Below are positions 1-44,286 of a stretch of 44,286 nucleotides of DNA, in pieces. The DNA is taken from NCBI GenBank assembly GCA_007118895.1, contig SKQS01000011.1:1-44286 (forward strand), given 5' to 3'. Under the pieces are notes generated by a model. That model did not search any database. It worked only from the letters and a program-made list of their open reading frames with translations, and was not told the DNA's origin. The stretch is from Wenzhouxiangella sp. Its GTDB lineage: Bacteria; Pseudomonadota; Gammaproteobacteria; Xanthomonadales; Wenzhouxiangellaceae. The number at the start of each line of letters is the position of its first letter. Within the stretch, counting starts at the first letter, position 1. Position numbers and translations under genes: made by a program.

Positions 1-592
1 ATCGGGCCCGGCGCAAATCCCTTGCAGGGCGGTCGACGATGGTCTGGGTGTTGGTCACGTCGTGAATGGTGGTGATCGAACCATGACGGATGCCGATGGC
101 CTCCTGCAATACCTTGACCACCGGCGCAAGACAGTTGGTGGTACAGGATGCCGCGGTGACGATGCGGTGCCGGGCAGGGTCATGGATGTGATGGTTGACC
201 CCGTAGACGATATTGGCCGTGGGGCCGTCCTTGACCGGCCCCGAGACCACAACGGTCTTCACCCCTGCAGTGAAATAAGATGCAAGCGTCGCCTCGGACC
301 TGAAAGCGCCTGTGCAGTCGATGACCACGTCGACGCCAGTCAGCGGCAGTGCCGCCAGATCGGCCGTTCCGACAAAGGGAAGGTGCCTGCCATCAATGCT
401 GACCCCTTGTTCATCGTGACCGAAATCAGCCGCCCAGCGCCCGTGCACGCTGTCGAACTCGAGCAGATGCGCGTGCATCGCCGGGTTGCCTGTGGCGTCG
501 TTGATCCATGCGATCTTGGCGCCGCGCGCCAGCAGCGGTCTGAGCGCGAGTTTGCCTATCCGGCCCAGGCCATTGAGCGCATAGACGGTCAT
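1..592 (-). CDS. Glyceraldehyde-3-phosphate dehydrogenase of an ars operon (C-terminus cut off by window edge)
   Basis: This is a type I GAPDH. The visible 197 residues start with a Rossmann nucleotide-binding motif (NGLGRIGK, residues 7-14) and reach the catalytic signature ASCTTNC with the nucleophile at Cys150. The rest of the catalytic domain lies beyond position 1. The start codon overlaps the stop of the upstream ArsR-ArsC gene (ATGA), so the two are translationally coupled. In known arsenic operons a dedicated GAPDH makes 1-arseno-3-phosphoglycerate from arsenate, and the exporter ArsJ removes it. The link to ArsR here makes that role much more likely than glycolysis, but ArsJ is not visible. 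The family call is firm; the arsenate role is inference from context. Confidence 0.9.
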   Translation of the reverse strand, partial: MTVYALNGLGRIGKLALRPLLARGAKIAWINDATGNPAMHAHLLEFDSVHGRWAADFGHDEQGVSIDGRHLPFVGTADLAALPLTGVDVVIDCTGAFRSEATLASYFTAGVKTVVVSGPVKDGPTANIVYGVNHHIHDPARHRIVTAASCTTNCLAPVVKVLQEAIGIRHGSITTIHDVTNTQTIVDRPARDLRRAR

Positions 593-1434
593 GGGGTGAC
601 TTCCCGGGCGCTGCGGCCAATATCGTCCAGCGCCTGCTGCAGAGCCGGGCGGTCCATGGCATCGACAGGCAACGCGGCGAAAGCCCGTATGCGCCTGAGC
701 AAAACTTGATAGGCCTGTTGAAACGCCCGGTCATTCTCGGCAAGGGTGGTTTCCCTGCCTGCCGGGTCTGGCATGCCCCAATGGGCACTGACCGGTTGTC
801 CGGACCAGGCCGGTCCATCCTCATTGGCTGCCTGGTCGCAGACGGTGAAAACAAAGTCGAATGCCGGCGCTCCGGGTTTCCGGAACTCCGACAGGTGTTT
901 CGAGCGCAGCGTGGAAACCTCATGCTGTCGCTGCCTGAGCAGCTTCAGCGCAATGGGGTTGGGCTGGGAGTGCGGCCGAGTGCCGGCCGAGTGTGCCTTG
1001 AACCGGTTGCCGGCCTCCTTGCGCAGGATCGACTCGGCAAAGATCGAGCGAGCGGAATTGCCGGTACAGATGAAAAGCACCTTGAAGCGGGAGTCGTCAA
1101 CAACCTGGTTGGCCTGATCGGGGAATGCGCGCAAAGCCGTGCAGATCTCGGGCCGGCTGCGGCAACAGTCAAGCACCAGATAGTCCAGCGTGCGACACAC
1201 CTCGGTCATGGCGACGGCATAGCGCAGCGACGTGCCGACCCGCTGCTGCGCGACCATGCCGGAATGCATCAGGCTGGTCAGATAGGACGACAGGGTAGAG
1301 GGTCTGATGTCAAGGGCTTTAGCCAGTTCGCCGGCCGAAACATGATCAGGATACCGGCGCATCAGCAGGCGGAACACCTTAAGGCGCTGAGGGTGACTCA
1401 GGGCACCAAGCCGGGTCGAAACATCTATTTCCAT
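589..1434 (-). CDS. ArsR-family repressor fused to a low-molecular-weight ArsC arsenate reductase
   Basis: The protein has 281 residues and two domains. Residues 1-100 form an ArsR winged helix (ALSHPQRLKVFRLL, then a recognition helix with RPSTLSSYL). A cysteine group follows, Cys90-Cys91 and Cys98, placed like the arsenite-sensing cysteines known from the Acidithiobacillus type of ArsR. Residues 116-265 form a low-molecular-weight phosphatase-like ArsC with the loop CTGNSARS (Cys123, CX5R), a second cysteine in CDQAANE (Cys199) and the late MPDP motif that supplies the acid. Such fusions are known in proteobacterial ars operons. The gene would sense arsenite, repress its own operon and reduce arsenate. 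It follows mltF by 26 bp on the same strand and overlaps the GAPDH start. Confidence 0.92.
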   Translation of the reverse strand: MEIDVSTRLGALSHPQRLKVFRLLMRRYPDHVSAGELAKALDIRPSTLSSYLTSLMHSGMVAQQRVGTSLRYAVAMTEVCRTLDYLVLDCCRSRPEICTALRAFPDQANQVVDDSRFKVLFICTGNSARSIFAESILRKEAGNRFKAHSAGTRPHSQPNPIALKLLRQRQHEVSTLRSKHLSEFRKPGAPAFDFVFTVCDQAANEDGPAWSGQPVSAHWGMPDPAGRETTLAENDRAFQQAYQVLLRRIRAFAALPVDAMDRPALQQALDDIGRSAREVTP

Positions 1435-1460
1435 GTTTCGAGAATATCAGAAATAGAAAC
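1435..1460. promoter_or_regulatory. Candidate ArsR operator in the mltF-arsR gap
   Basis: The 26-bp gap between the arsR start and the mltF stop is AT-rich and bounded exactly by the inverted pair GTTTC (1435-1439) and GAAAC (1456-1460), with an inner TTTC/GAAA pair. ArsR proteins typically bind such imperfect dyads next to their own start. No clear -35/-10 pair is visible, so the promoter may extend into the end of mltF. Confidence 0.4.
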
Positions 1461-2897
1461 TCAGATCGCCTCGATCGCCAGCAGCGGATGGTCGCGACCG
1501 TCCATCCAGATCAGGATTTCATGGAAGGTGCGAATGTTCTCGACGAACTGCACTGGCTCGTGTCCGCGGGCATAGCCGAACCGGGTCTGACGGTACCACT
1601 GCTCCTGGGTCAGCAGCGGCAGGTGCTCGCGCACGTCGACCCAGCGATCGGGATTGCCGCCCAGGCGCTGGGTCAGTACCCGCGCGTCCTCCAGATGGCC
1701 GAAGCCGATGTTGTAGGCGGCAAGAGCCAGCCAGGTGCGATCCGGTTCGGGAATCCGTTCCGGCAGCCGATCCATCAGTGAGCGCAGGTAGCGCGCGCCG
1801 CCATCGATGCTCTGGGCCGGATCGCGCCGGTCCTCGACGCCGAGCTGGCTGGCAGTGCGGCGGGTCAGCATCATGACGCCACGTACCCCGGTCCGCGAGA
1901 TGGCGTCCGGGTTCCAGTGTGATTCCTGGTAGCCGACCGCTGCCAGCAGCTTCCATTCGAGGTCGTTGGCCTCGGCCGCCTTCTCGAACAGCGGCCTCAA
2001 TGGTGGGAGTCGTTCGCGCATCTGGCGCATGAAGGTGTAGGTGCCGACTGGCTCGTAGCCCTCGACATGGTCGTAATGGCGCTCACGCAGGCGGGCCATG
2101 GCGCCGTGTTCCTCGGCCCAGGCGAAGAATCGGCGCATGGTGTCAACCAGCGAGTCATCGTCACCGGCGCGCACGGCCCAGGCCAGTTCATGCGCCTGGT
2201 CGAGCTCAAAGGCCGGACGTATGGAGGGGAAGAATCGACGATTGAGCGCCAGTATGTTGGAGTCAATGATGGTGTAGTCGACATCTTCCTGTGAAATGGC
2301 CTCGAAAACATCCTCTATGCTGGCTGCATGTTCGAGCTCCCACCAGGGCGACTCTTCAGCTGCCAGACTGGAAATCAGCAGCGGCTCGTAGCTGGTGCCG
2401 GCCAGAATCACGGTGCGCCCCTCACGCAACTGCTCGAGTCTTTGGGGGCGCCGGGAACCACGGCGGTAGACCACCACAGGCTTGGCTTCCTCGTAAGACG
2501 GGCCAAAGCGCGCCTCGGTCAGCCGTTCCGGTATCCGAGAGAAGTTGGCGGCAATGAAATCGCCTTGCCCGGCTACCAGTGCAGGCACCAGGTCCGAGAT
2601 ATTGTCGTAAGCGGTTACTTCCAGCGGCAGCTCCAGGAAGTCGGCGAACTGGCGGGCAAGGTCGTATTCGAAGCCGGTTTCACCTTCCGGACCCAGATGG
2701 TAGGTCGTGGCGCCGTTCACCGTCAGCATCAGCAGTACGCCGCGGGCCTGGATCTGCTCCAGTTGGGTCAGAGCATGACTTCCGGAAGTGGCGATCAGCA
2801 CCGCGGCCATCGCCAGCAGGATCCGGCGCCAGCCTGGTGCATGCGGCCGATGACGGCCAGCAAGCCGGGAGGCAGCAAGAAGCTGATGTCGATTCAT
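1461..2897 (-). CDS. mltF: Membrane-bound lytic murein transglycosylase F
   Basis: The 478-residue protein has the MltF layout. A basic N-terminus and hydrophobic segment (about residues 24-42) act as export signal. Residues 45-280 are a periplasmic solute-binding-protein type 3 domain, which is regulatory in this family. Residues 300-450 are a lysozyme-like SLT domain with the catalytic glutamate in GYQESHWNP (Glu325), followed by GVRGVMMLT and the late AAYNIGFGH motif. It cleaves glycan strands of peptidoglycan to 1,6-anhydro products. No lipobox cysteine is seen at the N-terminus. It is divergent from gltX across about 100 bp and is followed on its own strand by the ars genes. Confidence 0.93.
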   Translation of the reverse strand: MNRHQLLAASRLAGRHRPHAPGWRRILLAMAAVLIATSGSHALTQLEQIQARGVLLMLTVNGATTYHLGPEGETGFEYDLARQFADFLELPLEVTAYDNISDLVPALVAGQGDFIAANFSRIPERLTEARFGPSYEEAKPVVVYRRGSRRPQRLEQLREGRTVILAGTSYEPLLISSLAAEESPWWELEHAASIEDVFEAISQEDVDYTIIDSNILALNRRFFPSIRPAFELDQAHELAWAVRAGDDDSLVDTMRRFFAWAEEHGAMARLRERHYDHVEGYEPVGTYTFMRQMRERLPPLRPLFEKAAEANDLEWKLLAAVGYQESHWNPDAISRTGVRGVMMLTRRTASQLGVEDRRDPAQSIDGGARYLRSLMDRLPERIPEPDRTWLALAAYNIGFGHLEDARVLTQRLGGNPDRWVDVREHLPLLTQEQWYRQTRFGYARGHEPVQFVENIRTFHEILIWMDGRDHPLLAIEAI

Positions 2898-2971
2898 CGG
2901 GAATGAACAATAGGCCGCATATCAACAGTATTTATAGCGCAGTCTGTGACCGGTCGCACTCTAAATGGTTC

Positions 2972-2980
2972 TGGTACAAT
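2972..2980 (+). promoter_or_regulatory. Extended -10 promoter of gltX
   Basis: TGG followed by TACAAT (2975-2980) is an extended -10 element of the sigma-70 type. There is no good -35 at 17 bp, which is typical of extended -10 promoters. Transcription would begin near 2987, about 19 bases before the gltX ATG at 3006. This argues against the in-frame upstream start at 2946. Confidence 0.6.
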
Positions 2981-3005
2981 TCGCCGTTTTCCCGAAACAC
3001 CCTGC

Positions 3006-4433
3006 ATGAGTAACTTTCCCGGTCCGGTCCGCAGCCGATTTGCGCCCAGTCCCACCGGCTATCTGCACATTGGCGGTGCCCGAACGGCGCTGTTCGCCTG
3101 GTTGGCCGCCCGTGCAAGCGGCGGATGTTTCATATTGCGTATCGAGGATACCGACCGCGAGCGTTCGACCGAGGCTTCGGTCAGGGCAATCCTTGACGGC
3201 ATGTCCTGGCTGGGGCTGGATCATGACGAGGGGCCATACTTCCAGAGCCAGCGTATGGCCCGCTATGCCGAGGTCGCTGAAAAGCTTCTGGGCAAGGGGC
3301 TGGCCTACCGCTGCTACTGCTCGCGTGAGCGACTGGACGGCTTGCGCGAGGCAGCCATGGCGGCTGGCGAAAAGCCGCGTTATGACGGGTACTGTCGGAA
3401 CCGCCAGGAACCGGTCGAAGGTATCGAACCGGTGTTGCGGTTCCGCAACCCGGATGATGGCGCGGTGGTTTTTGATGACCGGGTTCGCGGCCGCATCGAG
3501 ATAAGCAACGAAGAGCTCGATGACCTGGTCATCATGCGAGCCGACGGGACGCCTACCTACAATTTTGCCGTGGTGGTTGACGATATCGACATGCAAGTCA
3601 ACCTGGTCATACGTGGCGACGATCACATTAACAACACACCGCGGCAGATCAACATCTATCGGGCCCTGGGAGCGGATGTCCCGGATTTCGCCCACGTACC
3701 GATGATACTGGGCGACGATGGCAGTCGCCTGTCCAAGCGGCACGGTGCGGTCAGCGTCCTGGCCTGGCGAGAGCAGGGCTATCTGCCTGACGCGCTGCTC
3801 AACTACCTGGCCCGCCTGGGCTGGTCCCACGGCGATCAGGAAGTGTTCAGTCGTGCCGACCTGGTCGAATTGTTCAGCCTTGAGGCGGTCAACCGCAAGG
3901 CATCGCGCTTCGATACCGCCAAGCTCAACTGGCTCAACCAGCATTACCTGAAGTCCGCCGCGCCCGAGCAAGTCCTGGCCGAGCTGGCCTGGCACATGGG
4001 CCGAGTCGGCCTGGATCCGGTCAACGGGCCGCCGCTGGCCGACCTGCTCAAGGTTCAGGCCGACCGGGTCGAAACGCTGGTCGAAATGGTCGAGCAGTCG
4101 CGCCCGTTCTATGCCGATTTCGAAAGTTTTGATGAGCAGGCGGCGAAAAAGCACCTGCGCCCGGTTGCCGCCGAGCCACTGCAGGCACTTCGTCAGCGGC
4201 TTGCGGATCTGGCCAGTTGGGAGCCGGATGAGCTGCAGCAAGCCGTGCAGGCCACCGTCGACGATCTGTCGATCGGTTTCGGCAAGCTCGGCATGCCGCT
4301 CCGGGTCGCGCTGATGGGCCACGGCATGTCGCCGGCGATCAACCATACGCTGTGGCTGATCGGGCGCGATCGCAGTCTGACGCGCATCGATCGAGCTCTT
4401 GACTACATCGCCAGGCGAGTCGAACAGTCCTGA
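3006..4433 (+). CDS. gltX: Glutamyl-tRNA synthetase
   Basis: The 475-residue class I synthetase charges tRNA-Glu. The HIGH-like motif is HIGG at residues 21-24 after RFAPSPTG, and the KMSKS-like motif RLSKR is near residue 240. The C-terminal anticodon-binding helical domain is complete, and the length is normal for a bacterial GluRS. The ATG at 3006 is chosen because the protein then begins just before the conserved VRSRFAPSPTG block and because the promoter -10 sits at 2975-2980. The gene leads a plus-strand run with the zur-like and WYL genes, 9 bp and about 460 bp downstream. Confidence 0.97.
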   Translation: MSNFPGPVRSRFAPSPTGYLHIGGARTALFAWLAARASGGCFILRIEDTDRERSTEASVRAILDGMSWLGLDHDEGPYFQSQRMARYAEVAEKLLGKGLAYRCYCSRERLDGLREAAMAAGEKPRYDGYCRNRQEPVEGIEPVLRFRNPDDGAVVFDDRVRGRIEISNEELDDLVIMRADGTPTYNFAVVVDDIDMQVNLVIRGDDHINNTPRQINIYRALGADVPDFAHVPMILGDDGSRLSKRHGAVSVLAWREQGYLPDALLNYLARLGWSHGDQEVFSRADLVELFSLEAVNRKASRFDTAKLNWLNQHYLKSAAPEQVLAELAWHMGRVGLDPVNGPPLADLLKVQADRVETLVEMVEQSRPFYADFESFDEQAAKKHLRPVAAEPLQALRQRLADLASWEPDELQQAVQATVDDLSIGFGKLGMPLRVALMGHGMSPAINHTLWLIGRDRSLTRIDRALDYIARRVEQS

Positions 4434-4442
4434 TCGCGTAGA

Positions 4443-4886
4443 ATGAGGGCCATGCAGGCATCCGAAGTCATCCGCCAGGTCGAATCCAGCTGCCGCCATC
4501 GCGGCCTGCGCCTGACCCGCACCCGGCGCCGGGTGCTGGAACTGGTGCTGGCCGCCGAAGGTCCGGTCAAGGCTTACGACCTGCTTGACCAGCTCAAGCA
4601 GGAGTTTCCCAAGGCGGCACCGCCAACGGTCTATCGCGCGCTGGACTTTCTGCTCGAGCATCACTTCATTCACCGGCTGGAAAGCCTCAACGCCTTCGTC
4701 AGCTGCCTGGATCCGCAGCACAAGCACCAGGGTTATTTCCTCATCTGCGAGCGCTGCCAGAGCGTGGAGGAAGTCCATTTCAAGGTACTGGATCAGGCCC
4801 TGGTCGAGGTTGCCGAGAACCACGGCTTCCGCCCCGGCCGCCAGATTCTGGAAATCTACGGCATCTGTCGCCACTGCCACGACTAG
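4443..4886 (+). CDS. zur: Fur-family regulator, Zur type (zinc uptake repressor)
   Basis: The 147-residue Fur-family protein resembles Zur more than Fur. It has the block PPTVYRALDFLLEHHFIHRLES, and the paired cysteines Cys102/Cys105 (CERC) and Cys142/Cys145 (CRHC) form the structural zinc site. Zur represses zinc uptake genes when zinc is plentiful. The N-terminal winged helix spans about residues 15-85, and the dimerisation domain with metal ligands follows. A second ATG at 4452 is an alternative start; the only purine-rich stretch (GAGGG at 4445-4449) would be too close to it, so the choice is uncertain. No zinc transporter gene is adjacent. The family is certain; the Zur subtype is likely. 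Confidence 0.82.
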   Translation: MRAMQASEVIRQVESSCRHRGLRLTRTRRRVLELVLAAEGPVKAYDLLDQLKQEFPKAAPPTVYRALDFLLEHHFIHRLESLNAFVSCLDPQHKHQGYFLICERCQSVEEVHFKVLDQALVEVAENHGFRPGRQILEIYGICRHCHD

Positions 4887-4898
4887 CTGGGGGAGGTC

Positions 4899-5870
4899 AT
4901 GGGACGCCGCGAGCGCCTGTACCATCTACACGATATCCTCAGGCAGCGCAGGCGCCCGGTCTCCAGGCAGGTGCTGATGGAGGAGCTCTGCTGCAGCCAG
5001 GCGACCCTGTATCGCCTGATCGCCGAGCTACGTGACGGGCTGGGCGCACCGCTTGAGCAGGATCCGGAAACGCGCGACTTTTACTATGACCGCCAGCTGG
5101 CCGGGCACTTCGAGCTTCCGGGCCTGTGGATCAGCCCGGAGGAACTGCAGGCGTTGCTGATGGCGCGCCAGATCCTGGGTAACGTGCAGCCGGGTCTGCT
5201 CGAGTCCGAACTCCAGGCGCTGCAGCAGCGTATGGGCCAGCTGCTGGATCAGGAAGGGCTGGATGTGGCTACCCAGCCGCAGCGCATCCACATCCGTCAT
5301 GACGCCGGCAGACCGGTGCCGGGGCGGCTGTTCGAGAAGTTGCTGGCGGCGCTGTTCAAGCGTCAGCGTCTGGCCATCGATTACCACGGGCGGCGCCGCG
5401 ACCGGCTGAGCAGCCGGGTGGTGTCACCACAGCGTCTGACCGCTTACCGTGATCGCTGGTATCTGGATGCCTGGTGCCATCAGGTCGAGGGTTTGCGCAG
5501 CTTCGCGCTGGAACGCATCCGTCAGCTGGGGCTGGTCGACGAGCCAGCGCTGGAGATTGATCCCGAGACCCTGACGGGCCATTTCGACCGCGCCTACGGC
5601 ATCTTTTCCGGCCCGGCCGAACATCGCGCCAGGCTGCGCTTCAATGCCGAGGCTGCGCGCTGGGCTGCCGACGAGGTCTGGCATCCCGAGCAACAGGGAC
5701 GGATGCTCGCTGAAGGTGACTACGAGCTTGAGTTTCCGTTCGGCGCGGCGCGCGAGCTGATCATGGATATTCTCCGCTACGGTCCCGATGTCGAGGTTCT
5801 GGCGCCGGAGTTCCTGCGCCAGCAGGTCGCCGAACTGGCTGGGCAGATCGTGACCCGGTACCGCGCTTGA
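4899..5870 (+). CDS. WYL-domain transcriptional regulator (YafY-like)
   Basis: The 323-residue protein begins with a DeoR-like winged helix (RRERLYHLHDILRQRRRPVSRQVLMEE, about residues 3-60) that contains the recognition segment SQATLYRLIAEL. Residues 140-220 form a WYL domain (IDYHGRRRD...RWYLDAWCH), followed by a C-terminal WCX-like extension. WYL domains bind ligands such as nucleic acids or nucleotides, and regulators of this type often control DNA-damage or defence genes, but no target is adjacent. A strong ribosome binding site (GGGGAGG, 4889-4895) fixes the ATG at 4899. It is 12 bp behind the zur-like gene, probably in one transcript. The specific role is unknown. Confidence 0.88.
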   Translation: MGRRERLYHLHDILRQRRRPVSRQVLMEELCCSQATLYRLIAELRDGLGAPLEQDPETRDFYYDRQLAGHFELPGLWISPEELQALLMARQILGNVQPGLLESELQALQQRMGQLLDQEGLDVATQPQRIHIRHDAGRPVPGRLFEKLLAALFKRQRLAIDYHGRRRDRLSSRVVSPQRLTAYRDRWYLDAWCHQVEGLRSFALERIRQLGLVDEPALEIDPETLTGHFDRAYGIFSGPAEHRARLRFNAEAARWAADEVWHPEQQGRMLAEGDYELEFPFGAARELIMDILRYGPDVEVLAPEFLRQQVAELAGQIVTRYRA

Positions 5871-5871
5871 G

Positions 5872-5893
5872 TGTCATCAGTCTGTCATTTTTT
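5872..5893 (+). promoter_or_regulatory. Pho box upstream of phoB
   Basis: Two TGTCAT half-sites begin at 5872 and 5883, exactly 11 bp apart, as in the tandem PhoB-binding repeat. A third TGTCAT occurs at 5933-5938, with a weaker partner at 5922-5927 that is again 11 bp away. The sites precede phoB and suggest that PhoB activates its own operon during phosphate starvation. Confidence 0.78.
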
Positions 5894-6015
5894 GCTGGTG
5901 CAATAGCGGTTGTTCTCGTATCGTCGTGAAGCTGTCATCATGGCGAACCACGGTCGGGGGCTGCCGGCGGGCGATGAGCATGCCGGTTCGGGACAAGTGA
6001 CTTGCAGGGGTGAAA

Positions 6016-6720
6016 ATGGAAGCGAAGCGAATACTGATCGTTGAGGATGACGAGGCGATTCGCCAGATGGTGGTGTTCGGGCTGGAGCGCGCCGGTTTCC
6101 AGGTCAGCGAGGCCGAAAACTGTCAGCAGGCCCGGATCAGTCTGGCCGACCACCGGCCCGACCTGATCATCCTCGACTGGATGCTGCCGGACCTGAGTGG
6201 CGTGGAATTCGCGCGCTCCCTGCAGCGCGACGAGCTGACCCGCGAATTGCCCATCATCATGCTCACTGCCCGGGCCACCGAGGACGACAAGGTCCGGGGG
6301 CTGGACAGCGGTGTTGATGATTATCTGACCAAGCCGTTCAGCGTGCGCGAGCTGATTGCCCGGATGCGTGCCGTGATGCGCCGCGCCGCTCCAGATGGCG
6401 GTAGCGAAGAGGTCAGCGCCGGCCGGCTGGTGATGAACCTGGCCAGTCACCGCGTGCTTGCCGACGGTCAGCCGGTCGAGCTTGGCCCTACCGAGTTCCG
6501 CATGCTCAAGTTCTTTCTTACTCACCAGGACCGGGTCTATTCGCGCTCGCAGATGCTCGATCATGTCTGGGGCAGCGGTGTGTTCGTCGAGGAACGGACC
6601 GTCGATGTCCATGTACTTCGCCTGCGCAAGGCGCTGGCGGACAGTGGTTACGATCGCTGCATCCAGACCGTACGTGGAGCCGGCTACCGGTTTTCAGCTG
6701 CCGACAACCAGGACAACTGA
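6016..6720 (+). CDS. phoB: Phosphate regulon response regulator
   Basis: The 234-residue OmpR/PhoB-class regulator has a receiver domain with the acidic pocket EDD (residues 10-12), phosphoacceptor Asp54 (LILDWMLP-like context) and the conserved lysine in TKPFSVRE. The C-terminal winged helix (about 130-230) includes the recognition segment VDVHVLRLRKAL and ends with TVRGAGYRF. Phosphorylated PhoB binds Pho boxes and activates phosphate scavenging genes. ATG 6016 is preferred over GTG 6010 because the ribosome binding site AGGGG (6006-6010) is well spaced only for the ATG. phoR follows after 62 bp. The Pho-box repeats upstream suggest autoregulation. Confidence 0.95.
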   Translation: MEAKRILIVEDDEAIRQMVVFGLERAGFQVSEAENCQQARISLADHRPDLIILDWMLPDLSGVEFARSLQRDELTRELPIIMLTARATEDDKVRGLDSGVDDYLTKPFSVRELIARMRAVMRRAAPDGGSEEVSAGRLVMNLASHRVLADGQPVELGPTEFRMLKFFLTHQDRVYSRSQMLDHVWGSGVFVEERTVDVHVLRLRKALADSGYDRCIQTVRGAGYRFSAADNQDN

Positions 6721-6782
6721 GCACGCCATTTTCCGGGATAATAGTAACGGCTGGCCCCGTTGCTGACCTTAGTGTTTCCCCG

Positions 6783-8084
6783 ATGCCCGGATTCTGGATG
6801 ATTGAACTGCTGGCCCTGGCACTGCTGCTGGTCGGCGGTCTGGTGCTTGGCTTGCTGTTCGGTCATGCCGGCTGGTTCATCGCCGCAGCCCTCGTTGTCT
6901 ACGTGGCACGGTGCCTTTGGCAGCTTTACCGTCTCGAACGCTGGCTGGACGTTGGCCGTCGGCGCAATCCTCCGGAATCCTGGGGGGTCTGGGGCGAAGT
7001 CTTCGAACACTATTACAAGCTGCTGCGTCGTTACTACAAGCGGAAAAAGCGGCTGGCGAAGGTGATTCGCGAGTTTCGGGAGTCTACTGCTGCGATGCCG
7101 GATGGCACGGTGGTTCTGGATGTCGATTTCAGTATCCTTTGGTTCAACAAGGCTGCCCGCTACCAGCTGGGGCTGGCCGGTAACGCTGATCTTGGACAGC
7201 CGATCACCAACCTGCTGCGCAGTCCCAAGTTCAGAGATTATCTGAGTTCTGGACAGTATGAGCAGGGTCAGGTGATCAGCTCACCAGTCAGCGACCAGCG
7301 TTACCTGTCGGTGCGCCTGATTCCCTATGGCAAGAATCAGTATCTGCTGATGGCCAGGGACATCACCCGCTTGCAGCGACTGCAGGCGATGCGCCGCGAC
7401 TTTGTTGCCAATGCCTCCCATGAGCTGCGCTCTCCGCTGACGGTGCTCAACGGCTATGTTGAATCCCTTGTGGATGATCCCACCCTTGCAAACGAGTGGG
7501 CAAAGCCGCTGGCCGAGATGCAGGCCCAGTGCCGTCGCATGAGCAACCTGGTCAACGACCTGTTGGAACTGTCCCGGCTGGAGACAGAAGAGCCCGACGC
7601 CGATATTGAAAGTGTAGTTGACGTACCGGCACTGATTCGACGCATCGTAGGGGATGCCCGTTCCCAGGATCGACAGCAGCACCTGATCGCATGCCAGCTC
7701 GACGGCCAGGTCGGGCTCGCCGGGGTCGAAAACGAGCTCCACAGTGCGTTGGCCAACCTGGTTCTGAATGCTATTCGTTATACCCCTGCCGGCGGCCAGA
7801 TCGGCGTGCGCTGGTATCACGATACCGACAACGGAGCGGTCTTCGAGGTCAGTGATACCGGCATCGGTATCGATGAGAAGCATATTCCGTTCATCACCCA
7901 GCGCTTCTACCGCGTCGACTCCGGCCGTTCGCGGTCAGTCGGTGGTACAGGCCTGGGGCTGGCCATCGTCAAGCACGTGCTCCAACGCCATGACGGCAGC
8001 CTGGAAGTCGAGTCCGAACCCGGGGTCGGCTCTACCTTTCGCTGCCTGTTCGGCGATCGCCGCGTACGTCACCTGCCGTCCTGA
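6783..8084 (+). CDS. phoR: Phosphate regulon sensor histidine kinase
   Basis: The 433-residue membrane kinase begins with two closely spaced hydrophobic helices (about residues 6-45) and almost no periplasmic loop. A short basic linker (YYKRKKRLAK) and a PAS domain (about 100-195) follow. The HisKA domain carries the phosphorylated His213 in ASHELRSPLT, and the ATPase domain has the N box (LANLVLNAIRYTP), DTGIGI and GTGLGLAIVK. This is the standard PhoR design, in which signalling comes from the Pst transporter through PhoU rather than from a periplasmic sensor. Its partner is PhoB. No clear ribosome binding site precedes the ATG. Confidence 0.94.
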   Translation: MPGFWMIELLALALLLVGGLVLGLLFGHAGWFIAAALVVYVARCLWQLYRLERWLDVGRRRNPPESWGVWGEVFEHYYKLLRRYYKRKKRLAKVIREFRESTAAMPDGTVVLDVDFSILWFNKAARYQLGLAGNADLGQPITNLLRSPKFRDYLSSGQYEQGQVISSPVSDQRYLSVRLIPYGKNQYLLMARDITRLQRLQAMRRDFVANASHELRSPLTVLNGYVESLVDDPTLANEWAKPLAEMQAQCRRMSNLVNDLLELSRLETEEPDADIESVVDVPALIRRIVGDARSQDRQQHLIACQLDGQVGLAGVENELHSALANLVLNAIRYTPAGGQIGVRWYHDTDNGAVFEVSDTGIGIDEKHIPFITQRFYRVDSGRSRSVGGTGLGLAIVKHVLQRHDGSLEVESEPGVGSTFRCLFGDRRVRHLPS

Positions 8085-8115
8085 TCAATACCAGCTACTC
8101 GGCGCCGTCTCGCCG

Positions 8116-8150
8116 CTGTCATCGCTTTGCAATCAAGCCGTCATTTTCAT
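8116..8150 (+). promoter_or_regulatory. Pho-box-like repeats upstream of the porin gene
   Basis: CTGTCAT (8116-8122) and CCGTCAT (8138-8144) lie 22 bp apart, that is two 11-bp steps, with a degenerate half-site (TTGCAAT) between them. The spacing and sequence fit a tandem PhoB site. It lies about 90 bp before the porin start, which makes the porin a candidate member of the phosphate regulon. Confidence 0.55.
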
Positions 8151-8228
8151 GAAACGGGACGGGCGCAGACTGCGCCCAGGCTTTAGCCCAGAAAGTTTAG
8201 CTGTCCACATTGCCCACAGGAAAATGAC

Positions 8229-9227
8229 ATGAAAAAAGCATTGCTCCCCGTTGCCATTCTCGCGGCCCTTCCGGCCGTGGCGCTGGCTGATGTAACCATT
8301 TATGGTCGTGCCAACGTCTCGCTTGACTATCTTGATGACGGTGCGGACTACTCCGAGTTCAACGTGTCGAGCAACTCGTCGCGACTCGGTTTTCGCGCCA
8401 CCCGAGAGTTCGACAACATCACTGCCATCATGCAGATCGAGCAGGAAATCGACTACAGCAACCAGGGCTCGAACTGGGCCAGCCGGGATACCTTTGTCGG
8501 TGTTCGTGGCGGTTTCGGCATGTTTCGGCTCGGCAAGTTCGATACGCCGTTCAAGCGCGCACGCGGACCGGCCAACCTGTTCGGTGACCAGCTAGGCGAC
8601 ATGCGCAACCTGACTCGCGCCGGCGCTGGCCGTTTCGACGAGCGGACTCCGAACACCGTGCACTACCAGACTCCGAGCATGGAGGGTTTCCAGTTCAACA
8701 TTGCCTATTCACTGCACGAGGGCAATGATGCCTCCGGTGATAGTGATGATGCCTGGAGCCTGTCGGCGACCTACAAGCAGGGCCCGCTCGATCTTGCCCT
8801 GGCCTACGAGAAGTTCCAGGATGATCGCAGCCAGGGTGGGCGCGATGCCATTCGCCTGGCCATAGGCTACGACATTGGCGATCTCACCCTGGTCGGCTTC
8901 TTTCAGACCATCGATCACGACAACGACGCCTTCGATGCCGACGTTTACGGTTTTGGCGCCGCCTACAAGATCAGCGATAACTGGTCGGTCAAGGGCCATT
9001 TCCTGACAAGGTCCGCCGATCCGGCCGATTCCGATTCCGATCTGATTGCAGTCGGAGCGGAGTATCGCGTCAGCAGCCCGCTGCGCTTTTACGTGAACTA
9101 CGCCCTGGTCTCCAATGACGACAACGTCGCGCTCAATCCCTGGAGCCAGGCCAGAACCACCGGTCGTCCAGGTGCCGCCGGCGAGACGGCCTCGGGGCTG
9201 TCGTTCGGCATGCGCTTTGACTTCTGA
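8229..9227 (+). CDS. Outer-membrane general porin (probably phosphate-starvation induced)
   Basis: The 332-residue protein starts with a classic Sec signal peptide (MKKALLPVAILAALPAVALA, residues 1-20). The mature part begins DVTIYGRANVSLDY, the usual first strand of the Gram-negative porin family. The rest shows alternating amphipathic strands, the conserved RNSSRLGF-like block (SNSSRLGFRATRE), the FVGVRGGFG motif, and a terminal phenylalanine (GMRFDF) recognised by the BAM complex. It would form a trimeric 16-stranded diffusion channel. The location between phoR and pstS and the upstream Pho-box-like repeats suggest that it helps phosphate cross the outer membrane, but it is not of the OprP sequence type, so anion selectivity is only inferred. 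Confidence 0.9.
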   Translation: MKKALLPVAILAALPAVALADVTIYGRANVSLDYLDDGADYSEFNVSSNSSRLGFRATREFDNITAIMQIEQEIDYSNQGSNWASRDTFVGVRGGFGMFRLGKFDTPFKRARGPANLFGDQLGDMRNLTRAGAGRFDERTPNTVHYQTPSMEGFQFNIAYSLHEGNDASGDSDDAWSLSATYKQGPLDLALAYEKFQDDRSQGGRDAIRLAIGYDIGDLTLVGFFQTIDHDNDAFDADVYGFGAAYKISDNWSVKGHFLTRSADPADSDSDLIAVGAEYRVSSPLRFYVNYALVSNDDNVALNPWSQARTTGRPGAAGETASGLSFGMRFDF

Positions 9228-9309
9228 TCGCGCCTGATTCACGCACCTGTAAAGAAGCATCTGTAACCTTTTTCCGTACCATCTTGTGGTACCAAACCTG
9301 GAGTTGAAC

Positions 9310-10272
9310 ATGTTGAAGAAATTGATTTCCGCCGCTGCCATCAGCGCCACCATGGCTTCAGGCCTGGCCTTTGCCCAGGTCGAAGTCGACCCCAATCTGC
9401 CCGAGTACACTCCGGTTTCCGGGATTTCCGGCAACCTGTCCTCGATCGGCTCGGATACCCTGAACAACCTCATGACCCTGTGGGCCGAGGAGTTCCAGGG
9501 TTTCTACCCCAACGTCAATGTCCAGATTCAGGGCGCTGGCACCTCGACCGCGCCGCCGGCGATGACCGAAGGGACCGCAAACTTCGGCCCGATGAGCCGC
9601 ATGCCGCGTGACAGCGAGCAGGCCGCCTTCGAGGAGCGTCATGGCTACCCGATGACGGTCGTTGGCGTCGGCATTGACACCATTGCTGTCTATGTCAATC
9701 GCGACAACCCGATCGAGGGTCTGACCATCGAGCAGGTCGACGCCATCTTCTCGGCTACCCGTCGCTGCGGCGGCGCCGAAGACATTACCCGCTGGGGCCA
9801 GGTCGGTCTGACCGGCGCCTGGGCCAACCGCGACATCACCCTGTACTCGCGTAACGCGGTTTCCGGCACCTATGGTTATTTCCGCCAGCATGCCCTGTGT
9901 GACGGCGACTTCAAGGACTCGATCAACGAGCAGCCGGGTTCGTCCTCGGTCGTTCAGGGTGTTGCCGAATCGATCAACGGTATCGGCTACTCGGGCATCG
10001 GCTATGCTACCTCCGGCGTGCGTGCAATTGCCGTGGGCAACCCGCCAGTCGAGCCCTCCGGCGAGACCGCTGCCGACGGCAGCTATCCGTTGGCCCGATT
10101 CCTTTATGTGGCCCTCAACAAGCATCCCAACCGCGATCTGAACCCGCTGGAGCGTGAGTTCATGCGTCTGGTGCTGTCGCGTCAGGGCCAGGAAGTGGTG
10201 GTCCGCGACGGCTACATCCCCCTGCCGGCCTCGGTGGCTGCGCGCTTCCGTACCGAGCTGGGTATCGACTGA
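9310..10272 (+). CDS. pstS: Periplasmic phosphate-binding protein
   Basis: The 320-residue protein has a signal peptide (MLKKLISAAAISATMASGLAFA) and is the solute-binding component of the Pst high-affinity phosphate transporter. The typical PstS features are the early block GSDTLNNLMTLWAEEF, the phosphate-contacting loop region around GAGTSTAPPAM, and the SRNAVSGTYGYF segment. The ATG at 9310 is chosen because of the ribosome binding site GGAG (9299-9302). An in-frame GTG at 9286 would start inside a small hairpin (GTACCA 9276-9281 / TGGTAC 9287-9292). A strong terminator between pstS and pstC probably gives PstS excess over the membrane parts. Confidence 0.94.
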   Translation: MLKKLISAAAISATMASGLAFAQVEVDPNLPEYTPVSGISGNLSSIGSDTLNNLMTLWAEEFQGFYPNVNVQIQGAGTSTAPPAMTEGTANFGPMSRMPRDSEQAAFEERHGYPMTVVGVGIDTIAVYVNRDNPIEGLTIEQVDAIFSATRRCGGAEDITRWGQVGLTGAWANRDITLYSRNAVSGTYGYFRQHALCDGDFKDSINEQPGSSSVVQGVAESINGIGYSGIGYATSGVRAIAVGNPPVEPSGETAADGSYPLARFLYVALNKHPNRDLNPLEREFMRLVLSRQGQEVVVRDGYIPLPASVAARFRTELGID

Positions 10273-10312
10273 TTCAGTCAAACCGACAGCCTCTCCCCAA
10301 GCTGCTGTCTTT

Positions 10313-10344
10313 GGCACCCCACCAGGCCGAGGTGGGGTGCCTTT
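10313..10344 (+). terminator. Rho-independent terminator/attenuator between pstS and pstC
   Basis: A perfect 11-bp GC-rich stem (GGCACCCCACC, 10313-10323, with GGTGGGGTGCC, 10331-10341) encloses a 7-base loop and is followed by TTT. Such a partial terminator after pstS would keep the binding protein more abundant than the downstream permease subunits. Confidence 0.82.
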
Positions 10345-10446
10345 CCGGAGGAAGCGCCGGACTGTCACGCTTCTGAAATATTTTGTTCATAAACTGCGCG
10401 CCTGTCTACTCAGGCGCACTGTCGATCGCCGGGAATCAGGGTCAAC

Positions 10447-12735
10447 ATGTCTTCGACTGCCACTACCAGCGCCCCCGCACCCTCGGCCCGCGAGTTGCTG
10501 CCGCAGGGTGAGGCCCGTACCAGGCTGCGCCGCATTCGGCACCTCAAGGACCTGACAACGCGCTTTCTCGTTTCTGCCGCCGGCTACGGCGTGGTGATTT
10601 CGCTGGCACTGATCTTTGTCTTTCTGTTTGCCGAGGTCATGCCGCTGCTGCGCAATGCCAGCCTGGCCGAGCCGGTCAGCTTTCCGGTGCCCGGCGGTGA
10701 CAGCGATACGGTATTCATCGCCAGCGAACGCTATCAGGAGGCAGCTGTTCGTTTTGCCGCCGATGGCACGGTGTCATTTTTCGATCCGCGCGACGGCCGT
10801 GCGCTCAGCCAGCGCGTGATCTCCTTCGATGGTGCCGAGGCGGTCAGTTTTTCAAGCGGCGAGCCGCGTACGGGACTGGTGATTTATGGCTTGTCGGATG
10901 GCCGTGCAGTGCTGGCCAAACACGAATACGATGTGACCTTTCCGGGTGACCAGAGGCTGGTAACGCCGAAGCTTAGCTACCCGCTCGGCGAGCCGCTGAC
11001 CACCATCGATGATGCCGGTCAGCCCCTCGAGGTGATCACGGTGCAGCAGGGGGGAACGGGCATCGGGATAGCAGCGGTGACTGCTGATGGACGCCTGCTG
11101 CTGACCCGCTATGCCAGCCGCCGGTCCTTTCTGACCGGGGAGACCGAATTCGTTCGCTCCAGCTACGAGTTGCCGCCGCCACCGGCCGCGCCGACCCAGA
11201 TTCTGCTGGATATCACCATGCGTAACCTGCTGGTGGGTGATGCCCAGGGCTTCCTGCATTACTACGACATTTCAGACCCGGCACAGGCCCGCCTGCGAGA
11301 TTCGCGCCGCGTGCTGGAAGGTGATTTGGTCAGCGTCACTTCCATGGCCTATTTGTTGGGTACGGTATCGATTATCGTCGGCGGGTCCGACGGCAGCGTC
11401 GCGCAGTACTTCCTGGTTCGTGACGAGAATAATATCAATCGCATCACCCGCATTCGCGAGTTTCGTCAGCATCCGGCGCAGATCACCACCATCTTTCCGG
11501 AGTTCACCCGCAAGGGCTTTGTTGTCGGCGATGCCGGCGGCAACCTGGGCCTGCACTACGGCACCTCGGCCAGCACCCTGTTCATCAAGAACGTTTCCCA
11601 TCAGCCAATTAACAACGTTGCGGTCGCGCCGCGCAACAACAGCCTGATGTGGACCGATGGCACAGGCCAGATTCACTATGCGTCGCTGTGGAACCGGCAT
11701 CCGGAATCCTCGATTACGGCGCTTTGGAACCGGGTCTGGTACGAGGGGCGTTCACAGCCCGAATTCGTCTGGCAGTCTTCATCGGCTACCGACGAATTCG
11801 AGCCAAAGTTCTCGCTGGTACCGCTGTCGGTCGGCACCCTCAAAGCCGCCTTCTACGCGATGCTGTTTGCCATGCCGCTGGCGATCTTTGGCGCCATTTA
11901 TACCGCCTATTTCATGAGCCCGAAGATGCGTGGGCTGGTCAAGCCGACGATCGAGGTCATGGAGGCGCTGCCCACCGTCATCCTGGGTTTCCTGGCCGGC
12001 CTTTGGATGGCGCCGTTCATCGAGAGTCACCTGCCGGCGGCATTCTCCATCATCATCCTGATGCCGCTGTTCATGCTGCTGGCCGCTGGTTTGTGGCACA
12101 ACGCGCCCAAGGCGCTGAAGTTTCTGGTGCCACCGGGTTGGGAGGCAGCCATGTTGATACCGGTGGTGCTGTTTACCGGCTGGCTCTGCATTACCTTGAG
12201 CCCGCTGATCGAGATCTGGTTTTTTGGCGGCTCGATGCGCCAGTGGTTTACCGATGTCGGCATTACCTATGACCAGCGCAACGCACTGGTGGTCGGCATT
12301 GCGATGGGTTTTGCGGTGATACCGACCATCTTCTCGATCGCCGAGGACGCGGTCTTCAACGTGCCAAAACACCTCACGCAAGGTTCTTTGGCCCTGGGCG
12401 CCACGCCGTGGCAGACCGTGATCGGGGTGGTGCTTCTGACCGCCAGCCCAGGGATCTTCTCGGCGGTAATGATCGGCTTTGGCCGTGCCGTCGGTGAAAC
12501 CATGATCGTGCTGATGGCGACCGGCAACTCGCCGGTGGTTAACTTCAATATCTTCGAAGGCATGCGGACCCTGTCGGCGAATATCGCGGTGGAAATGCCC
12601 GAAGCCGCAGTCGGCAGCACCCACTATCGCCTGCTGTTCCTCGCCGGCCTGGTGCTGTTTGCCTTCACCTTCGTGCTCAATACCATCGCCGAAGTGGTGC
12701 GTCAGCGCCTGCGGGCGAAGTATTCGTCGCTTTGA
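10447..12735 (+). CDS. pstC: Phosphate ABC transporter permease with a large periplasmic beta-propeller-like insertion
   Basis: The 762-residue protein is more than twice as long as the 319-residue E. coli PstC. The first transmembrane helix (about residues 38-62) is followed by some 380 residues of periplasmic sequence. This part has repeated blade-like units such as LLVGDAQGFLHYYD, IVGGSDGSVAQYF and VVGDAGGNLGLHY, which suggest a WD40/beta-propeller fold. The canonical permease part (about 460-755) follows, with its helices and the ATPase-contact loop ([16 protein letters not shown]). Long PstC proteins are known in pseudomonads and relatives, but the role of the insertion is not known to me. 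PstA is the partner channel subunit. Confidence 0.92.
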   Translation: MSSTATTSAPAPSARELLPQGEARTRLRRIRHLKDLTTRFLVSAAGYGVVISLALIFVFLFAEVMPLLRNASLAEPVSFPVPGGDSDTVFIASERYQEAAVRFAADGTVSFFDPRDGRALSQRVISFDGAEAVSFSSGEPRTGLVIYGLSDGRAVLAKHEYDVTFPGDQRLVTPKLSYPLGEPLTTIDDAGQPLEVITVQQGGTGIGIAAVTADGRLLLTRYASRRSFLTGETEFVRSSYELPPPPAAPTQILLDITMRNLLVGDAQGFLHYYDISDPAQARLRDSRRVLEGDLVSVTSMAYLLGTVSIIVGGSDGSVAQYFLVRDENNINRITRIREFRQHPAQITTIFPEFTRKGFVVGDAGGNLGLHYGTSASTLFIKNVSHQPINNVAVAPRNNSLMWTDGTGQIHYASLWNRHPESSITALWNRVWYEGRSQPEFVWQSSSATDEFEPKFSLVPLSVGTLKAAFYAMLFAMPLAIFGAIYTAYFMSPKMRGLVKPTIEVMEALPTVILGFLAGLWMAPFIESHLPAAFSIIILMPLFMLLAAGLWHNAPKALKFLVPPGWEAAMLIPVVLFTGWLCITLSPLIEIWFFGGSMRQWFTDVGITYDQRNALVVGIAMGFAVIPTIFSIAEDAVFNVPKHLTQGSLALGATPWQTVIGVVLLTASPGIFSAVMIGFGRAVGETMIVLMATGNSPVVNFNIFEGMRTLSANIAVEMPEAAVGSTHYRLLFLAGLVLFAFTFVLNTIAEVVRQRLRAKYSSL

Positions 12736-12799
12736 GGAGGCTTGCGGAGATGGTTGCGATGATTGATGTGAAGCGGGTTTCATTGGAAGCAAGTGTGAT

Positions 12800-12888
12800 G
12801 GGAAGAGGGATAGAGGCAAGAAGGGAGAGGGAAGGCACGGCAGACGACTTTGCCGGCCCTCTCGCCTCTCACCTCTCTCCCTCTTCCC
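12800..12888. repeat. Purine/pyrimidine imperfect palindrome between pstC and pstA
   Basis: A 31-base, almost all-purine arm (12800-12830) is matched by a 31-base, almost all-pyrimidine arm (12858-12888) as an inverted repeat with about five mismatches. An inner CGGCA/TGCCG stem (12838-12842 with 12851-12855) caps it. In RNA it would form a long hairpin just before the pstA ribosome binding site (GGAGG, 12895-12899). As DNA, the homopurine/homopyrimidine tract could adopt unusual structures. It resembles an intergenic palindromic repeat, but no second copy is present in this window. Confidence 0.75.
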
Positions 12889-12909
12889 GCGAGCCGGAGG
12901 CCAGCCGTC

Positions 12910-14571
12910 ATGCGTAGCTGGTTCAAATCCGGAGATCCCTGGATCTGGCTGATCGGCGGTGCTGTCAGCATCAGCGTGATCATGGTGCTGGGACTGCTGC
13001 TGCTGATCGCAGTCCGCGGTCTGGGTCACTTCTGGCAGCCGCCGATTGTCGAGGCGACTTTCCATGACGGCGATCAGCAGATTGTCGTGCTGGGGACCAT
13101 ACGCACTGCCGAAACGGTCACTGCCCAGGCGGTCCGGGAGGCCGGGTTCGATGTGCCGGAAGAGCAGGACCTGGTCGATCGGTACCTGTTCCATCTCGGC
13201 AACCGGGACCTGACCGGTCGGGATTTCCAGTGGTTCATCGGTGATTTCCTGTCCGAGTTTCGCTATCCGGAAGACGCCATCATGCTGGAGCGGCGTGAAT
13301 GGGGCAATTTCTTCGGCTATCTGCAGGCGATCAAGCAGGATGGCGAGGTGATTGCCGAGGGTGAACGCGCTTTCGAGGAGCTGGTGCCGCGGCTGGCGCG
13401 CAGCCGCGAGTTGGTGGATGCCACCGTGCGCATGGAGCGTTTCGACATCGGTCGGATCAATTTCGCGATCGAGCGCGAGCGGCTGGAGCAGCGCCGGATC
13501 GAGCTCAATGAGCGACTGGATGAGGAGGAGCGGGCCGCGCTAATTGCCGCCAGTCAGGCCGAAGTCGACCGGCTCAACCAGGAGTACCAGGTGCTGTTCG
13601 ATGAGTTGACCATCCTGCGCGCCAGCGGTCGGCGCGACGCACTGGTCGCGCGAACCAGCGATGGGCAGCAAGTAACTATCAACCTCGGCGATGTGGTGCG
13701 GGCCACCCGCGCCAATACCATGACCGTGCCGCAGAAAATGCGTGAGTATGGCGCGCGGTTCTGGGCATTCATGACCGGCTACCCGCGCGAGGCGAATACC
13801 GAGGGCGGGATCTTCCCTGCCATTTTCGGCACCGTGACCATGGTATTGATCATGTCGATCGTGGTCACTCCGTTCGGCGTGCTGGCGGCCATTTACCTGC
13901 GTGAATATGCCAAGCAGGGGCCGGTCACCCGAATCGTGAGAATTTCGGTCAACAACCTGGCTGGCGTACCGTCGATTGTATTCGGCGTTTTCGGTCTGGG
14001 TTTCTTCGTTTACTTTCTCGGTGGCAATATCGACCAGCTGTTTTTCCCGGAACGATTGCCGGCGCCAACCTTCGGTTCGCCAGGCCTGATCTGGGCCTCG
14101 CTGACCCTGGCGCTATTGACCCTGCCGGTAGTCATCGTGTCAACCGAGGAAGGTCTGACCCGCATCCCCCGGGCGATGCGTGAAGGCTCACTGGCGTTGG
14201 GCGCGACCAAGGCGGAAACCCTGTGGAAGGTGATTGTCCCAGTCTCGACGCCGGCGATGATGACCGGGCTGATTCTGGCCGTGGCCCGAGCCGCCGGCGA
14301 GGTGGCTCCACTGATGTTGGTCGGCGTGGTCAAACTGGCGCCGAATCTGCCGGTCGATGGCCAGTTCCCGTTCATTCACCTGGAGCGGCGCATCATGCAC
14401 CTGGGCTTCCATATCTATGATGTCGGCTTCCAGAGCCCCAATGCCGAGGCGGCGCGACCACTGGTGTATGCCACGGCGCTCGTCCTGGTGCTGCTTATCC
14501 TGGTTCTGAACCTGACCGCCATCGCCGTGCGAAATCGCCTGCGTGAGCGCTACAAGAGCGAAAGCGACTGA
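12910..14571 (+). CDS. pstA: Phosphate ABC transporter permease with coiled-coil periplasmic insertion
   Basis: The 553-residue protein exceeds the roughly 300 residues of E. coli PstA. One transmembrane helix (about residues 14-38) is followed by about 250 extra periplasmic residues. The section from about 150 to 235 is highly charged and heptad-like ([23 protein letters not shown]), which indicates a coiled coil. The permease core (about 295-550) holds the usual helices and the ATPase-contact loop ([17 protein letters not shown]). The N-terminal part looks like the DUF3333 type found in long PstA proteins. The start at 12910 follows GGAGG at 12895-12899. It pairs with PstC, and both extended subunits would reach into the periplasm beside PstS. 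Confidence 0.92.
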
Positions 14572-14590
14572 CCCAATACGAGTTGTCGAA

Positions 14591-15433
14591 ATGAATCAAG
14601 CTAATACCCCAGCTACACCTTCTGTCACGGCCGGCATCCCCAATGTCGACAAGCGCAAGCAACTCAACCTGCGCCATGAAGAGATTTCCATGGAAGTCCG
14701 CGGCCTGAATCTGTTTTACGGCAAGGACCAGGCGCTTAAGGAAATCACCATGGACATTCCCAACAAGCGGGTAACGGCTTTCATCGGCCCATCCGGCTGC
14801 GGCAAGTCGACGCTGCTGCGCTGTTTCAACCGGATGAACGACCTGATCGATATCTGCCGTATCGAGGGCGAGATCCGTATTGACGGAGAGGATATCTATC
14901 ACCCTTCGGTCGATGTCCCGGAGCTCAGGCGCAAGGTTGGCATGGTGTTCCAGAAGCCGAATCCGTTTCCCAAGTCGATCTACGAGAACATCGCCTACGG
15001 GCTTAGGCTGCAGGGCGTGAAGAACCGGCGCAAGCTGGATGAAGTGGTCGAGAACTCGCTTCGCCGGGCAGCGTTGTGGGATGAGGTCAAGGATCGACTC
15101 AATGACAATGCCTTCGGTCTGTCGGGAGGTCAGCAGCAGCGCCTGGTGATTGCCCGGGCGATTGCCATTGAGCCCGAGGTCATCCTGCTCGATGAGCCCT
15201 GTTCTGCCCTGGACCCGATCTCCACTGCCAAGGTCGAGGAGTTGATCATTGACCTGAAGGAGAGCTATACCATTGTCATTGTCACTCACAACATGCAGCA
15301 GGCCGCGCGTGTCTCGGACTTCACCGCCTATATGTATCTGGGTGAACTGATCGAATACGATGACACCGCCAAGCTGTTTACCAACCCGGCCAAAAAGGCC
15401 ACTGAGGACTACATTACCGGTCGCTACGGCTGA
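14591..15433 (+). CDS. pstB: Phosphate ABC transporter ATP-binding subunit
   Basis: The 280-residue ATPase drives phosphate import. It has Walker [10 protein letters not shown] (residues 66-74), the signature LSGGQQQR, Walker B VILLDEP followed by CSALDP, and the switch histidine in VTHNMQQA. The first 33 residues are a poorly conserved extension before the usual start region ([11 protein letters not shown]). ATG 14591 is chosen because it clears the pstA stop by 19 bp; an in-frame start at 14543 inside pstA is possible but unlikely. The ribosome binding site is weak, so translation may depend on pstA. Confidence 0.95.
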
Positions 15434-15489
15434 TCGAATCTCGATTCCACAGGTATTCGATTCCAGCGAACAATTTCGAGGAAAGGAAC

Positions 15490-16218
15490 ATGGAAAAGCA
15501 TTTCGATCAGCATATCTCCCGGCAATTCAACCAGGAGCTGGAAAAGCTGCGCCAGGACGTGATGGCCATGGGCGGGCTGGCCGAGGAAATGGTTGAAGGG
15601 TCCATTCGTGCCGTGGTGGAAGGTGATTCCGATCTGGCTCACCGGATGATCGAGCTCGACGATCGGGTCAACACCATGGAAAAGGACATCGATGGCTACT
15701 GCACGATGATTCTGGCTCGCCGCCAGCCCACCGCCAGCGATCTGCGCCTGGTGCTGGCGATCATCAAGACCGTCAATGACCTGGAGCGAATCGGCGATGA
15801 GGCGGAAAAAATCGCCAAGATGGCCATTCGCCTGATTGAAAGCGATCGTCCGCGAAACAACTTCCGCGAGCTGGAGAACATGGCCCAGACGGTCCGGTCC
15901 ATGCTGCATGATGCTTTGGACGGTTTCGCCCGCATGGTGCCCGAAGTGGCAGTGGCCCTGGTGCGGGAAGATGAAAAGGTCGATGCCGAGTATGAGGCGA
16001 TCCTGCGCCAGTATTACACCTACCTGGTCGAGGAGCCACGTACCACCCGGCGGGTGCTGGATTGTATCTGGATTGCCCGCTCTCTGGAGCGGATCGGTGA
16101 CCATGCCAAGAACATCGGCGAGTACATCATCTACCTGGTCGAAGGCAAGGACCTGCGCCACGCCTCGCCGGAGGAGATGGAAAAGACCATTCTGCAGGAT
16201 GATCGCAACGACTCCTGA
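15490..16218 (+). CDS. phoU: Phosphate signalling protein
   Basis: The 242-residue protein consists of two homologous three-helix PhoU repeats (about residues 10-110 and 115-220). Acidic metal-binding motifs are present in each, for example NDLERIGDEAEKIAK and RSLERIGDHAKNIGEY. PhoU links the Pst transporter to PhoR and holds the kinase in its inhibitory state when phosphate is plentiful. A good ribosome binding site (GAGGAAAGGA, 15478-15487) precedes the ATG. It is the last gene of the phosphate block; a hairpin overlaps its stop codon. Confidence 0.96.
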   Translation: MEKHFDQHISRQFNQELEKLRQDVMAMGGLAEEMVEGSIRAVVEGDSDLAHRMIELDDRVNTMEKDIDGYCTMILARRQPTASDLRLVLAIIKTVNDLERIGDEAEKIAKMAIRLIESDRPRNNFRELENMAQTVRSMLHDALDGFARMVPEVAVALVREDEKVDAEYEAILRQYYTYLVEEPRTTRRVLDCIWIARSLERIGDHAKNIGEYIIYLVEGKDLRHASPEEMEKTILQDDRNDS

Positions 16219-16237
16219 TTCAGCTCGCCTGAGTCAG
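16215..16237 (+). terminator. Hairpin at the end of phoU
   Basis: CTGATTCAG (16215-16223) and CTGAGTCAG (16229-16237) form a near-perfect 9-bp stem that includes the phoU stop codon. It is not followed by a T-run, so it may be a weak terminator or an mRNA-stabilising 3' hairpin. Confidence 0.4.
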
Positions 16238-16247
16238 TGTGTATTCA

Positions 16248-16493
16248 CCCACCTTATTCACCATGGTGCCTACTGCGGAGCCGCCAGGCCCCGCGTTTAG
16301 GGCATTTCGCTCGGTCGCGGGTCCTCACCGTACGGGTGAGTACGCCTCCGGCCCGCTCGGTCGCGAAGTGCCCCAGCCACAGGACCTGGCGGCCCCTCAC
16401 GCGCTATTCGTTCTTCCGGCTGGCGCTTCTTGCCTGCGGCAAATCGCACCAGCCTACAGAACGGCGCGACGGAACTATGGCGAATAAGGTGGG
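16248..16493. repeat. 246-bp multi-hairpin element with terminal inverted repeats (MITE/REP-like)
   Basis: The element occupies most of the gene-free stretch 16219-16579. Its ends are 19-bp inverted repeats that match at 17 positions (CCCACCTTATTCACCATGG, 16248-16266; partner 16475-16493). Inside are nested stems: GCCGCCAGGCCC (16280-16291) with 16382-16393, GGGCATTTCGC (16300-16310) with 16363-16373, and CTCACC (16324-16329) with 16335-16340. A separate small hairpin is TTGCC/GGCAA (16430-16442). The 11-mer GCTCGGTCGCG occurs twice (16309-16319, 16355-16365). No convincing gene lies within. The end sequence recurs at 26266-26301. It looks like a small non-autonomous mobile or structural repeat; no target duplication is evident. 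Confidence 0.7.
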
Positions 16494-16514
16494 ATTAAGG
16501 GAGGCTGAGACACG

Positions 16515-16575
16515 ATTCTCGGGTTTTGAGAATGCTGGCTGTTCAAATACCTCCACGATAAAACTTGGAGGTATT
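16515..16575 (+). promoter_or_regulatory. Tandem hairpin leader that hides the ribosome binding site of the 50-residue peptide gene
   Basis: Two perfect stems lie in tandem. ATTCTC (16515-16520) pairs with GAGAAT (16528-16533). AATACCTCCA (16546-16555) pairs with TGGAGGTATT (16566-16575) across a 10-base loop. The second stem contains the whole Shine-Dalgarno sequence GGAGG (16567-16571), whose complement CCTCC sits in the left arm. Translation of the gene at 16580 should therefore be off unless the stem opens. The dyad could instead be a DNA operator. Confidence 0.65.
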
Positions 16576-16579
16576 CATC

Positions 16580-16732
16580 ATGCAACAGGCAATTCAGAAC
16601 CCATCCCCCCGCCGCCCCCGGTTGCTCATGCTCGCGCGCCTCATTGCCGGGGAAATCGTCGCGTTGGGCGGTCTGGCGCTGGCCCTTGGCTCGGGCTTGC
16701 TGCTGCTGGTCATCGCCAGTGCTTCTACCTGA
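16580..16732 (+). CDS. Small hydrophobic membrane peptide, 50 residues, unknown function
   Basis: ATG 16580 follows GGAGG at 16567-16571 with ideal spacing and opens a frame of 50 codons. The peptide has a polar, proline/arginine-rich N-terminus (NPSPRRPRLLML, residues 7-18). One long hydrophobic segment follows, rich in Leu, Ala and Gly (about residues 20-47), and it ends in SAST. This predicts a single-pass membrane protein with its basic end in the cytoplasm. I recognise no family. Size, hydrophobicity and the occluded ribosome binding site resemble type I toxins or regulated small membrane proteins, but I see no antisense RNA and the resemblance is only by form. It is isolated, convergent with the aminotransferase, and lies behind the 246-bp element. 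Confidence 0.6.
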   Translation: MQQAIQNPSPRRPRLLMLARLIAGEIVALGGLALALGSGLLLLVIASAST

Positions 16733-16779
16733 AAGAAGCCTCCACCCGAATTTTCTTCGAGCGCCTGACGCGGGCAATC

Positions 16780-16812
16780 AAAACGCAACCAAAACGCGAT
16801 CAGAACGCGATC
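16780..16812. repeat. Three tandem 11-bp repeats
   Basis: AAAACGCAACC, AAAACGCGATC and AGAACGCGATC follow each other without gaps and run into the 3' end of the aminotransferase gene. The 11-bp period is about one helical turn, so a protein could bind one face, but a simple slippage product is equally possible. Confidence 0.55.
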
Positions 16813-18313
16813 AGGCGGCCTTCTCGACTGCCTTGGTAGGTCCGTTGAGCAGGGCGTCGCGGGTTGCCTCGACGATCATTTCCACTTCGTCGCTGGTGAT
16901 GTCGAAACACGGCGTGTAGCGCAGCGAGTTCTCGCCACCGTGGATGACGTTGATGCCATGACGCCGCAGGTATTCCTCGGTTGAGTTGTCGCCGTATGCC
17001 TTGTAACGCCGCGAGTCCAGCTCTACAGAGAACAACAGGCCGGTGCCCTGAACCCGGGTAATGCGGCCACCGAGCTCGTCCTTGAGCTTGTTGAAACGCT
17101 CGACAAACTCTTCGCCGCGGGTGACGATGTTTTCTCGAAGCGCCGGGCTGATCTGGCCCAGCACCGTGGTGCCGACATCCAGTGCCCTGGGATTGGCGGT
17201 CATGGTGTTGCCGTAGACGCCCTTGCGATAAAGCCCGGCGGCACGTTTGTTCATCGCCAGTACCGACAGCGGATACTGGCCGGCGTTGAGGGCCTTGGAA
17301 TAGGTTTCCATGTCTGGTTCTTCCAGACCCTGGAACCCGGGATAGTCGACGATCGACAGCACGCCCTGGGCACGCAGGCCGGACTGGATCGAATCCATCA
17401 ACAGCAAGGTGCCGTGTTCGCGGGTCAGCTGGCGGGCCAGCCGGTAGAATTCCGGATCAAGCGAAGCGCCGGGATTGCCTTCGCCCATCACCGGCTCCAT
17501 GAACAGCGCCTCGATGAAGATGCGGTTGTTGTCGGCCCAGGCAAAGACCTGCTGCAGTTGTTCGGAGTTGTTGGGTTCGACCGTGATCAGATTGTCCTCG
17601 TCCCGGTACGAGGCGAGGTGCTTTAGGTAGGTCTTGCGGGTCGAGTCGGAATACCTGGCCGGTCGGTCGGTTCTGCCGTGAAAGCCGCCGCTCAGTGACA
17701 GCCGATGGATTCGATGGCCGGCCCTGGGAGCGCCCGGGTCGGTCATCAGCTTGGCGTTGATGTCGGCGATGCGGGCAGCCACGGTGACTGACTCGGATCC
17801 TGAGTTCATGCACAGGAAGTGACTGAATGGACAGCCGGAATCGCGATCGTGGCCGATTTCCCGACGAAGCGCCTCGACGAAGCGCAGGTGCGAGAAGCTC
17901 GGCGTCATGATATTGGCCATGACATGGGGCTGGTTCATGGCCTGGAGCACGGTCGACGGCGCATGGCCGAGCCCAAGCATGCCGTAGCCGCCGGAGTCGT
18001 GCAGCACCGCGCCCTTGGCGGTCACGATCCATGGGCCGCGCCCGGCTAGCGCCACGTAGGGGTTGACCGCATCGTCGGCATAGAAATTGACAAAGCCCGA
18101 CTGCAACGCTTCTCTCTGAACGGCCTCATCGACCCCGACCAGCTCGGGGTAGGCCGACTGCCAGCACTCGATTACCCCCAGGGCGGTGTCAACGGCCTGG
18201 TGCAGACGCTCATCGCGATCCGCAAAGCGTTCGATCACCGCATCAGCCAGTCCGGTGGTCATCGGCTCGCCACCAAGGCTGCGTAACTGGGAAAGCTTCT
18301 CCAACACGGTCAT
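16811..18313 (-). CDS. Class III PLP aminotransferase, possibly L-lysine 6-aminotransferase
   Basis: The 500-residue fold-type I aminotransferase has the glycine/serine phosphate-cup motif SGSES (residues 171-175), the pyridine-nitrogen aspartate Asp307, and the PLP lysine Lys340 in YSKALNAG. The usual DEVQ motif is DSIQ here, which sets it apart from ornithine- and GABA-type enzymes. Two observations suggest a lysine 6-aminotransferase: an ALDH7 enzyme of the piperideine-6-carboxylate dehydrogenase type is encoded at the head of the same five-gene minus-strand run, and both lengths (about 500 and 509) fit that enzyme pair. This assignment is inference. ATG 18313 is chosen over an upstream in-frame start because it lies outside the preceding glycosyltransferase gene. 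Confidence 0.85.
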   Translation of the reverse strand: MTVLEKLSQLRSLGGEPMTTGLADAVIERFADRDERLHQAVDTALGVIECWQSAYPELVGVDEAVQREALQSGFVNFYADDAVNPYVALAGRGPWIVTAKGAVLHDSGGYGMLGLGHAPSTVLQAMNQPHVMANIMTPSFSHLRFVEALRREIGHDRDSGCPFSHFLCMNSGSESVTVAARIADINAKLMTDPGAPRAGHRIHRLSLSGGFHGRTDRPARYSDSTRKTYLKHLASYRDEDNLITVEPNNSEQLQQVFAWADNNRIFIEALFMEPVMGEGNPGASLDPEFYRLARQLTREHGTLLLMDSIQSGLRAQGVLSIVDYPGFQGLEEPDMETYSKALNAGQYPLSVLAMNKRAAGLYRKGVYGNTMTANPRALDVGTTVLGQISPALRENIVTRGEEFVERFNKLKDELGGRITRVQGTGLLFSVELDSRRYKAYGDNSTEEYLRRHGINVIHGGENSLRYTPCFDITSDEVEMIVEATRDALLNGPTKAVEKAA

Positions 18314-18353
18314 TGGCGTGCTCCGGTCAATAGGCAGGAAACCCGATATTCTA

Positions 18354-20402
18354 TCAGTCCGCCTGCTCGTCGGTAAGAGGTTCAAGCCTCAACAGCAGCT
18401 GTTCCAGGTCCTCGGAGAATTCCTCGACACGACCGATCGTCGCTGCCACCTGCTGACGGATATCCTGACGCCGCTGGCGCCACTGATCTATGGAGCCTGC
18501 AAGCCGGTTGGCCCGGGACACGTAATCGGATTGGTCGGCGGCAACCCATTCGGGAAAACCGGCAAACTCGAGCAGGCTGGCAGTCTGCCGGCCAACCATG
18601 GTCTGTCCGGCCAGGGTGATCACGGGCACCCCCATCCACAGCGCGTCGGCGCTGGTGGCGCAGCCGGAGAACGGGAAGGTGTCCAGCGCCAGGTCAATAT
18701 CGCGATAAGCGGCGAGCACATCGAGGTGGCTGGCCCATCCGATCAGTTGGACCCGGCCCATCGGCAAGCCGCGCGCGGCAGCGCGTTGGGCAAATTCGCG
18801 CCGGATCTGCGGATCGTCGTATTGCAGGCAGCGCAGTTCCAGTTCCGCATCCGGCAGGGCCTGCATGATCTGCACCCAGCAGTCGAGCAACGGGTCGGAG
18901 ATCTTGGCCAGGCGATTGAAGCAGGCCAGCCGCAGCGGACCCCGGCGGAGGTCTCCAGGCTCCGGGCAGCCGTCCGGCGGCGTGTAGCACAGCCGTCCAC
19001 GGGGCAGGGGGATCATGCGCGTGTTTGGCTTTGGGTCGAGCTCCGGACTGAGCGCCCGGTCGGTCAGGAAGTAATCAATTGCATCGATCCCGGTGGGATG
19101 GAAATAATCCAGCCAGCTGACCTGGACCGGGGCCAGCCGTCGAGCGAATGCACGTAGCACATGATGCGGACCGTGTCCGGTCAGGTCCACCGCCACGTCG
19201 AGCCGGTCAGCGGAGATCTGCTCCACCAGCCCGTCTTCGTCGTTGCCATCAAGCCGGATCAGGCGATCGGCTGCTGCCGCGAAGCGAGCGGTTGCCTGAT
19301 CAGTGGCCGGATGGGTCTGGTACAGCCAGTGCTCGACGCCGTTGCGAGGAAAAGCTTCCAGTACTGCAGCGAAGAACGACTCCATCGGGCCGGACAAAAG
19401 ACGCGGCGAGATCCAGCCAATGCGTAGGATGTTTCCGGCGCGTTGCGGTCTCGGTGGTGCCGGCTCAGGTGCGTGGGCAGCAGCCCACTGTTTATGGACC
19501 TCGGCCAGGGCCTGGCCGGTGGCTTCGGGCAGATGCTGTCTGGCAATCAGCCAGTTGCTGTGAGCCTGCCAGTAATCCGGATGGCGTTCGAGCAGCGTTT
19601 CATAGACCCGGCAGGCCTGGTCGGCCAGCCCGCGGGTCAGCAGGTTGACGGCCAGGAAGAGACGCAGATCGCGCTCGCCTTCGAGCCGGTCGCTCAGCGC
19701 TTCGGCAACTCGCGCGGCGGTTATTGCCGCCGGGGCCTGCTCCAGTCGCCGAACCCAGTCGAGCGCGGCTGGTGGTGAAGATGCCGCCAGGCGGTCGGCG
19801 ATATCCAGCGCCAGTCTATCGGCCGACTCATCGGCATCGTTGGCTGTCAGGGCGGCAATCAGTCGGGTCAGCGCGGGCAGCAGCTGTCGCGCCTGTTCAA
19901 GCACCACGGCGGGAATCTCCGGCAGTCGATCAGGTGCGTTGCGAGCCACCGCAATCAGCCATTCCAGCCGGCAGTTGATGTCGTGGGGATTGATTTGAAG
20001 TGCCCGGGCCAGGGACTGCTCGGCGGCCGACCAGTCTTCCAGGCCGGCCTGTGCCAGGCCGAGATTGAACCAGGCCCCGAACGCGCCGGGCATGGCGCCG
20101 GCCAGCTCGCTCGCATCGCGCGCTGCTGCTTCGTAGCGCTCCAGGGCCAGCAATGCCGTGGAGCGATTGGTCAGGAGTTCCGGGCGCCGGCCGATCCGGG
20201 CAATGGCCCGGTCGATCAGCTTCAGTGCCGACTCGGGCCTGCCCTGGTGCAGCCTCAATGCGGCCAGCATGTACAGCGCCTCGGGATGCCCCGGCGATTT
20301 GTCCAGTACCTTGCGATAAAGCGCCTCGGCACGTTCGAGCTGGCCGGCGCGGTGTGCGCCTACCGCCTCGCTCAGTCGTTTCTGCAGTTTGGCTGGATGC
20401 AT
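18354..20402 (-). CDS. TPR protein with GT41 (O-GlcNAc transferase-like) glycosyltransferase domain
   Basis: The 682-residue protein starts with tetratricopeptide repeats (about residues 1-140, for example AEALYRKVLDKSPGHPEALYMLAALRLHQGRPESAL), followed by a helical middle region. The C-terminal half is a GT41 domain: RIGWISPRL, VDLTGHGPHHVLRAFARRLAPVQVSWLDY, ACFNRLAKISD, and DLALDTFPFSGCATSADALWMGVPVITL. These match the bacterial SPINDLY/OGT family, which transfers GlcNAc or another sugar to Ser/Thr of proteins such as flagellin. The substrate is unknown and no flagellar or S-layer genes are near. It starts 11 bp behind pyrD on the same strand. There is no signal peptide, so it is cytoplasmic. 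Confidence 0.88.
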   Translation of the reverse strand: MHPAKLQKRLSEAVGAHRAGQLERAEALYRKVLDKSPGHPEALYMLAALRLHQGRPESALKLIDRAIARIGRRPELLTNRSTALLALERYEAAARDASELAGAMPGAFGAWFNLGLAQAGLEDWSAAEQSLARALQINPHDINCRLEWLIAVARNAPDRLPEIPAVVLEQARQLLPALTRLIAALTANDADESADRLALDIADRLAASSPPAALDWVRRLEQAPAAITAARVAEALSDRLEGERDLRLFLAVNLLTRGLADQACRVYETLLERHPDYWQAHSNWLIARQHLPEATGQALAEVHKQWAAAHAPEPAPPRPQRAGNILRIGWISPRLLSGPMESFFAAVLEAFPRNGVEHWLYQTHPATDQATARFAAAADRLIRLDGNDEDGLVEQISADRLDVAVDLTGHGPHHVLRAFARRLAPVQVSWLDYFHPTGIDAIDYFLTDRALSPELDPKPNTRMIPLPRGRLCYTPPDGCPEPGDLRRGPLRLACFNRLAKISDPLLDCWVQIMQALPDAELELRCLQYDDPQIRREFAQRAAARGLPMGRVQLIGWASHLDVLAAYRDIDLALDTFPFSGCATSADALWMGVPVITLAGQTMVGRQTASLLEFAGFPEWVAADQSDYVSRANRLAGSIDQWRQRRQDIRQQVAATIGRVEEFSEDLEQLLLRLEPLTDEQAD

Positions 20403-20413
20403 GCCGAAGAGAT

Positions 20414-21448
20414 TCAGGCGGTTCGGGCCTGCGCCTGGCGCCATTCGCGGATGCACTCACCAACCAGTTCCGGGCCGCGGTAGATCAGGCCGGTGTAGAT
20501 CTGGACCACGTCGGCGCCCAGCCTGCGCTTGTCGACGGCATCCTGGCCGGAGACGATGCCGCCCAGGCCGACAATGGGAAAGTCCGGCCCGAGCACTTCG
20601 CGGGCCTGGGCCAGGGTCTGGTCCGCCAGGTTCTTCAGCGGCTTGCCGCTTAACCCCCCGCCCTCATCGCGATGGCGCAGATCTTTCAGTTCGGGGCGGC
20701 TGATGGTCGTGTTGGTTGCAATCAGGCCATCCACCCCGGCTTCGGCGATCACCTCGAGGCTGGCGGTCAGCGCTTGAGGCTGCCAGTCGGGAGCAATCTT
20801 GACCACCAGCGGCAGCGATTGGCCGCTGCCGCTGTCCAGCCGGTCGCGACAGCTGGTCAGCTCGGCCAGCAGCTCGCGCAATCTGCCGGTGTCCTGGATA
20901 CTGCGCAGCCCTTCGGTATTGGGCGAGGAGATGTTGATTGTGACGTAGTCACAGTGGCCGTGCACTTTCTCCAGGCACAGTCGATAGTCGTCGGCAGCCC
21001 GATCAACCGGGGTTTCCTTCTGCTTGCCGATATTGGCGCCGATGATCAGGTTGGCCGGTCGTCGTTGCAATTGCGCAACCAGATGGTCCACCCCCTTGTT
21101 GTTGAATCCCAGCCGATTGATCAGCGCCTGGTCAGCCGTCAGGCGAAACATTCGCGGCTTCGGATTGCCGGGCTGGGGATTCGGGGTGACAGTGCCGACT
21201 TCGATGAAACCGAAGCCCAGGGCGGCCAGGGCATGCATGTGATCACCGTTCTTGTCCAGCCCGGCCGCCAGGCCAACCGGATTGGGGAGATCAAAGCCGA
21301 GCCAGTGAGTCGGGTAGTCCTCTCGACAGCCGGCCATCACCCGTGGCAGCCCGATCAGGCGTGTCCGGTCGAGCAATCCCAGGGTCAGATCATGAGCCGA
21401 CTCGGGCGGGAGGCGGAACAGTCCGCTGCGAATCAGGCGATATAGCAT
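20414..21448 (-). CDS. pyrD: Dihydroorotate dehydrogenase (quinone), class 2
   Basis: The 344-residue FMN flavoprotein oxidises dihydroorotate to orotate in pyrimidine synthesis and passes electrons to quinone. Class 2 is shown by the N-terminal membrane-associating helices (MLYRLIRSGLFRLPPESAHDLTL). Other features are the motif NPVGLAAGLDKNG, the catalytic serine region in NISSPNTEGLR, and the FMN-phosphate end motif GLGGIVSGQDAVDK...ADVVQIYTGLIYRGP. ATG 21448 is chosen because it gives the standard N-terminus; the DUF4190 gene stops 4 bp upstream of it. Confidence 0.96.
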   Translation of the reverse strand: MLYRLIRSGLFRLPPESAHDLTLGLLDRTRLIGLPRVMAGCREDYPTHWLGFDLPNPVGLAAGLDKNGDHMHALAALGFGFIEVGTVTPNPQPGNPKPRMFRLTADQALINRLGFNNKGVDHLVAQLQRRPANLIIGANIGKQKETPVDRAADDYRLCLEKVHGHCDYVTINISSPNTEGLRSIQDTGRLRELLAELTSCRDRLDSGSGQSLPLVVKIAPDWQPQALTASLEVIAEAGVDGLIATNTTISRPELKDLRHRDEGGGLSGKPLKNLADQTLAQAREVLGPDFPIVGLGGIVSGQDAVDKRRLGADVVQIYTGLIYRGPELVGECIREWRQAQARTA

Positions 21449-21452
21449 GCGA

Positions 21453-21794
21453 TCAGCCCAGGCCGATGCCAAACAGCAGGGTCAGGATCACCAGCAGCAG
21501 CCCAAGTGAAATGAGCAGGCCGATGCCCGGAATGGCGCTGGCCGCGCCGACAAACAGGAAAAACAGCAGCAGAAGCGGAAGCAACAGGGCAAGCTGTACC
21601 CAGCCCAGGATAAGTCCGGCCAGGGCCAGCCCGTCTCCCTGCTGAAACGGGTCGCGGGCGATCTGGCGCCGCGCCCGATGACCGGCAATCACCGCAACCA
21701 CAGACCCGATGAACGGCAGCAGAATCCAGCTCAGGATGCCGAACACCAGGCTGATGATCGCCAGTGCATTGGTTTCCGGTTGCGCTGTGGGCAT
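21453..21794 (-). CDS. DUF4190 small membrane protein
   Basis: The 113-residue protein has a short polar head with [15 protein letters not shown], then a basic loop ([28 protein letters not shown]) and hydrophobic helices to its end. This is the pattern of DUF4190 proteins, which have several transmembrane helices and a conserved GxARxxI...GxGLAxAGLxLG loop. No function is known. It sits between an aldehyde dehydrogenase and pyrD, with 15 bp and 4 bp gaps, so it is probably in the same transcript without a clear functional link. Confidence 0.8.
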
Positions 21795-21809
21795 GCTGTT
21801 CGGCCTTGC

Positions 21810-23339
21810 CTACAGGTCGAAGCGGATGCCCTGGGCCAGCGGCAGCTCGCTGGACCAGTTGATGGTGTTGGTCTGGCGGCGCATGTAGGCCTGCCAGGAG
21901 TCCGAACCCGACTCGCGACCACCGCCGGTTTCCTTTTCGCCGCCGAACGCGCCGCCGATTTCGGCGCCCGAGGTGCCGATATTGACGTTGGCGATGCCGC
22001 AATCGGAACCCAGGTGCGACAGGAAATACTCGGCTCGACGCATGTCTGTGGTGAAGATTGCCGAGGACAATCCCTGGCGAACGTCGTTATGCATGGACAT
22101 GGCCTGCTCGATTTCATCAAAGCTCATGACATACAAAATCGGCGCGAATGTCTCTTCCTGGACGATGTCCCAGTGGTTCTCGGCGCGAATGATGGCCGGT
22201 TCGACAAAGAAGCCGGAACGATCCAGTCGCTGGCCGCCGGTCAGCAGCTCGCCGCCAGCGGACCTGGCCTGCTCGATCGCCTGCAGATAACGTTCAATGG
22301 CAGTCTCATCGGTCAGTGGCCCCATCAGCGTGTCGGCATTCAGCGGGTCGCCGATGCGAACCTGACGGTAGGCATTGACCAGAGTTTCTGTAACCTCCTC
22401 GGCGATCGAGGAATGGACGAACAGCCGCCGGGTCGAGGTGCAACGCTGGCCGGCAGTGCCGACCGCACCGAACACCACGGCCGGAATGGCCAGTTTCAGA
22501 TCGGCGGTCTCATCGATGATGATTGCGTTGTTGCCGCCCAGCTCGAGCAGGCTCTTGCCCATGCGGGCTGCAACACGCTCACCGACCTGGCGCCCGACCT
22601 GGCTGGAGCCGGTGAAAGAAAGCAGGTCGACACGGGGGTCATCGACCAGCCGGCTGGCCAGTTCGTGCCCCGGCTCGATGAGACTGGTGAAAACCGGCGG
22701 ATGGTCGGTATCGGCCAGCGCCTGATTGACGATATGCTGCACCGCGATGCAGCACAACACGCCCTTGGGAGAGGGTTTCCAAATCGTGGCGTTGCCGCAT
22801 ACCGCCGCCAGCAAGGCGTTCCAGGCCCACACGGCGACCGGAAAATTGAATGCGGTGATGATGCCGGTCACACCCAGTGGATGCCATTGCTCATACATGC
22901 GATGACCAGGTCGCTCCGAATGCATGGTCTTGCCGTAAAGCATGCGCGACTGGCCTACCGCGAACTCCCCGATGTCGATCATTTCCTGGACCTCGCCGTC
23001 TCCTTCGGCCTTGATCTTGCCCATCTCCAGGCTGACCAGGCTGCCCAGGGCATCCTTGTTGTCGCGCAAGGCCTCGGTAACCAGCCGGACTGCCTGGCCG
23101 CGCACCGGCGCCGGCACCATTCGCCAGGCGTCGGCCGCCTCGCGCGCGATGGTCAGAACTCGCTCGTAGTCCTGATCGCTGGCGCCGCTGACCGTGGCCA
23201 GCGGTTTTCCGGTAGTGGGGTTGAACGAGGTCACCGGGCTGCCACCCTGGCCATCGGACCATGCACCGGGCCCGAAGCAGGCGCCGGGATGGTCCTCGCG
23301 GATGCCAAGCTGGTCGAGAATTGAACGAATATCGCTCAT
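21810..23339 (-). CDS. amaB: ALDH7-family dehydrogenase (alpha-aminoadipate semialdehyde / piperideine-6-carboxylate dehydrogenase)
   Basis: The 509-residue NAD-dependent dehydrogenase has general base Glu266 (LELGGNNA) and nucleophile Cys300 (GQRCTS), with the NAD-binding FTGSSQVGR segment at 242-250. Features such as LGGNNA, the GFGGxx-like end block ([24 protein letters not shown]) and the length point to the ALDH7/AmaB/Pcd group. That group oxidises aminoadipate semialdehyde (in equilibrium with piperideine-6-carboxylate) to aminoadipate in lysine degradation. A good ribosome binding site (GAGGAGG on the minus strand) fixes the start. It heads the minus-strand cluster and is divergent from rpoE. 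The aminotransferase at 16811-18313 is a likely supplier of the semialdehyde. Confidence 0.88.
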
Positions 23340-23468
23340 GGAAATGCCTCCTCAAGTGCATAGATAATGCTTCAAACGCGGTATTATCGCACCCGTCCGA
23401 GTCCAGCGCTGAACCATGATATCCTCGAAATCAGTTGAGTCAGTCCGGCCGCAAGAACCTCATACCAA

Positions 23469-23497
23469 GGAACGTAACGGGAGTCTCTCTCCTCTGT
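23469..23497 (+). promoter_or_regulatory. Candidate RpoE-type autoregulatory promoter
   Basis: GGAACGT (23469-23475) and TCTGT (23493-23497) resemble the extracytoplasmic sigma-E consensus (GGAACTT, then TCTGA) with a 17-base spacer. It lies about 100 bp before rpoE, where such operons usually carry an autoregulated promoter. Each element has one mismatch in its key bases, so support is moderate. The rest of the 258-bp gap 23340-23597 shows no other feature. Confidence 0.42.
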
Positions 23498-23597
23498 CAC
23501 CGTCAATGGCAAATTCAGTAATCGATTGCGCGAACTCTGGCCCTCTGCAGCTGTCTAGCTGTCAGGTCTGGCCGTTGGGTCGCGAAAGGACGACCCG

Positions 23598-24179
23598 ATG
23601 AGCGAGCGGGAAGTTGATCAGCTGCTGGTGGAACGTGTACAGAAAGGAGACAAGCGGGCGTTTGATGTCCTGGTATCCAAATATCAGCACAAGATCGTCA
23701 GTCTGATTTCGCGATATGTCCCTGACCACGCCGAAGCGCTCGATGTTTCCCAGGAAGCCTTCATCAAGGCATATCGGGCGCTCAAGCGCTTCCGAGGCGA
23801 CTCGGCCTTCTACACCTGGATGTACCGCATTGCGATCAACACCGCCAAGAATCACCTGGTTTCGCAAAGCAGGCGACCCCCGCAGAGCGATATTGATGCG
23901 GCCGATGCGGAACAATTTGCCGTTGATACGCGTCTCAAGGACAGGGGGTCTCCGGAGCACGAGTTGCTGCGTGAGGAAATCGAGGCAACGATTCAGTCGG
24001 CCATTGCCGATCTGCCCGAAGATCTTCGCGTCGCCATCACGCTGCGCGAGATGGAAGGGATGAGCTACGAGGACATTGCCACGACCATGGAATGTCCGAT
24101 CGGAACCGTGAGGTCCCGCATCTTCCGCGCCCGCGAGGCGATCGATAATCGTCTGCGGCCGCTGCTGGAGCCCGACTAA
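23598..24179 (+). CDS. rpoE: Envelope-stress sigma factor (RpoE/AlgU)
   Basis: The 193-residue ECF sigma factor has region 2 (about residues 10-85: FDVLVSKYQHKIVSLISRYV...SQEAFIKAYRALKRFRGDSAFYTWMYRIAINTAKNHL) and region 4 (about 130-185: LPEDLRVAITLREMEGMSYEDIATTMECPIGTVRSRIFRAREAI). It is close to E. coli sigma-E and Pseudomonas AlgU in size and sequence. It directs genes that repair the outer membrane. The next genes encode its anti-sigma system, so control by RseA and RseB is expected. Confidence 0.97.
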   Translation: MSEREVDQLLVERVQKGDKRAFDVLVSKYQHKIVSLISRYVPDHAEALDVSQEAFIKAYRALKRFRGDSAFYTWMYRIAINTAKNHLVSQSRRPPQSDIDAADAEQFAVDTRLKDRGSPEHELLREEIEATIQSAIADLPEDLRVAITLREMEGMSYEDIATTMECPIGTVRSRIFRAREAIDNRLRPLLEPD

Positions 24180-24202
24180 ATGAAAAGACCGGAAAATCAA
24201 GC

Positions 24203-24796
24203 ATGAGCGAATCGAATCGGGAACACCTGTCCTCGCTGATGGACGGCGAACTCAAGCAATCAGAGGCCAGGTTTCTTGTCCGGCGTTTGACCGGCGACGG
24301 CCAGATGAAGGCCACCTGGCGGCGATACCATCTGGTCCGGGCCTGTCTGCATGGTGAATCGATCAGCGGCGATGATCTCGGTGCCCGAGTGGCCCAGGCG
24401 TTGAACGATGAGCCGGCACTTCGGGCGCGGTCTCCGGGCGCGCGTTGGCTGAAGCCGATTGCCGGCGGGGCGATCGCGGCCGGGGTGGCGCTGTTTGCCA
24501 TCATCGGAATCAACCAGTCCCTGCTTGACCAGTCTCCGGTTGACTCCGCTGCGAACGAACCGGGTTTTGTCAGCCAGCCAACTCCCCTGGACAGGCCTTT
24601 CAGCCAGGCCGCTGTACCGGTCAGCTTCGGTAGCGCCAGCGAACGCCAGCGGATCAATCAGCACCTGTTGCGGCACAATCAGGCCGCCGGTGGCGCCGGT
24701 TTTGTGTCGTTCGTACCGATCGTTACCCAGCGACCGGTAGAAGCTCGCCCGGCCCCGGGCGCTGACGATTCGGATTCGACCCCCCTGGAGCGCTGA
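24203..24796 (+). CDS. rseA: Anti-sigma-E factor
   Basis: The 197-residue inner-membrane protein starts with an RseA N-terminal domain (EHLSSLMDGELKQSEARFLVRRLTGDGQMKATWRRYHLVRACLHGE, in pieces across residues 5-50). This domain binds and silences RpoE. A single transmembrane helix follows (about residues 89-108), then a low-complexity periplasmic tail. In the known cascade DegS and RseP cleave RseA when misfolded outer-membrane proteins accumulate. It is 23 bp behind rpoE and 2 bp ahead of rseB. Confidence 0.92.
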   Translation: MSESNREHLSSLMDGELKQSEARFLVRRLTGDGQMKATWRRYHLVRACLHGESISGDDLGARVAQALNDEPALRARSPGARWLKPIAGGAIAAGVALFAIIGINQSLLDQSPVDSAANEPGFVSQPTPLDRPFSQAAVPVSFGSASERQRINQHLLRHNQAAGGAGFVSFVPIVTQRPVEARPAPGADDSDSTPLER

Positions 24797-24798
24797 CC

Positions 24799-25824
24799 AT
24801 GCGGCCACTGCTCGGCCTTGTTTTGATCGCGTTACTTGCCGCACCTGCGAAGGCTGATGATGCCGAACAAGTCCAGATCTGGCTGGATCGAATGGCCAGA
24901 GCCGTGGAGACTCTCAACTACCGTGGCACGCTGGTCCATGTGCGCGACGGCCAGATTGACACCTTGCGCATCATTCATCGCGCCGACGAGGAGGGTGTCA
25001 GGGAACGGATCTTTTCCCTGGATGGTGAACAACGCGAGATTCTGCGCAACGGCAGCAAGGTGCGCTGCCTGCTTCCCGACGACGCCGGCAGCATAGTTGA
25101 GAGTGAGCTGACATCGCGCATGCTGCCGCTGCTGCCGGCACGCCGCTTCAATCACAGCCAGCAGGGATACCGTTTTCAGCTTGGCAGCACCGAGCGGGTG
25201 GCCGACCATGACACCCAGGTCGTCGAAATTCTGCCCAATGACGGTTTTCGTTACGGCCATCGTTTCTGGCTCGAAACACAGACCGGCATGTTGATGCGAG
25301 CAGTGCTCATGGACCAGTATGGCGAGGTGCTGCAGCAACTCAGCTTTGCTGATGTCGAGCTCGGCGTGCCGATCAGCGATGCGGAACTGGCGCCGACCAT
25401 GGTCACCAGCCGCAGCCTGAGCGCCACACTGGATGCACAGGCGCTTGGCGATGACATCCGTAGCGAGCAGCAGCGCCCCTCCATGCCTCGACAATCCTGG
25501 TTTCCGCGGCGCTTGCCGGCAGGATTCAGACTGGTTGCCGTAGAGCAGGGCGTGGACGACAAGGGCGCTCCCCTTCATCATCTGCTCTACAGTGACGGCC
25601 TGGCCAGCTTTTCGGTCTACCTGGAGGAGCGTGACGGAGCCGAACAGGGCGATTCGCGCATAGAGGCCTTCGGGCCGGTTCATGTCTACACCGGGCCGGC
25701 AGATGATCACACCATCACGGTAGTTGGCGAGGTGCCTTTGCAGACGGTCAAACTGGTTGGTCAGGATGTTCGTCGCGAGCTGGCGCGCGCTCGGGCGGAT
25801 ACGGAGCAGGCTGCTCGGCAGTGA
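24799..25824 (+). CDS. rseB: Periplasmic sigma-E regulator RseB/MucB
   Basis: The 341-residue protein has a signal peptide (MRPLLGLVLIALLAAPAKA). The large N-terminal domain (about residues 25-200) is of the MucB/RseB lipoprotein-like fold (LDRMARAVETLNYRGTLVHVRDGQIDTLRIIHRADEEGVRERIFSLDGE, in pieces). A smaller C-terminal domain (about 220-320) contacts RseA. It shields RseA from cleavage until lipopolysaccharide or protein stress signals arrive. The stop overlaps the rseC start (GTGA). Confidence 0.92.
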   Translation: MRPLLGLVLIALLAAPAKADDAEQVQIWLDRMARAVETLNYRGTLVHVRDGQIDTLRIIHRADEEGVRERIFSLDGEQREILRNGSKVRCLLPDDAGSIVESELTSRMLPLLPARRFNHSQQGYRFQLGSTERVADHDTQVVEILPNDGFRYGHRFWLETQTGMLMRAVLMDQYGEVLQQLSFADVELGVPISDAELAPTMVTSRSLSATLDAQALGDDIRSEQQRPSMPRQSWFPRRLPAGFRLVAVEQGVDDKGAPLHHLLYSDGLASFSVYLEERDGAEQGDSRIEAFGPVHVYTGPADDHTITVVGEVPLQTVKLVGQDVRRELARARADTEQAARQ

Positions 25825-26303
25825 TCCGGGAAATCCGCCAGGATGGCGTCGTCACCGATTGTCGCGACGGCAAAGTCACGGTTCGTTTCGATGGCATGGC
25901 CGCATGCGGACCTTGTCGTGACGGTTCCGGGTGTGGCGCCTCTGTGCTGGCCCGTCTGTTCTGCAACTCGCCGCAGACTCTTGATGTAGAGGCCGGCCCC
26001 GAGATTGCCAAGGGAGATCGGGTTGCGGTTGCCGTGCCCGCCGGGCGTCTGCTGTTGATTGCCGTGATGCTCTATGGTCTGCCTGTCGTCGCTTTCCTGG
26101 CTGGAGCCTGGCTCGGTCATGCCTGGTTCGTTGGGCAACCAATGGCCGACTGGGCCGCGCTGGCGCTTGGGTTGATGGGTATGACCACAAGCCTGGTGGT
26201 GGTCCGGCAAAGATTGCGACGGTCTGAACTTCGTGCCCGCGTCATTGGTCTGAAGGGCAGCCTTGAACCCACCTTATTTGCCAGGGTGAATAAAGTGGGT
26301 TGA
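25821..26303 (+). CDS. rseC: RseC/SoxR-reducing system family protein
   Basis: The 160-residue membrane protein starts with GTG overlapping the rseB stop. Its N-terminal part carries the CxxCx5C cysteine set (Cys29, Cys32, Cys38) with a further Cys14 and Cys48, as in RseC, where an iron-sulphur or redox role has been proposed. Two transmembrane helices follow (about residues 72-95 and 104-122). The last 12 residues are encoded entirely by a palindromic repeat (26266-26301), which also supplies part of the stop codon, so the native C-terminus may have been replaced. Confidence 0.9.
   Translation: MIREIRQDGVVTDCRDGKVTVRFDGMAACGPCRDGSGCGASVLARLFCNSPQTLDVEAGPEIAKGDRVAVAVPAGRLLLIAVMLYGLPVVAFLAGAWLGHAWFVGQPMADWAALALGLMGMTTSLVVVRQRLRRSELRARVIGLKGSLEPTLFARVNKVG
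26266..26301. repeat. 36-bp palindrome at the rseC stop, related to the ends of the 246-bp element
   Basis: The left arm CCCACCTTATTTGCC (26268-26282) and right arm GGTGAATAAAGTGGG (26285-26299) pair at 12 of 15 positions. AA and TT extend the dyad on the outside. The arm consensus CCCAC(C/T)TTATT(C/T)(A/G)CC is the same as the terminal repeats of the element at 16248-16493, so here two element ends appear joined head to head with only 2 bases between them. Confidence 0.75.
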
Positions 26304-26380
26304 ATCGGCTCTCTACTGAAGCCATCTTCCTCACGGGCTCGAGCCTACCCTGCTGTAATGAACGAGAATCTGGAGACATC

Positions 26381-27799
26381 ATGCAAAGACACGGCCTGAT
26401 CAAGATCGGACTGTTGGTAACACTGCTGCTGAGCGCCTGGCAACTCAGGGCACAACCAGCCGACTTCGTCGACCTGGTCGATTCGGCCGTTCCGGCTGTG
26501 GTCAATATCGAAACCGTACGATTCGGCAATCGCACCGGAGGTGGCTCCGGTGGTGCCGGACAGCAGATGCCTGATGACCTGCCGGAGGCATTCCGACGCT
26601 TCTTCGACTTCCCGTTCGGCGAAGGTGGGCCGCGCCAGCAGCCGGATCGTCGCGGGGGCGGCTCCGGTTTCATCATTTCCTCCGACGGGTTGGTGGTGAC
26701 CAACCATCATGTCATTGAGGATGCCGATGAGATACTGGTGCGCCTGGCTGATCGGCGCGAATTTCTTGCCGAGCTGGTTGGCTCGGACCGGGAAACCGAT
26801 ATCGCCCTGCTGCGGGTACCGGCGGAAAACCTGCCGACCCTGGAATTCGGTGATTCGGGTTCGCTCCGGCCCGGCGAATGGGTGATCGCCGTCGGCTCGC
26901 CGTTCCAGTTCGAGCAGTCGGTAACTGCCGGCATTGTCAGCGCCAAGGGGCGCAGCCAGCAGCAGCAGCAATACGTCCCGTTCATCCAGTCGGATGTGGC
27001 CATCAATCGCGGCAACTCCGGTGGTCCGCTGATTCGCACCGACGGCACGGTGGTCGGCATCAATTCCTGGATCCTGAGTTCGCACGGCGGCAACATCGGC
27101 CTGTCGTTTTCCATTCCTACCGAGACTGCGATCAATTCCATCGAGCAGCTGCTGGAGTACGGCCGTGTTTCGCGCGGCTTCCTCGGAGTCGGGATCGAAG
27201 TCATTGATCGCCAGAAGGCCGATGCGCTGGGACTGGATCGTCCGGCCGGGGCCCTGGTTACCCGGGTTGATCCCGGTAGTGCGGCTGAACGTGGCGGTAT
27301 CGAGGTGGGTGATGTGGTCGTGAGCTTCGACGACCGCCCCATCGAGGTGTTTTCGGATTTGCCGCCGCTGGTCGGACTGCGTCGACCCGGCACTGCCGTT
27401 CCGGTCGAAATATTTCGTTGGGGCGAGCGCAAGACCCTGGAGGTGACTCTGGATGAGCGCGACGAATCCGAGGGCGATGATCCGCGCGTTGAATCCGAAG
27501 ATGTCGAGCCCAGCAATGCATTGGGGCTGGAAGTCGAGCCGCTGACCGATGAGATGCGTCGTCGACTCGGCAACCCCGATGGCGGCGTGTTGATCACTGC
27601 GGTCGAAAGCGACAACGCCTATCGGGCTGGCGTACGTCGCGGTCACGTGATCCTGATGATCAACAATCAGCCGATTTCCGACATGGCTTCGTTCCTGTCG
27701 CTGGTCGAGGATGTTCCGCAGGGTCGCAGCGTTGCCTTGCTGCTGCTGCGAAGTGACGGTTCGACAACCTTCGTCGCCTATACCCCCGAGACAAGCTGA
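26381..27799 (+). CDS. mucD: Periplasmic Do-type serine protease (DegP/MucD)
   Basis: The 472-residue HtrA protease has a signal peptide (residues 1-24) and the catalytic triad His110 (VVTNHHVIE), Asp140 (ETDIALLRV) and Ser213 (NRGNSGGPL). A flexible glycine-rich LA-like loop (about 52-95) precedes the His. Two PDZ domains follow (about 265-355 and 375-470). It degrades or refolds misfolded envelope proteins and is a typical sigma-E target. ATG 26381 is chosen for its ribosome binding site GGAG (26372-26375) and signal peptide. It lies 77 bp behind rseC, completing the rpoE-rseABC-mucD order seen in pseudomonads and relatives. Confidence 0.94.
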   Translation: MQRHGLIKIGLLVTLLLSAWQLRAQPADFVDLVDSAVPAVVNIETVRFGNRTGGGSGGAGQQMPDDLPEAFRRFFDFPFGEGGPRQQPDRRGGGSGFIISSDGLVVTNHHVIEDADEILVRLADRREFLAELVGSDRETDIALLRVPAENLPTLEFGDSGSLRPGEWVIAVGSPFQFEQSVTAGIVSAKGRSQQQQQYVPFIQSDVAINRGNSGGPLIRTDGTVVGINSWILSSHGGNIGLSFSIPTETAINSIEQLLEYGRVSRGFLGVGIEVIDRQKADALGLDRPAGALVTRVDPGSAAERGGIEVGDVVVSFDDRPIEVFSDLPPLVGLRRPGTAVPVEIFRWGERKTLEVTLDERDESEGDDPRVESEDVEPSNALGLEVEPLTDEMRRRLGNPDGGVLITAVESDNAYRAGVRRGHVILMINNQPISDMASFLSLVEDVPQGRSVALLLLRSDGSTTFVAYTPETS

Positions 27800-27818
27800 G
27801 TCAGGAAGCCCCCGGGGG

Positions 27819-27824
27819 TATAAT
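27819..27824 (+). promoter_or_regulatory. -10 element of the lepA-lepB-rnc-era operon promoter
   Basis: A consensus TATAAT lies 20 bp after the mucD stop, directly behind the self-complementary block CCCCCGGGGG. No good -35 box is seen at 17 bp. Transcription would begin near 27831, giving lepA a leader of about 112 bases. Confidence 0.55.
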
Positions 27825-27828
27825 GCCC

Positions 27829-27911
27829 GGTCGCTTCCGGCGCACCCGGGGCGACCTACTTCCCGGCCATTGCGTGAATATCCGGCTTCGGAACGGCACG
27901 TGATGGCCGGG
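27829..27911 (+). promoter_or_regulatory. Structured 5' leader of lepA
   Basis: Two hairpins occupy the leader. GGTCGC (27829-27834) pairs with GCGACC (27851-27856). Then 27862-27876 pairs with 27897-27911 in 15 consecutive base pairs (CCCGGCCAT with ATGGCCGGG, then two G-U pairs and four Watson-Crick pairs). The loop contains a further small CCG-GCTT-CGG hairpin (27882-27891). The lepA ATG has no Shine-Dalgarno sequence within 15 bases. No known RNA family is recognised. Confidence 0.55.
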
Positions 27912-27942
27912 TCTGCCTCAAGGCCTTGTCGAAACCGTTGCC

Positions 27943-29748
27943 ATGCCCGACATCTCGCGGATCAGAAACTTCTCAATCATTGCCCATGTCGATCATGGCA
28001 AGTCGACCCTGGCCGATCGTTTCATCCAGGTCTGCGGGGGCTTGAGTGACCGCGAAATGGCAGCGCAGGTGCTGGATTCCATGGAGCTCGAGCGCGAGCG
28101 CGGGATTACCATCAAGGCCCAGTCGGTTACGCTGAATTACGCGGCCGAAGATGGCTCGGACTACCAGCTCAATTTCATCGACACGCCCGGACATGTGGAT
28201 TTCTCCTACGAGGTTTCGCGATCGCTGGCAGCCTGCGAAGGCGCCCTGCTGGTGGTCGATGCTGCGCAGGGGGTCGAGGCGCAGAGTGTGGCCAACTGCT
28301 ACACCGCTGTGGAGCAGGGCCTGGAAGTGATTCCCGTGATCAACAAGATCGATCTGCCGGCTGCCGATCCGGAGCGGGTACGCCACCAGATCGAGGACAT
28401 CATCGGCATCGACGCCAGCGCGGCCTTGCTGGTCAGCGCCAAGACCGGTGACGGCATACGGGAAATCCTCGAGGCGATCGTGGCTCGCATTCCGGCGCCG
28501 GAAGGCGATCCGGAGGCACCGCTGCAGGCCCTGATTGTTGACTCGTGGTTCGATAACTACCTTGGCGTCAACTCACTGGTCAGGATCAAGCAGGGTCAAC
28601 TGGCCAAGGGCGAGAAGATCCGCATCATGTCCAGCGGAGAGGAGTATCAGGCCGATCAGATCGGAATTTTCACGCCAAAGCGCACGGCCAGCAAGGTGCT
28701 GGGCTGCGGCCAGGTCGGCTTCATTGCCGCCGGCATCAAGGAAATTCACGGCGCCCCGGTTGGCGACACCATCACCCATGCCAGGCGACAGGCCGACCGC
28801 GCCCTGCCGGGCTTCAAGCCGCTCAAGCCGCGCGTATTTGCCGGCATGTTTCCGGTCGACTCCAGCGACTATCCCGACCTGCGCGAGGCGCTGGAAAAGC
28901 TTCAACTGAATGATTCGGCGCTGCACTTCGAGCCGGAGACTTCGGCTGCGCTGGGTTTCGGTTTTCGCTGCGGATTTCTCGGCATGCTGCACATGGAGAT
29001 CGTTCAGGAGCGACTCGAGCGCGAGTACGATCTTGACTTGATCACCACCGCGCCTACCGTCATTTACGAGGTCGCTATGACCGACGGCGAGGTGGTCACC
29101 TTGGACAACCCGGCCGGGATGCCGGCGGTCAACAAGATTGACGAAATTCGAGAGCCGATCATCACTGCCAACCTGCTGCTGCCGCAGGATTATCTCGGCG
29201 CGGTGATCGGCCTGTGCGAGGAAAAGCGCGGTCTACAAAAGGACATGCGCTTTCTGGGCGGGCAGGTGCAGCTGACCTACGAGCTTCCGATGTCGGAAGT
29301 GGTCATGGACTTTTTCGATCGCCTGAAATCAGTCAGCCGCGGGTTTGCCTCCTTCGAGTACGAATTTACCCGCTTTCAGGCCGGACCCTTTGTGCGCCTG
29401 GACCTGCTGATCAACGGCGAACGGGTCGATGCACTCAGCGCCATCGTCCATCGGGAGCAGGCCGAGCGACGCGGTCGTGATCTGGCCGAACGCATGCGCG
29501 AGCTGATTCCCCGCCAGATGTTCGATATCGCGATCCAGGCGGCGATTGGTTCGCATATCATTGCCCGCAGCACCGTCAAGGCCTATCGCAAGAACGTAAC
29601 CGCCAAGTGCTACGGGGGAGACGTCACCCGCAAGCGCAAGCTGCTGGAAAAGCAGAAGGCCGGCAAGCGCCGGATGAAGAACGTCGGCAGCGTCGAGATT
29701 CCGCAAGAGGCTTTCCTGGCCGTTTTGAGAACAGATAACGAGAAATAA
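27943..29748 (+). CDS. lepA: Elongation factor 4 (back-translocating GTPase)
   Basis: The 601-residue translational GTPase has the G1 loop AHVDHGKST (residues 14-22), G2 RGITIK, G3 DTPGHVDF, and G4 NKIDLP. Domains II, III and V follow, with the LepA-specific C-terminal domain rich in lysine ([19 protein letters not shown]). EF4 acts on stalled ribosomes and in ribosome assembly or translation under stress. It leads a tight operon; lepB starts 3 bp after its stop. A TATAAT promoter and a folded leader lie directly upstream. Confidence 0.97.
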
Positions 29749-29751
29749 GTG

Positions 29752-30555
29752 ATGTACCTGGATTTTGCCCTCATCATTACCGTACTGACCTTGCTTACCG
29801 GCCTGGTCTGGGCGCTGGATCGGTTCTGGTTGCGAAAGCGCCGTCGTCAGCGCCTGGTCGACGGTGCGATCGACAGTGATCAGCCTTCCAAGCCGGTGGA
29901 ACTGGCCATATCGGTGTTCCCCGTGCTGTTGCTGGTGTTGCTGTTTCGTTCATTCCTGTTCGAGCCGTTCAAGATCCCGTCCGGTTCGATGATCCCGACC
30001 CTGTGGATCGGGGATTTCATCGTCGTCAACAAGTACGCCTATGGCTTGCGCCTGCCGGTACTCAACACCCGGTTTCTGGAAATCGGTGAGCCGCAGCGGG
30101 GAGACGTCATGGTGTTTCGCTACCCCGAGGACCAGCGCATCAATTACATCAAGCGTGTGGTGGGCCTGCCTGGCGACCGCGTGGTCTACCGCAACAAGGT
30201 GTTGTTCATCAACGGAGAGCCGGTGCTGCAGGAGCCGCTGGGCAACTGGGTAGGCGAAGGTCTGAACCGCAACCCGCCGGGTACGCGGCCTCAGAAGCGG
30301 TCGGAACTGCTGGGTGAGGAGCCGCACCATATCGTGGTCTACCCGGAGAGACCGGACCGCCAGAGCCGTGACTGGGTCGTGCCGGAAGGCCACTACTTCG
30401 TGCTCGGTGATAATCGCGACCAGTCACTGGACAGCCGTGCCTGGGGGTTCGTCCCGGAAGAGCTTCTGGTCGGCAAGGCGGTGATGATCTGGATGCACTG
30501 GGATTGTGGTCGCGGATGCGTCGACTGGCGCCGAATTGGTGATAGGATTAGATAG
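29752..30555 (+). CDS. lepB: Signal peptidase I
   Basis: The 267-residue inner-membrane protease removes signal peptides from exported proteins. It has an N-terminal transmembrane helix (about residues 4-24) and a second one (about 50-68). The catalytic Ser79 lies in PSGSMIPTL and the general base Lys134 in YIKRVVGLPGD, followed by the late box GDNRDQSLDSRAWGFV. ATG 29752 is taken; a GTG at 29749 immediately after the lepA stop is the alternative. The gene order lepA-lepB is conserved in gammaproteobacteria. Confidence 0.96.
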   Translation: MYLDFALIITVLTLLTGLVWALDRFWLRKRRRQRLVDGAIDSDQPSKPVELAISVFPVLLLVLLFRSFLFEPFKIPSGSMIPTLWIGDFIVVNKYAYGLRLPVLNTRFLEIGEPQRGDVMVFRYPEDQRINYIKRVVGLPGDRVVYRNKVLFINGEPVLQEPLGNWVGEGLNRNPPGTRPQKRSELLGEEPHHIVVYPERPDRQSRDWVVPEGHYFVLGDNRDQSLDSRAWGFVPEELLVGKAVMIWMHWDCGRGCVDWRRIGDRIR

Positions 30556-30605
30556 ATCGTGCAGGCAGGATGGTCAGGTTTCATGATTCGAGGGAGAAAC
30601 GTCGC

Positions 30606-30968
30606 ATGAGAAGCATTCGCCAGCAAGGGATGAGCCTGTTCGGCTTCATCATCGTGCTCATCTTCGTGTTGTTTTTTGTCTATATCGGGATCAAGCTGGT
30701 TCCCATCTACATCAATCATTTTTCAGTGGTCTCGGAGATTAACGCCCTGGCCGATGAGCCTGGCCTGGCCAACCAGCCTCCGAACCGGATTCGCAACCAG
30801 TTGATTACCCGGATGGACGTCAGCATGGTGCGCTTTGTCACTGCCGAGCATATTCGGATCGAGCGTGCAGACGGCGTGCGCGTGATCGTCGAATACGAGG
30901 TTCGCGAACACCTGATCGGCAACATAGATGCGGTCGTGCATTTTCGGCGCGAACAGACGCTCAACTGA
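30606..30968 (+). CDS. DUF4845 membrane protein
   Basis: The 120-residue protein has one N-terminal transmembrane helix of the pilin-like type (RQQGMSLFGFIIVLIFVLFFVYIGIKLVP, in part residues 5-33) and a soluble tail with YINHFSVVSEINALADEPGLA. This is the DUF4845 family, which commonly lies between lepB and rnc in gammaproteobacteria. Its function is unknown. The start at 30606 follows a ribosome binding site (GAGGGAG, 30590-30596) and is preferred to an upstream in-frame start. Confidence 0.85.
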   Translation: MRSIRQQGMSLFGFIIVLIFVLFFVYIGIKLVPIYINHFSVVSEINALADEPGLANQPPNRIRNQLITRMDVSMVRFVTAEHIRIERADGVRVIVEYEVREHLIGNIDAVVHFRREQTLN

Positions 30969-30976
30969 TCGACCCG

Positions 30977-31663
30977 ATGAGTCGCGGGCAGACTGATTCC
31001 CTGCCAGGATTCGCCTATCGGTTTTCCGACCCGGCCCTGCTCAGGCAGGCGCTGACTCACCGCAGTCACGGTGACAGCCACTACGAGCGTCTGGAATTTC
31101 TCGGTGATGCCCTGCTCAACTTCGTGGTGGCCGAGTCGCTTTATCATCAGCGTCCGCACGTCAATGAGGGTGACCTGAGCCGTCTTCGTTCGCGACTGGT
31201 GCGCGATTCCACCCTGGCGAAGATCGCGCAGGAAGTTGATCTTGGGGACAGCCTGCGCTTGGGGGGTGGTGAGCTCAAGAGCGGCGGCTACCTGCGCGAG
31301 TCGATTCTGGCCGACTGCCTGGAGGCCATCATCGGCGCGGTCTATCTTGATGGCGGCTTTGAGTCGGCCCGCTCGCTGGTGCTCAGGCTGCTGGCGAGCC
31401 GAATCGAGTCGCTGCCCGATGCCGAAGCGCTCAAAGATCCCAAGACCCGGCTGCAGGAGCTGCTGCAGGCACGCGGATTGCCGCTTCCCAAATACCGCCT
31501 GGTGGCCGAGAGCGGCGCCGATCATGCCAAGCAATTCCAGGTTGCCTGTTGTGTGGCGTTGCTCGACGAGGTGGTCGAGGCTAGTGCCGGCAGCCGGCGC
31601 AAGGCCGAGCAGGCCGCTGCCAGGCAGGTACTGGCAAGGCTCGATCAGGCGAGTCCGCCTTGA
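30977..31663 (+). CDS. rnc: Ribonuclease III
   Basis: The 228-residue endonuclease cuts double-stranded RNA in rRNA processing and mRNA regulation. The catalytic domain has the signature ERLEFLGDALL (residues 37-47) and the late acidic LADCLEAIIGAVYLDGG. A double-stranded RNA-binding domain follows (about 155-225: DPKTRLQELLQARG...SRRKAEQAAARQVL). Its stop overlaps the era start (TGATG). Confidence 0.97.
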   Translation: MSRGQTDSLPGFAYRFSDPALLRQALTHRSHGDSHYERLEFLGDALLNFVVAESLYHQRPHVNEGDLSRLRSRLVRDSTLAKIAQEVDLGDSLRLGGGELKSGGYLRESILADCLEAIIGAVYLDGGFESARSLVLRLLASRIESLPDAEALKDPKTRLQELLQARGLPLPKYRLVAESGADHAKQFQVACCVALLDEVVEASAGSRRKAEQAAARQVLARLDQASPP

Positions 31664-32559
31664 TGAACGCCAACGATCATCGATTTGGTCATGCTGTGCT
31701 GCTTGGCCGCCCCAATGTCGGTAAATCCACGTTGCTCAATCGGCTGGTCGGTGAGCCGCTGGCCATTGTGACCCACAAGGCCCAGACCACGCGCCATCGC
31801 ATTCGCGGAATCGTCCACGACGAGCGCGGCCAGGTGGTGTTCGTTGATACCCCGGGGCTGCATCGGCGGCGTGACCACGCCCTTAACCGCCGGCTCAATC
31901 GCACCGCCGGCGCCGCGTTGGCAGGCATCGAGGTGATTGTCGTCGTGATCGACGCTGGAGCAGTTACCGATGAGGACCGGCAGGTGCTGTCGCGAGCCTT
32001 TTCTGCCGGTGTGCCGGTGGTGCTGGCAATCAACAAGATCGATACCCTGAAGCAACGCGATCGCCTGCTGGCATTGACCGCCGAGCTGTCGGCCGAGGGC
32101 GAGTTTGCCGCGGTTCGCTACGTCTCGGCTTCCACCGGCGATGGGGTTGCCGACCTTTTGGCTTCCGTTATCGACCTGTTGCCGCCAGGTCTGCCAGCGT
32201 ATGCCGACGATATCTATACCGATCGCTCGGTACGTTTTCTTGCAGCCGAGAAGATTCGTGAGCAACTGATGTTGATGCTGCATGAAGAGCTGCCTTACGG
32301 ATTGAGCGTGGTCATCGAGCGTTTTGCCGAAACACCGCGACGCACCGAGATCGACGCCCTGATCCTGGTCGCCGAGGAACGGCACAAGGGCATGGTGATT
32401 GGTCGCGGAGGGCAGGTACTCAAGCGTGTCGGCACGCGCGCCAGGCAGGCGATCGCCCGGATGCTTGATCGCCCGGTTCACCTGGCCCTGCATGTCAAGG
32501 CGCGGCCAGGCTGGTTCGACGATGAGCGCTCGCTTGACGAGCTTGGCTATGGTGACTGA
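31663..32559 (+). CDS. era: GTPase Era
   Basis: The 298-residue GTPase helps 16S rRNA and 30S maturation. It has G1 GRPNVGKS (residues 15-22), the switch I region TTRHRIRGI, G3 DTPGLH and G4 NKID. A C-terminal KH RNA-binding domain contains VAEERHKGMVIGRGGQVLKRVG. The ATG at 31663 shares a base with the rnc stop, and the era stop shares a base with the recO start, so rnc-era-recO are translationally coupled. Confidence 0.97.
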   Translation: MNANDHRFGHAVLLGRPNVGKSTLLNRLVGEPLAIVTHKAQTTRHRIRGIVHDERGQVVFVDTPGLHRRRDHALNRRLNRTAGAALAGIEVIVVVIDAGAVTDEDRQVLSRAFSAGVPVVLAINKIDTLKQRDRLLALTAELSAEGEFAAVRYVSASTGDGVADLLASVIDLLPPGLPAYADDIYTDRSVRFLAAEKIREQLMLMLHEELPYGLSVVIERFAETPRRTEIDALILVAEERHKGMVIGRGGQVLKRVGTRARQAIARMLDRPVHLALHVKARPGWFDDERSLDELGYGD

Positions 32560-33257
32560 TGCGCGTGACAGCCTGCACGGGCTGGGTCCTGCATCGCCGA
32601 CCCTGGCGTGAATCCAGCCTGCTGGTCGAGCTCTTTACCACCGAACATGGCCGGATCGGGGCGGTGGCGCGCGGCGCGCGCTCAGCGCGCTCGGCCTGGC
32701 GCGGCCTGGCCGAGCCCTTTCAGCCGCTGGAGCTGGGCTGGGTGCGCCGCGGCGAACTGGCGACCCTGAACGCATTGGAGCCGGTTGGCCAGCGCCTGAC
32801 GCTGGCAGGACGAAGCTTGTGGTGCGGTCTGTATGTCAACGAGCTGCTGATGCGTCTGCTGCCGCGTGATGATCCGGCACCTTTGCTGTACGATCATTAC
32901 CAGGTGACGCTGACGGCGCTGACGTCCAGCCAAGACCAGGCAGCTGTGATGCGGCGCTTCGAGTGGCATTTGCTGACCGAGCTTGGCGTCATGCCCCAGC
33001 TCGATCGCGAGGCCGAGAGTGCTCAGCCGCTGGTTCCGGACCAGCTGTACCGGCTGGACCCGGAAGCTGGCCCGCGGTCATGTGATAAACCGGCGGCCGG
33101 CACTTTCCCGGGGCGCATCTTTCTGATGGCCGATCAGGCAAAGGCTACCGATCCGGTTGAACGGCGCCAGCTGCGCGACCTGATGCGACTGCTGATCGAG
33201 CATCAGCTGGATGGCACGACGCTGCAGACCCCGAAACTTTTCAGGAGCTGGAAATGA
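32559..33257 (+). CDS. recO: DNA repair protein RecO
   Basis: The 232-residue protein has the RecO N-terminal OB fold (about residues 1-80: [34 protein letters not shown] in part) and a helical C-terminal domain. RecO works with RecR to load RecA on SSB-coated gaps. Size and position between era and pdxJ match the conserved gammaproteobacterial order. The start overlaps the era stop and its own stop overlaps the pdxJ start (ATGA). Confidence 0.94.
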
Positions 33258-33976
33258 ACCGAAAGCTGTTGGGTGTGAATATCGACCATGTTGCCACGCT
33301 GCGGCAGGTCCGGGGCACCCGCTATCCCAATCTACTGCACGCGGCTCTGCTCGCCGAGCAGGGCGGGGCCGATGCCATCACCGTGCATCTGCGTGAGGAT
33401 CGGCGCCATATTCAGGATGCCGATGTCGCGCTGCTTGCCGAGCATCTGCACGTGCGGCTCAACCTGGAAATCGCGGTGACCGAGGAAATGCTTGACATCG
33501 CCGAGCGAATTCGACCGGACGATGTCTGCCTGGTGCCTGAGCGTCGCGCCGAGCTGACTACCGAGGGGGGGCTGGATGTGTCTGCCGGGCTAGACCGGAT
33601 TGCCGAGGCCTGTCGCCGGCTGGCCCAGTCCGGGATTCGGGTCAGCCTGTTCGTCGACCCCGATCCGGCCCAGCTGGAGGCCTCAGTCGAGGCCGGTGCG
33701 CCGGTGGTGGAGCTGCATACCGGCTGTTACGCCAATGCCACAGGGTTGGCAAGGGCCGAGCAATTGAAGCGCATCGAGCAGGCTGCAGAGCGCGGCGCTT
33801 GCCTGGGTCTGCAGATCAACGCCGGGCATGGTCTTCACTACCACAATATTCAGCCGGTTGCAGCCATCGAGCCGCTGGTAGAGTTCAATATCGGCCATGC
33901 CATCGTTGCCCGCGCGGTATTTGTTGGCCTGGGGCAGGCCGTAGCGGAGATGGGTCAGCTACTGAAGTCCCGGTGA
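33254..33976 (+). CDS. pdxJ: Pyridoxine 5'-phosphate synthase
   Basis: The 240-residue TIM-barrel enzyme joins deoxyxylulose 5-phosphate with 3-amino-2-oxopropyl phosphate to form pyridoxine 5'-phosphate. Typical blocks are [17 protein letters not shown] (residues 9-25), [12 protein letters not shown]-like [34 protein letters not shown], and [12 protein letters not shown] near the end. Its 3' end overlaps the convergent receiver-Hpt gene by 22 bp. Confidence 0.97.
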
Positions 33977-34734
33977 GCAAGCTTGAGCGCGGCGTGTGTT
34001 GCATGAACCAGACGGGTCAGCTCGACCAGCTCGGCCCCGGTGGGTCTGACCGACGCCAGGAGTCTTCCGTGTGCCCGCTCGCAGTAGCGCTTGAGACGAA
34101 TCGTGCCGGTGTATCCACAGGCTCCCTGCCATCGATGCAGCAATCCGGCGGCCTGCTCGAATTGTTGTTGATCGATCAGCCGTTCCAGCTTTTCGAACTC
34201 GCCGGGCAATTGCTCTGCAAAGGTCGTCTGCAGCCGGGCAAGCAGCGCTTGGTCACCGTTGGCGGCAGCCAGCGCATTGCGCACCTCGAGCAGATCGCCA
34301 CCCTCGCTGACGCCGTGAAAAGCCAGCGACTCGGACACCCCGGGTTCATACAGCGCCCGGATCGCATCAAGCAATCGCCCGATGCTGACCGGTTTGTTCA
34401 GGAAGTCATCGAAGCCCGACGACAGCAGCCGCTCGCGCTCTTCCGGTCGGGTGTCGGCAGTCAGCGCGATCGCCTTGGGCAGCGGCCGGCCTTTTGCCTG
34501 CAAACGTATCGTTTGAAGCGCTGTGAGGCCATCCATGCCGGGCATGTGCAGATCCATCAGGATGACGTCAAAGTGTTGTCTGCCTGCCATTGCAATGGCC
34601 TGCGGCCCGCTGCTTGCCAGCCGAAGATCGGCGACCTGCGGTCCAAGAGCCGTGGCCAGGAATTCCCGATTGATCTCATGGTCGTCAACAACCATCAGGC
34701 GAAGGGCGCTGAGCTCTCCTTCGGGCTTGTCCAT
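33955..34734 (-). CDS. Response regulator with receiver and Hpt domains
   Basis: The 259-residue protein has a CheY-like receiver (about residues 11-130) with acidic pair Asp17-Asp18, phosphoacceptor Asp61 ([11 protein letters not shown]) and Lys114 (LNKPVS). A histidine phosphotransfer domain (about 150-245) follows, with His200 in [13 protein letters not shown]. It has no DNA-binding domain. It looks like the tail of a hybrid sensor kinase phosphorelay standing on its own, and would pass phosphate between an unlinked kinase and a regulator. No kinase is adjacent. The start at 34734 is only 2 bp from the first possible start of the divergent ydbH-like gene, so its promoter must lie inside that gene's 5' region. 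Confidence 0.88.
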
Positions 34735-34736
34735 TG

Positions 34737-36797
34737 ATGAGCTCCTCGGAACCAACCTCCGCAGACTATAGCCGAGCCGGGCCGGTGATCGCAAAACTCC
34801 TTGCCCTGCTGCCTGTCGGCTGGCTGGCCTGTGCGTCACTGGCTGCCGAACCATGGCTGAAAATCGACAGCGGGCCAGGGCAGGCCGGGGAGCTGACCTG
34901 GGAGACGCTGGTGCTGAACTACCGGCTGCCGGCGCTTGAACAGCCCGGCCGCTGGACGATGCTTGTCAAGGGGCTGAGCCTTGATCCGGTCGGAGCGCTG
35001 GGGCGGCTGGAGATTGTCTGTGAGCAAGGGTATTTGCGGCCGGCAGTGCCGACCTGCCGCGATGGCCGGCTGGTGTGGGAGGACGGTCCGCTGGAGCGCC
35101 GACTGGAAGGTGAGCTGTCGTTGCTTGGGATCGATGATGAGGGTGCCGAGCTGGTGGTTGATCTTTCGTTTGCCCGGCTGACTGCCAACTTGAGCTCCGA
35201 TGGCTCGATGGCCGGCGCTAGCCTGGAGCTGAGCGGATTTGATCCCGCGCTGCTCAGCGCACTGCTGCCTCCAGAGTCTGGTATCAGCCAGTTCGGCGGG
35301 GCTCTGGACGGCGGGGTCGAGTGGACCGATGAGCGGATTACCGGCAATATCAGGCTGCGCGGAGGCGTTTTTGACAGTGCCGATGGAAGCCACGCCGGCG
35401 ATGGGCTGTCCGTGGGCATCGATTTTCAGCTGGAGCAGATCGAGAGCGGGTTGTCTTTTGTCGTTACCCTGAGTCAGTTCGAAGGAGAGCTGCTGATTGG
35501 CCCGGCCTATCTGCCGCCGCCAGCGGCTCCGTTCCGGGTTCATGCCCGCGGGCAATGGGTGGAGAATCAGGCCCTGGTGCTTGATCTGCTGGAGGTCAGT
35601 GAACAGCAGGCTTTCGAGCTGGCAGGCCGGGTCAGCATTGATCTGCGTGAAGACAAAGCGTTGCTGGAGTCGGCCGAGATCGAGCGACTTGATTTGAGCC
35701 TGGCCAACTGGTGGCCTCGCTGGGCCGACTCTCTGGCTGCCGTGGCCGGTTTTCCCGGGCTGACGCCGGAAGGTCGGCTCGGTGGACGGCTGCGCTGGAA
35801 GCAGGGTGAATTCGAGCTGGTCGATATCGAGCTGGTTGGCCTGGAGCTTGTCGACCCGCAGCAGCGCATCGGAATTGTCGGAGGGCGGGGACAGCTGGTC
35901 TGGATCGATGATGGGCCCGGAATCGATCTGAGCTGGCAGGCTGCCGAGCTGGTCGGTTTGCCACTGGGTGAGTCCTCGTTCAGGCTGCGCAGTCAGGCCG
36001 ATATTCTGCTGCTGGCTGCCCCGGTGCGAGTGCCGATGCTTGACGGCAGCATCGACATAGAGCGATTCGCCTGGCGCGACTGGAAGGGCAGGTCGCCTGA
36101 CATTCTGCTCGATGCCAGGATTCGTCCGCTGGATCTGCGCCAGCTGACCCTGCTTATGGGCTGGCCGGAGCTGGGCGGCACCCTGGCCGGCAGCTTTCCG
36201 GGACTGCGATTCAGCGATGGCCAGCTGAGCTTTGATGGCGGCATCGATATCGAGGCCTTTTCGGGCCGGATAACGGTCAGCGACCTGGTCATTGAACGAC
36301 TTTTCGGCACCTTGCCGGCACTGGCCGCCCAGATCGAGCTCGAACGCCTGGATCTGCTGGAACTGACCGGCGCGTTCAATTTTGGTCGCATGGAGGGACT
36401 GCTGTCGGGGAATCTGCACGGTCTGCGTCTGCTCGACTGGCGGCCCGTGGCCATGAATGCGCGCTTGCACACCCTGGATGACTCGCCGCGGCGACGCATC
36501 AGCCAGCGGGCGGTGGATAACCTGTCCAGCCTCGGTGGCGCCGGCGGCGCGCTGCTCTCAGGCACGCTGCTCCGGGTATTCGATGACTTTCCCTACCGTC
36601 GTGCCGGCTTGGCCTGCCACCTTCGCAACAACATCTGTCACATCGATGGCGTGGCGCCGCATGAGTCGGGAGGTTTCTATATCGTCGAGGGCCGGGGGTT
36701 GCCGCGACTGGACGTGGTCGGTCACCGTCGCCTGGTCGACTGGCCACAACTGATGCGACAGCTCGAAAACATCACCGCACAGGCCGTGGCCGACTAA
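34737..36797 (+). CDS. ydbH: YdbH-like AsmA-type intermembrane lipid transport protein
   Basis: The 686-residue protein has an N-terminal hydrophobic signal/anchor (VIAKLLALLPVGWLACASLAA). A long body of repeated beta-strand units follows (DGELSL, GGVEWTDERITGNIRLRGGVF, GGIDIEAFSGRITVSDLVIERLFGTLPAL and similar), as in AsmA-type groove proteins. The C-terminal part (SGNLHGLRLLDWRPVAMNARLHT...AVDNLSSLGG) resembles the YdbH family. In E. coli, YdbH with TamB and YhdP carries phospholipids to the outer membrane. The next gene encodes a YdbL-domain lipoprotein, as expected for a ydbH-ynbE-ydbL locus. GTG 34785 is an alternative start that would leave 50 bp for a divergent promoter. It is shorter than E. 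coli YdbH (about 880 residues). Confidence 0.75.
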   Translation: MSSSEPTSADYSRAGPVIAKLLALLPVGWLACASLAAEPWLKIDSGPGQAGELTWETLVLNYRLPALEQPGRWTMLVKGLSLDPVGALGRLEIVCEQGYLRPAVPTCRDGRLVWEDGPLERRLEGELSLLGIDDEGAELVVDLSFARLTANLSSDGSMAGASLELSGFDPALLSALLPPESGISQFGGALDGGVEWTDERITGNIRLRGGVFDSADGSHAGDGLSVGIDFQLEQIESGLSFVVTLSQFEGELLIGPAYLPPPAAPFRVHARGQWVENQALVLDLLEVSEQQAFELAGRVSIDLREDKALLESAEIERLDLSLANWWPRWADSLAAVAGFPGLTPEGRLGGRLRWKQGEFELVDIELVGLELVDPQQRIGIVGGRGQLVWIDDGPGIDLSWQAAELVGLPLGESSFRLRSQADILLLAAPVRVPMLDGSIDIERFAWRDWKGRSPDILLDARIRPLDLRQLTLLMGWPELGGTLAGSFPGLRFSDGQLSFDGGIDIEAFSGRITVSDLVIERLFGTLPALAAQIELERLDLLELTGAFNFGRMEGLLSGNLHGLRLLDWRPVAMNARLHTLDDSPRRRISQRAVDNLSSLGGAGGALLSGTLLRVFDDFPYRRAGLACHLRNNICHIDGVAPHESGGFYIVEGRGLPRLDVVGHRRLVDWPQLMRQLENITAQAVAD

Positions 36798-36878
36798 AAT
36801 AGGTTTTGGTCGCATTCAGACGGTATTCAAGTCCGAGCAGCGATGATTGACACCACACCAGACAAGCGGAGCAATTCG

Positions 36879-37445
36879 ATGACCAAGCACAGTCTTTTAC
36901 TCGCCGGCGTTTTTCTCCTCAGTGCCTGCGTGACGATCAATGTCTACTTTCCGGAAGCTGCCGCCGAGCGGGCGGCCGACCGCTTCATCCAGGATGTGCT
37001 CGGGGAAGAAACAGCGGCGCGAACCGAACAACCGGGCGCCAGCGCAGGCTGGTTGTCGCTGATCGGTATATCCAGTGCCCATGCCCAGACCGCCAACATC
37101 GACATCGACACCCCGCAGATCCAGGCGATCAGGAACCGCATGGCCCAGCGCCAGCGCGAACATCTGGCCGACTGGTTTGCCGCCGGTGCGATCGGTCTGG
37201 ATAGTCGGGGTCTGGTTGCAATCCGTGATCGCAGTGCGGTGAGCCTGGCTGATCGCCGCAACCTCGAGCGCGTGGTGGCCGAGGAAAACAGCGATCGCAA
37301 CGCGGTCTATCGCGAAATCGCCATCGCCAACGGTCAGCCGGAGTGGGAGTCGGAAATCCGCGAGACCTTCGCCCGGCGCTGGGTCGCCAATGCCCGCAGC
37401 GGCTGGTACTACCAGGACGAAGCCGGCAACTGGGTTCAGAAGTAA
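36879..37445 (+). CDS. ydbL: Lipoprotein with YdbL (DUF1318) domain, YnbE-like N-terminus
   Basis: The 188-residue protein has a lipoprotein signal (MTKHSLLLAGVFLLSAC; lipidated Cys17), followed immediately by VTINVYFPEAAAERAADRFIQDV, which recalls the short lipoprotein YnbE. After a linker, the C-terminal half (about residues 80-188) is a DUF1318/YdbL domain (VAEENSDRNAVYREIAIANGQPEWESEIRETFARRW) ending in GNWVQK. In E. coli YnbE and YdbL are separate proteins working with YdbH; here their features appear in one chain. The start at 36879 has GGAG upstream (36868-36872 region) and gives the lipobox; an in-frame ATG at 36843 is less likely. It is cotranscribed with ydbH. Confidence 0.82.
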   Translation: MTKHSLLLAGVFLLSACVTINVYFPEAAAERAADRFIQDVLGEETAARTEQPGASAGWLSLIGISSAHAQTANIDIDTPQIQAIRNRMAQRQREHLADWFAAGAIGLDSRGLVAIRDRSAVSLADRRNLERVVAEENSDRNAVYREIAIANGQPEWESEIRETFARRWVANARSGWYYQDEAGNWVQK

Positions 37446-37457
37446 GCGCTTTCCCGG

Positions 37458-38798
37458 ATGTCAGCCAGGCGCCGGCGCCGACTGCCGGTAGAACCCGTTA
37501 CACTCGCCATCACCGACCTGGCTCACGATGGTCGAGGGGTGGGGCGCCATGAGGACAAGGCCACCTTCGTTCACGGTGGCCTGCCTGGCGAGGTGGTCCG
37601 TGCCCGCCTGATCGCCCGCAACCGGCGCTTCGATGAGGCGGTATGTATAGCGGTCGAGCAGCCGGGCACTGACCGGGTCGAACCGCGCTGTCGCTGGTTT
37701 GACGACTGCGGCGGCTGTGCGCTTCAGCACCTGGACCATGCCGCCCAGGTGCGCTTCAAGCACAAGCGCCTGGAAGACAACCTGGTCAGGATCGGTGGAG
37801 TCCGTCCGGAGTCCTGGCAGACGCCGATCACTGCCGAGCCCTGGTTCTACCGTCGCCGCAGTCGACTCAGCGTGCGACTGGTCCAGGGCAAGGGCCGGGT
37901 GCTGGTGGGTTTTCGCGAGCGCGGCGGTCGCTTCGTTGCCGATGTTGCCGACTGCGCTATCCTGCATCCTGACCTGGCCGACCGGCTGATGGATCTTTCC
38001 CGGCTGATCGGGGCTTTGAGCGTTGCCGATGCGGTTCCCCAGATCGAGACCGCCTCGGGCGACCACGGCTCGGCCATCATCATCCGCCACCTGCGGGAGC
38101 TGACCGAACAGGACCTCGAGCTGCTGCGCGACTTTTCCGCCGAACTCGGGCTGGCCGTCTATCTCCAGCCCAAGGGCCCGGAAACGATCTGGCGGCTGGC
38201 GCCCGAGCAGCACCAGCTCAGCTACGAGCTGCCTGAGTTCGGGCTGAAACTCGCCTTTCATCCGACCCAGTTCGTGCAGGTCAATGCCGCGGTGAACCGG
38301 CAACTGGTGTCCCGGGCGATCGAACTGCTGGCCCTGGAGGCATCCGATCGAGCGCTTGACCTGTTCTGCGGCCTGGGCAATTTCACCCTGCCGCTGGCAA
38401 CCCGGGCTGGAGTCGTTACCGGCATCGAGGGGGACGCCTCGCTGATCGCCAGTGCCACGGCCAATGCCGAGGACAATGGGCTGAAAAACGTGCAGTTCGA
38501 GGTCGCAGACCTTGCCCGAGAACCGGATCTGCAGGACTGGTTCTCGCCGCCGTATGACAAAGTGCTGATCGACCCGCCGCGCAGCGGCGCGCTGGAAATC
38601 CTGCCGCTGATCATTGCCAGCCGGGCTCGACGGGTGGTCTATGTATCCTGCAATCCGGCGACCCTGGCCCGTGATGCCGAGGTTCTGGTCAACCAGGGCA
38701 GCTACCGCCTGCTGAGCGCTGGCATTGCCGACATGTTTCCGCACTCGGCGCATGTTGAATCGATTGCCCTGTTCGAGCGCGAGGCGGCAGCCCGGTGA
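37458..38798 (+). CDS. rlmD: 23S rRNA (uracil-1939-C5)-methyltransferase
   Basis: The 446-residue SAM-dependent enzyme starts with a TRAM domain (about residues 10-70). The [4Fe-4S] cluster cysteines are Cys78, Cys84, Cys87 (DDCGGC) and Cys166 (VADCAI). The catalytic domain has LDLFCGLGNFTLPLA for SAM, DPPRSGA, and the nucleophile in YVSCNPATLARD. It methylates U1939 of 23S rRNA. The stop overlaps the nagZ start (GTGA). Confidence 0.95.
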   Translation: MSARRRRRLPVEPVTLAITDLAHDGRGVGRHEDKATFVHGGLPGEVVRARLIARNRRFDEAVCIAVEQPGTDRVEPRCRWFDDCGGCALQHLDHAAQVRFKHKRLEDNLVRIGGVRPESWQTPITAEPWFYRRRSRLSVRLVQGKGRVLVGFRERGGRFVADVADCAILHPDLADRLMDLSRLIGALSVADAVPQIETASGDHGSAIIIRHLRELTEQDLELLRDFSAELGLAVYLQPKGPETIWRLAPEQHQLSYELPEFGLKLAFHPTQFVQVNAAVNRQLVSRAIELLALEASDRALDLFCGLGNFTLPLATRAGVVTGIEGDASLIASATANAEDNGLKNVQFEVADLAREPDLQDWFSPPYDKVLIDPPRSGALEILPLIIASRARRVVYVSCNPATLARDAEVLVNQGSYRLLSAGIADMFPHSAHVESIALFEREAAAR

Positions 38799-39808
38799 AT
38801 CCCGGACCGCTGATCATTGGCCTGGCCTCGACGTCGCTGAATGGTGCCGAGACCGAGCTGTTGAAGCACCCGGCGGTGGGCGGAGTGATCATCTTTTCGC
38901 GCAACTTTTCTGGGCCTGGTCAGCTCAAGGGTTTGGTTGCAGCGATTCGGGCGGCTCGCGATGGCGAGCTTCTGATCATGGTCGATCAGGAAGGCGGGCG
39001 GGTCCAGCGGCTGCGTGAAGGTTTCACGCCCCTGCCGCCGCTGGCCGTGCTGGGGCGCTGGCATGGCCAGTATCCGGATCGCGCCCGAGATCTGGCCTAT
39101 CGCCACGGCCGGGTCATGGCCGCCGAGGTGCTGGAGACCGGCATTGATCTCAGCCTGGCGCCAGTGCTGGATCTCGACCGCGGAAGCGCAGTGATCGGGG
39201 ATCGGGCCATGGCATCCGATCCGGACACCGTGATCGACCTGGCCGGCTGGTATATCGCCGGCATGGCAGATGCCGGTATGGCCTGCTGCGCCAAGCATTT
39301 CCCCGGTCATGGCTCGGTGGTAGGCGACAGCCACGATGAAGTGGTGACCGACTGCAGACCCTTCGCCGAGATCGCCGATGACCTGGCACCGTTTGCCCGA
39401 CTTGCAAATCGTCTGTCGGCCGTTATGATGGCCCACGTCGTCCAGACCTCGCGAGATGAGCTGCCGGCAGGCTACTCGCCGGTCTGGGTCAGGGAGGTGC
39501 TGCGCGGTGAGCTGGGTTTTGCCGGCGTGGTGATCTCCGACGACCTGTGCATGAGTGGTGGTGCGTCGATCGGCGATGTCCGGGCGCGACTCGACGCGGC
39601 GCTGGCAGCCGGTTGCGACCTGGCGCTGGTCTGCCAGGCCGGCCCGGCGGCCGAACTGGTGGTCGAACTGGGTGATGAATGGCCTGACTGTTCGGCTGCT
39701 GTTGCCACGCTGCGCGGTTCGGCCGCGTTCAGCCTTGAAGAACAACTGACCGTACCGGAGTTTCGCGCCTGGCGGCATTCCCTCAAGCAACTGGCTGAGA
39801 ACCGATGA
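38795..39808 (+). CDS. nagZ: Beta-N-acetylhexosaminidase (muropeptide recycling)
   Basis: The 337-residue GH3 enzyme removes GlcNAc from anhydro-muropeptides in the cytoplasm. It has the substrate-binding DQEGGRVQR (residues 64-72), the family motif KHFPGHG with the acid/base dyad Asp178-His180 in GDSH, and the catalytic Asp in ISDDLCMSG (near 246). There is no signal peptide, as expected. The GTG start overlaps the rlmD stop and the next gene starts within its stop (ATGA). Products of MltF would be among its substrates. Confidence 0.95.
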   Translation: MNPGPLIIGLASTSLNGAETELLKHPAVGGVIIFSRNFSGPGQLKGLVAAIRAARDGELLIMVDQEGGRVQRLREGFTPLPPLAVLGRWHGQYPDRARDLAYRHGRVMAAEVLETGIDLSLAPVLDLDRGSAVIGDRAMASDPDTVIDLAGWYIAGMADAGMACCAKHFPGHGSVVGDSHDEVVTDCRPFAEIADDLAPFARLANRLSAVMMAHVVQTSRDELPAGYSPVWVREVLRGELGFAGVVISDDLCMSGGASIGDVRARLDAALAAGCDLALVCQAGPAAELVVELGDEWPDCSAAVATLRGSAAFSLEEQLTVPEFRAWRHSLKQLAENR

Positions 39809-40920
39809 CTGAACTGATTCAATCCACATCCGGCCTGGTGGGCCTGCCGGTCTGGGTACTGCACGCGTTTGTGATCGTGCTGGCAGCGCTGCTGCTGGAG
39901 CTGGTCTACCGCACCTTCATTGGGCGGCTGGCAAAACTTGCCGAGCGTACCAGCCACCTGTGGGACGATGCCGTGGTCCATGCCGGCAGCAAGCCGGTAT
40001 CGCTGTTCATCTGGTGGCAGGGCCTGGTGATGGCGGCCCGCGTTGCTGGTCCACACACCGAGGCGTTCGGGTTTGATCCGGCTTTTCTGGATACCGCCCA
40101 GCAGTTGGGGCTGGCGGTTGCCGCCACCTGGTTCTTCTTCCGCCTGGTGACCGGGTTCGAGAGGGCATTTGTCGCTGAGCGCCGCAAGCGCAACGAACAC
40201 GTCGACATCACCACGGTGAGCGTGATCGGGCGGATCGTGCGCATCGCGGTGGTGCTGACCGGCGTCCTGACCATCCTCAGCATCCTGGATATTCCGATTT
40301 CGGGTTTCCTCGCCGCCGGCGGGGTGGGTGGAATCGCCATCGGACTGGCGGCGCGTGATCTGCTGGCTAACTTCTTCGGTGGGTTCATGGTGTTTCTGGA
40401 CCGGCCGTTCTCGGTCGGCGACTGGGTGCGCTCCCCGGACAAGGACATCGAGGGCGTGGTCGAAAAGATCGGCTGGCGCATGACCACGATCCGCAAGTTC
40501 GATCGTCGACCAATGTATGTACCCAACGCCACTTTCACCACGATAACGGTGGAGAATCCCTCGCGCATGACCCATCGGCGGTTTTTCGAAACCATTGGCA
40601 TCCGTTACGATGATGCCGAAGTCATCGAGCCGGTGGTCAACGATATACGCGACATGATCCATGAGCACGAAGACATTGCCACCGATCAGCTGATACTGGT
40701 CAATTTCAACGAATACGGGCCGCATTCGCTGGACATCATGGTGATGTGCTTCACCAAGACCGTGCTGTGGGCGGAGTTTCATCGGGTCAAGGAAGATCTG
40801 CTGCTGAAGATCGGCGCGATCATTGAGGGTCATGGCGCCGAAATTGCCTTCCCGACCCGCACCATCAAGCTCGAATCGGCCGAGCAGCTGGCCCGTGAGC
40901 AAGCTGCCACCAATGCTTAA
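39805..40920 (+). CDS. MscS-family mechanosensitive ion channel
   Basis: The 371-residue membrane protein has several transmembrane helices (about residues 14-35, 65-85, 95-115 and 140-165). The MscS pore helix region (GFLAAGGVGGIAIGLAARDLLANFFGGFMVFLDRPFSVGDWV, in pieces, about 165-210) follows. The cytoplasmic beta and alpha/beta domains end near residue 350. It opens under membrane tension and releases solutes during osmotic downshift. The size is closer to YbdG/YnaI than to MscS itself (286). It starts inside the nagZ stop and its last codons overlap the hpt start. Confidence 0.92.
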   Translation: MTELIQSTSGLVGLPVWVLHAFVIVLAALLLELVYRTFIGRLAKLAERTSHLWDDAVVHAGSKPVSLFIWWQGLVMAARVAGPHTEAFGFDPAFLDTAQQLGLAVAATWFFFRLVTGFERAFVAERRKRNEHVDITTVSVIGRIVRIAVVLTGVLTILSILDIPISGFLAAGGVGGIAIGLAARDLLANFFGGFMVFLDRPFSVGDWVRSPDKDIEGVVEKIGWRMTTIRKFDRRPMYVPNATFTTITVENPSRMTHRRFFETIGIRYDDAEVIEPVVNDIRDMIHEHEDIATDQLILVNFNEYGPHSLDIMVMCFTKTVLWAEFHRVKEDLLLKIGAIIEGHGAEIAFPTRTIKLESAEQLAREQAATNA

Positions 40921-41446
40921 GCACTGGCCGGAAGGAGCGCAGCGGATAATCGACGCACGGACCGTCGCGCAGGCACTGGATCGGCAGGCCGAACGGCTGG
41001 AGCGGCGTATGGGCGGAGAACCGGCGCTGGTGCTGGCAGTCATGACCGGCGGCATGTATCCGGCCGTCGAATTGTCCAGGCGCCTGAAGCTGCCGTTAAG
41101 GCTGGATTACGTGCATGCGACCCGATATCGGGGCGGCACCTCGGGCGGCGAGGTCGACTGGGTACGCAAGCTTGATCGGCTGCCGATGGATCGGCCGGTG
41201 GTGCTGGTTGATGACATCTTCGATGAAGGATACACGCTGGAGGCTATCGCGACCCACCTGCTGCATCTGGGCGTGCCGGAGTTGATCACGGCAGTGCTGT
41301 GCCGCAAGATGCATGATCGTGGTCTGCCGCGCGACAGCGTCAGTGACTGGGCACTGGAGGTGCCTGATCGCTACGTTTTCGGTTGTGGCATGGACTACCA
41401 TGGCTACTGGCGCCAGCTCGACGAGATCTGGGCGCTGACCGACTGA
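40913..41446 (+). CDS. hpt: Hypoxanthine-guanine phosphoribosyltransferase family protein
   Basis: The 177-residue PRTase has the PRPP-binding motif VVLVDDIFDEGYTL (residues 96-109), the early MTGGMYPAVELSRRL loop, and the DYVHATRYRGGTSGGEV flexible loop. It forms nucleoside monophosphates from hypoxanthine or guanine and PRPP. The ATG at 40913 overlaps the channel gene by 8 bp and matches the usual N-terminus. The next gene yields hypoxanthine from methylthioinosine, which gives this position metabolic sense. Exact base preference cannot be read from the sequence. Confidence 0.88.
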   Translation: MLKHWPEGAQRIIDARTVAQALDRQAERLERRMGGEPALVLAVMTGGMYPAVELSRRLKLPLRLDYVHATRYRGGTSGGEVDWVRKLDRLPMDRPVVLVDDIFDEGYTLEAIATHLLHLGVPELITAVLCRKMHDRGLPRDSVSDWALEVPDRYVFGCGMDYHGYWRQLDEIWALTD

Positions 41447-41464
41447 CGGAAGGCTAAAGATTCA

Positions 41465-42196
41465 ATGTCAATCGCCATTATCGGAGGAACCGGGGCGCAG
41501 GATCTGTTCGAGACCCTGGAGTTTCAGCAGATCACCTCACCGTTCGGCAAGCCCTCGGCCAAGCCGGCCAGAATCGTTACCGGAAGCGAACATGGCTGGT
41601 TTCTGCCGCGTCACGGCAGACCGCACCATATCCCTCCACACCGGATCAACTACCGCGCCAACATCCATTGCCTGCGCACCCTGGGGGCGACTCGCATCAT
41701 CGCCATCAATGCCTGTGGCGGCGTCGATCCGAACCTGCCGCCCGGCAGCCTGGTGCTGCCCGACCAGCTGATCGACTACACCTGGGGCCGGGCGCATACT
41801 TTCAGTGACGGTGGGTCGGCCGCACTGAAGCACGTCGAGTTTTCCCAACCATTCGCCGGCCCGACCCGTGAACTGATCATCGAGGCGGCCAGCGCCGTCG
41901 ACGTGGAGCTGACAAGCGCCGGTTGTTATGGCGCAACCCAGGGCCCCCGACTGGAAACGGCAGCCGAAATCCGTCGACTGGCCGCTGACGGCTGCAGCCT
42001 GGTCGGCATGACCGCAATGCCTGAAGCCGCGCTGGCGCGCGAGGCCGGGCTGGACTATGCCTGTCTATGCATCGTTACCAACCCGGCCGCCGGCCTGACA
42101 CCCGAACCGATCTCCGAAGACGCCATCCATCAGGTGCTGGGTGAGAGCCTGAAGTTGGTGGGCCGACTGTTGCGTGCGGTATTCGAACGCCTGTAG
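41465..42196 (+). CDS. S-methyl-5'-thioinosine phosphorylase (MTAP family)
   Basis: The 243-residue purine phosphorylase of the MTAP/PNP family starts with IAIIGGTGAQDL (phosphate-binding) and has RHGRPHHIPPHRINYRANI, NACGGVDPNLPPGSLVLPDQLIDYTWGR, and the purine-site region GPRLETAAEIRRL...VGMTAMPEAALARE. Pseudomonads have a methylthioinosine phosphorylase next to nagZ, and this gene lies in the same cluster, so methylthioinosine is the likely substrate rather than methylthioadenosine. It would release hypoxanthine and methylthioribose 1-phosphate. A deaminase gene for methylthioadenosine is not in the window. Confidence 0.87.
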   Translation: MSIAIIGGTGAQDLFETLEFQQITSPFGKPSAKPARIVTGSEHGWFLPRHGRPHHIPPHRINYRANIHCLRTLGATRIIAINACGGVDPNLPPGSLVLPDQLIDYTWGRAHTFSDGGSAALKHVEFSQPFAGPTRELIIEAASAVDVELTSAGCYGATQGPRLETAAEIRRLAADGCSLVGMTAMPEAALAREAGLDYACLCIVTNPAAGLTPEPISEDAIHQVLGESLKLVGRLLRAVFERL

Positions 42197-42291
42197 AAAT
42201 CGATGAACTGTGATCAGATTCGCATCGAAAAGCCTTGGGTTTTGGACGCCGTCGCGGTAGCCTATTCGTCAGCAAAGAGGATTTCCGCTAG

Positions 42292-43227
42292 ATGACCGAA
42301 ACAAGGACGCTATCGACGTTGGAGGTTGGGCAAAAGGACCTGATGGTCATGCGTTCGCTGCTCAATCTCACCGGCAGCCGTAGCGGGGAAGTGACCTGGG
42401 AGCTGATCGCCGCCCCGGGTGGGGATGTGACCCTGGTCGACGTCGACAGTGATGCCGGCCTCGAGCAATGGAAGGAACTGCAGAGCGCTGACCCTCGCAT
42501 CGTTGCGCTGACCCGCAAGAAGGACTTTCCGGCCCGCTTTGTGCTGCACAAGCCGGTCCGCTCGCGTGAATTCATTCAGCTGCTCAACGAGGTTGCCGTC
42601 GCCGAGGCGAGCGAGGAAGAGACGGTCGAGCCGGCTCAGGCTGTGGCCGACGCGCCGGGCGCCTGGCAGGGCAACTGGGAGACCATGGTGGTCGAGCGGC
42701 CCGATCAGCAGTACACGCTGGCCGAGCACTTGAGGCGTCAGAGCTGGCGCTCGCCGGTGGTGCTCACCCGCCCCGGCTGGCCGCTGATTCTGATCGACCC
42801 CGGTTCCGGGGCCTGGTTCTTCGATGGATCCATTTCCGAGCTGTCGCCGCCGATGTTCGCCGAGGTGATGCCGGCCGCGGTGGCCGTGCCGATTTCCAGC
42901 GCGCAGCTGGTCGAGCGCTGCCAGGGGCTGAAACAGCGCCCCTTGAGTGAACTCAAATGGTTCGCCGGACTGGCCCAGTCGCGAGGCCAGCTGCATCCCG
43001 ACCTGGCCGGTAACCTGGAATTCATGCTGACCCAGGTGCCCAGCCATGCATCCACCAACCAGGCTTACCAGTCGCTGGCCCGCATCCTGTTACGTGGGCC
43101 GCGCAGCCTTGATGAGGTGCATGCCGAGTCGGAAATGGCGCCGGAAACCATCGTCGCCTTCCTCAATGCCTGCTATACCAGCGGCTACCTGCTGCTCAAC
43201 CGCAGCGCCAGCGCGGCCAATTTCTGA
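42292..43227 (+). CDS. Unrecognised 311-residue protein with a degenerate receiver-like N-terminal part
   Basis: I do not recognise the family. Residues 1-105 look like a response-regulator fold without the phosphoacceptor: a central VTLVDVDSD strand, IVALTRKKD, and the receiver-like end HKPVRSREFIQLLNEV with the conserved K-P pair. An acidic linker follows (105-125). Residues 130-215 form a mixed region with VVLTRPGWPLILIDPGSGAWFFDG. The last 70 residues (LARILLRGPRSLDEVHAESEMAPETIVAFLNACYTSGYLLLN) resemble a winged-helix-type module. There is no signal peptide or membrane helix. A ribosome binding site (GAGG, 42276-42279) precedes the ATG. It is convergent with ispA and separated by 95 bp from the phosphorylase gene. 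Confidence 0.75.
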   Translation: MTETRTLSTLEVGQKDLMVMRSLLNLTGSRSGEVTWELIAAPGGDVTLVDVDSDAGLEQWKELQSADPRIVALTRKKDFPARFVLHKPVRSREFIQLLNEVAVAEASEEETVEPAQAVADAPGAWQGNWETMVVERPDQQYTLAEHLRRQSWRSPVVLTRPGWPLILIDPGSGAWFFDGSISELSPPMFAEVMPAAVAVPISSAQLVERCQGLKQRPLSELKWFAGLAQSRGQLHPDLAGNLEFMLTQVPSHASTNQAYQSLARILLRGPRSLDEVHAESEMAPETIVAFLNACYTSGYLLLNRSASAANF

Positions 43228-43245
43228 GTCAGCGGCCAGGTCTGC

Positions 43246-44139
43246 TCAGCGCTGCCGGTTGATCATGTTCTCGGCCATGCACACCAGGGGCTCGGCGCGG
43301 CTGCCGAAAGGCGCCAGCGCAGCCAGTGCCTGCCGGTGCAGCTCCTCGACCCGATTACGGGCAGTTTCGACGCCAGCCAGCGCCGGGTAGGTTGCCTTGG
43401 CGCGGGCCTGGTCCGAGCCGGCCGGTTTGCCGATGATCTCGGTTGTGCCCTCGACTTCCAGAAGATCGTCCCGGATCTGAAAGGCCAGGCCGGTCAGACG
43501 CGCAAATTCGACTAGCCGGGCACAGCCGGCCGGGTCGACACGATCGGCGCTCAAACAGGGCATCTTCACCGAGGCCACCAGCAGGTCGCCGGTCTTGCGG
43601 TGAAACATCGTCTCCAGCGCTTCGATCGACGGCCTGGCCCGTTCGGCGGCGAGATCCATGGCCTGGCCGCCGGCCATGCCGCGCGACCCACAGACCTCGG
43701 CCAGTGCGGCAATCACCGCAACCCGGGCGGTCGTCGAGTGGCCAAGTCCCGGATCGCTGGCAAGTATCTCGAAAGCCAGGGCCTGCAGGGCGTCACCGGC
43801 GAGAATGGCGGTTGCCTCGTCGAAGGCGCGGTGTACGGTAGGCCGGCCGCGACGCAGGTCATCATCATCCATCGCCGGCAGGTCGTCATGAACCAGCGAG
43901 TAGCAGTGAATCAGTTCTACCGCCGCTGCGCAGGGATCAAGCCGGCCCCGAGGAACCCCAAGCACCTCGCCGGTGGCATAGACCAGTAGCGGGCGGACCC
44001 GCTTGCCGGCGCCGAGCGCGGCATAACGCATGGCTTCGTGCAGAGTGTGGGGAGATTCCGTGGGCGCGGGCAGCCTGCGGTCCAGGAACTCTTCGATTCG
44101 CCGTTGATAATCGGCGGCACGCTCGGAAAACGGGGGCAT
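43246..44139 (-). CDS. ispA: Farnesyl diphosphate synthase (short-chain polyprenyl synthase)
   Basis: The 297-residue trans-prenyltransferase adds isopentenyl diphosphate to form geranyl and farnesyl diphosphate. The first aspartate-rich motif is DDLPAMD (residues 85-91) followed by DDDLRRGRPT, and the second is the region IRDDLLEVEG. GKRVRPLLVYATGE and GGQAMDL are further family blocks. ATG 44139 is preferred over a GTG at 44163 because a candidate promoter would start transcription near 44164. In related genomes xseB often precedes ispA and dxs follows; xseB is absent from the 150 bp available upstream. Confidence 0.94.
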   Translation of the reverse strand: MPPFSERAADYQRRIEEFLDRRLPAPTESPHTLHEAMRYAALGAGKRVRPLLVYATGEVLGVPRGRLDPCAAAVELIHCYSLVHDDLPAMDDDDLRRGRPTVHRAFDEATAILAGDALQALAFEILASDPGLGHSTTARVAVIAALAEVCGSRGMAGGQAMDLAAERARPSIEALETMFHRKTGDLLVASVKMPCLSADRVDPAGCARLVEFARLTGLAFQIRDDLLEVEGTTEIIGKPAGSDQARAKATYPALAGVETARNRVEELHRQALAALAPFGSRAEPLVCMAENMINRQR

Positions 44140-44172
44140 TGGGGTAGCAGCGGTCAGGCACACGGGGCCGTC

Positions 44173-44201
44173 AAGTTACTCCGGCCAGTGTCGAGCGTCA
44201 A
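44173..44201 (-). promoter_or_regulatory. Candidate ispA promoter
   Basis: On the minus strand, TTGACG (44201-44196) and TAACTT (44178-44173) stand 17 bases apart, a sigma-70-like arrangement with a good -35 and a weak -10. The near-duplicate plus-strand strings GTCAAGTTACT (44170-44180) and GTCAAGGTTACT (44197-44208) make the region partly repetitive. Confidence 0.35.
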
Positions 44202-44211
44202 GGTTACTAGT

Positions 44212-44286
44212 CCCTGCATAAGTATTGCCTCACTCAGAGCTTCGGACGCGTTCGCTCGCAAGGCGCGCTGGCGAAGGCATAGTGGG
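44212..44286. repeat. Non-coding edge sequence, possibly one arm of an intergenic palindromic element
   Basis: The last 75 bases contain no gene start I can support. They hold short self-complementary blocks (GCGCGC; TTCGC with GCGAA around 44250-44277) and end in GGCATAGTGGG, whose CATAG could be the half of a tip completed outside the window. ACTAGT (44206-44211) lies just before. I cannot verify the other arm. Confidence 0.3.

Follow-up and report, generated by a model that had tools for sequence, protein, structure and literature searches.

We found a gene for a 50-residue membrane peptide in Wenzhouxiangella sp. that is preceded by an SOS-type operator, a conserved promoter and a hairpin able to close its ribosome-binding site (RBS), with the end of the promoter lying in the 5′ arm of that hairpin. 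The gene probably encodes an SOS-induced small membrane protein that is shielded from read-through transcription by this promoter-in-hairpin device. It is located in a window of 44,286 nucleotides, the whole stretch of DNA that was analysed, which comes from a genome of 3.4 Mb in 288 contigs. The features of the locus are as follows.

15490–16218, + strand: phoU (Pfam PhoU, 1.9e-46), the upstream neighbour on the same strand, from which read-through probably comes, kept in this place across the family.
16248–16492, no strand assigned: MITE-like repeat with terminal inverted repeats and 55 matches in its own genome.
16516–16532, + strand: LexA/SOS-type operator, TTCTCGGGTTTTGAGAA, corresponding to a 6-bp stem noted earlier; its motif is shared with repair genes.
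16539–16545, + strand: 5′ strand of an outer helix, pairing with 16581–16588 (start codon and codons 2–3) in the RNA fold.
16540–16548, + strand: extended −10 element, TGTTCAAAT (TGnTnnAAT), at a fixed spacing from the box.
16546–16555, + strand: 5′ arm of the hairpin, AATACCTCCA, overlapping the −10 end and the discriminator; perfect complement of 16566–16575.
16555, + strand: A, the predicted SOS transcription start, 7 nt past the −10 (prediction only).
16566–16575, + strand: 3′ arm of the hairpin, TGGAGGTATT, holding the Shine–Dalgarno (SD) sequence GGAGG at 16567–16571.
16580–16732, + strand: gene for the 50-aa small membrane protein, with a basic N-terminal tail, one C-terminal membrane helix and a conserved [GA]E-x-x-A-L.
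16811–18385, − strand: class-III aminotransferase ORF (Pfam Aminotran_3, 3.8e-38), convergent and downstream of the peptide gene; a mechanical ORF whose true start may be internal.

The peptide family and its neighbourhood

The gene comprises 50 codons, from an ATG at 16580 to 16732. The preliminary description had read its product as a one-helix membrane peptide, and this was borne out by an AlphaFold model with one helix at residues 11–49 (mean pLDDT 87). In being hydrophobic, shorter than about 60 residues and limited to one membrane helix, the peptide has the size and form of a type I toxin. Searches of Pfam and NCBIfam with 23 members gave no match to any family, known toxins included, in keeping with the earlier failure to recognise one.

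An initial search returned a pair of weakly similar relatives from the corresponding locus; a match in L004 was rejected because it was part of an SMC-like protein. When the surroundings of phoU were inspected in 30 family genomes, most were found to contain a homologous ORF of 50–61 aa, and a profile search enlarged the family and added three non-identical leaders (from L134, L140 and L141). Homologous peptides with the same promoter were present in about 30 genomes, mostly flanked by phoU and the aminotransferase gene; Wenzhouxiangella sp. 15190 and W. sediminis contributed two loci of the family. The members share a basic N-terminal tail, a single C-terminal membrane helix and the [GA]E-x-x-A-L core; a genome scan with the full peptide alignment gave no usable conserved stretch. 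In close pairs the dN/dS ratio (Nei–Gojobori) was well below 1, with dN of 0.16–0.46 versus dS of 0.70–1.50, showing that the peptide is kept in relatives. The analysis supports the earlier proposal of a regulated and previously undescribed small membrane protein.

Of the candidates beyond the family, all but one were peptide-profile matches inside long ORFs and were rejected. The exception, an 81-aa membrane protein (L163 of genome G194, from 1501 onward on the minus strand), was reached through the promoter pattern; it comes from a different family of the order and has the same box, followed by the extended −10, ahead of its gene. Its KEFIALSAV segment resembles the helix of the peptide family, which suggests at the sequence level that the family may be wider.

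The surroundings of the gene are compact. Its orientation relative to phoU flips among genomes, and the leader travels with the peptide gene. At 11 of 23 loci phoU or the aminotransferase gene reads in the direction of the peptide gene and its stop codon is followed by the operator after 0–21 nt; in 3 loci the operator is placed directly at that stop codon. Gaps of 0–21 nt leave a terminator no space, so read-through is expected; entry of upstream transcription, as in insulation of the T4 gene e type, was inferred from this missing terminator space. In the source genome a MITE-like repeat of 245 bp is inserted between phoU and the operator. Its ends are CACCTTATTC...GAATAAGGTG, and two near-full-length copies, with 96% and 84% identity, occur in the same genome.

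The SOS-type operator and the promoter

The small stem just upstream of the hairpin (ATTCTC/GAGAAT, 16515–16520 with 16528–16533) is exact, as had been reported, but it reads better as a LexA-type operator at 16516–16532 than as an RNA stem. It has no T-run, it is conserved in sequence and not in pairing, and multiple copies stand before repair genes; for these reasons it was rejected as an RNA structure or terminator and read as an operator. Of 43 family genomes, 38 had the pattern TTCTCRNNTTYTGAGAA, at 1–6 copies each, and the reversed-pattern control gave 0. In the source genome the box also precedes recA (contig 38), and further copies precede recA, imuA-like genes, Lhr-like helicases, a nuclease-like gene and the gene for a conserved protein of 86 aa. 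The domain evidence for these box-linked genes consisted of RecA and DEAD/Lhr domains, and of weak RecA similarity in the case of ImuA. recA and imuA are classic LexA targets. The operator is thus common to recA and other canonical SOS genes, as in an SOS regulon.

We found that LexA is present and that its recognition helix reads SPNAAQ[CS]H in all 29 LexA proteins read from box-bearing genomes. Among the box-less genomes, the helix was SPNAAESH in G001 and unrelated in G002, G003 and G007, indicating that a cognate LexA is present and co-varies with the operator. In L086–L115 and L146–L152 the LexA helix varied by genus (SPNAAQ[CS]H, SPNAAESH or YKSRGSVH), tracking the presence or absence of TTCTC-type boxes; as far as sequences can tell, this pattern among genera is a natural case of operator–repressor co-evolution. 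One gap in the case is that lexA itself had no close copy of the box ahead of it in the small number of genomes inspected, where scan coverage was partial; autoregulation of lexA is common, not universal. The box at 16516–16532 is most likely the LexA/SOS box of the family, with LexA binding predicted. In the open-access literature we found no paper containing both 'Wenzhouxiangella' and 'LexA'.

Downstream of the box, an extended −10 of the form TGnTnnAAT occupies leader positions 8–16, counted from the box end, across 26 homologues. G9 and T16 were invariant (26/26), and T8 and T11 nearly so (25/26 each). The unrelated 86-aa SOS gene had the same element at the same spacing in all 13 of its leaders, and nuclease-like genes carry CATAAT at leader positions 10–15. 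No −35 hexamers were recognisable. Seven bases past the −10, at leader position 23, 18 of 26 homologues have an A; at the source locus this is the predicted start, A16555, with which the 5′ arm ends.

The 5′ strand of the RBS stem (16546–16555) therefore overlaps the gene's own promoter, whose −10 lies at 16540–16548. Since the −10 and the predicted start are within the 5′ arm, the SOS RNA should lack that arm and the lock should act on read-through RNA. The RBS had earlier been described as locked. The hairpin can indeed close it, but the gene's own mRNA, with a predicted start at about 16555, would be without the 5′ arm. This promoter overlap, the operator nature of the small stem and the upstream MITE-like repeat had all been missed.

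The box was also seen at other genes. In L067, L070 and L081, recA has a GTG start about 170–190 nt downstream of the box, with a second A+T-rich, promoter-like stretch closer to the gene. A conserved protein of 80–105 aa (IVGK.I.GVIARPG...DDGSVVEFVSPRSDRLL; L066:1568-1837, contig 19 of the source genome) is preceded by the same box and extended −10; the majority of family genomes show this arrangement, one further case (L165) comes from a different family of the order, and the protein has no Pfam match. LexA-type boxes upstream of ORFs resembling Cas3 helicase/HD proteins in L073 (G016) and L040 (G017) hint at possible SOS control of a CRISPR–Cas operon.

The hairpin over the ribosome-binding site

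The perfect 10-bp stem of the preliminary description, 16546–16555 with 16566–16575 around the GGAGG, is exact in the sequence, and this hairpin occurs only once in the genome. The GGAGG lies eight bases ahead of the ATG, and pairing comparable to the outer helix was found in many homologues. None of 200 shuffles was as stable as the folded region, which had a minimum free energy of −26.9 kcal/mol (z −3.8). The median cost of opening the stretch from SD to AUG was 10.7 kcal/mol in read-through RNA, 4.5 in RNA from the SOS start and 5.8 when the pre-start bases were shuffled; at the source locus it was 15.5 versus 6.4 kcal/mol for read-through and SOS-start RNA (37 °C). Furthermore, a median of 52% of the SD-to-AUG bases were paired with pre-start bases in read-through RNA, compared to 20% in shuffles and 2% in the 86-aa genes. 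About 4 of the 26 homologues (L017, L018, L030 and L049) had little predicted RBS closure, and in L030 the hairpin adjoins the SD. Upstream gap and lock strength were weakly correlated (Spearman p 0.13 with the source locus, 0.04 without it), which is only suggestive of a stronger lock at shorter gaps.

An SD held within a stem would also fit an RNA thermometer or a small protein controlled by an sRNA, both of which had been put forward before. An opening cost of 15.5 kcal/mol at 37 °C is high for a thermometer, the stem being too stable for that role, and no Rfam match was obtained. No sRNA gene was seen at the locus, no support was found for antisense or sRNA control, and the position of the promoter provides a simpler switch. 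We regard this explanation as very improbable.

To score the co-variation of the hairpin we used a swap test, in which leader positions 8–24 were exchanged among homologues and their pairing with the RBS region was scored. Own pre-start bases paired with the own RBS region at −16.4 kcal/mol, compared to −11.1 kcal/mol for the bases of other homologues (z −9.2; 0 of 20,000 permutations). The effect was retained with 19 representatives (z −7.9) and persisted for cuts 17 to 26. The 86-aa SOS genes, which have the same promoter, gave no signal (z −1.2); they were rejected as a second insulated family and hence served as the control. The sequence and register of the stem varied widely, with CCGTCAC/GTGACGG, CCATCAC/GTGATGG, CCATCATC/GATGATGG and ACCTCCA/TGGAGGT among the pairs of arms. 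Two-sided changes (G-C, A-T and T-A) were found at one stem pair; such changes were counted in a register-aware manner because the MAFFT alignment of the leaders misplaces the arms. Further cases at the genus level were in agreement, for example G009, with GGTCTCC/GGAGACC at the SD, and G015, with CCATC/GATGG. In the relatives the stem is thus kept through its pairing and not its sequence. Judging by these comparisons, the hairpin is under selection and the pre-start bases are what matters.

The swap test was equally strong on the antisense strand, so by itself it cannot separate RNA pairing from a DNA palindrome, and counts of G-U and A-C pairs and duplex energies gave no resolution between sense and antisense. 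The palindrome might accordingly work as DNA, as the site of a second regulator or as a mirrored antisense promoter with RNA pairing as a by-product; the stems are almost purely Watson–Crick, and in some homologues the −10 sequence has a mirror copy on the opposite strand. However, stem sequence and register vary between genomes while pairing with the SD and AUG persists, which ill suits a fixed protein site, and the mirrored −10 is missing in many homologues, including the source locus. We consider a role at the DNA level improbable, and read the stem as an RNA hairpin.

Proposed mechanism and known systems

The features that were computed (the hairpin, its conservation and co-variation, the operator, the promoter spacing and the missing terminator space) suggest the following mechanism. 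LexA bound at 16516–16532 would repress a promoter with its −10 at 16540–16548 and its start at about A16555, and this promoter would sit within the 5′ arm of a hairpin that has the RBS as its 3′ arm. Read-through RNA, from the phoU operon here and from the aminotransferase gene where the orientation is flipped, would have both arms and would not be translated. After DNA damage LexA would be lost, RNA would begin at the end of the 5′ arm, no hairpin could form and the peptide would be made. The product would be a single-helix inner-membrane protein of the SOS regulon. Its most likely role is to hold back growth or division while repair proceeds, whether by inhibiting division (like SidA or YneA) or by depolarising the membrane (like TisB or DinQ). 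We lean towards an inhibitor of growth or division and make no choice between the two. Leaky expression would be guarded against because the peptide would slow growth or division.

The fold-back inhibition of IS10/Tn10, in which transcripts from outside hide the RBS and those from the inside promoter do not, shares this read-through logic, although there it concerns the transposase of a mobile element and here an SOS gene. To our knowledge there is no earlier case of a promoter-in-hairpin outside phages and transposons, and our search of the open-access literature gave no paper on bacteria that brings together LexA and a read-through hairpin hiding the RBS. In phage T4, the RBS of gene e or I-TevI is hidden in RNA that starts at upstream promoters, and open RNA arises from late promoters within the 5′ strand of the hairpin (PMC3014915, PMC2988022). 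As in gene e, I-TevI, segB and mobE, the RBS here is closed in read-through RNA, the gene's own promoter lies in the 5′ strand and its own RNA is predicted to be without the lock. Unlike the T4 promoters, which depend on the phage late sigma factor, the present one is a chromosomal SOS promoter under predicted LexA control, and it serves a small membrane protein.

Another group of SOS genes was compared as well. Escherichia coli tisB–istR1 and dinQ–agrB share LexA control, a small hydrophobic inner-membrane product and a translation-limiting RNA structure with our locus, with no sequence family match between the products. The tisB +1 mRNA is inert and the +42 mRNA active (PMC7708055), and of the dinQ RNAs the +44 RNA alone is translated (PMC3567139). 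Their primary transcripts are thus inert, processed and accompanied by an antisense RNA; for our locus we predict an open primary transcript, and we found no antisense RNA. The peptide could nevertheless be a type I toxin like TisB, in which case the SOS transcript would start upstream of 16540, carry the hairpin and be inert until processing or loss of an antisense RNA; SOS control, the tiny hydrophobic product and a sequestered RBS all fit tisB and dinQ (PMC7708055, PMC3567139). Against this, an upstream start would require a different promoter, because the −10 is within or directly next to the 5′ arm and keeps the spacing that other SOS genes have. In compact loci, moreover, 0–21 nt upstream and often less than 60 nt downstream are available, too little for a separate antitoxin gene. 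As noted before, no antisense gene is visible beside the peptide gene, although an overlapping or distant RNA may exist, and no antisense RNA family matched. A TisB-like toxin is in our view unlikely, and the promoter-in-hairpin device remains our preferred reading.

SOS-induced, single-pass small membrane proteins that inhibit division include SidA of Caulobacter, YneA of Bacillus and SosA of Staphylococcus (PMC4211646, PMC13396833, PMC6851548). The peptide resembles them in being small, single-pass and predicted to be SOS-induced, a likeness of description with no recognised sequence relation. Known SOS membrane peptides either block the divisome, as does SidA (PMC4211646), or depolarise membranes, as do TisB and DinQ.

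Collectively, we see about an even chance that the chromosome here carries an SOS gene whose membrane product harms its own cell and which is guarded without antisense RNA: a LexA promoter in the 5′ arm of the RBS hairpin would provide two independent locks, LexA on transcription and fold-back on read-through, within about 50 bp. If so, type I toxin control would have an alternative that needs no antitoxin, and bacteria would be applying the promoter-in-RBS-hairpin trick of phage T4 to a DNA-damage gene of their own. For the Wenzhouxiangellaceae, the outcome includes an SOS operator, the outline of a small regulon and a new family of putative SOS membrane peptides, whose target, the divisome or the membrane potential, is directly testable.
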